The notes beneath the pieces were generated by a model, which was given only the letters and a program-made list of their open reading frames with translations, was not told the DNA's origin and ran no database searches. From assembly GCF_007990545.2 (NCBI RefSeq), contig NZ_AP019829.2, forward strand, positions 806,001 through 870,000: a stretch of DNA of 64,000 nucleotides, written 5' to 3'. Source of the DNA: Leptotrichia wadei. Its GTDB lineage: Bacteria; Fusobacteriota; Fusobacteriia; Fusobacteriales; Leptotrichiaceae. Position 1 is the stretch's first letter. The number at the start of each line of letters is the position of its first letter. The position numbers and the translations under genes were made by a program. Shown here piece by piece: positions 1 to 64,000 of this stretch.

Positions 1-1119
1 CTTTCAGATGAGGAAGATATTGATATTTTGGGATATATGTCGCCAGATGATGTGGTTGATATTTTAGGATATATTGACATTCAAAAAAGCAAGTCGATTC
101 TTGACAAGATGAAACGTTCACAGGCAAATAAATTCAGGGAGTTGCTTGGTTATGAGGAGGATACGGCTGGGGGAATTATGACAACTCAGTATATTGCATT
201 TAAGCAAAATTTAGAAATAAAAGATGTGATGGCTAAGCTAAAAATTATTGCTCCAAAGACAGAAGTAATTGAAACTATTTTTGTTACAAATGAAAAAAAG
301 GAACTTGTGGGAGAAGCTGATTTACGGGATATATTGATTTCTTCTGAAGAAACAAAACTTGAAAATATAATGGATGAAAATATAAAATATGTCTATGTTG
401 AGGAAGATCAGGAAGAAGTAGCGAGAATAGTATCAAAATATGATTTACATGTAATACCAGTTATCAATCATAAAAAAAATATATTGGGAATTATAACAGT
501 TGATGATATTATTGATGTAATTCAAGAGGAAAATACGGAGGATATTTTGAAATTAGGGGGAATTTCAGAAGAAGAGGAGATTGATTCGACATTTTTATTT
601 TCTGTTAAACAAAGATTGCCTTGGCTAGTCATAAATCTGGCAACAGCTTTTCTTGCTTCATTTGTAATTGGACTATTTTCCAATACAGTCGAAAAAGTAG
701 TTATTTTATCTTCAATAATGACGATAATTAGTGGAATGGGAGGAAATGCTGGAACTCAAGCTTTATCTGTAACAATTCGTGCATTGGCATTAGGAGAAGT
801 TGATCTAAAGGATACGATTGGAATAATTGGAAAGACACTTTTAGTTGGGGCAATAAATGGAGCAATTTTAGGATTATTGTGTGGAGGAATTTTGTGGGCA
901 CTTTATGGGAATTTTTATATGGGATTAATTGTATTTTTGGCAATGATTGGAAATCTTGTAATTGCCTGTATGATTGGATTTTTAATTCCAGTAACATTAA
1001 AGGCATTAAAAATTGATCCTGCGATGGCTTCAGCTGTGGTATTAACGACAGCGACAGATTGTTTTGGATTTTTAATATTTTTAAGTTTGGCAACGGTATT
1101 TCTAAATAAATTAACATAA
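1..1119 (+). CDS. mgtE: Magnesium transporter MgtE, 5' end outside window
   Basis: The frame is open from base 1, so the gene begins upstream; the TTG at 28 is an internal codon. What is visible is the end of the N-terminal MgtE domain, a tandem CBS pair (roughly residues 65-190 of the visible part) and then about five hydrophobic membrane segments with the glycine-rich stretch GMGGNAGTQ. MgtE is a homodimeric inner-membrane Mg2+ channel gated by Mg2+ binding to the N and CBS domains. That domain order and the conserved GGNAGTQ region support the call. It ends just before a small membrane protein with its own ribosome binding site. Confidence 0.93.
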   Translation, partial: LSDEEDIDILGYMSPDDVVDILGYIDIQKSKSILDKMKRSQANKFRELLGYEEDTAGGIMTTQYIAFKQNLEIKDVMAKLKIIAPKTEVIETIFVTNEKKELVGEADLRDILISSEETKLENIMDENIKYVYVEEDQEEVARIVSKYDLHVIPVINHKKNILGIITVDDIIDVIQEENTEDILKLGGISEEEEIDSTFLFSVKQRLPWLVINLATAFLASFVIGLFSNTVEKVVILSSIMTIISGMGGNAGTQALSVTIRALALGEVDLKDTIGIIGKTLLVGAINGAILGLLCGGILWALYGNFYMGLIVFLAMIGNLVIACMIGFLIPVTLKALKIDPAMASAVVLTTATDCFGFLIFLSLATVFLNKLT

Positions 1120-1153
1120 TATTTTATAAAGACGAATTTGAAAGGAGGAAATT

Positions 1154-1579
1154 ATGCAAATTAATTTACCCTTACCTACAATAATATTAATTTTATATAT
1201 AATTTATGTGATTTTTTCTATTATTATGAATAAGATTAAGTTTAATGCAGAAAATTTGGAAGAATTGGATGGGGAATTTATATTTACCTTTATACCAAAA
1301 ATAAAAAAACAGCAAATATATTTTAATATTAACGAAGTAAAACTTTGTATTTTAACAAGAATTTTTATTCGTCAGGGAACTTTTAAGACAATAAATTTTA
1401 ATATTCTTTTAAACGATGGATATAGCTTGAGATTAAAGAAAAAGAGAGAATGTCTATTATTTTTAAAAGTATGCCGTGAAAAAAAAACTGAACTGTATCA
1501 AAAAATTTTAAGTATGATACCTGCAGATATGACAGTTATTTCAATTTTGGAAAAAGAATTGGATAATTTTAAGGGTTAA
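1154..1579 (+). CDS. Small membrane-anchored hypothetical protein
   Basis: A 141-residue protein with a strong AAAGGAGG site seven bases before its ATG, 34 bases after mgtE. Residues 6-26 form one hydrophobic helix. The remainder is a basic, probably cytoplasmic beta-rich domain (many I/F/K) ending in an acidic segment. I do not recognise the family. The close spacing suggests co-transcription with mgtE, but nothing else ties it to magnesium. The clean RBS and full-length frame support a real gene. Confidence 0.6.
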   Translation: MQINLPLPTIILILYIIYVIFSIIMNKIKFNAENLEELDGEFIFTFIPKIKKQQIYFNINEVKLCILTRIFIRQGTFKTINFNILLNDGYSLRLKKKRECLLFLKVCREKKTELYQKILSMIPADMTVISILEKELDNFKG

Positions 1580-1602
1580 AAAATATAAAAGAGAACATAA
1601 AA

Positions 1603-2328
1603 ATGAATCTATTGAATTTATTTAAGAAAAAGAAAAAAATAAAATCAGGGGTATGCTTTTCAAATCAGAAATCAGTTGAGGAACTTTAAAAGAATTTTTT
1701 GGAAACTTATGCAGATAGAATTGATACTGTTACTGTAGAAAATGGAGAAAAATTAACTGAAAAAACCAAAGATTTTATCTTGAGTTAAAAAATGGAAGTA
1801 AATATATCTGAAAAAAATGTAAAAATACGTAAAAAATGGGATATTATAAGAAGAATTGTGGCAATAGTAATGACACGGCTTGCTGCATAAACTTATCTTG
1901 AAAAAAAGAAAATAGACAAAAGAAATTGTCAACGATCATTGATATTTTTGAAGAAAAATACCAATTTAGACAGGTATTGACTGAACGTGAAAAAAATTAT
2001 TTGGAAAATTCATCAGATTCTAAAGATTTAAATATTAAATTTTATTTTATGTTAGAAGCTGTTAAAATGCTGCTTTGGGTGTTGTCAGTTATTGATATTG
2101 AATTTGATGACTTTAACGTGTTTTGCTAGAAAGTGTGAGATTCGTTCACAAAGCAAAATTTTAGATATGCTAGATTATTTGTATAGATTGAACTGGGCAA
2201 ATGTTGAAATAAAATTGGAAGGTTATGATAAAATCGTAGATGAAGGTATTTTGTATTTTAGCAGACTTGCATTAGAATGGGTTGTTCAAGAGGGAAAAAG
2301 CATAGAAGAAATTATTATTCATATATGA
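1603..2328 (+). pseudogene. Decayed DUF4272-like gene
   Basis: Starting at the ATG at 1603 the protein reads MNLLNLFKKKKK..., then meets in-frame stops at 1687 and 1786 and another near 1888. The reading continues in a different frame from 1926 to 2129 and shifts again into the frame ending at 2328. Joined across the frames, the pieces (EAVKMLLWVL, RSQSKILDMLDYLYRLNWA, then a C-terminal ALEW-VQEG) read as one protein that I recognise as DUF4272-like, a family of unknown function. Several stops and at least two frameshifts mean it is not functional. The two short open frames here should not be annotated as separate genes. Confidence 0.6.
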
Positions 2329-2445
2329 GTATATTTAAAAAATTAAATAAAATAAATTAAAATTTATTTTTAAAATAATTTTATTATGGAAAATTTAAAA
2401 AATAATGAAAAATACGGCTTCATTCAAAATAATTTTAAAAATTAA

Positions 2446-2474
2446 TTGACAATGGATTTTAAAAATGCTAATAT
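2446..2474 (+). promoter_or_regulatory. Sigma-70 promoter of pfkA
   Basis: TTGACA at 2446-2451 and TAATAT at 2469-2474 are separated by 17 bases, a near-consensus housekeeping promoter. It lies about 70 bases before the pfkA start codon. Confidence 0.65.
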
Positions 2475-2540
2475 AAAAATGTAAAGATTAAAATTAGTTT
2501 TTTGAATAATCATAAATGTCATAGAAGGAGAAAAAGTACA

Positions 2541-3503
2541 ATGAAAAAAATCGCAATTTTAACAAGTGGAGGAGACTCACAAGGTATGAATACAGCGATA
2601 AGAGCTGTGACAAAAGCTGCCATCAACAAAGGTATGGAAGTTTATGGTATAAAAAGAGGATATAAAGGTATGCTTGAAGATCAAATCACTCCATTAACAT
2701 TATTAGATGTAAGTGGAATTGCTGATAAAGGAGGAACGATCTTACTATCAGCAAGATTGCCTGAATTTAAAGATCCTGAAGTTAGGGCAAAAGCGGCAGC
2801 TAATTTGAAAAAATATGGAATTGACGGATTAGTTGTAATTGGTGGAGATGGATCATTCCATGGTGCACATTACTTATATGAAGAACATGGAATCAAAACA
2901 ATCGGAATCCCAGGAACTATTGATAATGATATAGCTGGAACTGATTATACAATTGGTTATGATACAGCATTAAATATTATATTGGATGCAATTTCAAAAT
3001 TGAAAGATACGGCAACTTCTCACGAAAGAACATATTTAGTTGAAGTAATGGGAAGAAACTGTGGAGATTTAGCACTTTATTCTGCAATCGCAGGAGGAGC
3101 AAGTGGAGTTATGATTCCTGAAACTGAAAGCTCAATTGATGATTTAGCTGAAGTAATCAAAAAAAGACGTGCTGAAGGTAAATTATATGACATAATTGTT
3201 GTTGCTGAAGGTGTTGGAAATGTTGTTCAGCTTAAAGAAGAATTATCAAAAAGAATTGACACAAGTATAAGAGTTACAATTTTGGGACATATTCAAAGAG
3301 GTGGAGCTCCAACAGCATTTGATAGAATTTTAGCTACAAGATTGGGTGTTAGAGCTGTTGAGTTAATTGAAGAAGGAAAAGGTGGATTAATGGTTGGAAT
3401 CCAAAGCGAAGAAGTTACAACTCATAAATTATCTTATGCTTGGGAAAATTATTCAAAAGCATCTGCAGCTGATTATGCAATTGCAAATATGTTATCATTA
3501 TAA
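2541..3503 (+). CDS. pfkA: ATP-dependent 6-phosphofructokinase
   Basis: Phosphorylates fructose 6-phosphate to fructose 1,6-bisphosphate, the committed step of glycolysis. The ATG at 2541 follows AGAAGGAG and gives 320 residues, the usual bacterial PfkA length; a longer frame from a TTG at 2502 lacks a ribosome site. Visible motifs are the N-terminal TSGGDSQGMN nucleotide loop, GGDGS, PGTIDND with the catalytic aspartate, MGRNCGDLA and GHIQRGGAP. Glycines in GGDGS and PGTIDND are those of ATP-using rather than pyrophosphate-using enzymes. pyk follows 134 bases downstream with its own promoter-like sequence, so two glycolytic control enzymes sit side by side. Confidence 0.97.
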   Translation: MKKIAILTSGGDSQGMNTAIRAVTKAAINKGMEVYGIKRGYKGMLEDQITPLTLLDVSGIADKGGTILLSARLPEFKDPEVRAKAAANLKKYGIDGLVVIGGDGSFHGAHYLYEEHGIKTIGIPGTIDNDIAGTDYTIGYDTALNIILDAISKLKDTATSHERTYLVEVMGRNCGDLALYSAIAGGASGVMIPETESSIDDLAEVIKKRRAEGKLYDIIVVAEGVGNVVQLKEELSKRIDTSIRVTILGHIQRGGAPTAFDRILATRLGVRAVELIEEGKGGLMVGIQSEEVTTHKLSYAWENYSKASAADYAIANMLSL

Positions 3504-3509
3504 TTTAGT

Positions 3510-3541
3510 AAAAAAATTATGTTAGTTTAGTAATTTTTTTA
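3510..3541 (+). terminator. Probable terminator after pfkA
   Basis: A nine-base A/T stem (AAAAAATTA at 3511-3519 with TAATTTTTT at 3531-3539) ends in a run of T. The stem has no GC core, so the terminator is probably leaky. Confidence 0.4.
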
Positions 3542-3567
3542 TTTTAACAAGATGTAAATGAACTTTC

Positions 3568-3596
3568 TTGCTTTTTAGTAAGAATTCATTGATAAT
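3568..3596 (+). promoter_or_regulatory. Probable promoter of pyk
   Basis: TTGCTT at 3568-3573 and GATAAT at 3591-3596 with 17-base spacing lie about 40 bases before the pyk ribosome site. Confidence 0.45.
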
Positions 3597-3637
3597 TTAA
3601 GACAATGAAAATTTTAAATTAAATTTTAGGAGGAAAA

Positions 3638-5062
3638 ATGAAAATTAAAATGACTAAAGTTGTTTGTACCATTGGTCCAAAAACTGAAAGTGTTGAAATG
3701 TTGACAAAATTAGTAGAAAGTGGAATGAACGTAATGAGATTAAACTTCTCTCACGGTGATTTTGCTGAACACGGACAAAGAATTAAAAATATTAGAGAAG
3801 TAATGAAAAAAACAGGTAAAGAAATAGGGATTTTATTAGATACTAAAGGTCCTGAAATCAGAACAGGAAAATTAGAAGGTGGAAACGATGTATTACTAGA
3901 AACTGGTAAAAAAGTAATTATGACAACTGATTATGATTTTGTCGGAAATGCTAGTAAATTTGCAGTTTCATATCCTGGAATTGTAAACGACTTAAAAGTT
4001 GGAAGTACTGTTTTATTAGATGATGGTTTAGTTGGATTAAAAGTTGAAGCTATCAACAAAGAAGCTGGAGAAGTTGAATGTGTTGTTACAAATACTGGAG
4101 AATTAGGAGAAACTAAAGGTGTAAACTTGCCAGATGTTTCAGTTGGTTTACCAGCATTAGCTGAAAAAGATATTGCTGATTTGAAATTTGGTTGTGAACA
4201 AGGTGTAGACTTTGTAGCAGCTTCATTCATAAGAAAAGCATCTGATGTTGCTGAAGTAAGAAAAGTATTAGATGATAATGGTGGAAAAAATATTCAAATT
4301 ATTCCTAAAATTGAAAGCCAAGAAGGTGTTGACAACTTCGATGAAATCTTGGAATTAAGTGATGGAATCATGGTAGCAAGAGGAGATTTAGGAGTAGAAG
4401 TTCCTGCTGAAGAAGTTCCTTTCATGCAAAAAATGATGATCAGAAAATGTAATAAAGCTGGAAAACCAGTTATTACAGCTACACAAATGCTAGATTCAAT
4501 GATTAGAAACCCAAGACCTACAAGAGCAGAAGCAGGAGACGTTGCTAACGCTATCTTAGACGGTACTGATGCTGTTATGTTATCAGGAGAATCAGCAAAA
4601 GGTAAATATCCAGTAGAAGCTGTTAAAATGATGGCTACTATTTCAAAAAGAACAGATGAGTTTAAAAAATTCAAACCAGTTGAAACTCCAGGAGCAGATA
4701 TTTCTGTTACAGAAGCAATTTCAAGCGGTGCAGTAAGTACTACACAATCATTGGATGCTAAATTAATCGTATGTTGGACAAAAACAGGAAGATCTCCTAA
4801 GATGATTAGAAAATATGGACCAACTGTGCCTATAATCGCATTAACTGACAATGAACAAACTGCTAGACAGTTGGCATTAGTAAGAGGAGTTAGAGCTTAT
4901 GTAGAAAAAGGATTAGATAAAACTGATGACTTTTTTGCAAAAGCAAGAGAAATTGCAGCTAATCACGAAGAAGCTAAAAAAGGTGATTTAGTAGTATTAG
5001 TTACTGGAATTTCTAAAGAAGGAACAACTAATACATTCAGAGTAGAAAGAGTTGGAGAATAA
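3638..5062 (+). CDS. pyk: Pyruvate kinase
   Basis: Transfers phosphate from phosphoenolpyruvate to ADP in the last step of glycolysis. The 474-residue length is that of the short bacterial type without the extra C-terminal PEP-utilising domain. It shows the N-terminal TKVVCTIGPKTES, the substrate loop NFSHGD, LLDTKGPEIRTG, the signature IPKIESQEGVDN with its catalytic lysine, MVARGDLGVE and MLDSMI..P.PTRAE. The C-terminal third is the allosteric domain. The start is an ATG after TTTAGGAGG. Codon use favours A/T-ending codons, as expected for a highly expressed gene in this genome. Confidence 0.97.
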   Translation: MKIKMTKVVCTIGPKTESVEMLTKLVESGMNVMRLNFSHGDFAEHGQRIKNIREVMKKTGKEIGILLDTKGPEIRTGKLEGGNDVLLETGKKVIMTTDYDFVGNASKFAVSYPGIVNDLKVGSTVLLDDGLVGLKVEAINKEAGEVECVVTNTGELGETKGVNLPDVSVGLPALAEKDIADLKFGCEQGVDFVAASFIRKASDVAEVRKVLDDNGGKNIQIIPKIESQEGVDNFDEILELSDGIMVARGDLGVEVPAEEVPFMQKMMIRKCNKAGKPVITATQMLDSMIRNPRPTRAEAGDVANAILDGTDAVMLSGESAKGKYPVEAVKMMATISKRTDEFKKFKPVETPGADISVTEAISSGAVSTTQSLDAKLIVCWTKTGRSPKMIRKYGPTVPIIALTDNEQTARQLALVRGVRAYVEKGLDKTDDFFAKAREIAANHEEAKKGDLVVLVTGISKEGTTNTFRVERVGE

Positions 5063-5104
5063 TTTAGTTTGATTGTTTGACATTTTAATCATAAATATTT
5101 TTAT

Positions 5105-5137
5105 AAGGGAAACGGTTTTTATGCCTTTCCCTTTTTT
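5105..5137 (+). terminator. Rho-independent terminator of pyk
   Basis: AAGGGAAA (5105-5112) pairs with TTTCCCTTT (5126-5134), followed by a T run, 43 bases after the pyk stop codon. Confidence 0.8.
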
Positions 5138-5176
5138 AAAATTATTTAAGATTAAAAAAGAGAGGAAATAAAAAAT

Positions 5177-5773
5177 ATGAAAAAATTAGATGATTTAATT
5201 GATGTTTTTGCAAAATTACCTGGAATTGGGAGAAAAAGTGCAGCAAGAATTGCATTTGATGTACTTGATAGAAGTGAAGCTGATGTTGATAGAATGCTAG
5301 AAATAATAAAGGATTCACATACGAATATTAAACATTGTAAGATCTGTGGAAATTTATCTGAAAATGATATATGTGAGATTTGTACTAGTAAAAAAAGAGA
5401 TAAGGAAGTGATTTGCGTAGTTGAAGGAGTACGGGATGTGATTGCTTTTGAAAAATCTGAAACATATAATGGGCTTTATCACGTTTTAGGTGGAAAAATT
5501 GATCCTTTAAATGGGGTTACTATTGAAGATTTGAATTTGAGAAAGTTGATGAATCGGCTGGATGGGAGTGTTAAAGAAGTCATATTGGCTTTAAATCCTG
5601 ATTTGGAAGGTGAAACTACAAGCTTATATTTGACAAAATTTCTAAAAGAAAAAAATGTTAAAATTTCAAAAATTGCAAGTGGTATTCCAATGGGTGGAAA
5701 TATTGAATATACTGATATGGCGACGTTGGGGAAATCGCTTGAGGGTAGAGTCAATGTGGATGATGCAGATTAA
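5177..5773 (+). CDS. recR: Recombination mediator RecR
   Basis: A 198-residue RecR, the normal length. It has an N-terminal helix-hairpin-helix (LPGIGRKSAARIAF), a four-cysteine zinc finger (CKICGN...CEIC, about residues 55-70) and a TOPRIM domain beginning ICVVEGVRD with the later acidic NPDLEGE. RecR works with RecO and RecF to load RecA on gapped DNA. No dnaX or YbaB gene lies beside it as often seen elsewhere; it follows the pyk terminator with its own AAGAGAGG site and faces the opposing murP operon. Confidence 0.95.
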   Translation: MKKLDDLIDVFAKLPGIGRKSAARIAFDVLDRSEADVDRMLEIIKDSHTNIKHCKICGNLSENDICEICTSKKRDKEVICVVEGVRDVIAFEKSETYNGLYHVLGGKIDPLNGVTIEDLNLRKLMNRLDGSVKEVILALNPDLEGETTSLYLTKFLKEKNVKISKIASGIPMGGNIEYTDMATLGKSLEGRVNVDDAD

Positions 5774-5877
5774 TCTTTTAAATTTATATTTAAAATTATT
5801 TTGAGTTTTTAAAACAAAAGGAAGAAAATTTTTGAGAAAAAATGCAGAAATTAAATCCAAAAAATAAAAAAAACAAT

Positions 5878-5917
5878 ATGGGCTAATTTCAATAAAAGAT
5901 TAAATGAAATAGCCCAT
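5878..5917 (-). terminator. Hairpin terminator between recR and the converging amino-sugar operon
   Basis: ATGGGCTAATTTCA (5878-5891) pairs with TGAAATAGCCCAT (5905-5917) with one bulged base. Read on the minus strand the stem is followed by a T-rich tail, so it mainly terminates the operon ending at 6056. On the plus strand the tail is poor, but the stem could also slow recR transcripts. Confidence 0.65.
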
Positions 5918-6055
5918 AGTTTAGTAATTCAGAATTATAATCAATCTGCTTAAAAATTAAAGTAAAAATATATTGATTAGCTATAGAATGGCTAACTTGT
6001 TATTTTAGCTTCAGCTAGAAATATTAAAAAAAAATTTAGTTATAATTTCTTTTAT

Positions 6056-7471
6056 TTATTTTCCATACATTTCTTCTATCTTTTCGTCATCAATTCCAAA
6101 TAAATAAGTTAGTGCAAATCCGCCTGCATAAGCTCCTAGCATTGCGATTATAAAGTAAATCCAAGTTCCCGGAACAACAATAAGAAGTCCGAATAAGCCT
6201 GAGACACCTTGAGAAATTGTTCCTAAGTGGAATAGAACTGCAAGAATCCCACCAATTCCAGAGCCTAGACAGGCTGTAATAAATGGTTTTCCTAATGGTA
6301 AAGTTACAGCATACATTAATGGTTCGCCAATTCCAAGTATTCCAACAGGAATAGAATCTCTTACCATATTTTTAAGCCGTTGATTCTTAGTTTTTATATA
6401 AATTGCAATTCCTGCTCCAACTTGTCCCCCACCTGCCATCATAAGTATAGGAAGCAGATAGTTAATTCCTTTTGTAGGTCCTGTCGGATCATTAAGTAAG
6501 GTGTGTATAGGAGTTAAAGCTTGATGTAGTCCAACTGAAACTAAAGGAAGGAATCCAGCTGCCAGTATATATCCTCCCAATATTCCTAATTTCTTATATG
6601 AGAAATCAAGAATAGCGAATATGAAGCCCGTTACAACAGTTCCTAAAGGCTGAATTATTATTAGGGCTATAAATACACCTATTATTAAAGTTAAAAGAGG
6701 AGTAAAAAATGTATCAAGCATTACAGGAACTATCTTTCTTATATTTTTTTCTAAATATGCAACTACTATACCCATAAATAACGATGCAAGCAGTCCTCCC
6801 ATTCCAGGTGCAAAAGGCTTACCTGTAAAAGGAAGTATAACTGCACTCTTGTCTTCTACTTTAAGAAGTAAGGGTAAGGCTGGATTTGTGATAAATATTG
6901 ATCCCATAATTCCACCAAGCACTGCAGTTCCGCCAAATTCTTTTGCTGCATTCATTCCTACATAAATCGCAAGATATCCAAACATAACAAATCCGATACT
7001 TCTTATCGCAGCAAACCACCATACTGTATTATAAGCATTTTTTGTTGCAACATTTATTACATTTGTAAGGCCCATTATTAACCCTGATGCGATTATTCCA
7101 GGTAATAGAGGTACAAATATATTTGCAATTTTTTGAAGAAATCGTTGGACAGGGCCATTATGTTTTTGTTTATTTACTTTCTTATTTTCACTTGCTACAT
7201 CCTTTACGTTACTATCTGAAAATCCTAGAGCAATACCACTAAGTTTTGAAAATTCATCTCCTACTGCATTTACTTTTCCAGGCCCTAGTATTATCTGTAA
7301 AGTTTCAGCATTTACTACGTTCAGTACTCCATCAACTTTTTTTAACTTTTCTAAATCTACTTCATTTTTAACTTTAACTCTAAGTCTTGTCATGCAGACT
7401 GCGTTTGAAGCAATGTTTTCCTTGCCTCCTAAAATTTGATAAATTTCCTTTGCTGTTTTTTTGGCATCCAT
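6056..7471 (-). CDS. murP: PTS IIBC transporter, glucose/sucrose family, probably MurNAc-specific
   Basis: A 471-residue membrane permease that phosphorylates its sugar during import. The N-terminal IIB domain (residues 1-80) carries the phospho-accepting cysteine in NAVCMTRLRV. The IIC domain fills the rest with about ten membrane segments and the conserved GEPLMYAV. No IIA domain is attached, as in E. coli MurP (about 474 residues), so phosphate must come from a separate IIA. The start chosen (7471) has AAAGGAG nine bases upstream; an ATG at 7504 has none. Specificity for N-acetylmuramate is inferred from murQ and mupG in the same operon; trehalose or sucrose permeases share this architecture. 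Confidence 0.8.
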   Translation of the reverse strand: MDAKKTAKEIYQILGGKENIASNAVCMTRLRVKVKNEVDLEKLKKVDGVLNVVNAETLQIILGPGKVNAVGDEFSKLSGIALGFSDSNVKDVASENKKVNKQKHNGPVQRFLQKIANIFVPLLPGIIASGLIMGLTNVINVATKNAYNTVWWFAAIRSIGFVMFGYLAIYVGMNAAKEFGGTAVLGGIMGSIFITNPALPLLLKVEDKSAVILPFTGKPFAPGMGGLLASLFMGIVVAYLEKNIRKIVPVMLDTFFTPLLTLIIGVFIALIIIQPLGTVVTGFIFAILDFSYKKLGILGGYILAAGFLPLVSVGLHQALTPIHTLLNDPTGPTKGINYLLPILMMAGGGQVGAGIAIYIKTKNQRLKNMVRDSIPVGILGIGEPLMYAVTLPLGKPFITACLGSGIGGILAVLFHLGTISQGVSGLFGLLIVVPGTWIYFIIAMLGAYAGGFALTYLFGIDDEKIEEMYGK

Positions 7472-7553
7472 AATGCTCATCTCCTTTGTAAGTTGAAGTT
7501 TCAAAATCTTTTAATTAAATAGTTAAAGATAAATCTATTAGATAGAGACATTT

Positions 7554-8645
7554 TTATTTTTTTACAAAAGAAAATTTTTGCCAAGGTTTGATGTAGTCAA
7601 TTAAAAATATTTCTTCATCTGCTATCTTTCCAACAACATTTGATTTTCCAGTATTTTTCATTTCTGTTTTTGCAATCAAAAGTTCCCCTGCGTAATGTCC
7701 AAATTCGCTACTTTCAATAATTATATCTCCCTTTTTTATTATTTCAGGAGCATTAAAAATTTTAAAATTATGTTTTTTATATTTTACACGGCTATTTGTA
7801 GAACGGATTAGATTTTCAGAAATATCACCTCTATTAAAGTGAAATTCATCAAAAATTATTTTTTGTTCTATTTCAGGAACATTTTTTTCAAGTTCAATTG
7901 AGAAACTTACCATATCTTTACGTACCTTTTTAAATTCTTCTAATTCTTCATCAGTTGGATAGCAGTTTGAAATAATTATATCGTCAATTGTTTCTAATGC
8001 GATAAAATGTTTGAACTGAACTATCAATGGTAAATTACGATGCATTTCCAAAGTTGGTAATCCTTGTGTTACTGGCTTAGGACCAAAACTGTTTTTAGAT
8101 TGTGAAGTTATAAATGCGGCTGTTCGTAATCCATATTTTGTAAAATTTTCTGTACATTTTTTGAAAAATTCCAAGCCTAATCCTGTGTGGATATGAGGAT
8201 AAAAGTTATGGCATCCTATTAGATTATTTTTATTTGGGCGATAATCCATAATTGTATTGATATAATGAGTATCGTTGCTCATATTTATTTCAATTTTTAA
8301 ATTTTCTTTATTAAATGTCATAATGCTTTCCTGCAATCCAGTAAATCCAATATCAAGCCTAATTCCGTCAGCTCCCATTTCCTTAAAGAAAGTTAAATCA
8401 TCATAACTGATTCCCAAATCATCAAAAACTCTTGGATTTACATCCAGAATAATCTCAAACCCTTTTTCTTTAGCATAATAATTTACTTTTTTAAATTTTT
8501 TTAAAATTATTTCTTTATCCTCTGTAGAAGAAAGCAAACAACTGAATATTCGGCTAAAGCCAGCTTCAAAAGATTTGTCAATATAACTTATCAATTCTTC
8601 TTCAGTTGTCTTTCCAGGATAAATAGAAATTCCTAATTTTCTCAT
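7554..8645 (-). CDS. mupG: MupG-type 6-phospho-N-acetylmuramidase (DUF871)
   Basis: A 363-residue protein of the DUF871 family, recognised by the N-terminal LGISIYPGKTT, an alternating beta/alpha pattern of a TIM barrel (residues 1-240), and a smaller C-terminal beta-rich domain ending in DYIKPWQKF. The characterised member, Staphylococcus MupG, hydrolyses MurNAc-6-phosphate-GlcNAc inside the cell after PTS uptake. It sits directly before murP in the operon and shares the operon with murQ, which together match the staphylococcal mupG-murQ-murP arrangement. Assignment to this function rather than an uncharacterised DUF871 role rests on that context. Confidence 0.85.
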   Translation of the reverse strand: MRKLGISIYPGKTTEEELISYIDKSFEAGFSRIFSCLLSSTEDKEIILKKFKKVNYYAKEKGFEIILDVNPRVFDDLGISYDDLTFFKEMGADGIRLDIGFTGLQESIMTFNKENLKIEINMSNDTHYINTIMDYRPNKNNLIGCHNFYPHIHTGLGLEFFKKCTENFTKYGLRTAAFITSQSKNSFGPKPVTQGLPTLEMHRNLPLIVQFKHFIALETIDDIIISNCYPTDEELEEFKKVRKDMVSFSIELEKNVPEIEQKIIFDEFHFNRGDISENLIRSTNSRVKYKKHNFKIFNAPEIIKKGDIIIESSEFGHYAGELLIAKTEMKNTGKSNVVGKIADEEIFLIDYIKPWQKFSFVKK

Positions 8646-8675
8646 TTTGTGTTATTTCCCTTCTTCTATCTATTT

Positions 8676-10019
8676 TTATTCTTGTGCTTCAGCATGTTCT
8701 TCTGCCAATAATTTTTTCTCATAGGCATTAAAGAAAGGATAGTAAATTGCAACAGAAATTATAATAAGAAGTATATTTAAAATAACTGCTCTAAAATCTC
8801 CATTTGTTGCTAAAAATGCTCCTATTGGTCCAGGTAGAGTCCAAGGCGGTGTTGAAGTTACACGGTTTACCAGTCCTGCTACCATTGCAAAATAAGTGAT
8901 AGAGGCATTAACTATTGGAACAATTATAAAAGGCGGCAATAATGTAGGATTCAATACGATTGGAGCTCCAAAAATAATTGGTTCGTTTATGTTGAATATT
9001 GAAGGAAGGATTGCTGCTTTTCCTAGTGTCTTACCGTAAGTTGATTTTGATTTAAGTAGCAGTAATAGTGCAAATCCTATTGTTGTTCCTGAACCGCCAA
9101 TCCAAATGAACCATTGGTATAAAGGTTCTGCCGCAATGTGAGGAATATTTTGTCCATTTGCCAAAGCTGTAGCATTTTGTTCAAGAAGCATAAGCCACAA
9201 TGGACGTACAACAGATCCGACAATTGAATCACCGTGAATTCCAAAGCTCCAGAAGAATGTAATCATAAATACGATAAGTATTACAGAAAACCATGAATCA
9301 CTAAATTTCAGGACAGGTTTTATAATTGAGCCTATTATATCGTGTAAATCAATATTTAGCCAGTAAGTCAAAATTGTCAATGTGAAAATAATTATTGCCG
9401 CTGGAGTTAAGGCTTCAAATGAACGTGCAACTGATTCTGGCACAGCTTCAGGCATTTTTATTCTAAATCCAGTTGTTGTAGTCATTCTATATACTTCAAC
9501 TGCAAATATTGCCGCTATTATTCCTACAAATAAGCCTGCAGAGCCTAATCTTGACATTTGCAGAGCATACCCAATATCTTCCTGAATAATTTGAGAGCCT
9601 TTTGTACCCTCTTCAACAATAATTTGTACTGCTTTTCCACCAATAGTTTGATTTATCACTTCAATCGGATTAATCATTTTTGGCATGATTGTAAGCAAAA
9701 ATGCGCAGACTGAGAGGATTGCCCCTGTGATTCCGTCTAACTTATACGATTTTGCAAGGCTGTAACCGATTCCCATAACTGCGTAAAGTCCCATTATGAA
9801 CATTGTCATACGGTAGGGCAGTAGCATTTGTACTGCATGTTTTTTTGCTAAAACTGAGATTGCCCATTCTTTTGGAAAAGGTGGGAACGCTAAAATTAAA
9901 AATATTGATCCGACAATGATTAGTGGCAATGTAGAAACTATACCGTCCCGTATTGCCCTTAAATGTCTTTGTTCTGATATTTTTGCCATTTTTATTGAAA
10001 GTTGTTCTAAAACTGCCAT
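8676..10019 (-). CDS. PTS IIC permease, lactose/cellobiose family
   Basis: A 447-residue integral membrane IIC subunit with about ten hydrophobic segments and the family features TPPWTLPGPIGAF, INEPIIFGAP and an N-terminal amphipathic helix followed by RDGIVSTLPLIIVGS. It works with the separate IIB and IIA encoded next to it to bring in a beta-disaccharide or chitobiose-like sugar as a phospho-sugar. The gene lies between IIB and mupG in the operon, so its substrate may be a beta-linked glycoside related to cell-wall sugars rather than cellobiose; the sequence does not decide this. Confidence 0.88.
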   Translation of the reverse strand: MAVLEQLSIKMAKISEQRHLRAIRDGIVSTLPLIIVGSIFLILAFPPFPKEWAISVLAKKHAVQMLLPYRMTMFIMGLYAVMGIGYSLAKSYKLDGITGAILSVCAFLLTIMPKMINPIEVINQTIGGKAVQIIVEEGTKGSQIIQEDIGYALQMSRLGSAGLFVGIIAAIFAVEVYRMTTTTGFRIKMPEAVPESVARSFEALTPAAIIIFTLTILTYWLNIDLHDIIGSIIKPVLKFSDSWFSVILIVFMITFFWSFGIHGDSIVGSVVRPLWLMLLEQNATALANGQNIPHIAAEPLYQWFIWIGGSGTTIGFALLLLLKSKSTYGKTLGKAAILPSIFNINEPIIFGAPIVLNPTLLPPFIIVPIVNASITYFAMVAGLVNRVTSTPPWTLPGPIGAFLATNGDFRAVILNILLIIISVAIYYPFFNAYEKKLLAEEHAEAQE

Positions 10020-10121
10020 AATTTACTTCCTTTCCTATTAAAATATTTTTTTTATTCATTTAAATAATAATTAGTTTCAAGAAATTGAGATTTTTAGTAA
10101 AATTTAATATCTTAAAATTTA

Positions 10122-10430
10122 TTAATTGGATAATAATTCTTGAATCTGTTTTAATAATTTAGGGCCTCCAAGTGGGCTATATCCTTGTGGCGTAATCATT
10201 GCGCAAGGTACTTGGGCTTCCTTTGCTTGTGCACTTAATATATCAAATCTGTGTCTTATTTGAGGTGCAACCATTGCCACGTCATATCCATTTTTCACTT
10301 CATCTTCAAATTGCTGTGTACTTACAGCCTTTACTTCAATTTCTACACCTTTTGATTTTGCTTCCTTTTCTAGTGCTTTTACCGCCACTGCGCTTGACAT
10401 TCCTAGCGAACATACAAATAATACTTTCAT
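10122..10430 (-). CDS. PTS IIB, lactose/cellobiose family
   Basis: A 102-residue soluble IIB with the phosphocysteine at residue 7 (VLFVCSLGMSS) in the canonical P-loop after the first strand. It passes phosphate from the IIA subunit to the sugar bound to the IIC permease. Length and the motif are typical of CelA/LicB-like proteins. The IIA gene lies 18 bases upstream and IIC 102 bases downstream, so the three form one transporter. Confidence 0.93.
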   Translation of the reverse strand: MKVLFVCSLGMSSAVAVKALEKEAKSKGVEIEVKAVSTQQFEDEVKNGYDVAMVAPQIRHRFDILSAQAKEAQVPCAMITPQGYSPLGGPKLLKQIQELLSN

Positions 10431-10448
10431 TTTAAATCCTCCTAATTT

Positions 10449-10778
10449 TTATTTTTTTTCAAGTTTATCAATTCTTTTATACATTTTTATCATTCCTTCA
10501 ATTAATGTTTTAGCTTCAATCGCTGTCATTAAATGGTCTTGCGAGTGAACAAACAAAACTGAAGGTGTAATTCCTTCTCCATTTACTTCTGCCTGAATTA
10601 TGTCGGTTTGAATATTATGAGCCGACAGCAGCGCCTCATCCGCTTCTTTTAATAAATTTTCCGCCTTTTTAAAGTTTCCCTTTTCCGCTTCACCCAATGC
10701 CTCATAAGCCAGTCCTTTTGCCATTCCAGCACTGTTTACAATTTCAAATACAACTAATTCCATTTGTTCCTTATCCAT
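10449..10778 (-). CDS. PTS IIA, lactose/cellobiose family
   Basis: A 109-residue helical IIA. The phosphorylated histidine is in VHSQDHLMTA near residue 80, and the N-terminal segment (GMAKGLAYEAL) is typical of the trimeric three-helix-bundle LacF/CelC family. It takes phosphate from HPr and gives it to the IIB encoded next door. It starts six bases after the stop of the GH4 gene, so translation is probably coupled. It is not expected to serve MurP, which needs a glucose-type IIA. Confidence 0.93.
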   Translation of the reverse strand: MDKEQMELVVFEIVNSAGMAKGLAYEALGEAEKGNFKKAENLLKEADEALLSAHNIQTDIIQAEVNGEGITPSVLFVHSQDHLMTAIEAKTLIEGMIKMYKRIDKLEKK

Positions 10779-10784
10779 AATTTT

Positions 10785-12146
10785 TTATTTTCCTCCCTTT
10801 TGATATTTTTCTCTATTTTCATAATAATCCTTAAACTGTGGTAAATATTTTTCGTGTGCATCCAGAAGTTCATTCAAAACTTTTCTTCCAATTGTAGTTC
10901 CAGGAATTAATGGATTTGTAGTGAAAGCCTGCAATGCGGTGTAATAATTTCCTGTAACAGCCGCTTCCACAGTCAGTTCTTCCATTGCCTTCATTAATTG
11001 AATATATCCTCTCTGCCCAGCATTTGGAAATTTACCAAATGTTATTGGTTTAGGCCCGCTTGCTGTAATGTATGAGGAAATTTCAACTGCCGAATTATAC
11101 GGTAAATCTGCGATAGCTCCTTTATTTCTAGTATTTACCGCCATTATTATGCCTTTATCATTGTAGATAGCACTAATCAGTTCACAAGCTGCATCAGAGT
11201 AATAAGCACCACCTCTTTGTTCAAGCTGTTTAGGTTTTTCCTTCAAATTTACATCCTTGTAAAGTTCAAAAAGTTCTGCTTCAACTCTTTTAACAATTTC
11301 CCCTCTTGTTCCATTCTCCTTATATGATTTCAGCCCTTCAGCCAGCATTTCATCCTGTAAGTAATAATATCTATGATAGTCACAAGGCAACATTCCCAAA
11401 TTTTTTATCTGATCATAATCGTAATTTATGCTTACAATATTTTTTACGCCAAGATTTTCCTTATCCTGCCTTTTATCCCATAAATCCGCCGTAAGTTCAT
11501 TTCCTTTCTTGTCCCAAACCTTGTACCAGACAAAGTGATTCAGCCCTGCAAATTGGAATTTAAACTCGCTAATATCTTTTTCATAAAGGCTTGCACAATC
11601 CATCTGAGTATGTACTGGAATATTGCAAAGTCCGACAACTTTTTCAAAATTTCCATAATTTAGTACAGCTTCTGTTACGATTCCAGCTGGATTTGTAAAG
11701 TTAATGAGCCAGGCATTTGGAGCAAGTTCCTTTATATCATTTACAATATCAAGTATTACAGGAATTGTACGAAATGCCTTAAACATTCCTCCAGCCCCAT
11801 TTGTTTCCTGTCCCAAAAGTCCGTTTTCAAATGGTATTCTTTCATCTTTAATTCTCGCATCAAGCAGCCCCACACGAAACTGAGTAGTCACAAAATCCGC
11901 ATCTTTTATAGCTTCCCTTCTATCCAGCGTCAAATAAACCTTGCAGTCAATACCAGCCTTTTCCACCATTCTTTTAGCCAAATTTCCAACTATTTCTAAT
12001 TTTTCTTTTCCTTCTTCAATATCAACCAGCCATATTTCCCTTACTGGCAATTCCTTTATCCTTTTAATAAATCCTTCTATCAGTTCAGGAGTATAGCTAG
12101 AGCCTCCACCAATCGTTACAATTTTAATTCCGTCTTTTTTTCCCAT
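10785..12146 (-). CDS. GH4 6-phospho-glycosidase (NAD/Mn-dependent)
   Basis: A 453-residue family 4 glycosidase, which hydrolyses phospho-glycosides by a redox mechanism using NAD+ and Mn2+. The Rossmann motif GGGSSYTPELIEG lies near the N-terminus and is followed by DADFVTTQFRVG, QETNGAGGMFKAFRTIP and the metal-binding CNIP..H region. The best match is the 6-phospho-beta-glucosidase branch (CelF/LicH). The start at 12146 has AGAAAGGA eight bases upstream; a start at 12194 would overlap murQ and lacks one. Being between murQ and the PTS IIA, it should split whatever the lactose-type PTS imports. Confidence 0.87.
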   Translation of the reverse strand: MGKKDGIKIVTIGGGSSYTPELIEGFIKRIKELPVREIWLVDIEEGKEKLEIVGNLAKRMVEKAGIDCKVYLTLDRREAIKDADFVTTQFRVGLLDARIKDERIPFENGLLGQETNGAGGMFKAFRTIPVILDIVNDIKELAPNAWLINFTNPAGIVTEAVLNYGNFEKVVGLCNIPVHTQMDCASLYEKDISEFKFQFAGLNHFVWYKVWDKKGNELTADLWDKRQDKENLGVKNIVSINYDYDQIKNLGMLPCDYHRYYYLQDEMLAEGLKSYKENGTRGEIVKRVEAELFELYKDVNLKEKPKQLEQRGGAYYSDAACELISAIYNDKGIIMAVNTRNKGAIADLPYNSAVEISSYITASGPKPITFGKFPNAGQRGYIQLMKAMEELTVEAAVTGNYYTALQAFTTNPLIPGTTIGRKVLNELLDAHEKYLPQFKDYYENREKYQKGGK

Positions 12147-12168
12147 TTTTTCAATCCTTTCTAAATTG

Positions 12169-13086
12169 CTAAATATTTTTTTCAGAATATTCATGTATCA
12201 ATTTTGCCACATTATTATCGTATTGTTTTAATTTTTCCATTGCCATATCTTTATCAATATCCAAAAGTATCATAGAAATAGCTGTTTTTACATCATTTCC
12301 GGCTTTTTTCAAAACAGAACTTGCAATTTCATAATCAGCCCCAGTAGTTTTCATTATTATTCTTTTCGCCCGCTCAACCAGTTTCTGATTGGAAGTTTTT
12401 ACATCCACCATGTAGCCTGAAAATACTTTTCCCAGTTTTATCATAATTGTTGTGGAAATCATATTAAGTATCATTTTCTGTGCTGTTCCCGCTTTCATTC
12501 TGGTAGAGCCTGTAACAATTTCAGCTCCAACAGGGACTTCTATAGAATATTGACTAACCTTTGATAATTCAGAGTTTTTTGAGCAAGTTATACTTCCTGT
12601 AACTGCACCAATACTGTTTGCATATTCGATGGCACCCAAAACATAAGGAGTTCTGCCAGAAGCCGCAAGTCCTATAACTGCATCATTTTCAGTAAGATTA
12701 ATATTTAGCAAATCCTGTTTTCCCAGTTCAGGACTATCCTCAGCGTTCTCCTTAGCCTTGAATATCGCTTCATTTCCACCAGCAATTATTCCTTGAACTT
12801 TCTCAAAGGAAACTCCGTAAGTAGGAGGACATTCCGAAGCATCAAGTATTCCAAGCCTGCCTGATGTTCCAGCCCCAATATATATAATTCTAGTTTCTTT
12901 TTTATATTTTGACAAAATAGCATTTATCAGCCGTGAAATACTGCCCAGTTCATTTTCTACGCAAAATGCCACTTTCTTGTCTTCCTCATTTATTCTTCTC
13001 ACAATCTCAAGGCTATCCTGCAGTTCAATATCCTTGCTGCTTGGATTATTTTCTTCAGTAGACAATTTTTCCAGCTCGATCATCAT
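12169..13086 (-). CDS. murQ: N-acetylmuramic acid 6-phosphate etherase
   Basis: A 305-residue SIS-domain enzyme that cleaves the lactyl ether of MurNAc-6-phosphate to give GlcNAc-6-phosphate and D-lactate. Visible features are IIYIGAGTSGRLG, DASECPPTYG, GLAASGRTPYVLGA and STRMKAGTAQK, all characteristic of MurQ, with the C-terminal UBA-like helices. It is the first gene of the operon after a promoter at about 13113-13140. Two adjacent ATG codons (13086 and 13083) both suit the AAAGGA site. With murP and mupG it makes a complete MurNAc catabolic route; no RpiR-type MurR regulator is adjacent. Confidence 0.95.
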   Translation of the reverse strand: MMIELEKLSTEENNPSSKDIELQDSLEIVRRINEEDKKVAFCVENELGSISRLINAILSKYKKETRIIYIGAGTSGRLGILDASECPPTYGVSFEKVQGIIAGGNEAIFKAKENAEDSPELGKQDLLNINLTENDAVIGLAASGRTPYVLGAIEYANSIGAVTGSITCSKNSELSKVSQYSIEVPVGAEIVTGSTRMKAGTAQKMILNMISTTIMIKLGKVFSGYMVDVKTSNQKLVERAKRIIMKTTGADYEIASSVLKKAGNDVKTAISMILLDIDKDMAMEKLKQYDNNVAKLIHEYSEKNI

Positions 13087-13112
13087 TTACCACTTCCTTT
13101 AGGTCAGTCTAT

Positions 13113-13140
13113 GTTATAATTATATCTCGATTTTTCTCAA
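13113..13140 (-). promoter_or_regulatory. Probable promoter of the murQ operon
   Basis: On the minus strand TTGAGA (13135-13140) and TATAAC (13113-13118) are 16 bases apart; an overlapping TATAAT lies at 13119-13124. The site is about 30 bases before murQ. Confidence 0.45.
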
Positions 13141-13354
13141 ATGGAAGTCTATTTTTAAATTTATCTAAAAAATTTGTTTAAAAGAGAAGAAAAGTACTGA
13201 TAAACTTAAATTCTATTAAAAAAAATAGGAATAAAATTTTATAACAATTAATTTGATAGTCTTATTAAAAAAATCAAATATCCATCTTAAGGACTTTTAT
13301 AATTTTAGTTTAAAAATATTATGATTAATAAATGTTTTTTCTATTTTTTTATTC

Positions 13355-13570
13355 AATTTTTTTGTAACGTAAGGGCATCAAACGCCATGCCCTTTTTCGC
13401 AATAACAATTATTTTAACATGTATAACTGGCTGCTACTTAGAGATAATGGCGAAACGTTCTACGAACTGCCCCGCTTTACGCAAAACTTTCTTATAAAGA
13501 AAAAATAAAACTCGCTTCGGAGCCAGGGTTGCAAGGGAAATGGCGATTGATTTCCCTTGCCATATAAAAA
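13355..13570. repeat. GC-richer intergenic repeat element with two hairpins
   Basis: This stretch is clearly richer in G+C than its surroundings and has no convincing frame. It contains AAGGGCAT/ATGCCCTT (13371-13378 with 13387-13394, then a T run, so terminator-like on the plus strand) and an 11-base perfect stem GCAAGGGAAAT/ATTTCCCTTGC (13532-13542 with 13551-13561). The ACTCGCTTCGGAGCC segment between them resembles ACTCGCTATGCTC on the minus strand of the element near 18.1 kb. The rest of the 840-base gap between murQ and the next operon shows no gene. Confidence 0.5.
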
Positions 13571-13824
13571 GAAAAAATATAAGATTATGAAAAAATATTT
13601 ATTAACAATAAGAAACTTTTAAAAATTTAAATAAAAATCCTCTATATGGATACTTAATGATAAAATTTAATTAAAGGATATTTTAATAGTTACATAAATT
13701 GTATAATAACACAATCTTGTAAAAAAAGCTTTAATTGTATAATTCTTTTGATTTTTTGCTTTTTAAATGTGAAATAGTATAAAGTTTAGATTTGGTGAAT
13801 TTTAGAAACTTAAAAAATTGAAGT

Positions 13825-13860
13825 AAAAAAACAAGAGCATAATTATTTTTTACACTCTTG
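13825..13860 (-). terminator. Terminator of the UbiA-end operon
   Basis: Minus-strand stem beginning CAAGAGTGTAA and closing TTATGCTCTTG (11 pairs, two of them G-T), followed by seven T. It lies about 70 bases after the stop of the prenyltransferase gene at 13929. Confidence 0.75.
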
Positions 13861-13928
13861 CTTATTTATAGATGATTAAATTTATTTGTTAAAAACAACA
13901 GATACAGCCAATATAAAATTTATACTTT

Positions 13929-14966
13929 TTATTTTATTAAACTAAATACAAAATATGGAAGAAACCCCATGCACATACTTGAAAAAATAATCCAAAGTCC
14001 CGACACAGTCTCCACAATTTTTCCTGATAAATCCTTTTTCAAAAATTTTACCATAAAATATATCGAAACTATCAATATTATAAGCAATGTTAATCCACCA
14101 AAGAAAAAATATTTTTCATAAGTATGGGCAAGCCCAAGAATGACAAGAAAATATTCAATAATAAAAAGTAGACTTAAAATAACCACAGCTTTTTTTCTCC
14201 CCCAAAGTTTACTATATGTTTGCACTCCATGTTCCTCTTCATCAGATCTTCTCGTTTTTCTTCCAATTTCTAGAACAATTCCGTTTAGATAATTTAATGC
14301 AAAAAGAGGAATTAGGGCAATATCAATATTATGTCTATACCATTGCAACGCTCCAAATTTAAAAATATTTTCTGCTTCGCCTAATATGATATATTGTGTA
14401 GCATTTACAATAACAAGAGTAATAAAAATCATTATTACAACGTGAGATAGAGCATAAATTAAAATTCTTTTTGTAAGCCACTCTTTTATAAAAAATTCCT
14501 TTGCCATTAAAAACATATAAAACCATACTATTATCATAAAATATATAATTTTAAAATCTATAACATACGCAAGAATTATTTGTATAATAACAGTAGCAAT
14601 TCCTATTTTTCCCAATGCTTTTAAAGTTACTACTCCTCTTTGAACAGGACGGTAAGCCCTGTATTTTAAATCTTCTTCATAATCCTTAAATTCATCTGTA
14701 ATTCTTAATTGTAAGAAAAACATAAAAATTATGATAAATAAAGCAACTATTTTATGCCAAGGCATTGGCACTTTAATTTCTTTTGAAAAAATCTGATTAA
14801 TGATTTTTGAATTATATAGTAATCCTGTATAGATATATCCTGACAAAGTAAAAATTAGTACAAAAATTGAGTTTTTTCCTAATGGAAACCGTTCATTCAG
14901 ATATATTTTGAAGTTTTTTATATTTTGGATTATTGATTTTTTTGAATTTATATTATTTTGACTCAT
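13929..14966 (-). CDS. UbiA-family prenyltransferase-like membrane protein
   Basis: A 345-residue protein with about nine membrane helices. Two acidic motifs sit where UbiA enzymes bind Mg-diphosphate: RITDEFKDYEED (about residues 88-99) after the second helix and GRKTRRSDEEEHG in the middle loop. UbiA enzymes move a prenyl or related group from a diphosphate onto an acceptor in the membrane (quinones, tocopherols, archaeal lipids, decaprenyl-phosphoribose). The first motif reads TDEFKDYEED instead of the classic NDxxD, so substrate cannot be assigned. It is the last gene of the cluster. Confidence 0.75.
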   Translation of the reverse strand: MSQNNINSKKSIIQNIKNFKIYLNERFPLGKNSIFVLIFTLSGYIYTGLLYNSKIINQIFSKEIKVPMPWHKIVALFIIIFMFFLQLRITDEFKDYEEDLKYRAYRPVQRGVVTLKALGKIGIATVIIQIILAYVIDFKIIYFMIIVWFYMFLMAKEFFIKEWLTKRILIYALSHVVIMIFITLVIVNATQYIILGEAENIFKFGALQWYRHNIDIALIPLFALNYLNGIVLEIGRKTRRSDEEEHGVQTYSKLWGRKKAVVILSLLFIIEYFLVILGLAHTYEKYFFFGGLTLLIILIVSIYFMVKFLKKDLSGKIVETVSGLWIIFSSMCMGFLPYFVFSLIK

Positions 14967-15003
14967 TTATTTCTCCTCTTACAATATTATATATAAATAG
15001 ATT

Positions 15004-15387
15004 TTACTGACAATAGAAGTCAATCATGGAAAGTAAATATCCTGTATTACTGTCTACTGGTGTACTTTCAATAAAATCTTTAATTTTATACCTTAATATT
15101 AATTTTTTTTCATTATACTGTTCACGCTTTTCAATAGTCATCGCTCTATCCAGAGAATGACTAAACGGACTTCCTGAACTTGCAATGCCTTCTATAATTC
15201 CTCCTAAAAAATCAAAAAACAGTCCTCTTGCTTTAGAACGTATATGAGTCTGATACTTTTCATCAAGATATGACAAGTCTGCCTCACTCTTTTCTGCTGA
15301 AAGATAGAATCTTTTCAAAGATCTTCTATCATATAATGAAAATAATTTTAATCCCTCCTGAATTAATTCTTTTGCTTCTGTTTTCAT
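15004..15387 (-). CDS. Conserved-looking hypothetical protein, 127 aa
   Basis: A small, mostly helical soluble protein with no signal peptide, one weakly hydrophobic centre (GLFFDFLGGIIEGIASSG) and a charged C-terminal half. I do not recognise the family. It is tightly packed (27 bases from the upstream ligase gene, 37 bases from the prenyltransferase gene) and has an AGAAAGGAAAT site, so it is very likely translated and part of the same pathway or complex. Confidence 0.65.
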   Translation of the reverse strand: MKTEAKELIQEGLKLFSLYDRRSLKRFYLSAEKSEADLSYLDEKYQTHIRSKARGLFFDFLGGIIEGIASSGSPFSHSLDRAMTIEKREQYNEKKLILRYKIKDFIESTPVDSNTGYLLSMIDFYCQ

Positions 15388-15413
15388 AAAATTTCCTTTC
15401 TGAATTTAAATTT

Positions 15414-16925
15414 TTAAAGTTTTTCAACTATCTCTTCCAGCCTTTTATAATCTGTCTTACTGTTATGCCTCTTATCCATTGGAATCTCAGTTTCAATTAT
15501 TTTAAATATTCCAAATTTTTCTTTTAATTCTTTAATTTCATTATCCTCAGACAAATCTCCTTTAAATTCAGGATTTCTTTCAGTAAAGAGATACAATTTA
15601 TTATTTTTTGAAGTAAGGACAGATTTTTTCAAGTTTTTGCAAAATGAAAAGGCAGTTTCTATAGTGAAAGGATAATAAATGTTTTCTTCAATTTGTATTA
15701 GCCCTTTAACCCTTCCAAGCAGCATAAGCTGCCCTTTTTTGTTAATATATCCCATATCTCCTGTCCTGTGCCAGTTTTCATCAGGATTTTTTTCAACATT
15801 TAGGTAACCATTAACCACGTTTTCTCCCCTTACAAGTATTTCACCTTTTAATTCTGAAGAATCTTTAACATTGTTTGATTTTTTTAATTTTTCTATTTTG
15901 AGCTCTATTTCATTAACTATTTTCCCAGCCAGCAGTCCTTTTCCATTTTTCATATTTTCAATATCTTCTTTTGTTATATCATCAAAATTTAATACCGATA
16001 TTGGCTCAGCTTCTGATGCTCCATACAAAGCTGTAATTTTTGCATTTGTAAAAACTTCTTTAATTTTTTTCATAAGGCTGTAAAAAACAGGAGCGCCGCC
16101 TGTATATACCTTTTGAACATTTTCAAGCGTTATTTTTTCATCTTTGCAAAATTTTACAATATTTTGAAATATTGCAGGAGGGAGGATGACGTTCTGAATA
16201 TTATTTTCCATTATTTGCTGAACAATATTTTTAAAATTTGATTCTGCAGGTTTTTTCCAGTTTAAATCAGGAATAAAAGTAGTTGTTCCTGTGGCAATGT
16301 GGGAAAAAAGAAATATTGGAAATGAAGAATAAACTGATGTTTTCTTTTCAAATTTTATATTTTTTTCAAGCACATTATGCTGCCCCAGCAAGAATTTATG
16401 AGTTCTCATAATAATTTTAGGAAATCCAGTACTTCCGCTTGTAAAGCTGATAAGAGCTGGTGTATTTTCTTCAATTTTTTCATAATTTTTAATTTTTTCA
16501 TTTATTAAAAATTTTTCAGAATATTTCATCACTTTAATATAATTAATTTTTTTCCCAATTTTTCTGATTCCCTTTAGAAAAAATCCCTTCAAAAGTGTCT
16601 TCCTGCTCCCAATTATCCCATCAGGCGAAATCATCTCACAACATTTATTAATATGCTCAATTCCAGCATAAGGGTCAATAAATACAGCTTGTATTTCCAT
16701 TTTAAATATTGCTGTTAAAATCAGGTAAAATTCCACTCCAATTGGAATAAAAACTACAATTTTATCTCCTTTTTTAAAATTTTTTTTCCTTAAATAATCA
16801 CATACATAATTTGATTTTTCATCTATTTGGGTAAAAGTAACTTTTTTGCCTGTATGCAAGTCAAATAAAGCTGACTTATCTGGATACAGACTTCTTAATT
16901 CTTTTATTTTGTCAACTATTGTCAT
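15414..16925 (-). CDS. ANL-superfamily AMP-forming ligase
   Basis: A 503-residue acyl- or aryl-adenylating enzyme. The P-loop SFTSGSTGFPK (about residue 155), the A5-type YGASEAEP, the A7/A8 region HRTGDMGY...LLGRVKG and the C-terminal catalytic lysine (NSKTDYKRLEE) are all present, so it should be active. Such enzymes activate a carboxylate with ATP and usually pass it to CoA or another acceptor. The YGASEAEP form recalls OleC-type beta-lactone synthetases more than ordinary fatty acyl-CoA ligases, but I hold that weakly. It is 18 bases downstream of the GNAT gene. Confidence 0.8.
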   Translation of the reverse strand: MTIVDKIKELRSLYPDKSALFDLHTGKKVTFTQIDEKSNYVCDYLRKKNFKKGDKIVVFIPIGVEFYLILTAIFKMEIQAVFIDPYAGIEHINKCCEMISPDGIIGSRKTLLKGFFLKGIRKIGKKINYIKVMKYSEKFLINEKIKNYEKIEENTPALISFTSGSTGFPKIIMRTHKFLLGQHNVLEKNIKFEKKTSVYSSFPIFLFSHIATGTTTFIPDLNWKKPAESNFKNIVQQIMENNIQNVILPPAIFQNIVKFCKDEKITLENVQKVYTGGAPVFYSLMKKIKEVFTNAKITALYGASEAEPISVLNFDDITKEDIENMKNGKGLLAGKIVNEIELKIEKLKKSNNVKDSSELKGEILVRGENVVNGYLNVEKNPDENWHRTGDMGYINKKGQLMLLGRVKGLIQIEENIYYPFTIETAFSFCKNLKKSVLTSKNNKLYLFTERNPEFKGDLSEDNEIKELKEKFGIFKIIETEIPMDKRHNSKTDYKRLEEIVEKL

Positions 16926-16943
16926 TTTTATACCGCCTTTTAT

Positions 16944-17972
16944 TTAAAGTTCCTTTACAAACAAAGTATATCTTCTCAATTCATCTCCCAATAGCAATCC
17001 TATATTTTTAGATATATTTTTTTCATACATCAAAGCATAAATCACATTTTTATAACCTGATTTTTCCGCTTCCTTTACAAGTTCATCAATCAAGATATAT
17101 CCCATCCCTTTTCCATTATATTGGGGAGAAATCGCAATTGTTTTGAGTATCATCGTTTCTATTTTTCCTTTATACTCAAGCTCTGCATAATCAGGTATTC
17201 CAAACACATAGCCAATTAATTCGTCCTTGAGATAAAGCATTTTAAAAAATTTTTTTACAATTTTATCTTCATAGTTCATGTATATTTTCAAAAATATTTC
17301 TCTATCCAATTCAGAATACAGAAAATTATTTTTAAATGCCTCAATTGTCAAGTCGTAAACTTTATTCAGCACAGTGATTAAATCATTATTTTCCGCAGAT
17401 TTTACTGTCGTATCCTTATAATAGTCAAATTTTTTCAATTTTTCAATTTTTTTAGATAAATGCCCCCTTTGAACAGGATTCATATTTTCCATTATTGTAG
17501 AAATATAATAAGCAAGCGGTTCAAATCCAATTTTTTTAAATAATTCCACATAATATTCTTCATTAAAAGGCTCCATCAGAAACGGTGGATGATTTCTCTT
17601 GTCCGTAACATACCGATATGTATTCCAAGTAGTTCCATTTAAAGGACCTATTATTGTTTTTATCCCCTTTTTTTTGAGTTCTTTAAATACTTTATTAAAA
17701 AGCTTATCTTCATTTTTTCTGTATTTTTCATGTATATTTACATTTCCTATATATGATGTTTTTCTTCCATTGTAATTAGGACGATTGTGCCATAAATTAA
17801 GACTTCCAGCTATTTCTTTGTTTTCATTATAAAAAACAATAATTTCAGACGGACGTTCTATTTGTATTTTTGGAACTTCATTTTGTGAAATATTATTTTC
17901 CATAATGTATTTTTCTAAATTGATTTTATTTATCTGGTTATTTTCTGTTATTGTGTATTGCTTGATTTTCAT
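16944..17972 (-). CDS. GNAT-fold acyltransferase
   Basis: A 342-residue protein with two GNAT-like halves: an N-terminal half with GPLNGTTWNTYRYV (about residues 103-116) and a C-terminal half with the acetyl-CoA-binding ISPQYNGKGMGYILIDEL (about residues 280-297). GNATs transfer an acyl group from a thioester to an amine. Its neighbours (ANL ligase, BtaA-like transferase) suggest it could acylate an amine-bearing lipid intermediate, which is inference. It begins a sub-operon after a 435-base gap with its own promoter and an AAAAGGAG site. Confidence 0.75.
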   Translation of the reverse strand: MKIKQYTITENNQINKINLEKYIMENNISQNEVPKIQIERPSEIIVFYNENKEIAGSLNLWHNRPNYNGRKTSYIGNVNIHEKYRKNEDKLFNKVFKELKKKGIKTIIGPLNGTTWNTYRYVTDKRNHPPFLMEPFNEEYYVELFKKIGFEPLAYYISTIMENMNPVQRGHLSKKIEKLKKFDYYKDTTVKSAENNDLITVLNKVYDLTIEAFKNNFLYSELDREIFLKIYMNYEDKIVKKFFKMLYLKDELIGYVFGIPDYAELEYKGKIETMILKTIAISPQYNGKGMGYILIDELVKEAEKSGYKNVIYALMYEKNISKNIGLLLGDELRRYTLFVKEL

Positions 17973-18011
17973 TTTTAAATTTTCTCCTTTTTTATAATTT
18001 ATCTTATTTAT

Positions 18012-18040
18012 ATTATACTAAATCCCATTTAAACAACAAA
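18012..18040 (-). promoter_or_regulatory. Promoter of the GNAT-ligase-UbiA sub-operon
   Basis: Minus-strand TTTGTT (18035-18040) and TATAAT (18012-18017) with 17-base spacing, about 40 bases before the GNAT start codon. Confidence 0.5.
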
Positions 18041-18094
18041 TTTATTACAAACTTTTTTAATTAAAGGATATAAATCTAGTATTTTCAAATAATT

Positions 18095-18260
18095 CAAGAT
18101 GTATTTTTTTACAGAGTATGGTATAAATTAATCTGTCGGAGCATTTTTTTGTGATGACAAAACTGTTTGAGCATAGCGAGTTTTTTGTCAGTGCAGAAAA
18201 ATGTCGTAGACTAGCCATAGGTCGTAGGATTTGCGGCAATGAGCAATCCTACGGAAATAA
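18095..18260. repeat. Intergenic repeat element splitting the lipid cluster
   Basis: A block of higher G+C inside the 435-base gap between the CdsA-like and GNAT genes. It holds the hairpin CGTAGGATTTGC/GCAATCCTACG (18223-18234 with 18243-18253) and, on the minus strand, an ACTCGCTATGCTC segment like the one in the 13.4 kb element. Two short open frames cross it on the minus strand, but neither has a ribosome site or protein-like composition. It looks inserted, since genes on both sides run the same way. Confidence 0.45.
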
Positions 18261-18407
18261 GAAAAAAAGTTGAATGAATATGAATTACTTATCAAATAAC
18301 CCTGATATAAAAATTTGTTCATATTTTTTAAACGAAGTTTAGTATTAACCCTAATATGTCTAAAAATAAATTGATTTATTAAATATTCGATTTTAAATAG
18401 TAAGTTT

Positions 18408-19739
18408 TTATAACATTCCAATTCCTAATAGCAACATAGAACAGATAAAAACTATTCCAGAAGCTATAAATACTTTTGATTCTCCGCTAAGTTCCTTTTC
18501 CTTTTCGATAATATAAAAAAACTTCATACTTGTTTCGTAAATAAATATTCCGCCAAATATAAAAATTATTATTCCAATTAGCATTTTAAAATCCAACATT
18601 TTTGACAAAGCAAGATAATTTATTATAAAGAAAACAAATGCCTTCCCTATACTTTCCATCAAAAAATTCATTCTGAATGTTTCTCTTTTTACATTTCCTG
18701 CATTATCTCTTATTAAATTTATAATTCCAAAATGCAGTGAAAAGGTAAATATATAAATAAGGTACATTTTATTTTTATCAAGTATAATGCTCATAGCAAG
18801 CCACATTGATGTGGTAAATGCTATTGTTAAAAGTCCTTTTAACGAGTCTTTAACCTGTCCTCTAACTTTTGGTGTAAAATGATAATAGCCAAGATACATT
18901 ATTAATGGCGGAACAACCCATTTTATTCCACCTATAATCATAACGATATAAAGGAAAAATAAACTTGCAGTTTGGGCAACTTTTGTAAGAGTAGTTTTTT
19001 TTCTATTTAATATTATAATTATAAGAAGCATAACTATTACCCAAAGTTTATACATAAGTTCTCTCGCTGTTAAATATAAGTTTAATTTTAGGAATAAATA
19101 TACGAAAAGCGGGACAAAAATATTATCCAGCCCATTCCACGAAATCATTTCAAGAATCATTGCAAGAATGCTTAAAAGTAGTGAAACAAGCACGATATTT
19201 ATACTTTTAATGTTACTGAAAAATAAAAAGAAATTTATGCAAATAAAATATGTTGTAAGAAAAAATGTCACAGATCCTTCTACCGACTTTGTTCCAAATC
19301 CTGTGTCAAACTTATATTTACTATAAAATTCCCCGATAAGAGCTGCAAAGGCATCGGAAAACATAAGTATTATAAGCGGAAGAGAATACATTATTTTATC
19401 TTCGCTTGACGCAATCCATAATCCTAAAATGCTTATAATAAAATATATATCTCCAAATGTTTTCCTATTTTTTGTTTCCAAAACTTTTCTAAATCCAGCT
19501 ATTTTATTTTTTATCAATCTAATGGAAATAAGTACCGTAAGAAAAATCACTCCGAGTATTATAACTGAACTCTTTTTCTCAAATATAAACGGAAGAGCCA
19601 GTCCCCCAAATCCCGAACCTATATGTAAAATTTTTCGTATAAGTTCTGAATTTAACGTTTCACTTTTTTCAAGTTTATTCAGCAAAAGAAAAAACATTAT
19701 AAAACCAATAAAAACAAGTATCATCTTAGTTATTTCCAT
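18408..19739 (-). CDS. CdsA/phytol-kinase-like polytopic membrane protein
   Basis: A 443-residue protein with about twelve membrane helices. The first half has the phosphatidate cytidylyltransferase/dolichol-kinase signature (FSDAFAALIGEFYSKY...GTKSVEGS, about residues 128-153), which in phytol and dolichol kinases transfers phosphate from CTP to a polyprenol. The C-terminal half is a second block of helices of similar size, longer than the roughly 200-residue single-domain enzymes, so the protein may be a tandem or bifunctional version. It overlaps the BtaA-like gene by 14 bases, implying translational coupling. Whether it makes a CDP-lipid or a prenyl phosphate cannot be told. Confidence 0.72.
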   Translation of the reverse strand: MEITKMILVFIGFIMFFLLLNKLEKSETLNSELIRKILHIGSGFGGLALPFIFEKKSSVIILGVIFLTVLISIRLIKNKIAGFRKVLETKNRKTFGDIYFIISILGLWIASSEDKIMYSLPLIILMFSDAFAALIGEFYSKYKFDTGFGTKSVEGSVTFFLTTYFICINFFLFFSNIKSINIVLVSLLLSILAMILEMISWNGLDNIFVPLFVYLFLKLNLYLTARELMYKLWVIVMLLIIIILNRKKTTLTKVAQTASLFFLYIVMIIGGIKWVVPPLIMYLGYYHFTPKVRGQVKDSLKGLLTIAFTTSMWLAMSIILDKNKMYLIYIFTFSLHFGIINLIRDNAGNVKRETFRMNFLMESIGKAFVFFIINYLALSKMLDFKMLIGIIIFIFGGIFIYETSMKFFYIIEKEKELSGESKVFIASGIVFICSMLLLGIGML

Positions 19740-20892
19740 ACTTTATCACCTTTTCAACTACAAAATCAGTATAAAAAAACGTTTTGTCCTTTTTATGAAG
19801 TCTTTTATCAAATTCTTCCATTCTTTGAAAATTTTTTCCAATATTATTTTTTTTGTTTTCTATATTTTCCTTCATTTCATTTTCTGTATAATTTAATTTT
19901 GCCGAATTTCTTTCCACTATCAAGTTCCAGTATGCCAATATAGCATTATTATCAGCATTATCATAAATTTTTTGCATTAATTTTCTGTAATTTTCCAAAG
20001 ACATATACTCAAATATATCACTCAAATTAAATTTGTTTATTTTAAAATCTACTCCATCAAGATATTCCTCAACAGAATTCTGGACAATTTCCAATTTATG
20101 AAGATTTTTCTTAATATTTTCAAAATTTTCTTCTCGCAAAAAGTAAGGCAGGCAGTCTAAACGGTAATTTCCCATCATAATATAATGAATATAAGGATTT
20201 TCATAGCTGTCCAGCTCGCAAAGGGCATACTTGCTTCTTTTATTCATCTCTTCAGAAATATCTTTTTCTGCATACCTGAAAAATTCCTTATCCCTTCCAA
20301 ATTTTCCAACTATAGATTTAGAAAGAAACAGTTTAAACATCAGTTTCCATCTAAAATTATTCCAATGTTTATTATAATATTCCTCTCTTTCCTGCCTTGA
20401 CTTTTTCTCAAAAAGCCCTTCCACTCTTTTTTTATTATGTATCAAAGGAAGTATCTTTTCCCTAAAAATTTTAAAGAATTTTTCAAATTTTCCAATGTGA
20501 ATCACCCCAGTTTCAATTGCTTCCCTATTAAGATCCCAATAATCTCTCACATCTTTCTCAAGTTTTTCACGTATTTTCTCATACATCCCAATTCTTTCAG
20601 AAGAATCTTTAACTCCCATAAATTCCAGCATTTCTTCATAATCAAAATTTTTAAAAATTTCCCTTTTAAGTTTAGCAAGAGCAATTTGGGGAAAACTCAC
20701 ATCAAGAGCCACCACTTTTTCAGGATTTTCAGCAAGCAACGAAAACACATTATCTCCTGCCGACAAAATCCCAAAGCATACATCTTTTTCACTAATATCA
20801 AGGCTTTCAAGTAATATTTCAGTATCTTCCCAACATTGGGAGTATCTTATCAAAGAAAAATCAACTTTATTTTCTTTTACTTCACTTTTCAA
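19726..20892 (-). CDS. BtaA-like 3-amino-3-carboxypropyl transferase (DUF3419)
   Basis: A 388-residue cytosolic protein with the DUF3419 hallmarks: YSQCWEDTEILLESL near the N-terminus, a SAM-binding-like ILSAGDNVFSLL and VVALDVSFPQIALAKLK, and a later GNYRLDCLPYFL. BtaA moves the aminocarboxypropyl group of S-adenosylmethionine onto diacylglycerol in betaine-lipid synthesis. Here no BtaB N-methyltransferase is adjacent, so the product may be a homoserine-type ether lipid that is then modified by the neighbouring ligase and acyltransferase. The family call is firm; the substrate is inferred. Confidence 0.82.
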   Translation of the reverse strand: MKSEVKENKVDFSLIRYSQCWEDTEILLESLDISEKDVCFGILSAGDNVFSLLAENPEKVVALDVSFPQIALAKLKREIFKNFDYEEMLEFMGVKDSSERIGMYEKIREKLEKDVRDYWDLNREAIETGVIHIGKFEKFFKIFREKILPLIHNKKRVEGLFEKKSRQEREEYYNKHWNNFRWKLMFKLFLSKSIVGKFGRDKEFFRYAEKDISEEMNKRSKYALCELDSYENPYIHYIMMGNYRLDCLPYFLREENFENIKKNLHKLEIVQNSVEEYLDGVDFKINKFNLSDIFEYMSLENYRKLMQKIYDNADNNAILAYWNLIVERNSAKLNYTENEMKENIENKKNNIGKNFQRMEEFDKRLHKKDKTFFYTDFVVEKVIKYGNN

Positions 20893-20938
20893 TTATGTTC
20901 CTCCTAATTTGTTTGTAATTTTACATTTTTAATAAAAA

Positions 20939-23656
20939 TCAGTCATTCAATTTTTTTATAATTCCCGTACTTCCGTCAAATTGAACCATATCTCCTGTTT
21001 TTAGAATACTTGTTGCCCCTTGTACTCCTACTATGGCAGGGATGTTCATTTCCCGTGAAATAATTGCACTGTGGGATAAAAGGCTTCCCTTTTCTACTAT
21101 AAGTCCCTTCAATAAAGGAAAAACCATAACCCAGCTTGGATCTGTAGATTTTGTAACAACGATATCTCCGTCTTCAACTTGAGTATCCATAGGATTTAAG
21201 ACAATTTTTACTTTTCCTTTTATAATTCCTTTGCTACATCCAGTCCCTTGCAAAGTATTTTCATCGAGTTGAGAATTTCCTGCCAAATCTTCATAATAAA
21301 AGTTTTCTCCTAGGAATCCTCTTGTTAAAAATCTATCAGGAAGAATTGCCTCTGTTTCGTATTTTTTATATTCCTCTTTTCGCAGTTCTATAAGTTTTTT
21401 TAAATCAACATCAATTATTGAGCCGTCAACAAGTCCAAAAATTTCATCGACAGTAAGGTAGAATACATCTTTTTCATTATTTATAAGGTTGTTATTTTTC
21501 AGATGTACTCCCATTTTTTTCATAATCTTTCTGACTGTTCCAAAAACCTTTGTCCGTTCATATCTCAAATTTTCCCTTAATCGTATAAATTTTTTCGCAT
21601 AAAATAAAGTTTTTTTCAATAAATATTTTTTTATAGGATTTATTTTCAGGCTGTCATATATTTTTTTCTGTTCTTCCAATATGTTTCTTTTAGCATGTTC
21701 CTGAACATTTTCTGTTATTGAAAGCGAATATATCATTTTTATTAAAAATAAAGGCTCTTCCCTTAATGTTGGTGCTTCCAGTTTCAGTTCGTGGACTGTC
21801 CTGTCACCAAATTTTTCCATATATTCATTCAAAGTAGAATTAAATTCTGCATTTTGGGTTAATTTAAATATTTCAATAAGTGATTTTTCGTTTTTGTTTA
21901 TTATATTTCTTATTTCATCTTTTAAAGATTTGTCATTTTTTATCATAAGGCTCATTTTTTTTATATATTTCGATGGTTCAACACTAATCATGCTGTTTCC
22001 TTCTTGAGCAATAAGCGTGTTGTGTGCCTTTTCAAAATCATCTTTTATATATTTTTCAGCCATTTTTTTTGAAAGTCCAAACCAAACCATTACAAGAAAG
22101 TCATTTATAATAGGTATTTCCCAGTTTTTCAAAAATTTATTTTCAAGAAACTTGTAATATTTTTTCAGTTCTTTTATATTTTTATTACTTAAATCGCTAT
22201 TTTTACCATTAAGATTTTCATCAATAATCTTATAAAATTTTTCAGCCTTTTTTTCAATAAGAAACATATTCATAAATAATATAAATCCAGCCTTATATTT
22301 TTCCAGTTTATTTCTAAATTTTTCAAAGCCTGTCATTTTCCCTTCAGCTTCCAGCAAATTCTCATTCAGATTTTCTTTGGATAATTCCTTTTTTACTCCC
22401 ATCATTTGTTCCATAAATTTACTATTGCCTTTAGAATTTGGAAACAGCATCAAAAGTTTATACCAGTTTATCAAGTTATAGTAAACCCGCCCTTTTAGCA
22501 ATCCAAGCATATTATCATAAATATCCTGATAACTTTCCACAACTTTGGCAGGCACTCCTGTTATTTCTGAGAATCTTTTATAGACGTCGGAATATGCCTT
22601 TCTTATAAAGCTGAATGTGAGAGGCAATGTAATTTCAGGATAGCTTTCTACAATATTGCTGTTATCCCATATTATTGTGTTATATGTTTTTTTGTCTGTT
22701 TTTTCCAATGTAGTTATAGGTCTTGACTGCAATATATATAGCTTTTCCTTTTCAAATGCCCATTCCATATCCTGAGGCTTTCCATAATATTTTTCAATAT
22801 TTATGATATTTTCACCTAGTTCACATACTTCACTGTCATTTAATATTTCCTTTTCAATATTTATTTCTTCTGTTTTTATTTTCTTATTTTCAAAATCTAA
22901 AACCTGTCTTATTTTTTTAGTTCTTATCTCCTTTTTAATTTCCTTCGTTTTTTTATTATATATAAACAGATCTCCATTTTCATCTCCGTCAACTATGCTT
23001 GTTCCCAGTCCATAAGTTCCAGAAATAACGACTTCGTCATAATTATTATTTACAGGGTTTACACTAAATCCAACTCCCGCCTTTTCAGAATTAACCATTT
23101 CCTGAATTATTACTGCTGGAACATTTATTTCATTATTTATTTTCCCTTCTTTTCTGTATTTCATAACATGATTTGAAAATGAAGAAATCCAAACTTCCTT
23201 TATTTTTTCCAACATATTTTCTTTTTTCACATAAAGGTACGTTTCAAACTGTCCAGCAAATGAAAAATTGCTGCTGTCTTCCTCAATTGAAGATGATCTC
23301 ACAGCATAATAACTTTCTTCATTTAGTGCATTTTCTATTTCCTTTTCAAATTCTTCCTTAATTTTATGATTTTTTATAATTCTAATTATATTTTCAATTT
23401 TTCTTTCGGTATTTTCGCTGAATACAGCCTCCCAATCCTTAATTTCATCATTATTTCCTGCTTCTTGATTATATATTTCAATTTCTTTTAGTATAATTTC
23501 CTTAAAATATCTGTTAGTAATGACTGAAAAATGTGGGACATTAAATCCATTGGCAGCAAGTTCAAGCAAATTTTGAGCCTTTTTACCAATTTTTTCCTCA
23601 AATACTGTGTTTTCATTATGATTTTTTAGTTTATCAACACTATAAATATATTTCAT
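20939..23656 (-). CDS. Dikinase-type phosphotransferase with rifampin-phosphotransferase-like layout
   Basis: A 905-residue protein. Residues 1-320 form the PPDK/PEP-synthase ATP-binding domain (EKIGKKAQNLLELAANGFNVP, YAVRSSSIEEDSSNFSFAGQF, QDMEWAFE). A long, helical, poorly conserved middle follows, and the phosphohistidine swivel domain comes last (LLSHSAIISREMNIPAIVG, His near residue 862). PEP synthases place the swivel domain in the middle and end with a TIM barrel, which is missing here. The ATP domain-acceptor domain-His domain order is that of rifampin phosphotransferase. It should therefore phosphorylate some non-pyruvate acceptor, releasing AMP. First gene of the cluster; a TATAAT lies at about 23698-23703. 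Confidence 0.78.
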   Translation of the reverse strand: MKYIYSVDKLKNHNENTVFEEKIGKKAQNLLELAANGFNVPHFSVITNRYFKEIILKEIEIYNQEAGNNDEIKDWEAVFSENTERKIENIIRIIKNHKIKEEFEKEIENALNEESYYAVRSSSIEEDSSNFSFAGQFETYLYVKKENMLEKIKEVWISSFSNHVMKYRKEGKINNEINVPAVIIQEMVNSEKAGVGFSVNPVNNNYDEVVISGTYGLGTSIVDGDENGDLFIYNKKTKEIKKEIRTKKIRQVLDFENKKIKTEEINIEKEILNDSEVCELGENIINIEKYYGKPQDMEWAFEKEKLYILQSRPITTLEKTDKKTYNTIIWDNSNIVESYPEITLPLTFSFIRKAYSDVYKRFSEITGVPAKVVESYQDIYDNMLGLLKGRVYYNLINWYKLLMLFPNSKGNSKFMEQMMGVKKELSKENLNENLLEAEGKMTGFEKFRNKLEKYKAGFILFMNMFLIEKKAEKFYKIIDENLNGKNSDLSNKNIKELKKYYKFLENKFLKNWEIPIINDFLVMVWFGLSKKMAEKYIKDDFEKAHNTLIAQEGNSMISVEPSKYIKKMSLMIKNDKSLKDEIRNIINKNEKSLIEIFKLTQNAEFNSTLNEYMEKFGDRTVHELKLEAPTLREEPLFLIKMIYSLSITENVQEHAKRNILEEQKKIYDSLKINPIKKYLLKKTLFYAKKFIRLRENLRYERTKVFGTVRKIMKKMGVHLKNNNLINNEKDVFYLTVDEIFGLVDGSIIDVDLKKLIELRKEEYKKYETEAILPDRFLTRGFLGENFYYEDLAGNSQLDENTLQGTGCSKGIIKGKVKIVLNPMDTQVEDGDIVVTKSTDPSWVMVFPLLKGLIVEKGSLLSHSAIISREMNIPAIVGVQGATSILKTGDMVQFDGSTGIIKKLND

Positions 23657-23733
23657 AATTTTATTTTCCTTTGCTAAAAAATATGTTTATTTTATATTAT
23701 ACCTCATTATGTTTAATTTTAAAACTTTTTTCA

Positions 23734-23761
23734 TAAAAAAAGTTGCTCTCAGTAGAGCAAC
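23734..23761 (-). terminator. Terminator of the met operon
   Basis: GTTGCTCT (23742-23749) pairs with AGAGCAAC (23754-23761); on the minus strand the stem runs into seven or more T. It lies about 100 bases after the metQ stop codon. Confidence 0.85.
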
Positions 23762-23862
23762 CTGTATTCAAAAGTTTATAAATTTAAACTCATGAAAACT
23801 CAATAAATTTTAAGTTTTGAGTAGAATGTTAATTTGAAATGGCTATAAAATATTTTTATTTT

Positions 23863-24657
23863 TTAAAACACAGGGAATCCTTGTCCAGCATATTTTTCTT
23901 TAATGAACTTTTTAACTTTTTCAGAAGTCATAGCTTTTGTTAAATCCTGTATTTTTTTACTATTTTTATTATCTTCTCTTGCTACAAGACTTACAGCGTA
24001 TTTACCATTTGTATTTTTTTCAATGAATAAGGCATCTTTTACGTGAACTCCAATTTTTAGCATATGTGATGGCCAGTTAAATGCTAAGTCAGCTTCTTGG
24101 TATGCTTGGACTAGTGATGGAATAGGAACTGCCATAAATTTGAAATTTTTCTTTGTGTTAATGACATCATTCAAATTATAAAGTCCATCTTTTGGCTTCA
24201 ACTCAATTAAACCTTCATCTGAAAGTATTCTCAAGGCTCTATCCTGATTTGTCACATCGTTTGGAATGGCAACTTTTGCTCCATTTGGAATTTCTGCCTT
24301 ATTTTTGTATTTTTTTGAATAAAAACCTACATAAACATCATAAATTCCTTTAACTTTTACAAGTTTTCCGTTATTTTTCTTATTAAAAACTTGCATAAAT
24401 GGTTCGTGCTGATGAAAGTTTGCATCAAAGTCTTTGGCATTTAAACCAACATTTGCAGTAACATAATCTGTTAATACAGTAATTTTTACATCATAACCTT
24501 CCTTTTTTAAGTCTTCAGCTGCTATTTTCACAATTTCATCCATCGGATATCCAGCTGCAGCTATTCTGATGACATTATCCTTTTTTAAATTTATTCCAAC
24601 AAATGCTAAAATTAGCACACATATTACAGCTAATGAAATTAATAATTTTTTTGACAT
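23863..24657 (-). CDS. metQ: Methionine ABC transporter substrate-binding protein MetQ
   Basis: A 264-residue NlpA-family binding protein with an N-terminal hydrophobic helix (residues 5-23), AAAGYPMDEIVKIAAEDLKKEGYDV, DFDANFHQHEPF and the ligand-binding NDVTNQDRAL. It delivers D- or L-methionine or a related amino acid to MetI-MetN. The only early cysteine is at residue 13, inside the hydrophobic core and not in a proper lipobox, so the protein is probably held by an uncleaved signal anchor rather than a lipid. Its start codon overlaps the stop of metI. Confidence 0.92.
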   Translation of the reverse strand: MSKKLLISLAVICVLILAFVGINLKKDNVIRIAAAGYPMDEIVKIAAEDLKKEGYDVKITVLTDYVTANVGLNAKDFDANFHQHEPFMQVFNKKNNGKLVKVKGIYDVYVGFYSKKYKNKAEIPNGAKVAIPNDVTNQDRALRILSDEGLIELKPKDGLYNLNDVINTKKNFKFMAVPIPSLVQAYQEADLAFNWPSHMLKIGVHVKDALFIEKNTNGKYAVSLVAREDNKNSKKIQDLTKAMTSEKVKKFIKEKYAGQGFPVF

Positions 24658-25313
24658 TAGTAAATTCTCCTTTTCTTATCTAAATTTTTTGATATTCTGT
24701 TTCCAATAATCTGTATCGAAAATACAATGACTATCATTATCGCCACAACCCTGTATACAAGGGCATAGTTGTATTCGTTGTATCCATATCGCATTGCATA
24801 GTCGCCAATTCCGCCTCCACCGACAACTCCCATTACAGTAGAGTATGAGATAAAGCTGATAATTGCTGAAGTTAAACCAAGCACAAGGCTGCTTCTCGCT
24901 TCAACAAGCAAAAAATGCCACACAATCTGAAATACACTTGCCTTCATTGACAAAGCCGCATCAATTATCCCGCTATTCACATCATAAAAGGATTGTTCTG
25001 TAAATCTCGCATACAGTGCCACAGCTACAAAGCAAATTGGAAAACTTGCAGGAAATAGTCCAAAGGCAGTACCAAAAATTAATCGTGTGAGAGGTATCAA
25101 TATAACTACAAATATTAAAAACGGGAAACTTCTGACTACATTTATATAAATGTTGCATGGAATATTTATAAACTTATTTTCCCTAATTCCGCCTTTATCA
25201 GTCAAAAATACAAGAGCTCCTAAAGGAATCCCTAAAAATACCGCACATATTGTAGGAATAAGAACCATTATAAAAGTGTCCTTTGCTGCAATTAATAATT
25301 CGCTATCTATCAT
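24657..25313 (-). CDS. metI: Methionine ABC transporter permease MetI
   Basis: A 218-residue permease with five predicted membrane helices and the BPD-type cytoplasmic EAA loop (DAALSMKASVFQIVWHFLLVEAR). Usual MetI length is about 217. It overlaps the upstream metN by four bases and the downstream metQ by one, so the three proteins are translationally coupled. The SSLVLGLTSAIISFISYS segment and the VVGGGGIGD motif are typical of the family. Confidence 0.94.
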   Translation of the reverse strand: MIDSELLIAAKDTFIMVLIPTICAVFLGIPLGALVFLTDKGGIRENKFINIPCNIYINVVRSFPFLIFVVILIPLTRLIFGTAFGLFPASFPICFVAVALYARFTEQSFYDVNSGIIDAALSMKASVFQIVWHFLLVEARSSLVLGLTSAIISFISYSTVMGVVGGGGIGDYAMRYGYNEYNYALVYRVVAIMIVIVFSIQIIGNRISKNLDKKRRIY

Positions 25314-25981
25314 TTCAGAACCTCCCTCACATAATCGGCATAACTTTTATTTGATTTTTCATAATCCTTCTGATTAACATTGAAAATATCTGTAATTTTA
25401 CCTTTTTCAATAATTGCAACTCTGTTGCACAGCCTTTTAACAACTTCCAGTTCGTGAGTAACAACTAAAATAGTCGTTCCATATTTTTTATTTATTTCCT
25501 CAAATAAATCAAGAATTTCATCTTTTACAGATTTATCCAAAGAAGCTGTAACTTCATCGCAAAGCAGTAATTGCGGATTTGTCACTAATGCACGGGCAAT
25601 CGCCACTCTCTGCCTTTCACCGCCGCTAAGGGAAGAAATAAATGATTTTTTCTTATCAGACAGCCCGACAAATTTCAAAACTTCTTCAATTTTTTCAGCT
25701 GAAAACTTTTTCTTTAAAATTAACGGAAGAACAACATTATCAAAGACATTTTTGTTATACAAAAGATTAAATTCCTGAAAAATATAAGCAATTTCAGTAT
25801 TCTTTGCAATATTAATTTCTCCTTTATCAGCTTTCAAAATTCCTTGAATAATTCTTAAAATTGTCGATTTTCCGCTTCCTGACTGTCCAATTAATCCAAA
25901 GATTTCTCCTTTGTTAATCTTTAAATTTATTTTTAAATCAAAGCCAATATAATTTTTTTCAATGTTTTTAAGTTCTACCAT
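25310..25981 (-). CDS. metN: Methionine ABC transporter ATPase MetN, short form
   Basis: A 223-residue ABC ATPase with Walker A GQSGSGKS, Q-loop FQEFNLLYNKN, signature LSGGERQRVAIA, Walker B LLLCDEV and the H-loop VTHELEV. Typical MetN proteins are about 340 residues because of a C-terminal NIL domain that binds methionine and inhibits transport. That domain is absent here, and the gene ends cleanly into metI, so feedback inhibition of the usual kind is not expected. The start has GGAGGTG eight bases upstream; a TATAAT at 26032-26037 on the minus strand is a likely -10. Confidence 0.9.
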   Translation of the reverse strand: MVELKNIEKNYIGFDLKINLKINKGEIFGLIGQSGSGKSTILRIIQGILKADKGEINIAKNTEIAYIFQEFNLLYNKNVFDNVVLPLILKKKFSAEKIEEVLKFVGLSDKKKSFISSLSGGERQRVAIARALVTNPQLLLCDEVTASLDKSVKDEILDLFEEINKKYGTTILVVTHELEVVKRLCNRVAIIEKGKITDIFNVNQKDYEKSNKSYADYVREVLK

Positions 25982-26184
25982 TTCACCTCCAATTATTTTT
26001 GTATTTAATTTTAAAATGTAATAACTTCAAAATTATATCATATTTTTTAAAATAAGGGAATACTATTTGAAAAAAAGTAAATTCTGTTTTAAGGAACAGA
26101 AATAATGAAAATTTAGTAATTTTTTTCGATATTTTCACGGTTTTCTATTTTTTAGGGGAACAAAAATCGAAAACAAATATTTCC

Positions 26185-26213
26185 TTGTATTTCACTTTGA
26201 TATTAGATATAAT
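26185..26213 (+). promoter_or_regulatory. Promoter of the WYL locus
   Basis: TTGTAT (26185-26190) and TATAAT (26208-26213), 17 bases apart, lie about 95 bases before the start codon of the WYL gene. The same intergenic region drives metN in the other direction. Confidence 0.6.
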
Positions 26214-26308
26214 TTGTGTAGAAAAAATAATTGGGGATTAAATTTAAGGAAAATGGCTTAAAATTAGATTTAGAAGTTAAAAAATATTGTTATTTTAGGA
26301 GATTGGCT

Positions 26309-27157
26309 ATGAAGAAGGTTAGAGTTACAATTTCGGATTTTATGAATGAAATTATAAAAAGTGATTCAGAGTATTTTAAAATGCCTGTGGGAAGAATAGG
26401 GAACATAATTTTTAAATATTATATGGATAAAAATTTGAATAAAGTGGAATTGGGGAACTTTTCAGGAGAAGTGCTGCAGTTTAACTTGAATAAAAATAAT
26501 GATGAAATTTTTATGGATACTTTTGTTAGAAGCAGAGTTGAAACTGAGGCTGAATATTGGAGAAATATAATTTTTACGTATATTAATAATTTACGATATA
26601 AACGTGAAGAAATATTATTTGAAAAGATTTTTAGGAAAATTAAGGAAGGAATGGAGAGTAAGAGAAAGATAAAAATAAAATATCATAAATATATAAGGCT
26701 AGTAAGTCTGTATTTTGTAAAAGTGGCAGATGACGAAAACAGATCTTACTTGTTCTGCTACTGTGAAAAAAATAATGATTATAGGAATTACAGAGTTTCT
26801 GAAATAGAAGAAGTATGGTTTACAAATGAAAATATTGAAATAAAAGATAAAAAATATATTGATGATGTGCATAAAAATTTTGCTCCGTTTCTATCGTATA
26901 AGAACACAGTTAAAGTTGAATTTACAGAAAAAGGAGTGGAATTATATGAAAAAGTTTTGACAAACAGACCTAGACTTTTAAATAAGAAGGATGGGATTTA
27001 TATCTTTGAATGTGATAACAAACTTGCATTGGTGTATTTTGCACAATTTTTTTCAAATGTAAAAATCTTAGAACCAATTGAATTACAGGAAAAATTAAAA
27101 AATGAACTTAAAAGGACAATAGAAATATATGAAACTGAGGAGGAAAAAAATGTTTAG
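26309..27157 (+). CDS. WYL-domain transcriptional regulator
   Basis: A 282-residue protein. The start at 26309 has AGGAG eight bases upstream; a TTG at 26231 adds 26 residues without one. Residues 1-40 (VRVTISDFMNEII...RIGNIIFKYY) resemble a ribbon-helix-helix DNA-binding region. A WYL-type beta domain follows (KIKIKYHKYIRL...RSYLFCYCEKN..YRNYRVSEIEEV, about residues 118-180), then a WCX-like C-terminal domain. WYL proteins sense nucleic-acid ligands and often control phage-defence genes. The next gene starts inside its last codons, so it is expressed with, and probably regulates, the two genes after it. Confidence 0.75.
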   Translation: MKKVRVTISDFMNEIIKSDSEYFKMPVGRIGNIIFKYYMDKNLNKVELGNFSGEVLQFNLNKNNDEIFMDTFVRSRVETEAEYWRNIIFTYINNLRYKREEILFEKIFRKIKEGMESKRKIKIKYHKYIRLVSLYFVKVADDENRSYLFCYCEKNNDYRNYRVSEIEEVWFTNENIEIKDKKYIDDVHKNFAPFLSYKNTVKVEFTEKGVELYEKVLTNRPRLLNKKDGIYIFECDNKLALVYFAQFFSNVKILEPIELQEKLKNELKRTIEIYETEEEKNV

Positions 27158-28898
27158 ATTAAGAGGGAGCAGAAGGAGAAAAACAGAGGAAATTATCAAA
27201 AAATTTTTAAAAAGTTATGCTCAAAATGAGAAAAGTGAAAATAAAAAGGATTTGAGAAGCTGGTTAATTTTTGAATTGCAAAATGAACTTGCTGATAAAA
27301 ATATACAGGAAATAGAAAAAATGGCTGATGAACTTATGGCAGGAGTTGAAATTTATTTTGACAAGAAAAAGGAAGTGGAAAAATATCAAAAAGTTGGGAT
27401 AAGCAGCAGTGATTATGTGGGAGATGTGATACTGGATAAAATTTCGAAAGATGTAATAAATGCGGAAATTGTGGATAGAAAGCAAATTATTAGAGATATG
27501 AAGGAAAGCAGTGAAATTTTAGCAAATTACAACGAGGCAATGATATATGAAGCAGCCGCAATAAACGATCCGCAAATAGTAGAAAATACATTGAGTGCAA
27601 ATAGAGCAAATACCTATGTTGACAATGTAAATTCAGCTATAGGCAAGTCAAATGAGGAAATTTTGTCAGCACTTACAACTAAAACTGGAGAAATAAGCCA
27701 AAATCCTAATTTAGATGGATTTATATTTGAAGAACGTCATGCTGGAACGTTCAATATAGATGCGGCAGTTAAAGAAAAAAACTACTATGCAAAGGCACTA
27801 AAGCCAGAAATAGGCGAAACTTATGGAAAAAATTCGATTGACATGACAATAGAAGATTCTGGCAAGATTGTAAGAAAATATCAGGCAAAAGCCTATAAAA
27901 ATGCCAATGAAACTGCAAAATCATTTTATGACAGACAGCAAGGTTACAAATATAAATTTCAGTCAAAATTAGTTCCGTCAGATCAGACTGGAGATATTCC
28001 AAATTCAGTAGATAAGATGAAATTTGGAGAAGTGGAAAGTAAAAATATAAGCAAGGAAGAAATAAAAAATATTCAGGAAAAATACCAGTCTGGCGACAAA
28101 GAAGCAGTAAAATTCAGTTTTGAAAAAGACGTAGACGCTCTTGCAATAAGCAAACAACTAGGAAAACAGGCTGTAATCAATGGAACTATGGGAGTTGGTA
28201 TTGGAATGGCTTTGGATGTTGGAATAAAACTTGTTTCTGGAGAAGAAGTGGAAGTTGCTGAAGTAATCGAGGCTGGAGTGAAGACTGGAACTTCAATGGG
28301 ACTTTCAACAGCAGTTGCTGGAGGAATAAGGGTTGCAGTCGAAAAGAATGTTGTGCCGAAAGTCTTTGCTGGAGTTTTAGCAAATAATAATGCAGTTGGA
28401 GCAGTTGCGGCATCTTCAATGGATATTATAGGAACGGCGTTTAAATTAGGCTCAGGTGAAATAAGTCTAGGAGAAGCTACAAAAAGGGTAGGAACATCAG
28501 TAGGTTCTGCTTATGGAGCAATAGTTGCTTCAAATGCTGGTTTTATAGGTGGAATGGCAGTGGCTGGAGCAATTGGGCTGGGAGCATTGGGAGTTGCAGG
28601 AGCAGTTGTTGGTGGAGCGGTAGCACTTGCGGCAGGAGCAGTATGTGGAATAGTTGGAAGTAAAGTTGGCGGAGCGATAGCCAAAGGAGTGGGAACTATT
28701 GCAAAACCTGTAATTGATGGATCAACTGAAATAGTAAAAAAAGGAACAGAGGCAGTAAAAAGCGTTGCAAAAGGAGCATGGGAAGGAGTGAAAGCAGTAG
28801 GAACAGCAGTAGCTTCAGGTGTAAAAGCGGTAGGAAGTGCCTTAAGTTCGGCAGTTGGAGCAGTAGGAAGTTTTATTGGAGGATTATTTGGATGGTAA
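27150..28898 (+). CDS. Possible QxK-nuclease-core protein with glycine-zipper C-terminus
   Basis: A 582-residue protein I do not recognise as a named family. The ATG at 27150 follows GAGGAGG and overlaps the WYL stop by eight bases. Residues 1-60 are basic and helical. About residues 190-250 hold FEERHAGTFNIDAA, SIDMTI (D231) and KYQAKAY (Q245, K247), an E...D...QxK order and spacing like Mrr-type PD-(D/E)xK nucleases. About residues 250-350 are charged. From about 355 to the end the protein is dominated by G, A, V and S with GG and GxxxG repeats, ending GSFIGGLFGW, like glycine-zipper membrane-inserting or pore segments. A nuclease or pore-forming effector is a hypothesis. Confidence 0.6.
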   Translation: MFRLRGSRRRKTEEIIKKFLKSYAQNEKSENKKDLRSWLIFELQNELADKNIQEIEKMADELMAGVEIYFDKKKEVEKYQKVGISSSDYVGDVILDKISKDVINAEIVDRKQIIRDMKESSEILANYNEAMIYEAAAINDPQIVENTLSANRANTYVDNVNSAIGKSNEEILSALTTKTGEISQNPNLDGFIFEERHAGTFNIDAAVKEKNYYAKALKPEIGETYGKNSIDMTIEDSGKIVRKYQAKAYKNANETAKSFYDRQQGYKYKFQSKLVPSDQTGDIPNSVDKMKFGEVESKNISKEEIKNIQEKYQSGDKEAVKFSFEKDVDALAISKQLGKQAVINGTMGVGIGMALDVGIKLVSGEEVEVAEVIEAGVKTGTSMGLSTAVAGGIRVAVEKNVVPKVFAGVLANNNAVGAVAASSMDIIGTAFKLGSGEISLGEATKRVGTSVGSAYGAIVASNAGFIGGMAVAGAIGLGALGVAGAVVGGAVALAAGAVCGIVGSKVGGAIAKGVGTIAKPVIDGSTEIVKKGTEAVKSVAKGAWEGVKAVGTAVASGVKAVGSALSSAVGAVGSFIGGLFGW

Positions 28899-29030
28899 AA
28901 ATAATAATATCGTTTTAAAATTAAAGTTAAAAAATTCTAATTAAACTCTGTAGTATTAGATTAATTTAATTTTAAATGAGTTAGAGCATATTTATAAAAA
29001 ATTGAAATAAATGAAAAATCAGGAGGAAAA

Positions 29031-31349
29031 ATGGAAACAAATTTATCAAAGTATTTAAGGGCAAGAAGACCTATAATTTGGGTACACAGTGGAGATTATA
29101 AGGAAGTTGACACAATCGTAACGGAAGCGACTAAGGAATATAAAAGCAAGGCGATTTTTGAATACAGGGCCTTTGGAGCTGTGAATTTTGAAACAAAGGT
29201 TAAAAGTGATGAGATTATGGATTTGTACAGTTTTTTAAATATTTTATTTTCTGAAGGTGTGAAAACTAATGTGTTTTTGATAATTAAGAATGCAGAAGAA
29301 GAAATGAAAGATGCTAAGAATATTGCACTTATAAAGAAAATAGCAGAAACTAGATATTCAAATTCAGATTATAATTTTACAGTAATTGTAGTAACAGAAG
29401 CAGAAACAGTACCGAAGGATTTGGAAAAATTTACTTCGATACTTGATATTCCAAACATGACAAAAGACGAGATTGAAAAATATATTTGGAACTTTGCTAA
29501 AGAAAATAATGTGAATGTGGATAAAAATGATGTTGGGGAAGTTGCAATTTCGTTAAAAGGGTTGACAAAACTGGAAATAGATCACGTTCTGAATATGATA
29601 AATGAATCTAAGAATAATATTTCAATTTCGGGAAGAGATATAATCATTCGTGAAAAAGGACAAATAATTAAAAAATCTTCAATTTTGGAAATTATTGACT
29701 TTAAGGAAAAAATAGAAGAAATTGGTGGGCTTGAAGGATTGAAAGAATGGCTAAGTTCTAAGGCACAAGTATTTAGAAGACTGGATGAAGCCAAGAAATT
29801 TGGAGTGGATACGCCAAAAGGAGTACTGCTTGTAGGAATGCCGGGCTGTGGTAAAAGTTTGGCAGCAAAAGCAAGTGCAAGATTGTTTAACGTTCCATTA
29901 TTAAGACTGGATATAGGAAGACTTTTGGGAAAATACGTTGGAGAATCAGAACACAATATGAGAGTGGCACTAAAAACAGCAGAATCAATAAGTCCGTGCA
30001 TTTTATGGATAGATGAAATAGAAAAAGCATTTGCAGGAATAGATCAAAACGGTGGAGCAAGCGACATAACAAAACGTTTATTTGGACAATTTTTGACTTG
30101 GTTACAGGAAAAAGAAAACACGGTATTCGTAGTAGCAACAGCCAACGATATAACAGCCTTCCCGCCAGAATTTCTAAGAAAAGGTCGATTTGATGAAGTA
30201 TTTTTTATAGATTTTCCAAACGAGGAAGAAAGAGAAAGAATATTTGAAATTCACCTTGAAAAAAGAGGAAAAATGTCAGACGACATAAACTTGAAAGAAC
30301 TGGCAGAAGAAACAGAAGGCTACTGTGGTGCTGACATAGAAGAAATCGTTAAAAACGCAGTTGAAAATAAATTTATACTAGAAACTGAAAATGAAGAAGA
30401 TAAGAAAATTACAACAAATAATTTATTAGAAGCAACTAAAAGTATAGATTCTTTATCGAATATTTTATCTGATAAGATAGATGTTTTGAAAAAGAGCTAT
30501 AAAAAATTCAAAATAAAATCAGCTTCTCAAAAAATAAAAAATGGTAAAAGAATAGCTGGAAGACCAACATTTAAAGATATGGTTATAGTAAATGGAGGAA
30601 AATACACACCGTCATTCTTTAACGAAGAAAGAGAAGTTTGCAATTTAGAAGTTTGTAAATATCAGACAACACAAGATATGTGGATGGAAGTAATGGAGAA
30701 TAATCCATCAGAATTTAAAGGTGGAAGACGTCCAGTTGAGAATGTATCTTGGTGGGATGCTTTGGAATTTTGTAATAAATTGAGTGAGAAACATGGATTA
30801 AAACCTGTTTATGATTTAAGTCGAAAAGAAGAAGGAATATTAAGAATACATCAATCAAATGGTAAAATAGAATACCCAAATGTAGTAGATTTTAGAAAAA
30901 CTGAAGGATTTAGATTGCCAACAGAAGTAGAGTGGGAATGGTTTGCAAGAGGTGGAGAAATTGCGATACAAGATGGGACATTTAATTATAAACATTCAGG
31001 AAGTGATAATTTAAATGAAGTTGCTTGGTATTATGCAAATTCAGAAAATCGTACTCATGATGTAGGAGCGAAGAGGCCAAATCAATTAGGACTTTATGAT
31101 TGTAGTGGAAATATATATGAATGGTGTTATGATACAGGTAGTGATGGATATATATCAGAAAAAACACCATATATATACGATGAAACAGAAGAAAGTAGAG
31201 TATTAAAAGGAGGGTCTTGGAATAATTTGAATTATAAAGATATTGAGTATGAAATATTTGAACGATATTCTGATAAAGCTGAGAATAGTCAGAAGTATTA
31301 TTATGTTCTAAAAGCTTCTTATGGTTTCCGTATTGTTAGAACAATTTAA
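29031..31349 (+). CDS. AAA+ ATPase fused to FGE-like (C-type lectin fold) domain
   Basis: A 772-residue protein with an ATG after CAGGAGG. Residues 1-225 resemble the N-terminal region of Ycf46-like AAA proteins. Residues about 230-450 are a full AAA+ module: GMPGCGKS (K275), WIDEIEK (D328, E329), the sensor TANDIT and arginine-finger region FLRKGRFDE. From about residue 510 there is a formylglycine-generating-enzyme/sulfatase-modifying-like domain (MVIVNGGKY, NVSWWDALEFCNKL, FRLPTEVEWEWFARGG, LYDCSGNIYEWC, RVLKGGSWNN, YGFRIVR). The catalytic cysteine pair of true FGE enzymes, located after RGGS, is missing, so the domain is probably a binding module. It follows the QxK protein by 132 bases on the same strand. 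Confidence 0.85.
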   Translation: METNLSKYLRARRPIIWVHSGDYKEVDTIVTEATKEYKSKAIFEYRAFGAVNFETKVKSDEIMDLYSFLNILFSEGVKTNVFLIIKNAEEEMKDAKNIALIKKIAETRYSNSDYNFTVIVVTEAETVPKDLEKFTSILDIPNMTKDEIEKYIWNFAKENNVNVDKNDVGEVAISLKGLTKLEIDHVLNMINESKNNISISGRDIIIREKGQIIKKSSILEIIDFKEKIEEIGGLEGLKEWLSSKAQVFRRLDEAKKFGVDTPKGVLLVGMPGCGKSLAAKASARLFNVPLLRLDIGRLLGKYVGESEHNMRVALKTAESISPCILWIDEIEKAFAGIDQNGGASDITKRLFGQFLTWLQEKENTVFVVATANDITAFPPEFLRKGRFDEVFFIDFPNEEERERIFEIHLEKRGKMSDDINLKELAEETEGYCGADIEEIVKNAVENKFILETENEEDKKITTNNLLEATKSIDSLSNILSDKIDVLKKSYKKFKIKSASQKIKNGKRIAGRPTFKDMVIVNGGKYTPSFFNEEREVCNLEVCKYQTTQDMWMEVMENNPSEFKGGRRPVENVSWWDALEFCNKLSEKHGLKPVYDLSRKEEGILRIHQSNGKIEYPNVVDFRKTEGFRLPTEVEWEWFARGGEIAIQDGTFNYKHSGSDNLNEVAWYYANSENRTHDVGAKRPNQLGLYDCSGNIYEWCYDTGSDGYISEKTPYIYDETEESRVLKGGSWNNLNYKDIEYEIFERYSDKAENSQKYYYVLKASYGFRIVRTI

Positions 31350-31476
31350 TTTTTATGATTTTTCATTTTTTAGGTTTTGAAACAGGGGGGATTTTGACTA
31401 AAAAGGGAAAGAAAATAACGGAAATGGGGAGATTGAGGAGGTTTTGGGATTTATTAAAAAAAGTTTAAAAATGTGG

Positions 31477-31505
31477 TTGACAAAAAGTAATAAAAGTGTT
31501 ATAAA
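31477..31505 (+). promoter_or_regulatory. Consensus promoter in an intergenic region
   Basis: TTGACA (31477-31482) and TATAAA (31500-31505) with exactly 17 bases between them. No gene starts downstream before a terminator at 31586-31611, so it should drive a short RNA. Confidence 0.65.
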
Positions 31506-31511
31506 TAATAT

Positions 31512-31611
31512 GTGGATCGTACTATATCAATGATTTCTTAAATAGAAGTCGATATAGGCTGAAATTATAATTTAAATTAATATAAAGGCTCTCTGTTTGG
31601 AGGGCTTTTTT
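31512..31611 (+). ncRNA. Candidate small RNA with internal hairpin and terminator
   Basis: About 100 nt between the promoter at 31477-31505 and a terminator. A long stem (TATATC and GATTTCT pairing with AGAAGTC and GATATA, with a three-base bulge) occupies the 5' half. The 3' end is the hairpin AGGCTCTC/GAGGGCTT (31586-31593 with 31600-31607) with a T tail. A seven-codon frame starts at 31510 but has no ribosome site. No named RNA family is recognised. Confidence 0.5.
31586..31611 (+). terminator. Terminator of the 31.5 kb small RNA
   Basis: AGGCTCTC pairs with GAGGGCTT (eight pairs, two G-T), loop TGTTTG, followed by six T. It may also stop read-through from the AAA-FGE gene. Confidence 0.75.
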
Positions 31612-31750
31612 CTATAGACTAAATCTAAAAATTTTTTGAAAAATAAGAAATTATATAGTGTAATTATGTTAAAATTTGATAAAAATAATATAGAAAGGAT
31701 AGTAAATGGAGAAAAAAACTATTAATTTTATAAATAAAAGGAATTGAAAT

Positions 31751-31847
31751 AAAAAAATAAGATAACCTCAGGGGCAAAGGAATTCTAAGATTTTAATCCT
31801 ACTCCTATCCAGGAACCCAGCACTAATCCTTCACAAGTTATCTTGTT
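31751..31847 (-). ncRNA. Candidate structured small RNA, minus strand
   Basis: About 95 nt. On the minus strand the ends AAGATAAC and GTTATCTT (31837-31844 and 31759-31766) close the molecule, and the 3' end continues into ATTTTTTTATTT, a terminator-like tail. Inside are the hairpins TCCT-GGAT-AGGA and TAGGAT-TAAA-ATCTTA. The 5' end can instead fold as ACAAG-ATAA-CTTGT, which excludes the closing stem. A consensus promoter lies just upstream. It carries none of the conserved signatures of SRP RNA, tmRNA or RNase P that I can see. Confidence 0.55.
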
Positions 31848-31853
31848 AAATTA

Positions 31854-31881
31854 ATTATATCATAATTTCATAAAATGTCAA
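31854..31881 (-). promoter_or_regulatory. Consensus promoter of the minus-strand small RNA
   Basis: TTGACA (31876-31881) and TATAAT (31854-31859) on the minus strand, both exact consensus hexamers, 16 bases apart. The predicted start is about seven bases before the structured RNA. Confidence 0.7.
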
Positions 31882-31913
31882 GGACAAGAAGTCAAAAAAA
31901 ATTCAAAATTTAC

Positions 31914-31942
31914 TTGCAAAATAAAATAAAATATGATAAACT
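31914..31942 (+). promoter_or_regulatory. Probable promoter of infC-rpmI-rplT
   Basis: TTGCAA (31914-31919) and TAAACT (31937-31942), 17 bases apart. It would give a leader of about 255 bases before infC, typical of autoregulated IF3/L20 operons. Confidence 0.4.
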
Positions 31943-32150
31943 ATCTTAGTAATTAAATTAGAAGTAGAAACATTGTTTCTCACCTTTCCATCAATATATT
32001 TAGGTTTTGGATTGACTTTCCAAATAAAAATAGAATGATTAGTTCTATTTTAGGATGAGTTGGGTATTAGTTATTTGATATTTTGTAATGAAATGGGTAT
32101 TTTTATTGTACTGATTTTATTGTGAGATTTATTTATATAATAACTATTGA

Positions 32151-32177
32151 GCAAGGTTTCTTATATCTTGTTTTTTT
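32151..32177 (+). promoter_or_regulatory. Possible attenuator hairpin in the infC leader
   Basis: A short stem GCAAGG with TCTTGT (two G-T pairs) ending in seven T, about 30 bases before the infC start. It looks like a weak intrinsic terminator. In Firmicutes, L20 represses this operon by leader termination; a similar role is inferred. Confidence 0.35.
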
Positions 32178-32205
32178 ATTGTAAAAAAATTAGGAGGTGT
32201 TTTTT

Positions 32206-32730
32206 ATAAGAGGAAATAACCGATTTGATGAGCCACGAATGAATGAGCGAATTAGAGTAAGAGAAATTAGAGTTGTTGGTGATGATGGGGAGCAGTTTGG
32301 AGTAATGTCTACACGAGATGCATTAGCACTTGCGACAGAAAAAGAACTGGATTTAGTCGAAATTTCACCAAATGCAACACCGCCTGTATGCAAAATTATG
32401 GACTATGGAAAATTCAAGTATGAGAAAACGAAGAAAGACAAGGAAAATAAGAAAAAACAAAAAAATATTGTTGTTAAAGAGATTAGAATTAAACCTCATA
32501 TTGATGAACATGACAAGGATACAAAAATTTCTCAAATTGAAAAATTTATAGCCAAAGAGCATAAGGTAAAAGTTAGCCTAAGACTTACAGGTAGAGAAAG
32601 ATTACATGCGGAATCTGCTATTAAAGTATTGGATGAGTTTGCAAGTCATTTTGAAGAAATTGCGACAGTTGAAAAAAAATATGGAAAAGAACAGGTTCAA
32701 AAATTTATTTTATTATCGCCTAAAAAATAA
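32206..32730 (+). CDS. infC: Translation initiation factor IF-3 (AUA start)
   Basis: A 174-residue IF-3. It has the N-terminal domain (RVREIRVVGDDGEQFGVMSTRDALALA), PPVCKIMDYGKFKYE, a lysine-rich linker and the C-terminal domain (VVKEIRIKPHIDEHD to RERLHAESA). The AGGAGG at 32192-32197 is eight bases before an ATA at 32206, in frame. No ATG, GTG or TTG is positioned for it; the GTG at 32197 lies inside the Shine-Dalgarno. IF-3 rejects initiation at unusual codons, and in E. coli infC uses AUU so that IF-3 limits its own synthesis; AUA here would do the same. Confidence 0.93.
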   Translation: MRGNNRFDEPRMNERIRVREIRVVGDDGEQFGVMSTRDALALATEKELDLVEISPNATPPVCKIMDYGKFKYEKTKKDKENKKKQKNIVVKEIRIKPHIDEHDKDTKISQIEKFIAKEHKVKVSLRLTGRERLHAESAIKVLDEFASHFEEIATVEKKYGKEQVQKFILLSPKK

Positions 32731-32774
32731 AGGCAAAATTTAAAAAAGTGAAAAGTGATTTAGGAGGAAAGAAA

Positions 32775-32981
32775 ATGCCAAAAATGAAAACACATAAAGG
32801 AACAAAAAAAAGAGTTAAAGTTACAGGAAGTGGAAAAATTTCTTTAAGACACTCTGGAAAGAGCCATATCTTAACTAAAAAGACTCATAAAAGAAAGAAA
32901 CGTCTAGGACAAGATGTGATCGCTCCAAAAGGTGCTGAAAGAAAAATTAAAAAAGTATTGGCTGGACAAGAAGGAAGATAA
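32775..32981 (+). CDS. rpmI: Ribosomal protein bL35
   Basis: A 68-residue, very basic protein beginning MPKMKTHKGTKKRVKVTGSGK, the L35 signature, with the later HILTKKTHKRKKRL. The ATG at 32775 has TTAGGAGG seven bases upstream; a frame beginning at 32748 has no site. It is a component of the large ribosomal subunit and the middle gene of the standard infC-rpmI-rplT operon. Confidence 0.96.
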   Translation: MPKMKTHKGTKKRVKVTGSGKISLRHSGKSHILTKKTHKRKKRLGQDVIAPKGAERKIKKVLAGQEGR

Positions 32982-32989
32982 TTCCAATA

Positions 32990-33083
32990 ATTGTTTTAAA
33001 AAAATATTTTTGAAAAAAGTGATTTAGTAAAATTTGTAACTTTTTATTCAGAGGTAAAATAAAAAAAAGCAGTTTAAAACAAT
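32990..33083 (+). promoter_or_regulatory. Long-range inverted repeat between rpmI and rplT
   Basis: ATTGTTTTAAA (32990-33000) is exactly complementary to TTTAAAACAAT (33073-33083). The 208-base rpmI-rplT gap is unusually long for this operon. The stem could be a processing or L20-responsive element, but A/T-rich repeats this short also arise by chance here. Confidence 0.3.
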
Positions 33084-33189
33084 AATTAACGGCTTTTTAT
33101 TTAAAAAATTAAAATTAAAAATCGACAGAAGTTAGTTCTAAAAATAAATAAAGAACAGAAAACGGCTAAAATATTAAGGAGGAAAGAAT

Positions 33190-33534
33190 ATGCCAAGAGT
33201 AAAAACAGGAATAGTTAGAAGAAAAAGACATAAAAAAGTTTTAAAAGAAGCAAAAGGTTATAGAGGAGCCATAAAAACAAATTATAGAAAAGCTAATGAA
33301 GCAGTTAAAAAAGCTATGGCTTATGCAACTGAACATAGAAAATTGAAAAAAAGAAAAATGCGTGAATTGTGGATTATAAGAATTAACGCTGCTGCAAGAT
33401 TAAATGGAATTTCTTACTCAAGATTAATGAATGGATTAAAAAAAGCTGGAATTGAACTTGACAGAAAAGTTCTAGCAGACTTAGCATTGAATAACCCTGC
33501 TGAATTTGCAAAATTAGTAGAAAAAGTTAAATAG
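33190..33534 (+). CDS. rplT: Ribosomal protein bL20
   Basis: A 114-residue L20 with the conserved start [20 protein letters not shown] and the C-terminal [21 protein letters not shown]20 is needed for early 50S assembly and represses its own operon in several bacteria. AAGGAGG precedes the ATG. A strong terminator follows 22 bases after the stop codon, ending the operon. Confidence 0.97.
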
Positions 33535-33555
33535 TGATTCAAATATAAATAAATC

Positions 33556-33609
33556 AATACTCAAATGGTGATTTTTAAATTAAAAGCAGCTGTTTGAGTA
33601 TTACTTTTT
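33556..33609 (+). terminator. Terminator of the infC-rpmI-rplT operon
   Basis: AATACTCAAA (33556-33565) pairs perfectly with TTTGAGTATT (33593-33602), then AC and seven T. The 27-base loop is long for a terminator. Confidence 0.75.
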
Positions 33610-33784
33610 TTAAGTTATAAAGTATAGATTCAGAATTATAATTAAAAAAAGAATTTTGATTTTTTATTTAAATAAGAGATTGAGTAATATTTAATAAAAA
33701 GTTTAGAATAAAAAAAATTTAAATGAATTAGATTTAATTAAAAGGACTATACTTGTAAATCTTATAAAATAGATTAACTTTAGG

Positions 33785-33850
33785 TTATGAGATAGCCCTT
33801 TTTATATAGGGAAATTAAATAAATAATGTTTTTTTTGGGCTATCTCATAA
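33785..33850. repeat. Perfect 14-base inverted repeat
   Basis: TTATGAGATAGCCC (33785-33798) and GGGCTATCTCATAA (33837-33850) enclose a 38-base A/T-rich loop. The GAGATAGCCC core is related to the ATAGCCCAT stem downstream of recR at 5.9 kb. It lies between the rplT terminator and a minus-strand small-RNA candidate. Confidence 0.5.
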
Positions 33851-33865
33851 AATGGTCTTTTATTT

Positions 33866-33927
33866 AAAAAAACAAATCTCCCTATACAGCCACGAGATTG
33901 TTAAACATTGTTTAACTTTCTCTTGAC
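33866..33927 (-). ncRNA. Candidate small RNA, minus strand
   Basis: About 60 nt. A promoter lies just upstream (33934-33961). The RNA holds a GTTAAAC-AAT-GTTTAAC stem (33900-33916) and then AATCTC/GAGATT (33894-33899 with 33875-33880) followed by a T-rich end (TTTGTTTTTTT), a convincing intrinsic terminator. No open frame of note lies in it. The rest of the rplT-hpt gap, up to the hpt ribosome site at about 34242, shows no gene. Confidence 0.5.
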
Positions 33928-33933
33928 ATTAGT

Positions 33934-33961
33934 ATTATAGCATAAAAATTAAAAAAGTCAA
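33934..33961 (-). promoter_or_regulatory. Promoter of the 33.9 kb small RNA
   Basis: Minus-strand TTGACT (33956-33961) and TATAAT (33934-33939) with 16-base spacing. Confidence 0.6.
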
Positions 33962-34252
33962 TAGTGCAAATTAAAAAAAATTAAATTTTTGGGGTATTAT
34001 TAAATTTGAGTGGTATTTATTGTATCAACTAAAGATTATGGAATTTTACAAGTAATTATAAAATGTAAATTAGGTGATTGTAAAAATAAAAGTGGTAAAT
34101 ATTAAATAACAGCAATATTTATTAATCATAAGAGGTCAAGATTCTTTGTCAGCGATCGTAGAAAAACAAGAAAATCAAGCATAAAAATACTGTGTTTATC
34201 AGATTTTTAGACTTTTACAAATGACTGAAATATAAATAATAGGGAGGAAAAC

Positions 34253-34807
34253 ATGAACAGAGATTTTGAATTTGGAATAAAAAAACAGTTGATTACGAAG
34301 GAAGAACTTCAGAAAAAAGTAAAGGAACTGGGAGTAAAGATTACTGAAGATTTTAAAAATGAAAATGAGCCGTTAATAGTGATAGGACTTTTGAAGGGGT
34401 CTATTGTGTTTATGGCTGATTTGATTAGGGAAATAAAATTGCCACTTGAAATTGACTTTATTGAGGCTTCCAGTTATGGGGAAGGGACTCAAAGTTCTAG
34501 AGAAGTTAAAATTTTAAAGGATTTAAGAAGTACGATTAGCGGGAAAAATGTTTTGGTAGTTGAAGATATTATTGATTCAGGATTTACGTTAAAAAAAGTA
34601 TTACAAATTTTGGGAAGCAGAAATCCTAAGAAAATATTACTTTGTACACTTTTAGATAAACCTGAAAGAAGAGAAGTTGAAGTTGATGTGCAATATATTG
34701 GATTTGAGATTCCAAATGAATTTGTTGTTGGGTATGGGCTTGATTTTAATGAAAATTATAGAAATTTGGAATATATAGGAGTTGCTGAACCATCAGTATT
34801 TGAGTAA
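34253..34807 (+). CDS. hpt: Hypoxanthine phosphoribosyltransferase
   Basis: A 184-residue type I PRTase that makes IMP or GMP from hypoxanthine or guanine and PRPP. The PRPP motif VLVVEDIIDSGFTLKKVL (about residues 101-118) is intact, as are GLLKGSIVFMADL and the substrate region IGFEIPNEFVVGYGLDFNE. GGGAGG precedes the ATG. The stop codon TAA is immediately followed by the ribosome site of rsmA, so the two are co-translated. Confidence 0.94.
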   Translation: MNRDFEFGIKKQLITKEELQKKVKELGVKITEDFKNENEPLIVIGLLKGSIVFMADLIREIKLPLEIDFIEASSYGEGTQSSREVKILKDLRSTISGKNVLVVEDIIDSGFTLKKVLQILGSRNPKKILLCTLLDKPERREVEVDVQYIGFEIPNEFVVGYGLDFNENYRNLEYIGVAEPSVFE

Positions 34808-34816
34808 GGAGTAAAA

Positions 34817-35665
34817 TTGAAGGGGAAAAATAAAAAATATAAGAAAAGAGATAAAAATTTTGAGAATGAAGATCATAAGGCTAAGAAAAAATATGGTCAG
34901 AATTTTCTAAATGATAGCAGTTTGTTGGACGAGATTTTGAATGTGGCGAATATTGATGAAGAAACAGAAGTGCTGGAAATTGGACCAGGTTTGGGATTTT
35001 TGACAGAAAAATTAATTGAAAATTCTAAATTTTTGACTGCTTTTGAAATAGATGATGATTTAATCCCATTTTTGAGTAAAAAATTTGAAAACAAGCAAAA
35101 TTTTGAGTTAGTTCATCAGGATTTTATGGAAGCAGATTTGAAAACTTTTTTTGAGAATAAAAAAGATGTGAAAGTTGTAGCAAATATTCCGTATTACATA
35201 ACTTCGCCAATTATTAATAAATTGCTTGAATACCGTGAAAATATTGATGAAATCTATTTGATGGTGCAAAAAGAAGTGGCAGAGCGGATTGCCTCAAAGC
35301 CACATAGTAAAAATATGAGCCTGCTTACTCACGCAGTACAGTTTTACGCTGAAACAGAATATTTATTTACTGTTCCAAAAGAAAAATTTGATCCTGTTCC
35401 AAAAGTTGATTCAGCATTTTTAGGAATAAAAATTTTGAAAGATAAAAAATATGAAAGTCAAATTTCAGAAGAAAAATATTTTAAATATTTGAGAGAAGCG
35501 TTTTCAAATAAGAGAAAAAGTATTTCTAATAATTTATCGAATTTAGGATTTTCAAAAGATTTTGTAAAAGAATGCTTGAAAAAAGTTGGCAAAACAGAAT
35601 TAGCTAGAGCAGAAGAATTTTCTGTGCAAGGATTTATTGATTTTATTGGGATTTTGGAAGGTTAA
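34817..35665 (+). CDS. rsmA: 16S rRNA dimethyladenosine transferase RsmA/KsgA
   Basis: Dimethylates the two adjacent adenines near the 3' end of 16S rRNA. The 282-residue protein has a basic N-terminal tail, YGQNFLNDSSLLD, the SAM motif VLEIGPGLGFLTEKL, and the catalytic NIPYYIT, then the C-terminal RNA-binding domain with AFSNKRKSI. It begins at a TTG with AAGGAG six bases upstream, just after hpt; the first ATG in frame is much further in. A terminator follows 31 bases after the stop codon. Confidence 0.95.
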   Translation: MKGKNKKYKKRDKNFENEDHKAKKKYGQNFLNDSSLLDEILNVANIDEETEVLEIGPGLGFLTEKLIENSKFLTAFEIDDDLIPFLSKKFENKQNFELVHQDFMEADLKTFFENKKDVKVVANIPYYITSPIINKLLEYRENIDEIYLMVQKEVAERIASKPHSKNMSLLTHAVQFYAETEYLFTVPKEKFDPVPKVDSAFLGIKILKDKKYESQISEEKYFKYLREAFSNKRKSISNNLSNLGFSKDFVKECLKKVGKTELARAEEFSVQGFIDFIGILEG

Positions 35666-35695
35666 ACTGTCTATATTTTATTGAATAAAAAATAA

Positions 35696-35725
35696 AAAGT
35701 TCTCTAGATCGTGGAGGACTTTTTT
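35696..35725 (+). terminator. Terminator of hpt-rsmA
   Basis: AAAGTTCTC (35696-35704) pairs with GAGGACTTT (35714-35722), one G-T pair, then a T tail. Confidence 0.8.
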
Positions 35726-35777
35726 AGTTACGTAATAATTTTTTTAGCAAAAAATTTTGTAAATCAAATATTTTTAC

Positions 35778-35806
35778 TTTACAAATAATAAAATAATGAG
35801 TATAAT
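35778..35806 (+). promoter_or_regulatory. Promoter of the efe-tat operon
   Basis: TTTACA (35778-35783) and TATAAT (35801-35806), 17 bases apart, 31 bases before efeO. The spacer is A/T rich (AATAATAAAATAATGAG) and could hold a Fur-type operator, as expected for iron genes, but no clear palindrome is visible. Confidence 0.6.
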
Positions 35807-35837
35807 ATAGCAAATATAAATTGGGAGGAATTTTTTT

Positions 35838-36719
35838 ATGAAAAAAATGGGAATTTTATTGCTTATTGGAGCATTAATGGCAATAAGCTGTAGCAAAGAT
35901 ACTGGAACAAAGGAAGGTGGAAAGGCTGGTACAACAGCTGGAAAGACAGCTGAACAAGGGAAAACTGATTTGAGCAAGGAAACTTCTGAATATAAAAAGT
36001 ATGTTGAAGGTCAGATTGATATGCTTTTAAAGGATACAGAAAATTTTGCACAATTATTAAAGACTGGGAAATTAGACGAAGCTAAAAAAGTTTATCCACT
36101 AATCCGTATGGCTTATGAAAGATCTGAGCCTATTGCTGAAAGCTTTGGAGAATCTGATGTTAAGATAGATTATCGTCTTGTTGACTTTAAGGAAGAATTT
36201 AAAAATGAAGAAGGATGGAAAGGTTTTCATAGAATTGAAAAAATATTATGGGAACAGAATACTACAAAAGGAACTGAAAAATACGCAGACGATCTTGTAA
36301 ACGACATTAAGGAGCTAAAGGCAAAAATCGCCACAATCGAAGTAACGCCTGATTTAATGGTTACAGGAGCGATTGACTTGTTGAATGAAGTTTCAACTCA
36401 AAAAATTACTGGAGAAGAAGAAGTGTTCTCACATACTGATTTGTACGACTTTAGAGCAAACATCGAAGGAGCTCAGAAAATTTTTGAACTGTTCAGACCT
36501 AAATTAGAACAAAAAGATGCTAAGCTTGTAACAACTTTAGATACAGAATTTAAAGCAGTAAACCAGCTTCTTGACAAATATATGACAGATGACAAAAATT
36601 ATAAATTGTACACAGAATTGAAGCCAGAAGATACAAAAGCTCTAGCTGAAGCAGTTACTAAACTTGGGGAACCTTTATCGCAAATGGGAATCGTAATAGA
36701 CGCAACTCCTAAGAAATAA
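35838..36719 (+). CDS. efeO: EfeO-type imelysin lipoprotein
   Basis: A 293-residue exported lipoprotein: signal peptide with lipobox ALMAISC, a short G/T/K-rich linker, then an imelysin (M75) domain with the metal-binding GFHRIEKILW motif near residue 135. EfeO binds ferrous or ferric iron outside the membrane for the EfeU permease. It lacks the N-terminal cupredoxin domain of E. coli EfeO, like the shorter EfeM-type proteins. GGGAGG precedes the ATG. Order efeO-efeB-efeU with the Tat genes makes one transport unit. Confidence 0.9.
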   Translation: MKKMGILLLIGALMAISCSKDTGTKEGGKAGTTAGKTAEQGKTDLSKETSEYKKYVEGQIDMLLKDTENFAQLLKTGKLDEAKKVYPLIRMAYERSEPIAESFGESDVKIDYRLVDFKEEFKNEEGWKGFHRIEKILWEQNTTKGTEKYADDLVNDIKELKAKIATIEVTPDLMVTGAIDLLNEVSTQKITGEEEVFSHTDLYDFRANIEGAQKIFELFRPKLEQKDAKLVTTLDTEFKAVNQLLDKYMTDDKNYKLYTELKPEDTKALAEAVTKLGEPLSQMGIVIDATPKK

Positions 36720-36846
36720 TATACTTATTCGGTAACTAATATGTTTAAGTATTATTGAATAGGGAATTAATTCCCTTTGTTAAAATTAACATTTAGATTA
36801 TTGAACACATCTAAATAAAACTTACAGTATAAAAAGAGGTAAAATA

Positions 36847-38085
36847 ATGAGTGATGAAAATGATAAAAAATGGTTTGATAAAAAAATATCACGTCGTGAT
36901 TTTTTGAAAAAAGCAGGAATGGTTGGAGCAGGTGCTGCAATTGGAGCGAGCGGAGCGGGTGCAATTTTTGCAAATATGTTTAGCAGCAAGGCAAATCAAG
37001 TTGTTGGAAATGAAGGAATCTCATTTTATGGAGAACATCAGTCGGGAATTGCTACTCCTGTTCAAAAAAACGTCTATTTTGCGGTATTAGATTTACATTC
37101 TACGGACAGGGAAGAAATAAAGCAGATGTTTAAGGACTGGACAGATTATTCTGAAAAACTTATGAAAGGTGAACTTGTAGCACCAGAACTTGCAAATCAT
37201 CTAGTTCCTCCGATAGATACAGGAGAAACAGTGGGATTAAATCCATACCGTTTGACAATAACTTTTGGAATAAGTCCGTCTTTTCTAGATAAATTGAAGA
37301 TGGATAATAAGAAAATGGAAGAATTTAAGAATTTGCCACATTTTCCGAGAGACCAGATAAAGGACAAGTATAAAGGTGGAGATATTTGCATTCAGGCTTG
37401 TGCAGATGATGCTCAAGTGGCATTTCACGCTGTGAGAAATCTTGTTCGTAAAGGACGTGCCTTAATTACTCTAAAATGGACCCAAGCTGGTTTTTTACCA
37501 ATTGGTAATGGAAAAGAAACTCCAAGAAATCTTTTTGGATTTAAAGATGGAACGGAAAATCCAAAAAATAATAATGATTTTAAAAATGTTGTTTGGTATG
37601 ATAAGAATAATTGGCTGAAAAATGGGACTTTTCTTATTGTAAGACGTATTCAAATGCATCTTGAAACATGGGATAGAACTAATTTACAGGAGCAGGAAAA
37701 TACGTTTGGAAGGTATAAAGAAAGCGGGGCTCCCTTTGGAGAAACAGATGAATTTGCAACAATTGACATAAATAAAAAAGGACCAGACGGAAAACCAGTT
37801 CTACCAATTGATTCACATGTTTATCTTGCCAAAAAAGCTGACGTTAAAATAGCACGCCGTGCCTTTTCTTATTCTAACGGAATAGATGAAGTGAGCGGAC
37901 AGTTTGATGCGGGACTGCTATTTATATGTTTCCAAAAACATCCTGATCAATTTATAAAGATTCAGAACAGCCTAGGAAACGATGATAAACTGAATGAATA
38001 TATTACTCACGTCGGAACAGGAATTTTTGCTTGTTTTGGAGGGATAAAGAAGGGAGAGTACATTGGGCAGAAATTATTTGAATAA
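36847..38085 (+). CDS. efeB: EfeB, Tat-exported DyP-type haem peroxidase
   Basis: A 412-residue dye-decolourising peroxidase. The N-terminus is a twin-arginine signal (SRRDFLKKAGMVGAGAAIGA). The mature part has the DyP motif NLFGFKDGTENP, the proximal histidine region and GCLFICFQ-like GLLFICFQKHPDQF. EfeB takes part in ferrous iron oxidation or haem iron release on the outside of the membrane. Its folded export explains why tatC and tatA sit in the same operon. The last 23 bases overlap the start of the permease gene. Confidence 0.93.
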   Translation: MSDENDKKWFDKKISRRDFLKKAGMVGAGAAIGASGAGAIFANMFSSKANQVVGNEGISFYGEHQSGIATPVQKNVYFAVLDLHSTDREEIKQMFKDWTDYSEKLMKGELVAPELANHLVPPIDTGETVGLNPYRLTITFGISPSFLDKLKMDNKKMEEFKNLPHFPRDQIKDKYKGGDICIQACADDAQVAFHAVRNLVRKGRALITLKWTQAGFLPIGNGKETPRNLFGFKDGTENPKNNNDFKNVVWYDKNNWLKNGTFLIVRRIQMHLETWDRTNLQEQENTFGRYKESGAPFGETDEFATIDINKKGPDGKPVLPIDSHVYLAKKADVKIARRAFSYSNGIDEVSGQFDAGLLFICFQKHPDQFIKIQNSLGNDDKLNEYITHVGTGIFACFGGIKKGEYIGQKLFE

Positions 38086-39763
38086 AAAAATAAGTACAAT
38101 GCTATTTTTGTGCTTTATGCTATTCTTCGTGAATATTATTGCAGAAGAAAGCTATAGCGGACTTTACATAAAAATTACAGACACAACAACGGCAATAAAA
38201 AATAATAACCAAAATGAAGCAAAAAAACTTTTTTCTGAAGTAAGAGATGAATTTAAAAAGGTTAAAAATGCTGATTCTACGCAAGGGAAAAAGGTACAGG
38301 AACTTTTAAATAAAGAAAAAGCTGTATTGTCAGAAGATGACCTGAGAGAAGTTACAACAGCACTATTAGCTTTTGAAAAAGAGCAGAATCCTGTTGACGA
38401 TAATGCGGAAAAGAAAAAGTTTCAGTCAAGAATGAATCCTGCTTTAGATATGCTGGAAAAAGCAATTCAATCTAAAGATGTGGAACTTATGAAAAAAGAA
38501 TATTTGAAATTTAACGGTGTCTGGACAAGAAATGAAAGTTTTATAAGAAGCAGAAGTATTCCTTACTATGGAAAAGTGGAAACTGCAATGTCGTTTTTGA
38601 GAAGCTCTATGGAAGTGGAGCCATTTGATTATGACAACACAATCAATTCTTTTAATGACTTGAAATCAACAATACAAGACTATTTAGATGGCAAGAAGAT
38701 AGAAAATAATGTTTCAAGCACAATTACACTAAAAGAAGCTGTAGATATGTTGAAAGATGCGTTGGAAGCTTTTAAAAATGGAAATAGATCTAAAGGTCAG
38801 TCAAAAGTGAAAGAGTTTATTCAGGTATGGCCTACGGTTGAAGGCGATGTAAGTACGAGAAATTCAGCTTTATATACAAAAGTGGAAACACAGACTCCAA
38901 TAATCATGGTAAAAGGTAGCGAAAAAGAGTATCAGGAACAATTACAAGGATTAATTACAGAATTATCACAAATTGATACAAAAGCACAATATACATTTAT
39001 TGATGCAATGTTTATACTTCTTCGTGAAGGTGTGGAGGCACTTCTTATCGTTCTGGCATTGGTAAGCAGCCTGAAAGCTGCAAATCAGAAAAAGGGATTG
39101 CGTTGGGTTTATGCAGGAGCTGCTGCCGGAATTTTTGCAAGTGTGGTAATAGCATTTGCTCTTCAGGCTTTATTCCCTGCCGTATCTTCAGGAACAAACC
39201 GTGAAATTTTGGAAGGATTTGTAGGAATTTTTGCGGTTATAATGATGATTGGGATTGGATTTTGGCTGCATAGTAAATCATCCTTAAAATCTTGGAAAGA
39301 TTATATTGACAGAAAAATGGATATTGTATTAAGTACAGGAAGTTTTGTTTCAATGTTTGTACTTAGTTTTCTTGCGGTATTTAGAGAAGGGGCAGAAACA
39401 ATATTGTTTTATGTAGGAATTTTACCATTAATTTCATTGCAGAATTTGATTATCGGTATTGTAAGTGCGATATTGATACTAATTGTAATTGCACTTGTTT
39501 TAATATATGCTTCTTCAAAAATAAAAATACATCAAGTGTTTTTTGTACTTACGTGGACAATTTACTTCCTTGCATTTAAAATGCTTGGAACAAGTATTCA
39601 CATGCTGCAAGTTGTAGGGATTTTACAGTTACACGTAGTTCATTTTATACCTACAATGGAAATTTTGGGAATTTATGCAAATATGGAAGTATTTATTAGT
39701 CAATTAATTTTAATTGTGATTATCGTGATTGCTGCATTGATAAAAAAGAGAAAAGATAAATAA
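38063..39763 (+). CDS. efeU: EfeU/FTR1 iron permease with large extracytoplasmic domain
   Basis: A 566-residue protein. A hydrophobic signal or anchor lies near the N-terminus, followed by about 280 residues of helical extracytoplasmic domain. The FTR1 permease forms the rest, with about seven helices and both iron-binding REGxE motifs (LLREGVEALLIV near residue 320 and FREGAETILFY near 443). E. coli EfeU is only about 276 residues; the long N-terminal region is seen in FetM/FtrC-type permeases. The TTG at 38063 inside efeB has a GGGAGAG site upstream; an ATG at 38099 does not. Confidence 0.9.
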   Translation: MGRNYLNKKISTMLFLCFMLFFVNIIAEESYSGLYIKITDTTTAIKNNNQNEAKKLFSEVRDEFKKVKNADSTQGKKVQELLNKEKAVLSEDDLREVTTALLAFEKEQNPVDDNAEKKKFQSRMNPALDMLEKAIQSKDVELMKKEYLKFNGVWTRNESFIRSRSIPYYGKVETAMSFLRSSMEVEPFDYDNTINSFNDLKSTIQDYLDGKKIENNVSSTITLKEAVDMLKDALEAFKNGNRSKGQSKVKEFIQVWPTVEGDVSTRNSALYTKVETQTPIIMVKGSEKEYQEQLQGLITELSQIDTKAQYTFIDAMFILLREGVEALLIVLALVSSLKAANQKKGLRWVYAGAAAGIFASVVIAFALQALFPAVSSGTNREILEGFVGIFAVIMMIGIGFWLHSKSSLKSWKDYIDRKMDIVLSTGSFVSMFVLSFLAVFREGAETILFYVGILPLISLQNLIIGIVSAILILIVIALVLIYASSKIKIHQVFFVLTWTIYFLAFKMLGTSIHMLQVVGILQLHVVHFIPTMEILGIYANMEVFISQLILIVIIVIAALIKKRKDK

Positions 39764-39798
39764 AAATTTTAAAAGATAAAATATCGGAAAGGAATAGA

Positions 39799-40512
39799 AT
39801 GGCTAAAATTGATGAACAGACGCTTGTGGAACATTTGAGCGAATTTAGGAAAAGACTCATTATTACAATTATATTTTTTATTGCAGCTTTTTTAGTAAGT
39901 TTGATATTTTGCTCCGATATTTACAAATTACTGACGGCTTCATTTAAGCAGAAGCTCATAGTTCTTGGGCCTAATGATATTTTGAGCATTTATTTAATGC
40001 TGGCTGGAATATGTGCTTTTAGTTTGACATTACCTTTTACAAGTTATCAGCTATGGGCTTTTATTCGTCCTGCTCTTAAGGAAAAGGAAGCTAAGGCAAT
40101 TTTATCTTATGTGCCTGCAACTTTTATATTATTTGTTATAGGACTTTCTTTTGGATTTTTTGTAGTAACGCCTGCGTTACTAAATGTTTTACTATCTTTT
40201 GGCAATGATTTGTTTAATATTCAGCTTACAGCAAATAATTATTTAACATTTGTATTACATACATCATTACCGCTTGGTGTAATATTTGAATTGCCCGTTA
40301 TTGTGGCATTTCTAACATCGCTGCATATCTTGACACCGCAATATTTAATAAAAAACAGGCGATATGGCTACTTTATTTTGCTGGTAGTTGCAGTCGTTTT
40401 GACGCCAGCTGACTTTATAAGCGATTTAACGATGGCAGCACCATTGATTTTACTTTATGAAGTGAGTATTTCTGTTTGTAAATATGTCTACAAAAGAAGG
40501 AGGGATGATTAA
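39799..40512 (+). CDS. tatC: Twin-arginine translocase subunit TatC
   Basis: A 237-residue membrane protein with six predicted helices. It begins with the conserved TLVEHLSEFRKRL and has the FELPVIV segment and the loop after helix 3, as in all TatC proteins. TatC recognises twin-arginine signal peptides. It sits 36 bases after the iron permease gene and two bases before tatA, so it is very probably dedicated to EfeB. No tatB is present, as usual in minimal TatAC systems. Confidence 0.95.
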   Translation: MAKIDEQTLVEHLSEFRKRLIITIIFFIAAFLVSLIFCSDIYKLLTASFKQKLIVLGPNDILSIYLMLAGICAFSLTLPFTSYQLWAFIRPALKEKEAKAILSYVPATFILFVIGLSFGFFVVTPALLNVLLSFGNDLFNIQLTANNYLTFVLHTSLPLGVIFELPVIVAFLTSLHILTPQYLIKNRRYGYFILLVVAVVLTPADFISDLTMAAPLILLYEVSISVCKYVYKRRRDD

Positions 40513-40514
40513 AA

Positions 40515-40718
40515 ATGGGAATTTTTCAAGATATAGGAGCACCGGGACTTATAGTTCTAATACTTGGTGCGTTGCTTATTTTTGGACCTAAAAGACTGCC
40601 TGAACTGGGAGAAGCTATAGGAAAAATGATTCGGGAATTTAAAAAGTCAGTTTCTGGAATTGACTCAGAGGCTGATAATAAAAATGTAGAAGATAAAAAA
40701 GAAAAAAAGTGTAAATAA
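40515..40718 (+). CDS. tatA: Twin-arginine translocase subunit TatA
   Basis: A 67-residue TatA. It has a short N-terminal membrane helix (APGLIVLILGALLIFGPKRLP), the FGPKRLPELG hinge, an amphipathic helix with IREFKKSVSG, and a lysine-rich tail. It forms the protein-conducting assembly with TatC. AGGAGG lies inside the end of tatC. It is the last gene of the efe-tat operon and is followed by a bidirectional hairpin. Confidence 0.95.
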   Translation: MGIFQDIGAPGLIVLILGALLIFGPKRLPELGEAIGKMIREFKKSVSGIDSEADNKNVEDKKEKKCK

Positions 40719-40770
40719 ATTAATCTTAGTTTATAAGCTATTTTTTGATTATTATATTTGAATTATAAAA

Positions 40771-40802
40771 GGCTTGGAATTATAACACTCCAAGCCATTC
40801 TC
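40771..40802 (+). terminator. Hairpin between converging tatA and the DUF4911-like gene
   Basis: GGCTTGGA (40771-40778) pairs with TCCAAGCC (40789-40796), with a T-rich tail on the plus strand. Its right arm overlaps the last codons of the minus-strand gene. Confidence 0.65.
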
Positions 40803-41040
40803 TTTTTTCTAATACTTCCATTTCGATATTTTTTTGTTTTAACGTTTCAATCGCTTTATCCATATCATCTAAAAGATATGAATTTGTAAGAATCTTTATT
40901 AAACCGTTCTGGTTATCAAGAGTTCTCACATTTCCTAAGCCATCGTATGCTTCTATGATTTTATTAATAAAGTCAATATGTTCTTTTTTTGTTTGAATGA
41001 TGTATTCCCAGCTTTTCATTTCTTTTTCATTATTTTCCAT
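40780..41040 (-). CDS. DUF4911-like small protein
   Basis: An 86-residue protein containing EYIIQTKKEHIDFINKIIEAY, GLGNVRTLD and GLIKILTNSYLLDDM. I recognise this as a DUF4911-type family of ACT-like small proteins, without known function. It follows the TtcA gene by 18 bases on the same strand and is probably co-transcribed with it. A role as a small-ligand-binding partner is only a guess. Confidence 0.65.
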   Translation of the reverse strand: MENNEKEMKSWEYIIQTKKEHIDFINKIIEAYDGLGNVRTLDNQNGLIKILTNSYLLDDMDKAIETLKQKNIEMEVLEKREWLGVL

Positions 41041-41058
41041 ATTTTTCAGCCTTTCTCC

Positions 41059-41982
41059 TTAAAATTTGTCCAAATACGAGTATTTTCCGTTTGAATCTTT
41101 CCAGCCTAATATTTTTTCCAAATTCACATTCTGTGTTGATTGAATTATTCGTTTTTTTATGTCTGGATTATTTTTTACAAGCTGTGCAATTAATTCCTTT
41201 GTTTCACGCCGTTTGCTTGAAGTTTTTTCGGCAGCGACTGTACAGCCGCAGTTCATCGGAAGGATTCCGTTATTTCTTACCCATTTTATGATTGCCTTTT
41301 CTTCAACATAAAATAGAGGACGGATCAATTCTATATTAAAATTATCGGACTTTAATTTTGGTAGCATAGTTTCAAATTTTCCCATGTAGAACATGCTCAT
41401 AAGAGTTGTTTCAATAACGTCGTCAAAATGATGTCCAAGCGCAAGTTTATTGCAGCCAAGTGAAGTTGCTTTTGTATAAAGGCTGCCACGCCGCATTTTG
41501 GCACACATATAGCAGGGATAGTCTTTTGCGATTTTTTCTGCAATTTCAAAGATATTGTCATCATAAATTTCACAAGGGATATTTAGATGTTTTAGATTTT
41601 TTTTCAAATTATTTAAATTAGCAGGATTAAATCCTGGATTCATTGAAATAAAAACCACTTCAAAGTTAGTTCTGCTGGCTCTTTTCAATTCTTGAAACAG
41701 CTTTGAAAGCAAGAGGCTGTCTTTCCCGCCAGAAATGGCAACTGCGATTCTATCTCCATCCTTTACCATTTCAAATTCCTTTAAGGCTCGCACAAATGGT
41801 GTCCAAAGTGCTGAACGGTATTTTTTTTGTATGCTTCTTTCAATGGTTTCTAATGGCTGAAGTGGAACTGATGGTAAAACTGTTTCACAAACTGCGCTTC
41901 CGAGAGAAGTAGAAGCGATTTTATCAGCATTTGTTTCATTATTTATCGTATTTTTGTCATCGAGATCATTTTCTAAATTCAT
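41059..41982 (-). CDS. ttcA: TtcA-like tRNA 2-thiolation protein
   Basis: A 307-residue PP-loop ATPase. AISGGKDSLLLSKL (about residues 83-96) is the PP-loop. CYMCAKMRRGSLYTKA gives the CxxC pair that, with a later cysteine (MNCGCT), holds a 4Fe-4S cluster in TtcA. LGHHFDDVIETTLMSMFY is characteristic. The enzyme thiolates cytidine 32 of tRNA. About 50 residues of low-complexity acidic sequence precede the domain. The promoter at 42042-42070 drives it, and the DUF4911-like gene follows. Confidence 0.88.
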   Translation of the reverse strand: MNLENDLDDKNTINNETNADKIASTSLGSAVCETVLPSVPLQPLETIERSIQKKYRSALWTPFVRALKEFEMVKDGDRIAVAISGGKDSLLLSKLFQELKRASRTNFEVVFISMNPGFNPANLNNLKKNLKHLNIPCEIYDDNIFEIAEKIAKDYPCYMCAKMRRGSLYTKATSLGCNKLALGHHFDDVIETTLMSMFYMGKFETMLPKLKSDNFNIELIRPLFYVEEKAIIKWVRNNGILPMNCGCTVAAEKTSSKRRETKELIAQLVKNNPDIKKRIIQSTQNVNLEKILGWKDSNGKYSYLDKF

Positions 41983-42041
41983 TATCTGTAACTCCTTTTA
42001 AAGTTCATATTAGCCTTGATTTATTTAAGTAATCAAAAAAT

Positions 42042-42070
42042 ATTATAACATAAAAAAATACTCCAATCAA
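42042..42070 (-). promoter_or_regulatory. Promoter of ttcA
   Basis: Minus-strand TTGATT (42065-42070) and TATAAT (42042-42047) with 17-base spacing. Confidence 0.65.
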
Positions 42071-42159
42071 CTGTAATAAAATTATATTTTTTTGCTTTAT
42101 TATTTTGAAAATATTAAATTAATAAATAAATTTTTTCCAGCTTAATTTAAAAACAAAAT

Positions 42160-42189
42160 TTGATAAGAATATTGAAAATATGGTATAAT
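42160..42189 (+). promoter_or_regulatory. Promoter of khpA
   Basis: TTGATA (42160-42165) and TATAAT (42184-42189), 18 bases apart, about 50 bases before khpA. Confidence 0.6.
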
Positions 42190-42238
42190 AACCGTAAGAA
42201 AATATAAATTTTGGATAAAAAATGGAGGGAAAAAATAA

Positions 42239-42481
42239 ATGAGCAAGTATTTTGAAACTGTAGATTTTTGGATTGAGAATTTATTGGATTCGACTGAAAG
42301 TTATACGATTGAAAGTAATGAAAAAGGGAAGTTTGTAGATATTACAATTAATGTTACAAAGGAGGATATGGGAAAAGTTATTGGTAAAAACGGGAGAATT
42401 ATTACGGCACTTAGAGTTCTTATGTCATCAATTGGGAAAAAAGATAAAAAAAGTATAAAAATTGAAGTTAAGGAAATGTAA
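42239..42481 (+). CDS. khpA: KH-domain RNA-binding protein KhpA
   Basis: An 80-residue single KH domain with the GxxG loop GKNGR in MGKVIGKNGRIITALRVLM. KhpA forms homo- or heterodimers with KhpB/Jag and binds many RNAs; in Fusobacterium such KH proteins have been proposed as global sRNA partners, given the lack of Hfq. GGAGGG precedes the ATG. No rpsP or rimM is adjacent, unlike in Firmicutes. Confidence 0.9.
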   Translation: MSKYFETVDFWIENLLDSTESYTIESNEKGKFVDITINVTKEDMGKVIGKNGRIITALRVLMSSIGKKDKKSIKIEVKEM

Positions 42482-42541
42482 GTTTGGAAAATTATTTAGG
42501 TAAAATAACACTAGATTTTATATTAATCAAGGAGTGAATTT

Positions 42542-42949
42542 ATGAAAACTTACGACTTAAGGAAAAAGAGCTTTAAACTTAGAGTTTACTATTATGATAC
42601 TGATAAAATGGGAGTTGTGTACCATTCAAATTATCTAAAATGGATGGAAATGGCACGAACTGAATATTTTAGGGATGTTTTTCCATATAAAAATATGGAG
42701 GATATGGGATTTATTTTGCCAGTAAAGACACTGAATATTGAATATGTTAATTCGGCAAAGCATGATGAGGAAATTGAGATTTTTGTAAAAATTGAGGAAA
42801 TAAATAATATTAAGATTAGATTTTCTTATGAAATGTATAATTTAGATGGAATTTTAAAGGCAAAGGCTGAAACTGTGAATGTTTTTGTGGATGAAAATGG
42901 GAAATTAAAGAGAATTTCAAATGAATTGCTGAAGAAAATTATTAAATAA
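42542..42949 (+). CDS. YbgC/FadM-type acyl-CoA thioesterase
   Basis: A 135-residue hot-dog-fold enzyme with YYDTDKMGVVYHSNYLKWME, the 4-hydroxybenzoyl-CoA-thioesterase-type motif including the catalytic aspartate, and ARTEYFRD. These hydrolyse short- or long-chain acyl-CoA or acyl-ACP thioesters. AAGGAG precedes the ATG, 60 bases after khpA, so the two may be co-transcribed. Substrate is not evident. Confidence 0.88.
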   Translation: MKTYDLRKKSFKLRVYYYDTDKMGVVYHSNYLKWMEMARTEYFRDVFPYKNMEDMGFILPVKTLNIEYVNSAKHDEEIEIFVKIEEINNIKIRFSYEMYNLDGILKAKAETVNVFVDENGKLKRISNELLKKIIK

Positions 42950-43115
42950 TTGAATAAAATATTTGTATAATTACAAAATTCATTATTAAAAGGGAAATTT
43001 AAATATTAGATTTGTTTAAATATATATTTAAAATTTGGCAGAACAAATATTTTAAAGGATTTAAGAAAATAAAATTTAAAATTATTATAAAAAATAAAGA
43101 AGAGAGGCTTTGCAA

Positions 43116-43544
43116 ATGAAAATAGTAATTGGAAATGATCATGCGGGTGTAGAATTTAAAAATAAAATTATGCAGGCGCTTAGAAGTAAAGGGTATGAAA
43201 TTATAAATGTAGGAACTGATACTTTGGATTCAGTTGATTATCCTGATATTGCGAAGGAAGTTAGTAAAAAAATTATAAATAAAGAGGCAAATTTTGGAAT
43301 TTTAATTTGTGGAACTGGAATTGGAATTTCTATTGCTGCAAATAAAATAAATGGAATTCGTGCTGCTCTTTGTCACAATGAATATACGGCAAGACTTTCA
43401 AGACTTCATAATGATGCGAATATAATTGCTTTGGGAGCTAGAGTTTTGGGAGAAGACTTGGGATTAGCCTGTGTTGAAACTTTTATAAATACGGAATTTG
43501 AAGGTGGCAGACATGCTAGAAGAGTTGGGAAAATTGAACAGTAA
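43116..43544 (+). CDS. rpiB: Ribose 5-phosphate isomerase B
   Basis: A 142-residue RpiB/LacAB-family isomerase: KIVIGNDHAGVEFKN at the N-terminus, VDYPDIAKEV, the catalytic CGTGIGISIAANK and HNEYTARLSRLHNDANI. It interconverts ribose 5-phosphate and ribulose 5-phosphate in the pentose phosphate pathway. The ATG at 43116 lies eight bases after GAGAGG; a TTG six bases upstream is less well placed. A hairpin follows the stop codon. Confidence 0.94.
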   Translation: MKIVIGNDHAGVEFKNKIMQALRSKGYEIINVGTDTLDSVDYPDIAKEVSKKIINKEANFGILICGTGIGISIAANKINGIRAALCHNEYTARLSRLHNDANIIALGARVLGEDLGLACVETFINTEFEGGRHARRVGKIEQ

Positions 43545-43584
43545 TTAGTAAATGTTAAAAATAGCAGTAACTTTTTAAAAAATG

Positions 43585-43606
43585 GCAAGGGGTTAAAATT
43601 CCTTGC
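43585..43606. terminator. Hairpin after rpiB
   Basis: GCAAGGGGT (43585-43593) pairs with ATTCCTTGC (43598-43606), two G-T pairs. It has a T run only on the minus strand, so termination of rpiB is uncertain. It belongs to the GCAAGG hairpin group also seen at 13.5, 46.4 and 48.5 kb. Confidence 0.45.
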
Positions 43607-43652
43607 TGAAATTAAAAAATAATAAGAAAAAATAAAAAGGGAAGTGATTTTT

Positions 43653-43994
43653 ATGTCAACAGTTTTTAAAAAAATAATAGATAAGGAAATACCTGCAAAT
43701 ATTGTATATGAAGATGATGAGTTTTTGGCTTTTCATGATATAAATCCAGCGGCGAAAGTTCACGTGCTTGTAATTCCAAAAAAGGAAATCAAAAGTTTGG
43801 ATGCGGCGACTGAAGAAGATGCTTTGTTACTTGGAAAACTCCAGTTGACTGTGGCAAAAGTGGCAAGAATTTTAGGGATAGATAAAGATGGTTATAGAGT
43901 TATAACTAATATTGGAGAAAATGGCGGACAGGAAGTTTTACATATTCATTATCATATTTTAGGTGGGGAAAAATTGCCAGTTAAATTAAAATAG
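43653..43994 (+). CDS. HIT-family nucleotide hydrolase (HINT type)
   Basis: A 113-residue HIT protein with FKKIIDKEIPANIVYEDD, FHDINPAAKVHVLVIPK and the catalytic triad HIHYHILGG. HINT proteins hydrolyse nucleoside phosphoramidates and adenylates. The ATG at 43653 gives the usual length and has GGGAAGTG upstream; a GTG nine bases earlier would add three residues. The gene stands before the DKNYY-repeat proteins but has no evident link with them. Confidence 0.94.
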   Translation: MSTVFKKIIDKEIPANIVYEDDEFLAFHDINPAAKVHVLVIPKKEIKSLDAATEEDALLLGKLQLTVAKVARILGIDKDGYRVITNIGENGGQEVLHIHYHILGGEKLPVKLK

Positions 43995-44026
43995 AAGAAG
44001 TAAAATTTTTATTCTGGAGGAAATTT

Positions 44027-46222
44027 ATGGTAAATAAGTTTTCTAAAATTGTTGTGCTTGTCTTTCTTTTGGCAAATTTGGGAATGGCTGAGTATATAAA
44101 AAAAGATGATGCTGTTTACTATATGGATAAAATATCGCAGACTGATGAAAGAAAAGTGGAAGACGCAGATTTTAAGACATTTGTGAAATTAAATGATATT
44201 TATGGGAAAGATAGTAAAAATGTTTTTTGTATTGACAAGAAGCTAGAAGATGCTGATGTTAAGACTTTTCAGGTAATTGGGGAAGTCAATGGGAAAGATA
44301 AAAAATATATTTATAATTATGATGAAAAAATGGAGATAAATCCAAAGGATTTCAAACTTTACAAAAATAAAAATAAACTTTTGTATTTTAGAAATAATGG
44401 TAAACTGTATATTGGAGGAAGTTTTTTTGAAGTTGAATATGTTCAGGATTTAGACAGTTTTGAAGCAATTGATGAAAGTTATTCAAAGGACAGGTATAAT
44501 ATTTATTATGCTGGAACACCGATATACGATGTTGATAAAAGTACATTTCAGATAATAATGCCTGATTATTACGCAAAAGACAAGAATAATGTGTACAGTG
44601 GCTCTGATAAAATAAAGGATGCGAATCCTGATACGATAAAAATATTAAATCAGGTTTATTTGAAGGATGATAAAAATGTATTTTTGAATTTTGGACAAAA
44701 GATGGAAAATGTCGATGTAGCTACTTTTGAAGCCATAGAGGGCAACGTAGCTTATGGAAAAGATAAAAATAATATTTACTTTCTTGGTGAAAAAATAAAA
44801 GGAGCTGATGTAAAATCTTTTGAAGTTATTTTAGAGCCTAGTGATCTTGTTCAGATGTATTCAAAAGATAAAAATAGTGTCTTTATTGGAGGACGCAAAA
44901 TAAAAGAGGCAGATTCAAAAACTTTTGAAAGGCTTCCTAAAACAACGTATTATTCAAAGGATAAAAATAATCTTTATTATCGGGAAGTAAAAATTGATAA
45001 AATTGACAATAAAACTCTTAAAATTTTATATTCTGATGGAATTGACGTGGTAAAAAATAGAAATAGAATTTTTGCAGAAGGGAAAAAATTGAATATAAAA
45101 AGTCCAGAAACTTTTGAAATAATTTTGAGTAAATATTATAACTTTCCAAATTTTATTTATGGAAAAGATGATAAAAATGTATATGCAATTTCAAAATTTG
45201 ATGAAACTTATTCAAGCAAAATAATAAAAAATGCAGATGTAAATTCTTTTGAAGTAATGAAAAACAGTATGTATACAAAAGATAAAAACAATATTTATTT
45301 TACACATTCTGATGTTGTACAAATGAAAAATGTAGATAAAGACAGTTTTACTATTGGAGAAAATGGCTTTTCGCATGATAAGAACAGTGTTTATTTTTAT
45401 GGAAAAAAGTTAGACAGAATAAGTCCACAAGGATTTAAAATTATTGATTTAACTGTTAATTCTGGAGATTCTGAAAAAATTGCTTTTTTGACAGACAGCA
45501 GGAATTTGTATAAATTTACTTATGGATTTGATGATGAAAGATATAATTTGAAAAATATAAAATTGTCTAATGTAACAAATGTGAAAGTCGATGCTCCGAG
45601 CTTTGAACTTGTTAAGGAATACACGGGGAGTTACTACAGGGACAAGGACAACGTTTTTTATTATGATATGAATAAGAAGGAACTGAAAAAGGTCGAAGGT
45701 AGTGATAGGAACAGCTTTGTCGAAATGGATAATTTTTTTGCAAAGGATAATAAAAAAGTCTATTATCTTGGAAAACAAATTGAGAATATTAGTTCAGAAG
45801 GATTTAAATTTGTCGGTTCAGATATTGTAAAAAATAAAAATGGTGTATATTTTTGGAAAGATGAAACTGGGACAGGAGATTATGAGATAGTACCTTTAAA
45901 TTTTGACAGTGCTTCATTTGATATAGCAAATAAAGATACGAGCAATTATTTTAAAGATAAAAATGGGATTTATTATCTTGATTATGGAAAATTATTAAAT
46001 TCGGAAGCAAAGGATGTGCAGAATGCCTTTATTAAACTAGAAGGGGCTGATATTCCAACATTTAAAGCATTTGGATATGGATATTCCAAAGATAAGAATA
46101 GAGCTTATTGTAAATATAAGGAATTTAAAGGGGTGGATGTGTCAAGTTTTACTGTCGTACTGGAAGATGAGGGAGTTGTAGTTAAGGATAAAAATAGAGT
46201 TTATAAAAATGATTGTGAGTGA
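44027..46222 (+). CDS. Secreted DKNYY-repeat protein, first copy
   Basis: A 731-residue protein with an N-terminal signal peptide (IVVLVFLLANLGMAEY; cleavage probably after MA). The rest is about twenty imperfect repeats of roughly 30 residues with the pattern YxKDKNNVYY, then a short strand and ADxxTFxxI, the DKNYY family. The repeats likely stack as a beta-rich solenoid or propeller outside the inner membrane. Function of DKNYY proteins is unknown; bacterial surface or periplasmic display is inferred. A strong TGGAGG site precedes the ATG. The next gene but for an intergenic gap is a paralogue sharing the same signal region. Confidence 0.85.
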   Translation: MVNKFSKIVVLVFLLANLGMAEYIKKDDAVYYMDKISQTDERKVEDADFKTFVKLNDIYGKDSKNVFCIDKKLEDADVKTFQVIGEVNGKDKKYIYNYDEKMEINPKDFKLYKNKNKLLYFRNNGKLYIGGSFFEVEYVQDLDSFEAIDESYSKDRYNIYYAGTPIYDVDKSTFQIIMPDYYAKDKNNVYSGSDKIKDANPDTIKILNQVYLKDDKNVFLNFGQKMENVDVATFEAIEGNVAYGKDKNNIYFLGEKIKGADVKSFEVILEPSDLVQMYSKDKNSVFIGGRKIKEADSKTFERLPKTTYYSKDKNNLYYREVKIDKIDNKTLKILYSDGIDVVKNRNRIFAEGKKLNIKSPETFEIILSKYYNFPNFIYGKDDKNVYAISKFDETYSSKIIKNADVNSFEVMKNSMYTKDKNNIYFTHSDVVQMKNVDKDSFTIGENGFSHDKNSVYFYGKKLDRISPQGFKIIDLTVNSGDSEKIAFLTDSRNLYKFTYGFDDERYNLKNIKLSNVTNVKVDAPSFELVKEYTGSYYRDKDNVFYYDMNKKELKKVEGSDRNSFVEMDNFFAKDNKKVYYLGKQIENISSEGFKFVGSDIVKNKNGVYFWKDETGTGDYEIVPLNFDSASFDIANKDTSNYFKDKNGIYYLDYGKLLNSEAKDVQNAFIKLEGADIPTFKAFGYGYSKDKNRAYCKYKEFKGVDVSSFTVVLEDEGVVVKDKNRVYKNDCE

Positions 46223-46394
46223 CAAGTAAAAATTATTTTATTTATATTTTAGTAAAACTGCTTTAAAAAAGAATTTAGAAAATCATAATTATCCTGCTAA
46301 AATTCTTTTTAATTATCTAATTCAATTTTGAAGGGTTTTAAATGTTTTTAAGCGTTTATTTAGATTTGTTTGAAAACTTAGAATTTAATAAAAC

Positions 46395-46435
46395 AAATGT
46401 TCTGAAGCAAGGGTTTTTGCCCTCTCGTGAAATAA
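46395..46435. repeat. GCAAGGG intergenic hairpin
   Basis: GCAAGGG, five T, then GCCCTCTCGTG (about 46408-46429), a short stem similar to other GCAAGG hairpins of the window. The gap between the two DKNYY genes shows nothing else. Confidence 0.35.
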
Positions 46436-46500
46436 AAAATTAAGTTATCAAATAGGTCTGTTGAATAAATTATTTAAAAAAGGATTTGGAGGGATTTTTT

Positions 46501-48441
46501 ATGAAAAGTAAATTTTTTAAAATTATTGCTGGAGTATTTATTTTAGCTAATTTAGGGATGGCAGAATATGTGAAAAAGGATAATGCAGTTTATTACAAAT
46601 ACAGTGAAGAAGATGATTCAGAATTTAAAATTGAAAATGTGGATTTGAATACATTTAAAATATTGAATGATAAATATGCAAAAGATGATAAAAGTGTTTA
46701 TTTTTCAGGAAATAAATCGTTTGAAGATGTAGACAGTAAAACTTTTGAAGTGCTGCCAAATTATTATTCAAAAGATAAAAATAATGTTTATAGACCAATT
46801 AATGAATGGATTCACAAAATAAATGGAGCAAATCCAAAAACAATAAAAGTTTTGAATGAATTTTATTCAAAGGATGATAAAAATGTATATTATGATTCAG
46901 ACAAAATTTCAAATGCAGATGTAAATTCATTTGTAGTTCTGGAAGCAGACCATAGTTATGCAAAAGACAAAAATGCGGTCTATTATTCAGGAGAAAAAAT
47001 TAAAGGTGCGAATCCAAAAACATTTAAAATAATTGGGGATGGAATGTATTCAAAGGATGATAAAAATGTGTATGCTGCAGTAGACATTATAAAAGATGCA
47101 GATCCTCAAACTTTTAGAAGAATTCCTGAAACAAATTATGCCAGAGATAAGAATAACCTGTATTATTACTTTGGAGATGTTAAAAATCTTGGGAAAATAA
47201 ATGAAAAAGATTTTAAAGTTTTGGATAGTAATTTGGTTAAAAATGGAAATGAAGTCTACTATTTGGGAGAAAAAGTGAATATAAAAAATCCTGAAAAGTT
47301 TGAAATAATAGAAAATTATTTAAGCAGTCCAAGTATGGTTGTTTATGGAAAAGATGATAAAAATGTATACGTAATGACACCGTATAAGGAAGCTGGTTAT
47401 CTTAAAATAATAAAAAATGCTGACAAAGATACTTTTGAAGTAATGGAAAATAGTGATTATTCTAAAGACAAAAATAATGTTTATTACGCAGGATATAATG
47501 TTGTGCAGTTGCAGGATGTGGATAAAAACAGTTTTACTATTGGAGAAGAAAATGGTTTTTCGTATGACAAGAAAAATGTTTATTACGCAGGAAGAAAATT
47601 AAATGATATAAGTTCAGCTGGATTTAAAGTTACAAGACTTGTTAACAGACCAAATTTACCAGTCAATTTTTTAAATGATAATAAGAATATATATAAACTT
47701 ATTACAGTATTTGATGAAGAAACTGGTGAGCTAAAAAATGTAAAAACAGCTGTTGTAAAAAATCCTAAAGTAGATTCTAAAACTTTTGAAACGTTTAGTT
47801 ATTCGGGAAATTATTTTCGTGATAAAAATAACGTGTATTACGAAAATGAATTGTATAAAATGGGCTTGAAAAGAATAGCAGGTGCAGATAGAAATAGTTT
47901 TGAGGTTTTGAATGATGAATTTTCAAGAGATAAAAACAATGTTTATTATTATGGAAATAAAATGAAAGGTATAAATCCAGATGGATTTGAATTTGTGGGC
48001 CGTGACTTTAAAAATAATGAAGATATTATTTATTTCTTAAAAACTAAAGATAAAGTTTATGTGTTAAAAAATAAAGCTGGTAAAGAAGTATATGAAATAG
48101 TTCCTTTAAATTTTGATGCAAATTCTTTTAAATATTCTAATGCTGATAATTCGTATGAATCTGAGTCTGTAGGTTATTTTCAAGATAAAAATGGAGTTTA
48201 TTATTTTGACGTATTTAGATTAGATGAATTAAATCCAAATAAAGTTTTTGCCAAAGTAAAAGGGGCTGATACTTCATCATTTGTACAATTAATGTTTGGT
48301 TATGCAAAAGATAAGAATAAAGTGTATATTGAAGATCGGGAAATTAAAGGTGTAGATCCAGAAAGTTTTAAGATAATTGAGACAAGTGATGGAGTTACAA
48401 TAAGAGATAAAAATAAAATTTATAAAGAATTTAAAAAATAA
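46501..48441 (+). CDS. Secreted DKNYY-repeat protein, second copy
   Basis: A 646-residue paralogue of the preceding protein: signal peptide (GVFILANLGMAEYVKKD), then YAKDDKSVYF/YSKDKNNVYY-type repeats to the end. The ATG at 46501 follows GGAGGG by seven bases; an upstream ATG at 46486 has no site. Blocks such as the NIKNPEKFEII region and the C-terminal EIVPLNFDANSF align in order with the first copy, so they are tandem duplicates that have since diverged and changed repeat number. Confidence 0.85.
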   Translation: MKSKFFKIIAGVFILANLGMAEYVKKDNAVYYKYSEEDDSEFKIENVDLNTFKILNDKYAKDDKSVYFSGNKSFEDVDSKTFEVLPNYYSKDKNNVYRPINEWIHKINGANPKTIKVLNEFYSKDDKNVYYDSDKISNADVNSFVVLEADHSYAKDKNAVYYSGEKIKGANPKTFKIIGDGMYSKDDKNVYAAVDIIKDADPQTFRRIPETNYARDKNNLYYYFGDVKNLGKINEKDFKVLDSNLVKNGNEVYYLGEKVNIKNPEKFEIIENYLSSPSMVVYGKDDKNVYVMTPYKEAGYLKIIKNADKDTFEVMENSDYSKDKNNVYYAGYNVVQLQDVDKNSFTIGEENGFSYDKKNVYYAGRKLNDISSAGFKVTRLVNRPNLPVNFLNDNKNIYKLITVFDEETGELKNVKTAVVKNPKVDSKTFETFSYSGNYFRDKNNVYYENELYKMGLKRIAGADRNSFEVLNDEFSRDKNNVYYYGNKMKGINPDGFEFVGRDFKNNEDIIYFLKTKDKVYVLKNKAGKEVYEIVPLNFDANSFKYSNADNSYESESVGYFQDKNGVYYFDVFRLDELNPNKVFAKVKGADTSSFVQLMFGYAKDKNKVYIEDREIKGVDPESFKIIETSDGVTIRDKNKIYKEFKK

Positions 48442-48508
48442 TTTTTGATTATACTTGAATTATTTAAAATCAAACTAGGATATAAATAAACTAAATAGTT
48501 ATTTTAGC

Positions 48509-48526
48509 AAGGGGTCTTGACCCCTT
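48509..48526 (+). terminator. Hairpin after the second DKNYY gene
   Basis: AAGGGGT (48509-48515) and ACCCCTT (48520-48526) around CTTG, about 70 bases after the stop codon. No T run follows directly, so its terminator role is uncertain. It belongs to the GCAAGG repeat group. Confidence 0.45.
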
Positions 48527-48688
48527 ATTATAGTAAGACCGATTTAAAACCAAACTCAAAAGTTAGGGCTATTTTACTTAAACCCTAAATTTATATGATT
48601 TTTAACAGTTCAATTTTGAATATGTTTGAGTATATTAATAAAAAATATTATTTTTAAGTTTAAAAAATAGAAAGTGAAAAAATAAAAA

Positions 48689-49459
48689 ATGAGAGATGTA
48701 ATAGCAAGTTCAGATAACAAATTTTATAAATTGCTAAAAAAGCTGGATAAAAAGAAGTATCGTGATGAAAACAGCATTTTTAAAGCTGAAGGGGAAAAGT
48801 TTCTGAACGAGAATATCAATTTTAATAAAATTATTGTGAAGGAATCGAGATTTGAATATTTTGATGAAAGATATGAGATTTCTAAGCATGATAATTTAAC
48901 GATTTTGAAGGATAATCTGTTTGACGAGGTTTCAACACAGGAAAATAGTCAAGGGATAATTTTTTTATATTCTAAAAATTTGAATACAATTGAGGATATA
49001 AAGGGAGATGTAGTAATTCTAGATGATATTCAGGATCCAGGAAATGCTGGAACAATTATCAGAACAATGATTGCTGCAAATTTCCAAAATTTAATTCTGA
49101 CAAAAGGCTCTGTAGATGTCTATAATCCCAAAACAGTACGTGCCACAATGAGTGGAATTTTTAAATTAAACATAATTTACGAAACACCTGAAAATATTGT
49201 GAAATTTTTGAATGATAAAAATTACTTGAAAATAGCGACAGCTTTACACGAAGATTCGATTTCTTATGAAAAAATTGAATTGCGGGGAAATAATGCGTTT
49301 ATTTTTGGACATGAAGGTGGCGGAGTGTCTGAATATTTGATAGAAAATTCTGATATAAAGGCAATTATTCCAATTTATGGGAATATAGAATCATTGAATG
49401 TGAGTGTGGCGACAGGGATTTTTCTTTATAAAATGAGGGAGAAATTACAAAGATTATAA
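48689..49459 (+). CDS. SpoU/TrmH-family RNA 2'-O-methyltransferase
   Basis: A 256-residue protein with an N-terminal RNA-binding segment (residues 1-95) and a SPOUT catalytic domain showing all three motifs: LDDIQDPGNAGTIIRT, FIFGHEGGGVS and IPIYGNIESLNVSVATGIFLY. Such enzymes methylate rRNA or tRNA ribose; the layout is closest to the RlmB/TsnR group, but the target nucleotide cannot be read from sequence. The ATG has only a weak upstream site (GAAAGTG). Confidence 0.92.
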   Translation: MRDVIASSDNKFYKLLKKLDKKKYRDENSIFKAEGEKFLNENINFNKIIVKESRFEYFDERYEISKHDNLTILKDNLFDEVSTQENSQGIIFLYSKNLNTIEDIKGDVVILDDIQDPGNAGTIIRTMIAANFQNLILTKGSVDVYNPKTVRATMSGIFKLNIIYETPENIVKFLNDKNYLKIATALHEDSISYEKIELRGNNAFIFGHEGGGVSEYLIENSDIKAIIPIYGNIESLNVSVATGIFLYKMREKLQRL

Positions 49460-49500
49460 AAATTGTGGAGATAATAATACGAGAAAAATAATAATGTTTA

Positions 49501-49647
49501 ATGTTTATTGTATTGTTGATTACAGTAGCAAATTTTGCTGAATTTTTGGAATTAAATAGTAAATCGGAGAGAATGAAAAGGGAAAGAGGATATAAATGCA
49601 AATATGATGATTATGGACATTTGAAATTTTGTGATTATGCAAAATAA
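49501..49647 (+). CDS. Possible small secreted peptide, 48 aa
   Basis: An ATG at 49501 opens 48 codons: a short hydrophobic start (MFIVLLITVANFAEF), then a charged, lysine- and tyrosine-rich part with YDDYGHLKFCDY. It looks like a signal peptide followed by a small domain. There is no clear ribosome site and I know no family, so it may be the end of a decayed gene. It occupies most of the 235-base gap before the BRO-N gene. Confidence 0.3.
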   Translation: MFIVLLITVANFAEFLELNSKSERMKRERGYKCKYDDYGHLKFCDYAK

Positions 49648-49694
49648 TATAAATATTAATAAAATTCGAAAAACTACGTAAGGGGTGGCAAATA

Positions 49695-50579
49695 ATGGAG
49701 AATAATATACAAATATTTGAAGGTAAAAAAATTAGGTCTGTTTGGGATAATGAAAAGGAAGAATGGTATTTTTCTGTTGTCGATGTTGTAGGAGCATTAA
49801 CGGATAGTGTAAATGCTAGAGATTATTGGTATAAAATGAAAAAAAGAATGACAGATGAGGAAAAAAGTGAATTGTCGACAATTTGTCGACAGTTGAAGTT
49901 AAAAGCACCTGATGGAAAAATGAGATTAACAGATGTTGCTGATATACAAGGTATTTTCCGTGTTATTCAGTCAATTCCGTCTCCTAAGGCAGAACCATTT
50001 AAAATGTGGTTGGCACAAGTGGGAAAAGATAGAATAGATGAAATTACAGATCCAGAACTAACTATTGACAGGGCATTGGAAACATATTTGAAAAAAGGAT
50101 ATTCAAAAGAATGGATAAATCAGAGATTACAGGCGATTCAAGTTAGAAAGGAATTGACAGATGCTTGGCAAGAGCATGGAGTAAAAAAGGGAATAGAATA
50201 TGCAATTCTTACAGATGAAATTTCAAAGGCATGGTCTGGGTTGGCAACTAGAGAATATAAAGATTTAAAAGGATTAAAAAAAGAGAATTTAAGGGATAAT
50301 ATGTCAACTTTGGAACTTGTACTTAATATGCTTGCAGAAGCTACAACAACAGAATTAACCAATATTCATAATCCAAATGGCTTGGAAGAAAATAAAAAAG
50401 TTGCAAAACGAGGTGGAACAATAGCAGGAAATACTAGAAAAGAGATTGAAGCAGATACTGGAAGATCTGTTATTACAACTAAAAATGCAGTAGATTTTTC
50501 TAAATTAATTGAAGATGTAGTAAAAGATATTCCTGATATAGTTAAAAATTCTAAAGATGAAGAAAAAAGCAAGGAGTGA
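49695..50579 (+). CDS. BRO-N/DinD-type protein
   Basis: A 294-residue protein. Residues 1-115 form a BRO-N (antirepressor) domain (IRSVWDNEKEEWYFSVVDVVGALTDS, DYWYKMKKR). A helical DinD-like part follows (LETYLKKGYSKEWINQRLQAIQVRKELTDAW). The C-terminal tail is KEIEADTGRSVITTKNA, then an acidic end. Such genes are common in prophages and accessory regions and may respond to DNA damage; the exact role is unknown. AAGGGGTGG precedes the ATG and there are no phage structural genes near. It lies seven bases before the TfoX-N gene. Confidence 0.8.
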   Translation: MENNIQIFEGKKIRSVWDNEKEEWYFSVVDVVGALTDSVNARDYWYKMKKRMTDEEKSELSTICRQLKLKAPDGKMRLTDVADIQGIFRVIQSIPSPKAEPFKMWLAQVGKDRIDEITDPELTIDRALETYLKKGYSKEWINQRLQAIQVRKELTDAWQEHGVKKGIEYAILTDEISKAWSGLATREYKDLKGLKKENLRDNMSTLELVLNMLAEATTTELTNIHNPNGLEENKKVAKRGGTIAGNTRKEIEADTGRSVITTKNAVDFSKLIEDVVKDIPDIVKNSKDEEKSKE

Positions 50580-50586
50580 ATTAAAT

Positions 50587-50907
50587 ATGGCTTCAAGTAA
50601 AGAATATTTAAATTTTGTATTGGAACAGTTGTCGGAAGTGGAAAATATTAGATATAGAGCAATGATGGGAGAATATATTCTTTATTATAGGGAAAAAGTT
50701 ATTGGTGGGATTTATGATGACAGGTTTCTTGTAAAGGCTGTAAAATCGGCAAAAGAGCTTATTCCGAATGCTTTGCATGAAATTCCTTATGAAGGAGCAA
50801 AGGAAATGTTGCTTGTTGATGATGTTGAAAATAAAGAGTTTTTGAAGAATTTATTTGAAGCGATATATGATGAACTTCCTGTTTTAAAGAGAAAAAAGAA
50901 ACAATAG
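50587..50907 (+). CDS. TfoX N-terminal-domain protein
   Basis: A 106-residue protein with SKEYLNFVLEQLSEVENIRYRAMMGEYILYY and the glycine-rich VIGGIYDDRFLVK of the TfoX-N family. Full-length TfoX/Sxy is a competence regulator; stand-alone N-domain proteins are widespread and of unknown function. The ATG at 50587 has AAGGAGTG upstream, overlapping the end of the BRO-N gene, so the two are translationally coupled. The nfo gene follows 22 bases later. Confidence 0.85.
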   Translation: MASSKEYLNFVLEQLSEVENIRYRAMMGEYILYYREKVIGGIYDDRFLVKAVKSAKELIPNALHEIPYEGAKEMLLVDDVENKEFLKNLFEAIYDELPVLKRKKKQ

Positions 50908-50929
50908 AAATAAAGAAAGGAAATAAAAA

Positions 50930-51853
50930 ATGTTAAAAAAAGAAATTTTTAAAATAGGTTCGCATGTGGGAATGAGCGGGAAAGATATGTTTCTGGGTTC
51001 TGTGAAAGAAGCTATTTCTTATGGCTCAAATACATTTATGATTTATACTGGAGCTCCACAAAATACCCGAAGAAAGCCAATTGAAGAATTGAATATTGAA
51101 GCCGGGCTTAAACTCATGGGAGAAAATGGGATTGATATAAATGACATCGTTGTTCACGCTCCGTATATTATAAATCTTGGGAATGCAGTAAAGCCTGAAA
51201 CATTTGAGATTGCAGTGCAATTTTTGAGAACGGAGATTGAGAGAACGGATGCAATTGGAGCGAAAAGAATTGTTCTTCATCCAGGTGCTCACGTTGGAGA
51301 AGGTGAAGAAGTTGGGATTAATAAAATTATTGAAGGATTGAATGAAGTTTTGACAAAAGAACAGAAAACTACTGTGGCACTTGAAACGATGGCTGGGAAA
51401 GGTACGGAAATTGGGAGAAGTTTTGAAGAAATTGCAAAAATTATTGACGGTGTAAAATTGAAGGATAAATTAACTGTTTGCTTTGACACTTGCCATGTTC
51501 ATGATGCCGGTTATGATATTGTAAATGATTTTGAGGGAGTTATTGAGCAGTTTGACAAAATTGTTGGAATTGACAGAATTTCAGTAATTCACTTGAATGA
51601 TAGTAAAAATCCTGTTGGGGCACATAAAGACAGACATGAAAATATAGGATTTGGAAAAATTGGATTTGAAGTGCTAAATAAAATCGCACATTTTGAAAAA
51701 TTTTCTCATTTGCCAAAGATTCTGGAAACACCTTATGTGGCTTTGAGCGATGATAAAAAGGCTAAAAAAGTTCCACCGTATAAATTTGAGATTGAGATGC
51801 TTAGAACTGGCGAGTTTGACAAAGATGTGATGGAGAAAATTAAAAATCAGTAA
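50930..51853 (+). CDS. nfo: Endonuclease IV (AP endonuclease)
   Basis: A 307-residue AP endonuclease of the Nfo family, which nicks DNA 5' to abasic sites using three zinc ions. It has [11 protein letters not shown], the [15 protein letters not shown] start, [12 protein letters not shown], the zinc-binding [23 protein letters not shown] and [20 protein letters not shown]. It is longer than E. coli Nfo (285) by a short lysine-rich C-terminal segment. AAAGGAAA precedes the ATG. Confidence 0.95.
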
Positions 51854-51905
51854 AGTTATTTGGGACAAGTATTGAGGTAAGTATATTTATAAGGAGAAAA
51901 GTAAA

Positions 51906-52697
51906 ATGAATATTTGGACTCAGAAAAGTATAGAACTTGCCAATCAAAGAAATTATTTAGATTTATTATACAAGATTTACCCTATGTCTAATAATTTAAG
52001 AAGAGAAATGAAAAAAGAGGATATTCAAAAGTTAAATGAATATTATGAAATGAGAGATAAATATAAATTGTTAAATTTATTGTTAAAACAGGAAGTTTTT
52101 CCAATTAAAGATTCATATATATCATATTTAAAAAGAGATAAAAGCGCAATAAATAGAAATCCTGCGACTGTTGACAGGATTGTCGGGATGTTATATGAAA
52201 TGGGGATAAATAAAATTATAGATAGAACAACAGCTCCAAAGGAAACAAATAGACAAATAGGTCCATTATTTAAAAACTAGATTGATAGGGGAACTATTGG
52301 CTGTGCTGTAACAAAAAATGAAAATGAATTTTTAGAATATGATGGGAATATTATATTTAATTCATCAGATAGAGCTATGCAAACGTTTGCTAAAAATCAT
52401 TTAGGGTATTTAAGAGAGAAAGGACTAGATTTTATAGGTAAGTTTAATAATACTTATGTAATTGGAGAAGCGAAATTTTTGACAGATTTTGGAGGACATC
52501 AAAATGCACAATACGAAGATGCAATGGCTACACTTGATACATCACTTCTTAAAACTGATAAGAAGGTTTTAAAAATAGCAATTTTAGATGGTGTTTTATA
52601 TATAAGCAGTCAAAATAAAATGCATAGTAGTTTATTTTCAAAAGATGGAATTATAATATCAGCTATATTATTAAGAGAATTTTTGTATAGTATATAG
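51906..52697 (+). pseudogene. Type II restriction endonuclease with in-frame amber codon
   Basis: Two halves in the same frame: residues 1-124 (start ATG after AAGGAG) and a C-terminal part. A single TAG at 52278-52280, after IGPLFKN, interrupts 263 otherwise continuous codons. The C-terminal half carries the nuclease core GLDFIGKFNNTYVIGEAKF (D...ExK), typical of type II enzymes. Sequence on both sides of the stop is protein-like, and the expected residue is probably W (TGG to TAG). The adjacent methyltransferase is intact, so the nuclease is probably inactive unless the stop is read through. Recognition sequence is unknown. Confidence 0.75.
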
Positions 52698-52716
52698 ATT
52701 ATAAAAGGGGGAAAAT

Positions 52717-53895
52717 ATGGAATTAATATATAGAAACAAAAAAAAGGAAAAAGAGATATTAGAAATAATAAATAAAAAATATAAAGAAGTAGAAAATAAT
52801 AAATTAAGCTTCATAACTGAAAACAGCTTTTATATAAACGAAGATAATTTTTATGCAATGATAAAATTATTAAAAAATTATAAAAATAAAATTGATTTAA
52901 TTTATATAGATCCACCGTATAATACTAATTTAGATTTTTCTTATGATGAAGAAAAAGTTTCAACAATTAGTCAAACTGAATCTGGAGTGATAGCTTATTC
53001 GGATAAGATGAATTTAGAAAATTATTTTGAATTTATGAGAGAACGTTTAATATTAATTAGTCAGTTGCTTAGTGATAAAGGGACTTTATATATTCATATT
53101 GATGATAAAATAGGGCATTATATAAAAATACTGTTGGATGAAATATTTGGAAGAAAAAATTTTATAAACAGCATTGCTAGAATAAAATCTAATCCTAAAA
53201 ATTTTGCAAGAAAAGCATTTGGAAATCAAAAAGATGTAATATATGTTTATGCAAAAAAGAACAAAAATAATATTTTTAATGAGATACGTTCAGAACTTAC
53301 TGAAGAAGAAAAAATAAAAAATTTTCCAAAAGTTGATGAGAAAGGACGTAGATATAATACTGTTCCTTGCCATGCGCCAGGAGAAACGAAAAATGGAAAT
53401 ACTGGAAAGATGTGGAAAGGAATGTTTCCACCAAAAGGGAGACATTGGAGATATTCAGTAGAGGAATTAGAAAAATTAGATGAGCGAGGAGAGATTGAAT
53501 GGTCACAAAATAATAATCCTAGAATAAAAAAATATTTAACAGAACATAAAGGGAAAAAAATCCAAGATGTATGGTTAAATTATAAAGATCCACAATATCC
53601 AGTTTATTCAACTGAAAAAAATAGAGAAATGCTTGAAATGATAGTATTACAATCATCAAATAAAAATTCAATAATTTTAGATTGTTTTTGTGGGTCAGGT
53701 AGTTTTTTAAAAGCTGGATTAAAATATGGAAGAAAAGTGATAGGTATTGATAAATCAGAAATATCTTTAAAGGTGGTAAAAGAAAGTGAAGAATTAAAAA
53801 ATATTGATATAATAGAAAATGATAGTAATGATGAAAACTTTAATCAAATAAAATTAAAACAAGATTTACAAGAATTAAAACTATTTAAAATATAA
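52717..53895 (+). CDS. DNA adenine/cytosine-N4 methyltransferase, beta class
   Basis: A 392-residue amino-methyltransferase. The catalytic DPPY (LIYIDPPYNTN, near residue 64) precedes the target-recognition region, and the SAM-binding LDCFCGSGSFLKAG comes near residue 327, the order of the beta class (type II and III enzymes). The N-terminal 50 residues are lysine- and glutamate-rich. It follows the nuclease pseudogene by 20 bases with AAAGGGGG upstream, so it is the modification half of a restriction-modification pair and probably now acts alone. No stop or frameshift is seen. Confidence 0.88.
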   Translation: MELIYRNKKKEKEILEIINKKYKEVENNKLSFITENSFYINEDNFYAMIKLLKNYKNKIDLIYIDPPYNTNLDFSYDEEKVSTISQTESGVIAYSDKMNLENYFEFMRERLILISQLLSDKGTLYIHIDDKIGHYIKILLDEIFGRKNFINSIARIKSNPKNFARKAFGNQKDVIYVYAKKNKNNIFNEIRSELTEEEKIKNFPKVDEKGRRYNTVPCHAPGETKNGNTGKMWKGMFPPKGRHWRYSVEELEKLDERGEIEWSQNNNPRIKKYLTEHKGKKIQDVWLNYKDPQYPVYSTEKNREMLEMIVLQSSNKNSIILDCFCGSGSFLKAGLKYGRKVIGIDKSEISLKVVKESEELKNIDIIENDSNDENFNQIKLKQDLQELKLFKI

Positions 53896-53948
53896 TAAAA
53901 ATAATAAAATTATGAAAATTTCAAATAAAATAGAAAGAAGTGATAAAA

Positions 53949-54623
53949 ATGCTAAAAGATAAAGAATTAACAAAAAAGGAAATGCTTGAAATATTTAACA
54001 GAAGATATGCGTGCAAAAAATATGATAAGACAAAAGTTGTTTCAGATGAAGATTTTATGGCAATTATTGAGGTAGGGAGACTTTCTCCTAGTTCATTTGG
54101 GCTTGAGCCTTGGAAATTTATTCTTGTGAAAAATGAGGAAATGCTGAATGACATGAGAGAGTTTGCTTGGGGAGCGATTAACAGCTTGAATGGAGCGAGC
54201 CATATTGTTATGGTGCTGGCTAGAAAAGGTGTTACTGGTGATAGCGAGTATTTTGAGAGAATTGGGAAGGAAATAAAAAATATTTCTGAAGAAAATTTGA
54301 AGATTAGAAAAGAATTTTTTACAAAATTTCAAAAAGAGCATTTTAAGTTGCTGGAAAGTGAAAGAGCATTATTTGACTGGGCTTCAAAACAGACTTACAT
54401 TGCAATGGTAAATATGATGAATATGGCTGCGGCTCTTGGGATTGACAGCTGTGCGATTGAAGGATTTAATAAAGAAATAGCTGAAAAATACTTTTCTGAA
54501 AAAGGTGTGTTTGATTTGAAGGAATATGGAATTTCATATTTTGTAAGTTTTGGATACAGAGATGAAGAGATTACTCCAAAAACTAGAAGAGAACTTTCGG
54601 AAGTTTATGAGGTTGTTGAGTAA
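53949..54623 (+). CDS. Nitroreductase-family flavoprotein, first copy
   Basis: A 224-residue NfsB-like FMN oxidoreductase with FNRRYACKKYDKTKV, GRLSPSSFGLEPWKFILV, a central ALFDWASKQTYIAMVNMMNMAAALGIDSCAIEGF and C-terminal FVSFGYRDEE. Such enzymes reduce quinones or nitro compounds with NAD(P)H. The ATG at 53949 has AGAAAGAAGTG upstream; a GTG nine bases earlier is possible. A very similar gene follows 101 bases later, and further decayed copies lie downstream. Confidence 0.92.
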   Translation: MLKDKELTKKEMLEIFNRRYACKKYDKTKVVSDEDFMAIIEVGRLSPSSFGLEPWKFILVKNEEMLNDMREFAWGAINSLNGASHIVMVLARKGVTGDSEYFERIGKEIKNISEENLKIRKEFFTKFQKEHFKLLESERALFDWASKQTYIAMVNMMNMAAALGIDSCAIEGFNKEIAEKYFSEKGVFDLKEYGISYFVSFGYRDEEITPKTRRELSEVYEVVE

Positions 54624-54724
54624 TAATTTATAAATTTTTTAGAGAAAAATATTAAAAATAATGTAAATCTGAAATTCTCAGATATATTTTAACAATTAGA
54701 TATAAAAAGAAAGAAGTGGTAAAA

Positions 54725-55399
54725 ATGTCAAAAGATATAGAATTAAAAAGAAAAGAAATTATAGAAGTATTCAATAGAAGATATGCGTGTAAAAAGTTTA
54801 GTACAAAAAAGAGAGTGTCTGATGAAGATTTGAAAACAATTTTAGAAAGTGCAAGATTATCACCAAGTTCTTTTGGACTTGAACCTTGGAAATTTTTATT
54901 GTTAAGAAATGAAAAGATGAGAGAAGATTTTAAGGAGTTCTCAACAGGAGCTATAAATAGCTTGAATGGAGCAACAGAAATTGTGATAATTTTAGCTAAA
55001 AAGGGGATTACTGCGGATAGTGAATTTTTCAGACATAGCTATAAAGATGTAAAAAAATTGCCATATGATGTTTTTGAAATTAAGAAAAATAGTTTTTCAA
55101 TGTTGCAGGAAAAAAATATGAAATTATTGGAAAACGAAAGAACTCTTTTCGACTGGGCTTCAAAACAGACTTACATCGCACTTGGAAATATGATGACTGT
55201 TGCAGCTTATTTGGGAATCGACAGCTGTGCAATTGAAGGATTTAATAAAGAAAAAGCAGAAAAATATTTGTCAGATATGGAGCTTCTTGACTTAAGTGAA
55301 TACGGAGTTTCTGTGATGGTAAGTTTTGGGTACAGGGATGAAGAACTGCCTAAAAAGATAAGAAAGCCGCTTTCAGAAGTTTTGGAAATAATTGAATAA
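54725..55399 (+). CDS. Nitroreductase-family flavoprotein, second copy
   Basis: A 224-residue paralogue of the preceding protein, sharing FNRRYACKKF, ARLSPSSFGLEPWKFLLL, TLFDWASKQTYIALGNMMTVAAYLGIDSCAIEGF-like blocks and VSFGYRDEE. It differs most in the middle (residues 95-125), where the active-site loop lies, so the two copies may prefer different substrates. AAAGAAGTG precedes the ATG. A lipoprotein gene follows 51 bases later and is itself duplicated. Confidence 0.9.
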   Translation: MSKDIELKRKEIIEVFNRRYACKKFSTKKRVSDEDLKTILESARLSPSSFGLEPWKFLLLRNEKMREDFKEFSTGAINSLNGATEIVIILAKKGITADSEFFRHSYKDVKKLPYDVFEIKKNSFSMLQEKNMKLLENERTLFDWASKQTYIALGNMMTVAAYLGIDSCAIEGFNKEKAEKYLSDMELLDLSEYGVSVMVSFGYRDEELPKKIRKPLSEVLEIIE

Positions 55400-55450
55400 T
55401 TTATAGAAATTCTAAAATTACGATATGAAGAAAATAAAAAGGAGCTTTGA

Positions 55451-55954
55451 ATGAAAAGAAGACTTTTAATTGCGTTAATTTTATTATTAACGGTGTCATG
55501 TGGTGAGAATAAAATAGAAAAAATATATGAAGAAGAATTAATGAATTTAAAAATTAATGGGTATGATGATTCAAAACAATTAAGTAAAAATGATATAAAA
55601 GAGATAAAAAAAATGCTTAAAAAAAATTTTAAAAATTTAGGAGTAACAGCTGTAACAAAAGATGGCAGATTTTTTATAAGTAAATACGTTACCAATCCTA
55701 AAAACAAAGAACAAACTGCGAAAGAGGTAGCAATAGAAAGACCCGATATTACTGATACTATCGGAGAATGGTGTAAAAGTAAAGGAATAAAGTTTAAAGT
55801 TATCTTTGTTGATTTTTTTGACAAAGAACAAGATAAACGAATTAGTCAGTCAATGTATCATTCTCATATTTTAGAAATTGAATATGAAGATAAAGATTAT
55901 AAAAAAGCATTGCAAGAAGGCTTTTCTAAATATGCAAGAGCCACAAGATTTTAA
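55451..55954 (+). CDS. Lipoprotein of unknown function, first copy
   Basis: A 167-residue protein with a lipoprotein signal (LIALILLLTVSC) and then a charged helical linker. The globular part has NFKNLGVTAVTKDGRFF, KEQTAKEVAIERPDITDTIGEWC, a strand-rich IKFKVIFVDFFD, and ends with YHSHILEIEYED...ALQEGFSKYARATRF. Family unknown to me. AAGGAG precedes the ATG. A second copy with an in-frame stop lies about 100 bases downstream. Confidence 0.75.
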   Translation: MKRRLLIALILLLTVSCGENKIEKIYEEELMNLKINGYDDSKQLSKNDIKEIKKMLKKNFKNLGVTAVTKDGRFFISKYVTNPKNKEQTAKEVAIERPDITDTIGEWCKSKGIKFKVIFVDFFDKEQDKRISQSMYHSHILEIEYEDKDYKKALQEGFSKYARATRF

Positions 55955-55971
55955 AATAGGAAATATTTTTC

Positions 55972-56002
55972 TAAAAAAAGATGTGTTTGATTTGAAAAAA
56001 TA
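55972..56002 (+). pseudogene. Nitroreductase remnant (short)
   Basis: The bases from about 55972 read KKDVFDLKK and then stop, closely matching EKGVFDLKE near the C-terminus of the first nitroreductase (54502-54526). This is a scar of a duplicated nitroreductase copy between the two lipoprotein genes. Confidence 0.45.
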
Positions 56003-56055
56003 AAATAGGAAATTTCGTAATTATAAATTAATTTATTGACAGAAAGAGGATTTTT

Positions 56056-56709
56056 ATGAAAAAAATTTTTTTAATTATGTCTTTAGTAATGGCATTTTCA
56101 TGTGGAAATAAAAATAAAAATAGCGTAGATAAGAATAAAAAAATTGAAAAAAATACAACTGCTGAGCAAGTGAAACAAAATCAAGAGGAAAAAACTGATT
56201 TTGATAAACTTAGTAAAAAAGAATAGGAAGAATATTTACAAAAACTGGAAAAGATAGAAGCAAAATATGAAAAGGAATTAATGGAATTAAAAATACCAGA
56301 ATTCAATAAGTCCCAAACTAATGATTCTAAGCAACTGACTGAAGAAGAGGTAAAGGAAATAAAGGATGTATTACGTAAAAAATTTAAGAGAATAGGGTTG
56401 ACAGCTGCAACAAAAGATGGCAGATTTTACATAATAGAAGTTATTACCGATGGAAAAAATAAAGAACAGACTGCAAAGGAAGTTGCTCTTCAGAGACCTG
56501 ATATTATTGACACTATTGGTGAATGGTGTAAAAATAAAGGAATGGAATTTAAAGTTATTTTTGTTGAATTTTATGATAAAGTTCAAAAGAAAAAGATTAG
56601 TCAGTCTGCATACCATTCTCACCTTTTGGAAATTCAGTATGAAGATAAAGAATATAAAGATGCACTAAGAGAAGGATTTTCTAAATATAAGAGGGCTACA
56701 AAATTTTAA
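56056..56709 (+). pseudogene. Lipoprotein of unknown function, second copy, with in-frame amber codon
   Basis: The ATG at 56056 (AGAAAGAGG upstream) starts a lipoprotein signal (SLVMAFSC) and a lysine/glutamate-rich linker that stops at TAG 56224-56226. The same frame continues directly with EEYLQKLEKIEAKYEKELMEL and a full globular domain matching the first copy (GLTAATKDGRFY, KEQTAKEVALQRPDIIDTIG, YHSHLLEIQYED, EGFSKYKRATKF). One base change (GAG to TAG) explains the break. Unless suppressed, only a 56-residue precursor is made. The downstream part alone has no good start. Confidence 0.65.
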
Positions 56710-56732
56710 AATGAAAACATTTTTATAAAAAA

Positions 56733-56843
56733 GGTGTATATTTAAAGGAATATGGAGTTTCTGTAGTGGTAAGTTTTGGGTATAGGGATGAAGAGTGTCT
56801 AAAAAAGCAAAAAAAACACTTTAAGAACTTTTGGAAATAATTT
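56733..56843 (+). pseudogene. Nitroreductase C-terminal remnant
   Basis: Reading through about 56733-56843 gives YLKEYGVSVVVSFGYRDEE and then a shifted tail resembling KK.RK..KELLEII. It matches the end of the second nitroreductase (EYGVSVMVSFGYRDEEL). The 5' part is missing. It marks a third copy of the nitroreductase-lipoprotein unit that has been lost. Confidence 0.6.
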
Positions 56844-56909
56844 AGCAAAGAGTTTTACTTCTTGTTGCAAGATAAAAAAGTAAAAAGTCGATAAATATAA
56901 ATAGAGATA

Positions 56910-56985
56910 AAAACACAGTTCTGGTTGGTAGTCCAGACGCAGTAATGTAAGTAACCTGCCTCCTTAGGTTGTCCATTCTTTATTA
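56910..56985 (+). promoter_or_regulatory. yjdF-type riboswitch leader
   Basis: A G/C-richer structured leader before the YjdF-family gene. It has the hairpin CTGG...CCAG (around CTGGTTGGTAGTCCAG, 56921-56936), a joining segment ACGCAGTAATGTAAG, and a second stem AACCT/AGGTT (around 56953-56970), followed by GTCC. The UUGGUAGUCC and CCUGCCUCCUUAGG blocks agree with my recollection of the yjdF motif RNA, an aptamer responding to azaaromatic compounds. The downstream YjdF gene is decisive support. The site ends about 25 bases before the ribosome binding site, which suggests control of translation. Confidence 0.75.
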
Positions 56986-57011
56986 TAAATTTTTTTAGGG
57001 AGGCTGAAATT

Positions 57012-57428
57012 ATGAAAAAAATTTCAGGAAAATTGACATTTTTTTTTGAAAATCCGTTTTGGGTAGGAATTTTTGAAAATTTTGAAAATGATAATTTGTC
57101 AGTTTGTAAAGTAACTTTTGGTTCAGAACCTAAAGAATATGAAATTTATGATTTTATATTAAAAAAGTTCTATAATCTTCGATTTAGTAATGAAATGAAG
57201 TCAAATTTTAGGGAGAAAGCAAAAAATCCAAAACGGAGACAACGAGAAATAAAAAAAGAACTTCAAAGTAAAAAATTTTTGAAAAAATCAGAAGAAATTT
57301 TAAAATTACAATACGAAGAGAATAAAAAGGAACGAAAAGTAAAGACAAAACAAGAAAAAGAACTTGAAAAACAGAGAAAATTTTTATTGAAACAGGAGAA
57401 AAAGAAACAGAAACATAAAGGGAAATAA
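57012..57428 (+). CDS. yjdF: YjdF-family protein (DUF2992)
   Basis: A 138-residue protein with a small N-terminal beta domain (FFENPFWVGIFENFEND, VTFGSEPKEYEIYDF) and a highly basic helical half (KNPKRRQREIKKEL, EILKLQYEENKKERKVKTK, ending KKQKHKGK), the layout of Bacillus YjdF. Its biochemical role is unknown; its expression is tied to the azaaromatic riboswitch upstream, so a role in coping with such compounds is inferred. TAGGGAGG precedes the ATG. Confidence 0.88.
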   Translation: MKKISGKLTFFFENPFWVGIFENFENDNLSVCKVTFGSEPKEYEIYDFILKKFYNLRFSNEMKSNFREKAKNPKRRQREIKKELQSKKFLKKSEEILKLQYEENKKERKVKTKQEKELEKQRKFLLKQEKKKQKHKGK

Positions 57429-57468
57429 AAAGTTTTTATTTGTTAGTCAAAAATATTGGGAGGAAAAA

Positions 57469-57642
57469 GTGGATTTAAAAAAAGAGAATTTAAAAGAATT
57501 TATATTGAAATTGAATCAAAAAGATATTAATGAATTAATGGCAAATTCGGAAAAAGAAGAAGATATAATTTTTTATAATAAATTGTTTAATTTAATTTTG
57601 GAAACAAAGCAAGACGAATTGATAAAAAAAGGTGTGTTTTAA
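57469..57642 (+). CDS. Small putative antitoxin upstream of zeta-like toxin
   Basis: A 57-residue acidic helical protein starting at a GTG with GGGAGG five bases upstream (DLKKENLKEFILKLNQKDINELM...). Its stop codon overlaps the ATG of the zeta-like gene (TAATG), so the two are translationally coupled. Size, charge and coupling match the short antitoxins of epsilon/zeta-type systems, but I see no direct similarity to epsilon. The gene is real by start site and context; the antitoxin role is inferred. Confidence 0.65.
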   Translation: MDLKKENLKEFILKLNQKDINELMANSEKEEDIIFYNKLFNLILETKQDELIKKGVF

Positions 57643-58244
57643 TGAAAAAAGTTTTATATATTTTTGCGGGAGTAAATGGAGCAGGAAAATCAACTCTGTA
57701 TAATTCTGAAAATTTAGACAATAATATAAAATACAGTACAAGAATTAATACAGATGAAATTGTTAGAAAAATCGGAGATTGGAAGAATAATTCTGATCAA
57801 ATAAAAGCAGCAAAAATGGCGATAAATATAAGAAATGACTGCTTAAAACATGGAAAATCATTTAACGAGGAAACAACTTTAACTGGGAAAACTATTTTAA
57901 AAACTATTGACAAGGCAAAAAAATTAGGTTATGAGTTACAATTATTTTATGTTGGAGTTAATAGTCCTGAAATAGCAAAAAAAAGAATAAAAAATAGAGT
58001 TGAAAAAGGTGGTCATAATATAGCTGATGAAATAGTTGAAAAAAGGTATTATGAATCTTTAGAAAATTTAAAACAAGTGATTTTAAAATTTGATGAAATC
58101 TATTTTTATGATAATTCTGAAAAATATAAAAATATTTTTTCGGTTATGAATAATAAGATTTTTTATAAGGATAAAAACTTTAATTGGTCAAAAGAAGCTA
58201 TAGAAGTGATTGAAAATAGAGAGAAAAATATGAAAATGCTTTGA
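57642..58244 (+). CDS. Zeta-toxin-like kinase
   Basis: A 200-residue P-loop protein with Walker A AGVNGAGKSTLY, RINTDEIVRKIGDW, the catalytic FNEETTLTG and a lid region IAKKRIKNRVEKGGHNI, which are features of zeta toxins and related UDP-GlcNAc kinases. Zeta phosphorylates UDP-N-acetylglucosamine and poisons wall synthesis. Other family members are non-toxic; the coupled upstream small gene argues for a toxin-antitoxin pair. It overlaps the next small frame by four bases. Confidence 0.82.
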   Translation: MKKVLYIFAGVNGAGKSTLYNSENLDNNIKYSTRINTDEIVRKIGDWKNNSDQIKAAKMAINIRNDCLKHGKSFNEETTLTGKTILKTIDKAKKLGYELQLFYVGVNSPEIAKKRIKNRVEKGGHNIADEIVEKRYYESLENLKQVILKFDEIYFYDNSEKYKNIFSVMNNKIFYKDKNFNWSKEAIEVIENREKNMKML

Positions 58245-58531
58245 AAGAACAAAAAAGATTAATTAATCAAAGAAAGGAAAATGTAAAGGATATGCTTATG
58301 AATGTTCCAAGAGTAAATCCAGATTATGGAAAAGATATGGATAAGGATTTATTTAATGCGAGAGATAATGCCTTAACAGAACAGTTGAACAAAGATTTTC
58401 CAAGAAATAATCCATATAGGAATATCAATCCTGATGAAGGTTTAAATATGCCAAAACCTGAAATAAATAGAGAAAAATCTCAAAATATAAATGAACAGTT
58501 AAAAAAATTGAGAGAAAGAGTAGGTAACTAA
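58241..58531 (+). CDS. Small hypothetical protein after the zeta gene
   Basis: Up to 96 residues if read from the TTG at 58241, overlapping the zeta stop codon; the ATG at 58291 would give about 79. The sequence is polar, with MNVPRVNPDYGKDMDKDL and many N/P/D (PRNNPYRNINPDEG). I do not know it. It could be a coupled third component or the remains of a secreted protein. No good ribosome site is visible for either start. Confidence 0.4.
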   Translation: MKEQKRLINQRKENVKDMLMNVPRVNPDYGKDMDKDLFNARDNALTEQLNKDFPRNNPYRNINPDEGLNMPKPEINREKSQNINEQLKKLRERVGN

Positions 58532-58532
58532 G

Positions 58533-59096
58533 ATGAAAAAGTTGAAGTTTATATTATTGATTTTGGTAAGTATTTTCTGTTTAAATTCCTGTCTTACAAC
58601 AGCTTTTGTTATAGCTTCTATGCAGGGGGATGGTTTATTACCTTATCCCGAACCTGAAAGTCCTTATTATTATGGTGATAATAAGAGATTAAATACATTA
58701 ATTCTTAGTGAAAACAAAAAAAAAATAGAGATTGGAAATAGTAAAATACAAATTTCTATACCTGAAGGATTATGGTTAAAGAATAGTGATAATAGTCTTC
58801 TTAATGAAACATTGAATAAAAAAAAATCATTTGAATTATCTGGATATTATCTAGGAAAATCACTTTTACTACCAATTCATATTTATAATGAAAATTTTGA
58901 AGAATTTGCAAAAAAAGAAAATTTAGTTAAAATAAATAAAAATACATATTCTAACAAATTTGAATATGGGAGTAAAAAAATTAAATTGAATCAAATTATA
59001 AAAAAAATTAATGACAATGCTTTTGCCGTTACAAGTTTTGATGATACGAAAGAAATTTCTAAAAATTTCTTTTTAGAATTGATGAAAGATTGGTAA
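58533..59096 (+). CDS. Lipoprotein of unknown function
   Basis: A 187-residue protein with a lipoprotein signal (LILVSIFCLNSC) and a G/P/Y-rich stretch after the cysteine (LLPYPEPESPYYYG). A globular part follows with KIQISIPEGLW and alternating basic and hydrophobic segments. No family is recognised. It follows the previous frame by two bases, so it may belong to the same transcript. It may be a toxin-associated immunity lipoprotein, given what follows, but that is only a guess. Confidence 0.55.
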   Translation: MKKLKFILLILVSIFCLNSCLTTAFVIASMQGDGLLPYPEPESPYYYGDNKRLNTLILSENKKKIEIGNSKIQISIPEGLWLKNSDNSLLNETLNKKKSFELSGYYLGKSLLLPIHIYNENFEEFAKKENLVKINKNTYSNKFEYGSKKIKLNQIIKKINDNAFAVTSFDDTKEISKNFFLELMKDW

Positions 59097-59147
59097 AAAG
59101 TTTTAGATAAAAAAGTGAAATAAAAAAATTATTATTAGGAACTATAG

Positions 59148-59408
59148 TTACAATCTGCTGCTAAAAGGGATCATAAATTGGATATTGATTTATGGAAAAA
59201 ATATGGAACTGGACCAACTGATAAAACGACTAAAAAACTAAGATATAGATTAGGAGACTTAAAATTAGGTGCATATATTCAAGCTAATTATGATAATCTA
59301 AAAAAAAGGGCAAATAAAAATAACGGTAGAATTTCATTAACAGAACTAGAAAATGAGTTAGTTAAAACTATCATAGATATATATGAATTATTTAATTGGG
59401 GGAAATAA
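59148..59408 (+). pseudogene. Orphan polymorphic-toxin C-terminus
   Basis: The frame is open from 59148 and reads LQSAAKRDHKLDIDLWKKYGTGPT, then a helical domain to the stop. There is no ribosome site or proper start, so this is the detached end of a larger protein. The next gene is a membrane protein one base after its stop, the layout of a toxin C-terminus with its immunity gene. Confidence 0.5.
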
Positions 59409-59409
59409 A

Positions 59410-59742
59410 ATGAAACTAAATAGTTTGAAGAAATTAATATTTTTTTTAGATTTACATTTTATAATCATAAATGTCTTATTCTGTTTTTACATTCTATCTT
59501 TAGATTCTGGATTATTAATCTATTATTTATTCTTAAATTTTTTTAAATTATTATTTGCAATAATATTAATGTTTATATTAAAAATAATAATAATATTTTT
59601 TGTTATTCCTTTTTATGATAAGCAAAATAATTTAATTTTAAAAAATATTATAAAATATTTAATATATATTATCTATTGTATTATAATAAATTTAATTTTA
59701 ATTTATTTGTTTACAGATTTGAATAATATTTTATGGATGTAA
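59410..59742 (+). CDS. Polytopic membrane protein, putative immunity
   Basis: A 110-residue protein with three or four hydrophobic helices (LIFFLDLHFIIINVLFCFYIL and later). GGGGG lies eight bases before the ATG, overlapping the end of the toxin fragment. Membrane immunity proteins of this size protect against pore-forming or membrane-active toxins. Identification as immunity rests on the position only. Confidence 0.5.
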   Translation: MKLNSLKKLIFFLDLHFIIINVLFCFYILSLDSGLLIYYLFLNFFKLLFAIILMFILKIIIIFFVIPFYDKQNNLILKNIIKYLIYIIYCIIINLILIYLFTDLNNILWM

Positions 59743-59766
59743 TAAATTATTAAAAAGGAGTAAAAT

Positions 59767-59907
59767 ATGTTAAAAAAAATAGAAACAATATTGTTAGCTA
59801 ATTTTGGATTATTAATATACATTTTATTTTGGAAAATAAATATAAATATAAATAAATTAACTAATATGTTTATTATTAATGTTGTTATAATTATTTTTCT
59901 GTTTTAG
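59767..59907 (+). CDS. Short membrane peptide
   Basis: A 46-residue hydrophobic protein (LANFGLLIYILFWKI..., MFIINVVIIIFLF) with AAAGGAG upstream of the ATG. The sequence continues in another frame with a hydrophobic DLIGIFLLSK, so this is likely the broken first half of a longer membrane protein, perhaps a second immunity gene. Confidence 0.4.
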   Translation: MLKKIETILLANFGLLIYILFWKINININKLTNMFIINVVIIIFLF

Positions 59908-60109
59908 TGAAAAATAATAAAAATAAAAATAGATATGATTTTTTATTTTTGTTAATAGATTTGATAGGTATTTTTTTATTAAGTAAATAAATAAATTAAG
60001 AAAGAGAATATGCCCAAAATTTCTGATATAAAGTAAAAATATCATTTTTTCTCACATTTTTCATACATTCCAAATAGTTAATACAAAAAATTTTAGTTAT
60101 ATTAAATTC

Positions 60110-60202
60110 GCCCATATAACCCTACAAGTCAAAATTTTCATTTAAGGCATTAAAATTTTTACCAAAAATCGATTTTTCAAGCTATATGGATGTTATATGG
60201 GC
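60110..60202. repeat. Inverted repeat of 11 bases enclosing about 70 bases
   Basis: GCCCATATAAC (60110-60120) is exactly complementary to GTTATATGGGC (60192-60202), followed by TTTTAAAA. It could be a long-loop terminator or a MITE-like end pair. The 59.9-60.2 kb gap shows nothing else. Confidence 0.4.
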
Positions 60203-60232
60203 TTTTAAAATGATACTTTTAAACAAACTTAG

Positions 60233-60807
60233 ATTGCTAGTACATCATATTCAACAGGAAAAGGTTTTAGAGATGTTTCAGAAAGTCAACTTAAAGATTG
60301 TAAAGCTAACCAAAAAAATTGTGATAAGTGAACAAATATATGGGGACTTACAAATGTAATTTTAATTGGAGCTCCTCTTGGATTAGAAACATTTGGTGGT
60401 GCTGGAACTGTAGAAAAAATGTTAACAGAAACTCCAGTAGCACAAAAAATAATTAATAAAATGAATGGTAGTAATTCAATATATCAGAATTATACAGAAA
60501 AAGCAACTAAAAATGCTAATAGTACAAGTGTAATGTTAGGAATATACAATCAAGATGGAATTTCTTATATAAAGGCTGCTGGTAATAAACATACATATTA
60601 GGAGATAGCGGCTAGAATGAAGCAGTAAATAAAGTTGGAGAATCGAATATGTGGAAAATAAACAAAAAATTTTTAGAACAGCAATTACAGCAAAGGAAAA
60701 TTTTTTATTTTTCACATGATCCTATGAAAGCAAGTGGGTATTTTCAAAAAGAAGTAAATTTTTTAAAAGATAATGGTTTTAAGTTTATAAAAGATAGAGA
60801 TTTCTAG
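60233..60807 (+). pseudogene. Decayed polymorphic toxin module
   Basis: The translation reads GKGFRDVSESQLKDCKANQKNC and stops at 60329, continues NIWGLTNVILIGAPLGLETF ... VMLGIYNQDGISYIKAAGNKHTY to a stop at 60599. After a frameshift it continues as LGDSG, then NMWKINKKFLEQQLQQRK and YFSHDPMKASGYFQKEV to a stop at 60805. These blocks resemble C-terminal regions of secreted filamentous-haemagglutinin-type toxins. With two stops and one frameshift it is inactive. It runs straight into the next gene. Confidence 0.6.
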
Positions 60808-60884
60808 AAAGTGGTGAAACAATTATAAAAGACTATAATGAAGCAAAAAAAATATTTTTATATTATAATGGAAGTTATTTTCAT

Positions 60885-61340
60885 ATGCAAAGGGAAGAAT
60901 ATCTTGATCAATATATGAAATTTAATATTTCAAAAAAAGAAGAAAGAAAATGGTTAAAAGAAAAAGTAGAAAAAATATTATCAAAAATGAGCGAAATAAA
61001 GAATATAAACTTAAAATATGATAAGTACTGGAATATTCTATATATATTAACTAAAACTTTAGAAGATAATCATCTTTTGGATAAAACAATAAGTGCGTTT
61101 GAAAAAGATTTAAAATATCTAGATATATTTTCAATTAACATGATATTGGAAATGATTCGTGATAATAAAAAAATATGGAAAAATTTTAAAAAGAAATTAA
61201 AAAAAATAATACAAAATAATGATATAAGTAAAAATGAAATTATATCGAAAGAACATAATAAATTAAATGGAACTCAGTTTTTGACAGAAGATGAAGTAAT
61301 AAAAAGATATAGAGAAATTTTATCTAAATTACAAAGTTAA
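60885..61340 (+). CDS. Putative immunity protein for the upstream toxin remnant
   Basis: A 151-residue helical, lysine-rich protein. The first ATG is at 60885 but the frame is open from about 60798 and the upstream codons read ESGETIIKDYNEAKKIF, which look like the genuine N-terminus without a start codon. The gene therefore seems to have lost its start, probably by a deletion joining it to the toxin remnant. It contains FNISKKEERKWLKEK and a C-terminal LTEDEVIKRYREIL. Assignment as immunity is from position. Confidence 0.45.
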   Translation: MQREEYLDQYMKFNISKKEERKWLKEKVEKILSKMSEIKNINLKYDKYWNILYILTKTLEDNHLLDKTISAFEKDLKYLDIFSINMILEMIRDNKKIWKNFKKKLKKIIQNNDISKNEIISKEHNKLNGTQFLTEDEVIKRYREILSKLQS

Positions 61341-61379
61341 ATATTAAAATTTTTTTTACACATAATAAAAAATAACATA

Positions 61380-62231
61380 ATCGTCGCTACAAGAAAAGGA
61401 GCGACAGTTCTTGAAGAAGGATCTGAATCTATAGGAAATATTAATAATAGGACTCATAGCAGTTTAAATAATTTACATAGATCTACAGTGAAAAAAAGTT
61501 ACACATTAAATTCAGAAAAATCAAATTGGAAATTTAAACCAGAAATTCCAAGAACAGCAGTGAAAAATTCTGAGGGTAATTATACATTAGGTAGAGGTAA
61601 TGAGTGGAGCGTAAATAATACTGTAACTTCTGTGAAACGAATATCTGAAAATCAAAATAATATTTATAATGTTGAGTTGAATAACGGAATGACACCAGGT
61701 TATACTTTGATTAGAAAGAGTGACATTAAAGTTACTGCTAATGAAAATAAAATAAATAATCATAACGAAACTTGGGAATTAAGAATGGAAAGCAGATATA
61801 AAAATAGTCCTATTTTTGGTTGCCATACAATAGAATGTATGAAAAATATTTTAAAAGAGCATCCTGAAATACAATTTAATGTTAAAGAAGTAAGTAATGG
61901 AGTTAAGAGCGTTAAATATAGAGTACCAAGAAGAAATTCTGCCCAAGCAACAGAACAGAATAATGGTGTTGTGGAATATAGAGAATTTGTAAAAAATCCT
62001 AAAACAGTATACGACACTAGGATATACAAAACGGAAGATTTAACTAAACAAGTTATTAATGAAGTTAAAAATGTTATAACACCAAATGATATTCAACGAG
62101 CATATAGTAATCCAAATTACAATGTCCATTTGGATATAAAAATTAATAATCAAAAAATAAGAGTTAATATAAAATTTGATGCTTCAACAGGGGGAATAGA
62201 AATAGATGGGTACTATTTTCACGGAAATTAA
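61380..62231 (+). pseudogene. Orphan CDI-type toxin C-terminus without start
   Basis: Open from 61341. It reads ATRKGATVLEEGSES, then RTHSSLNNLHRS, and from 61488 a 247-residue domain with GNEWSVNNTVTSVKRI, NNGMTPGYTLIRKSD and a C-terminal VHLDIKINNQKIRVNIKFD...GYYFHGN. The first blocks resemble the junction before CdiA-type toxins. The GTG at 61488 lacks a ribosome site. The domain itself is intact and could still be a reservoir module for recombination. A large candidate immunity gene follows 24 bases later. Confidence 0.6.
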
Positions 62232-62255
62232 ATAGGAAAAAGAAAGTGAAAAGAC

Positions 62256-63218
62256 ATGAAAATCAAAAAAATAAGAACCGATAGTTATTCAATATTAAAA
62301 ATAAGTAAATATGATTTTTTAGTAAAATTGATTAAGGAAATAGGAAATTTTCCATATGTAGTTTCAAATATATACGAAGATAATTCAACAAAAACTACAA
62401 TAGTTGAAGATCAGGGTATGTATATTAATAATGGCTGGAATGAAACCGATGAAACAGCATTATATATTTCTGAGTATAATTCTGATAGTGAAATTAGAGT
62501 TTATTATGGTTATGAAGAACTTTTTTCTTATTTTTTAATTTACTATTTTGAAAATATCGCTAATTATGCTAACTTAATAAGTTTTGTTGAACAAGAATTG
62601 CATAATTATATAGAATATATGGAAAAATTTAAAAATTTTAGAATAAATGTTGATTTAGAAAATTTATTTAAAAGAGATAAATTAAGAAATTTCTTATTAA
62701 AATATAACGAGAAAGAAAATAAATATAATTTGGAGTTTATTAATTGTTATACAAAATATATAAATTATTGGGATATTAATATAAAAAAGAAATTTTTTTC
62801 TTGTCTTCTTGGAAAAGATAGATTAAAAGAATTTATGCTTAACAAAAAGAGAATTTTTAGAATAAATGGAGTTGATTATTTTCAAATTGAAGAAAAAGAA
62901 AAATATTCTGAAATATATAGAATAGAAATAGAAAATGATATTAAAATAGAATATTATTCAAAAGATTTAGAATATGAAAGTTTTGGAAATGTTGGCTTTT
63001 TATACAAAGAGAAAAATTTTGATATTGAAAATAAAAGTTTAAAAGGTGAGAAATTAAATTTTGAACGATATAGAGATAACAGGGATGAAATGAATGTAGA
63101 AAGAATTTCAAAAGAAGATTTTTTAAAAGAACTTGAAATTATAGTTGATGCCTATAAAAATATTTATAATGATAATGAAGTTCAAGAAATGTTTGAAAAC
63201 TTTAAAGAAAATTTTTAG
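62256..63218 (+). CDS. Candidate immunity protein, 320 aa
   Basis: A 320-residue acidic, strand-rich cytosolic protein with no signal peptide and no known motif (SYFLIYYFENIANY, YNLEFINCYTKYINYWD). The ribosome site is AAAGAAAGTG. It directly follows the orphan toxin domain, the usual place of the cognate immunity gene, though 320 residues is large for one. I do not recognise the family. Very low G+C, even compared with the core genes of the window. Confidence 0.55.
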   Translation: MKIKKIRTDSYSILKISKYDFLVKLIKEIGNFPYVVSNIYEDNSTKTTIVEDQGMYINNGWNETDETALYISEYNSDSEIRVYYGYEELFSYFLIYYFENIANYANLISFVEQELHNYIEYMEKFKNFRINVDLENLFKRDKLRNFLLKYNEKENKYNLEFINCYTKYINYWDINIKKKFFSCLLGKDRLKEFMLNKKRIFRINGVDYFQIEEKEKYSEIYRIEIENDIKIEYYSKDLEYESFGNVGFLYKEKNFDIENKSLKGEKLNFERYRDNRDEMNVERISKEDFLKELEIIVDAYKNIYNDNEVQEMFENFKENF

Positions 63219-63250
63219 ACAAAAATATATTTTTACGACAGGTAGCTTAA

Positions 63251-63499
63251 CACAAGAAAGTTTCTAACAAGATATATCACAGTACAGCCTTCATAAACGA
63301 AAAATCTAATCAGGAATTAATTCAGTATACTAAGGGAGATACTGGAAAAGAGTTAGAACCGTTTACTGTGTCGTATCCCGAACATGGTCAAGGTGGTGCT
63401 TTTCAATTGCTTCCTGTTGATAAAATGGATATAAAATATGATAAATTGGATATTTTACCAAATCCAAGAATAGATTTAATATTAAGAGAAAAGAGGTAA
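63251..63499 (+). pseudogene. Third orphan toxin C-terminus
   Basis: Open from 63251 with no start: HKKVSNKIYHSTAFINEK, then QELIQYTKGDTGKELEPF, YPEHGQGGAFQLLP and LPNPRIDLILREKR. It reads as the last 80 residues of a secreted toxin. A small gene follows four bases after its stop. Confidence 0.5.
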
Positions 63500-63503
63500 C
63501 ATT

Positions 63504-63719
63504 ATGAAAGGTTGGATAGAAGAATATGAAATATTAAGAAAATTTATAGAAAAATATTGCGAAGAACAAGACAAAAATCGTTTGATAGAAATATTAAATA
63601 TGAAAGATAGATTTTTATTTAAATATTTTGTTAATGAATTTTCTAAGTTAAAAATACCGAATAAAATGACAGAAGAAGAATTAAAGGAATATAAAGAAAA
63701 AATTATGATATATATTTAA
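63504..63719 (+). CDS. Small putative immunity protein, 71 aa
   Basis: A 71-residue helical, acidic protein with the ATG five bases after an AGAGG site inside the end of the toxin fragment. WIEEYEILRKFIEKYCEEQDK and LFKYFVNEFSKLKIP show a compact helical bundle. Size, charge and position match immunity proteins of polymorphic toxins. No family recognised. Confidence 0.5.
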   Translation: MKGWIEEYEILRKFIEKYCEEQDKNRLIEILNMKDRFLFKYFVNEFSKLKIPNKMTEEELKEYKEKIMIYI

Positions 63720-63803
63720 AAAATTAGAATTAAGAGTACAAATACAAGGATGTATTAATTATAATCATACATTAGGATAGCCTATTTATGAAGGAGGTAT
63801 AAA

Positions 63804-64000
63804 ATGAAAATGAAATTCTATTATTATATAAGTAAAAATGGAGAATTATGGGGAGAATTCTGTAGTATTATTAACGGAGAAAAATATAATATAGGTTATT
63901 CTGTATTTCTTAGTAGGAAATTAACTGAAATAAAATCTGAGGGAATAGACTATTTTCTAAAAGAAATAGAAAAAATAAAGAATGGTGAAAAAGAATGTGT
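63804..64000 (+). CDS. Hypothetical protein, 3' end outside window
   Basis: Starts at an ATG with AAGGAGG upstream and is still open at base 64000: MKFYYYISKNGELWGEFCS, then strands and a helical segment. About 65 residues visible. Probably another small immunity-type protein of the array. Bases 63720-63803 before it hold no gene. Confidence 0.5.
   Translation, partial: MKMKFYYYISKNGELWGEFCSIINGEKYNIGYSVFLSRKLTEIKSEGIDYFLKEIEKIKNGEKEC

What the first reader, a model, noticed from the sequence alone, without database searches (positions are those of the whole stretch)
31751..31881. Structured minus-strand small RNA with consensus promoter
Exact TTGACA and TATAAT hexamers 16 bases apart are followed by a roughly 95-nt RNA closed by complementary ends and finished with a T run. 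The 5' end can fold alternatively (ACAAG/CTTGT), excluding the closing stem, a switch-like feature. It has no reading frame and no recognised family.
Basis: partly seen in the sequence, partly recalled or inferred. Interest (0 to 1): 0.65.

Follow-up and report, generated by a model that had tools for sequence, protein, structure and literature searches.

The report
Orphan RNA antitoxin of HEPN defence module
This small RNA belongs to an undescribed structured RNA family that almost always sits tail-to-tail with a predicted RNA-cutting defence toxin; here the toxin gene has been deleted and its probable RNA antidote kept, and some phages carry a trimmed copy of the same RNA, often beside their tRNA genes.

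Summary
A consensus promoter, the only exact match in the window (0.05 expected), drives a ~95-nt minus-strand RNA closed by complementary ends and a T run. No Rfam family matches. Relatives from several phyla show strong covariation (16 of 24 pairs). The proposed "switch" hairpin is not conserved.

The RNA is one half of a two-part module. Taking 80 genome loci chosen only because they encode a DUF3644 (HEPN) + EC042_2821 (REase-like) protein (PADLOC candidate PDC-S19), 80 of 80 carry this RNA on the opposite strand at the gene's stop codon; in viruses 77 of 80, the other three being cut at contig ends.

At the window's own site, relative G008 has RNA plus intact gene. The window has the same site with a 953-bp deletion that leaves the toxin's first 11 codons, its last bases and an intact RNA. 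Two more relatives keep the RNA but have a PemK-like toxin gene instead.

Best explanation: a type III-like RNA antitoxin of a HEPN toxin, retained as an orphan after toxin loss. Trimmed core-only copies, several beside phage tRNA genes and with a separately covarying stem, look like decoys. Binding, toxicity and defence are inferred, not tested.

The parts
31751..31847 (-). Orphan copy of the structured RNA (probable antitoxin); start ~31847 inferred from the -10 position, end in the T run
   Evidence: full-length CM match G000:C1:837759-837844, 93.1 bits, E 7.5e-27
31876..31881 (-). -35 hexamer TTGACA
   Evidence: perfect -35 also in 31 of 79 relatives
31854..31859 (-). -10 hexamer TATAAT
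   Evidence: perfect -10 in 44 of 79 relatives versus 6 in shuffled upstream DNA
31835..31844 (-). Closing stem P1, 5' arm
   Evidence: 97.6% paired, 6 of 10 pairs with changes on both sides in A5
31759..31768 (-). Closing stem P1, 3' arm; in intact loci it overlaps the toxin stop codon
31816..31823 (-). P2, 5' arm, contains invariant TGGG
   Evidence: P2: 4 of 7 pairs with two-sided changes; extended and covarying in core-only copies
31772..31780 (-). P2, 3' arm
31803..31814 (-). P3 hairpin TCCTGGATAGGA
   Evidence: 100% paired, 3 of 4 pairs with two-sided changes
31788..31799 (-). P4 hairpin, variable length; register differs by one between subgroups
   Evidence: All 3 modelled pairs with two-sided changes, 74.9% paired
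31751..31757 (-). T run ending the RNA
   Evidence: T-rich after P1 in the 79 relatives
31706..31747 (+). Relic of the DUF3644-REase toxin gene: start codon and first 11 codons (MEKKTINFINK) joined, after a 953-bp deletion, to the last ~25 nt
   Evidence: Alignment to G008:C1 locus L040; identical N-terminus MEKKTINFINK in the intact 344-aa gene L040:6066-7100
32197..32730 (+). infC-like gene that anchors synteny with G003, G007 and G008

Best explanation
The feature is an intact, still promoted copy of an RNA antitoxin whose toxin gene has been lost. In its complete form the module has two genes, tail to tail. A ~330-aa protein with an N-terminal HEPN RNase domain (RNxxxH motif) and a C-terminal REase-like domain is the predicted toxin or abortive-infection effector. 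A ~95-nt RNA, transcribed from its own sigma-70 promoter on the opposite strand, ends at the toxin's stop codon. The RNA folds as closing stem P1, a joining strand, and P2 leading into a junction with hairpins P3 and P4. The most likely mechanism is that the P2/P3/P4 core is bound by the HEPN protein and holds it inactive, as the RNA RCd22 does for the HEPN protein AbiF, and that phage attack or loss of the RNA frees the toxin. In this genome the toxin gene was removed by a 953-bp deletion and the RNA was kept, probably because it still neutralises the same toxin arriving on other elements. Core-only copies in phages, several beside tRNA genes, fit the same inhibitory logic as counter-defence decoys. 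Shown: RNA family, structure, gene association, promoter sequence, deletion, retention, core-only copies. Inferred: transcription, binding, toxicity, neutralisation, defence.
For: Gene-RNA pairing: 80/80 protein-selected genome loci; 77/80 viral loci, the 3 missing cut at a contig end. Reverse test: 82 of 115 viral RNA sites have the gene convergent. Stop codon to RNA end: median 2-nt overlap. Covariation: 92.9% paired, 16/24 pairs with two-sided changes, slid controls at most 57.3%. Conserved promoter. Partner is DUF3644 + EC042_2821 = PADLOC PDC-S19; DUF3644 is a HEPN family (PMC3710099). RNA outlives the toxin: G000 deletion, G003/G007 PemK-like replacement, broken genes in G008:C4, G047, G073. 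RNA 98-99% identical at this site versus 92-95% for infC. Core-only copies near tRNA genes with covarying extended P2. Precedents: RCd22-AbiF (PMC12373285) and phage pseudo-ToxI (PMC3475682).
Against: No expression, binding or toxicity data. The RNA could be a required cofactor rather than an inhibitor. Unlike known type III systems it is neither upstream, repeated nor co-transcribed with the toxin. The HEPN fold match to PDB toxins is weak (no Foldseek E <= 0.001). More distant DUF3644 proteins (24-39% identity) have no such RNA, so the domain can work without it. High RNA identity among four Leptotrichia-like genomes could partly reflect recent transfer.
Confidence: 0.62

Rival explanations
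1. The RNA is an obligate cofactor or sensor of a HEPN-REase ribonucleoprotein effector rather than an antitoxin; the bound RNA licenses or triggers cleavage, as guide RNA does for Cas13 or msDNA for retrons.
For: One RNA per effector with near-perfect linkage; HEPN effectors that need RNA are known; large conserved junction.
Against: RNA repeatedly kept after the effector is deleted, broken or replaced; core-only copies in phages. A cofactor without effector has no obvious use, though a trimmed core could act as a dominant-negative decoy.
Confidence: 0.2
2. Antisense (type I-like) regulator: the RNA pairs with the 3' end of the toxin mRNA, or convergent transcription blocks it.
For: Tail-to-tail layout with overlap at the stop codon.
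Against: Overlap is usually 1-29 nt and lies at the P1 end; sequence and structure of the non-overlapping core are what is conserved, also in orphans with no mRNA to pair with and in core-only copies that lack P1.
Confidence: 0.08
3. A terminator or cassette-end element of prophage cargo slots, kept because cargo genes are swapped next to it (Abi_2, PemK, SIR2, DUF2326 and CapA genes are found there).
For: Full-length orphans lie next to integrases with varied convergent neighbours.
Against: A terminator needs no covarying junction or own promoter; core-only copies lack P1 and the T run.
Confidence: 0.06
4. Ordinary host trans-acting sRNA or switch in the infC upstream region.
For: Position upstream of infC; consensus promoter.
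Against: Only 10 of 98 Fusobacteriota genomes have the RNA, scattered and linked to DUF3644; alternative hairpin not conserved.
Confidence: 0.04

Closest known systems
AbiF with RNA antitoxin RCd22 (abiF RNA, RF03085) of Clostridioides difficile
   Same: Phage-borne ~100-nt structured RNA linked to a HEPN protein; in that case the RNA neutralises the toxin by direct binding (PMC12373285)
   Different: RCd22 is upstream, co-directional and co-transcribed, with two hairpin motifs; here a single unrelated junction RNA, own promoter, opposite strand, downstream; partner is a HEPN-REase fusion; no RF03085 match
Type III toxin-antitoxin systems (ToxIN, AbiQ, TenpIN, CptIN)
   Same: RNA antitoxin controlling an RNase toxin with abortive-infection activity (works-like comparison, inferred here)
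   Different: Those use tandem RNA repeats upstream of a ToxN-like toxin with an attenuating terminator; here one RNA unit, convergent, HEPN toxin
Pseudo-ToxI of phage PhiTE (RNA mimicry of an antitoxin)
   Same: Phage-encoded copy of the RNA part of a toxin module (PMC3475682)
   Different: Here the phage copies are trimmed to a structural core with a re-built covarying stem, occur in many phages, and several lie beside tRNA genes; activity untested
PADLOC candidate PDC-S19 (DUF3644 + EC042_2821 REase-like)
   Same: The protein partner belongs here (8.7e-131 for the gene at the window's own site in G008)
   Different: PDC-S19 is a protein-only candidate in PADLOC; one subgroup is here shown to be inseparable from an RNA

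Membership tests
This RNA family (model R1) | P1 plus P2/P3/P4 junction with conserved TGGGTTCC..GGAGTA..AGAATTC core | tested here: met
   Window copy is one of the ten R1 seed sequences (93.1 bits); independently linked by blastn to phage copies, and the family was found in 80/80 protein-selected loci
This module (RNA + DUF3644-REase gene) | Convergent HEPN-REase gene whose stop codon meets the RNA 3' end | tested here: not met
   Gene deleted in the window, 42-nt relic ORF left; intact at the same site in G008
abiF RNA (RF03085) | Match to the Rfam covariance model | tested here: not met
   cmscan: no match in the window or in paired, orphan or Abi_2-linked loci
Type III toxin-antitoxin | Tandem RNA repeats directly upstream of and co-transcribed with the toxin | tested here: not met
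   One RNA match per paired genome locus, on the opposite strand downstream of the gene
Type III toxin-antitoxin | Antitoxin RNA binds and inhibits the toxin protein | not testable with these tools
   Needs expression and binding assays
PDC-S19 / DUF3644 HEPN (partner protein) | DUF3644 and EC042_2821 domains, conserved R-N-x3-H | tested here: met
PDC-S19 / DUF3644 HEPN (partner protein) | RNase toxicity and anti-phage activity | not testable with these tools
   No published test found in the held library
Riboswitch / RNA switch | Conserved, mutually exclusive alternative pairing | tested here: not met
   ACAAG/CTTGT fully pairs in 4 of 80 relatives

The most novel reading that the evidence does not exclude
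A multi-phylum phage-defence module in which a HEPN-REase toxin is held by a convergently encoded, free-standing structured RNA; phages answer with a minimal core of that RNA, several times carried beside tRNA genes, and bacteria and prophages keep orphan copies as immunity after shedding the toxin.
Probability: 0.5. Interest if true: 0.9.

Novelty: new variant of a known kind. Interest (0 to 1): 0.78.

Why it matters
It turns a catalogued protein-only defence candidate into a protein-RNA module, adds an RNA family absent from Rfam 15, and extends probable RNA control of HEPN toxins beyond AbiF to a different architecture. The orphan and core-only copies give a ready-made natural experiment: they predict which part of the RNA is enough to silence the toxin, and that phages use it as counter-defence.

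Tried and rejected
Rfam identity: nothing. Switch hairpin: not conserved. Minimum-energy fold as the real fold: its J1 GGA/UCC helix is incompatible with the streptococcal UGUG/CACA variants and absent from core-only copies, so it was dropped for the covarying P2. Hidden ORF or surviving toxin elsewhere in G000: none. RNA partner for distant DUF3644 proteins: none. abiF RNA serving the Abi_2 genes that sit by this RNA in G016:C5, L249 and L332: none found. AlphaFold plus Foldseek: confident helical N-terminus (mean pLDDT 82) but no PDB hit at E <= 0.001; the best sensible matches are HEPN proteins such as MntA-HepT and archaeal AF_0298. Sequence-level PDB search: no hit. Literature: DUF3644 appears in one held paper only, PDC-S19 and the core sequence in none; subscription journals and most preprints are not held, so a prior description cannot be excluded.

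Full report
Observation. The minus-strand promoter is exact (TTGACA, 16 nt, TATAAT) and is the only exact match in the 64-kb window, where shuffles give 0.05. About 7-9 nt downstream begins an RNA whose ends AAGATAAC and GTTATCTT pair perfectly and are followed by seven T. There is no ORF and no Rfam family. Folding energy alone would not have made the case (z = -1.24).

Relatives. A sensitive DNA search found the RNA in three genomes of the same genus at 98-99%, a second copy in one of them, two copies in another genus, in 40 phage records of Streptococcus, Staphylococcus, Listeria and others, and in plasmids. In the Listeria phage and most streptococcal phages examined it lies between the integrase and a convergent gene; those scanned encode DUF3644 plus an EC042_2821 REase-like domain. 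The same pair occurs in Corynebacterium phage Poushou and in Leptotrichia-like genome G016 contig 52. PADLOC calls these proteins PDC-S19. DUF3644 was recognised as a HEPN family in PMC3710099, and the RNxxxH motif is conserved in alignment A2.

Two-way association test. A covariance model (R1) was built from ten RNAs. Loci were then fetched by protein similarity alone. In genome contigs 80 of 80 loci, from Bacillota, Actinomycetota, Cyanobacteriota/Melainabacteria, Spirochaetota and a Planctomycetota MAG (phyla read from record titles), have the RNA on the opposite strand directly after the gene. In viral contigs 77 of 80 do, and the three exceptions end within a few dozen bases of the gene. 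The stop codon overlaps the RNA end by a median of 2 nt. In reverse, viral contigs fetched by RNA pattern alone gave 115 sites, 82 with the gene in place. DUF3644 proteins at only 24-39% identity have no such RNA, so the pairing defines a subgroup.

Structure. On the 80 protein-selected RNAs, 92.9% of cells pair, 16 of 24 pairs change on both sides and the covariation score is 0.382; sliding the partner by one to three columns drops pairing to 57.3% or less and the score to 0.081 or less. This alignment was fitted to the model, which leans towards it, but P1 variation such as GATAAC/GTTATC, GTCAAC/GTTGAC and CACCAAC/GTTGGTG is visible in the raw sequences. A perfect -10 lies upstream of 44 of 79 RNAs against 6 in shuffled DNA, and a perfect -35 in 31: the RNA has its own promoter.

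The window copy is an orphan made by deletion. At the same place upstream of infC, G008 carries the RNA and an intact 344-aa HEPN-REase gene. Aligning the two shows one 953-bp gap: the window keeps ATGGAGAAAAAAACTATTAATTTTATAAATAA (MEKKTINFINK, identical to the G008 protein start), then jumps to the last ~25 nt before the RNA. G003 and G007 keep the RNA at this site too, but with a PemK/MazF-like gene instead (Pfam was run on the G003 copy). Elsewhere in the phylum the RNA accompanies broken toxin genes (G008:C4, G047, G073) or an Abi_2 gene (G016:C5). The RNA is 98-99% identical among the four genomes at this site while infC is 92-95%. No DUF3644 gene of this group remains in G000.

Core-only copies. 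Several orphan sites in phage contigs lack P1, the J1 strand, promoter and T run, but keep the P2/P3/P4 core with P2 lengthened. Clear cases are L232, L258, L262, L265, L266, L285 (a 210-kb phage contig), L288 and L290, plus G026 contig 17. In L232, L258, L262, L265 and L285 tRNA or tRNA-like genes lie close by; in G026 a tRNA-Ser follows closely, and a diverged copy in G063 lies just before tRNA-Gln. L262, L265 and L266 lie near terminase small-subunit genes and L232 and L290 near late-regulator-like genes. The lengthened P2 and P3 covary on their own: 8 of 14 pairs change on both sides and slid controls collapse. No tRNA was detected beside L266, L288 or L290.

Mechanism. The facts to explain are: strict one-to-one linkage with a HEPN protein; an RNA with its own promoter and a conserved fold; repeated survival of the RNA when the protein gene is lost; and phages carrying the core alone. 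An inhibitor explains all four; an activating cofactor explains the first two. RCd22, the RNA of the HEPN protein AbiF, is a demonstrated direct-binding antitoxin (PMC12373285), and phage PhiTE escapes ToxIN with pseudo-ToxI RNA (PMC3475682). I therefore favour a type III-like RNA antitoxin at 0.62. That several decoys travel with tRNA genes may hint that tRNA is the toxin's substrate; this is speculation.

Comparison and novelty. It works like AbiF/RCd22 and type III systems but is not a member of either: it has a different RNA, a single unit, the opposite strand, a downstream position and its own promoter. Novelty is limited by what could be searched: Rfam 15 and the open-access papers hold nothing on this RNA, and PADLOC lists only the protein.

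Noticed in passing
window 26231-31349 (+): WYL-domain protein, a 589-aa protein with a glycine/alanine-rich C-terminus and no clear domain, and an AAA ATPase-FGE-sulfatase fusion whose ATPase matches PADLOC IetA models. The part compared (27.0-31.4 kb) is present in G003 and G007 (90-92%) but without a match in G008, which keeps the DUF3644 gene: the site upstream of infC may be a defence-island hotspot.
   Followed up: partly
window 31956-32000 (+): Weak partial match to the L20 leader (E 0.059, cut at the search boundary) just upstream of the infC operon.
   Followed up: no
window 56897-56992 (+): Strong azaaromatic (yjdF) riboswitch, 89.7 bits.
   Followed up: no
L038:3268-4389, L332:9540-10587, L249:1858-2979: In three loci an Abi_2/AbiD-type HEPN gene occupies the convergent slot of this RNA, with no abiF RNA detected there: possible partner exchange between HEPN toxins.
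   Followed up: partly
L232, L258, L265 (716-791 of the sub-stretches): Phage tRNA-like gene with a predicted four-base anticodon (cccc) immediately before the core-only RNA.
   Followed up: no
L135:7700-7755 (-): Shortened RNA-like match (27.4 bits) that lacks the P3 hairpin, in the same prophage contig as a full RNA-toxin pair.
   Followed up: no
G000:C1:1149050-1149658 and G000:C2:206-919: Two Abi_2 genes in the window's genome that might interact with the orphan RNA in trans.
   Followed up: no
L223:2892-2961 (-): Twister-sister ribozyme match (44.7 bits) in a phage contig that carries an orphan RNA.
   Followed up: no
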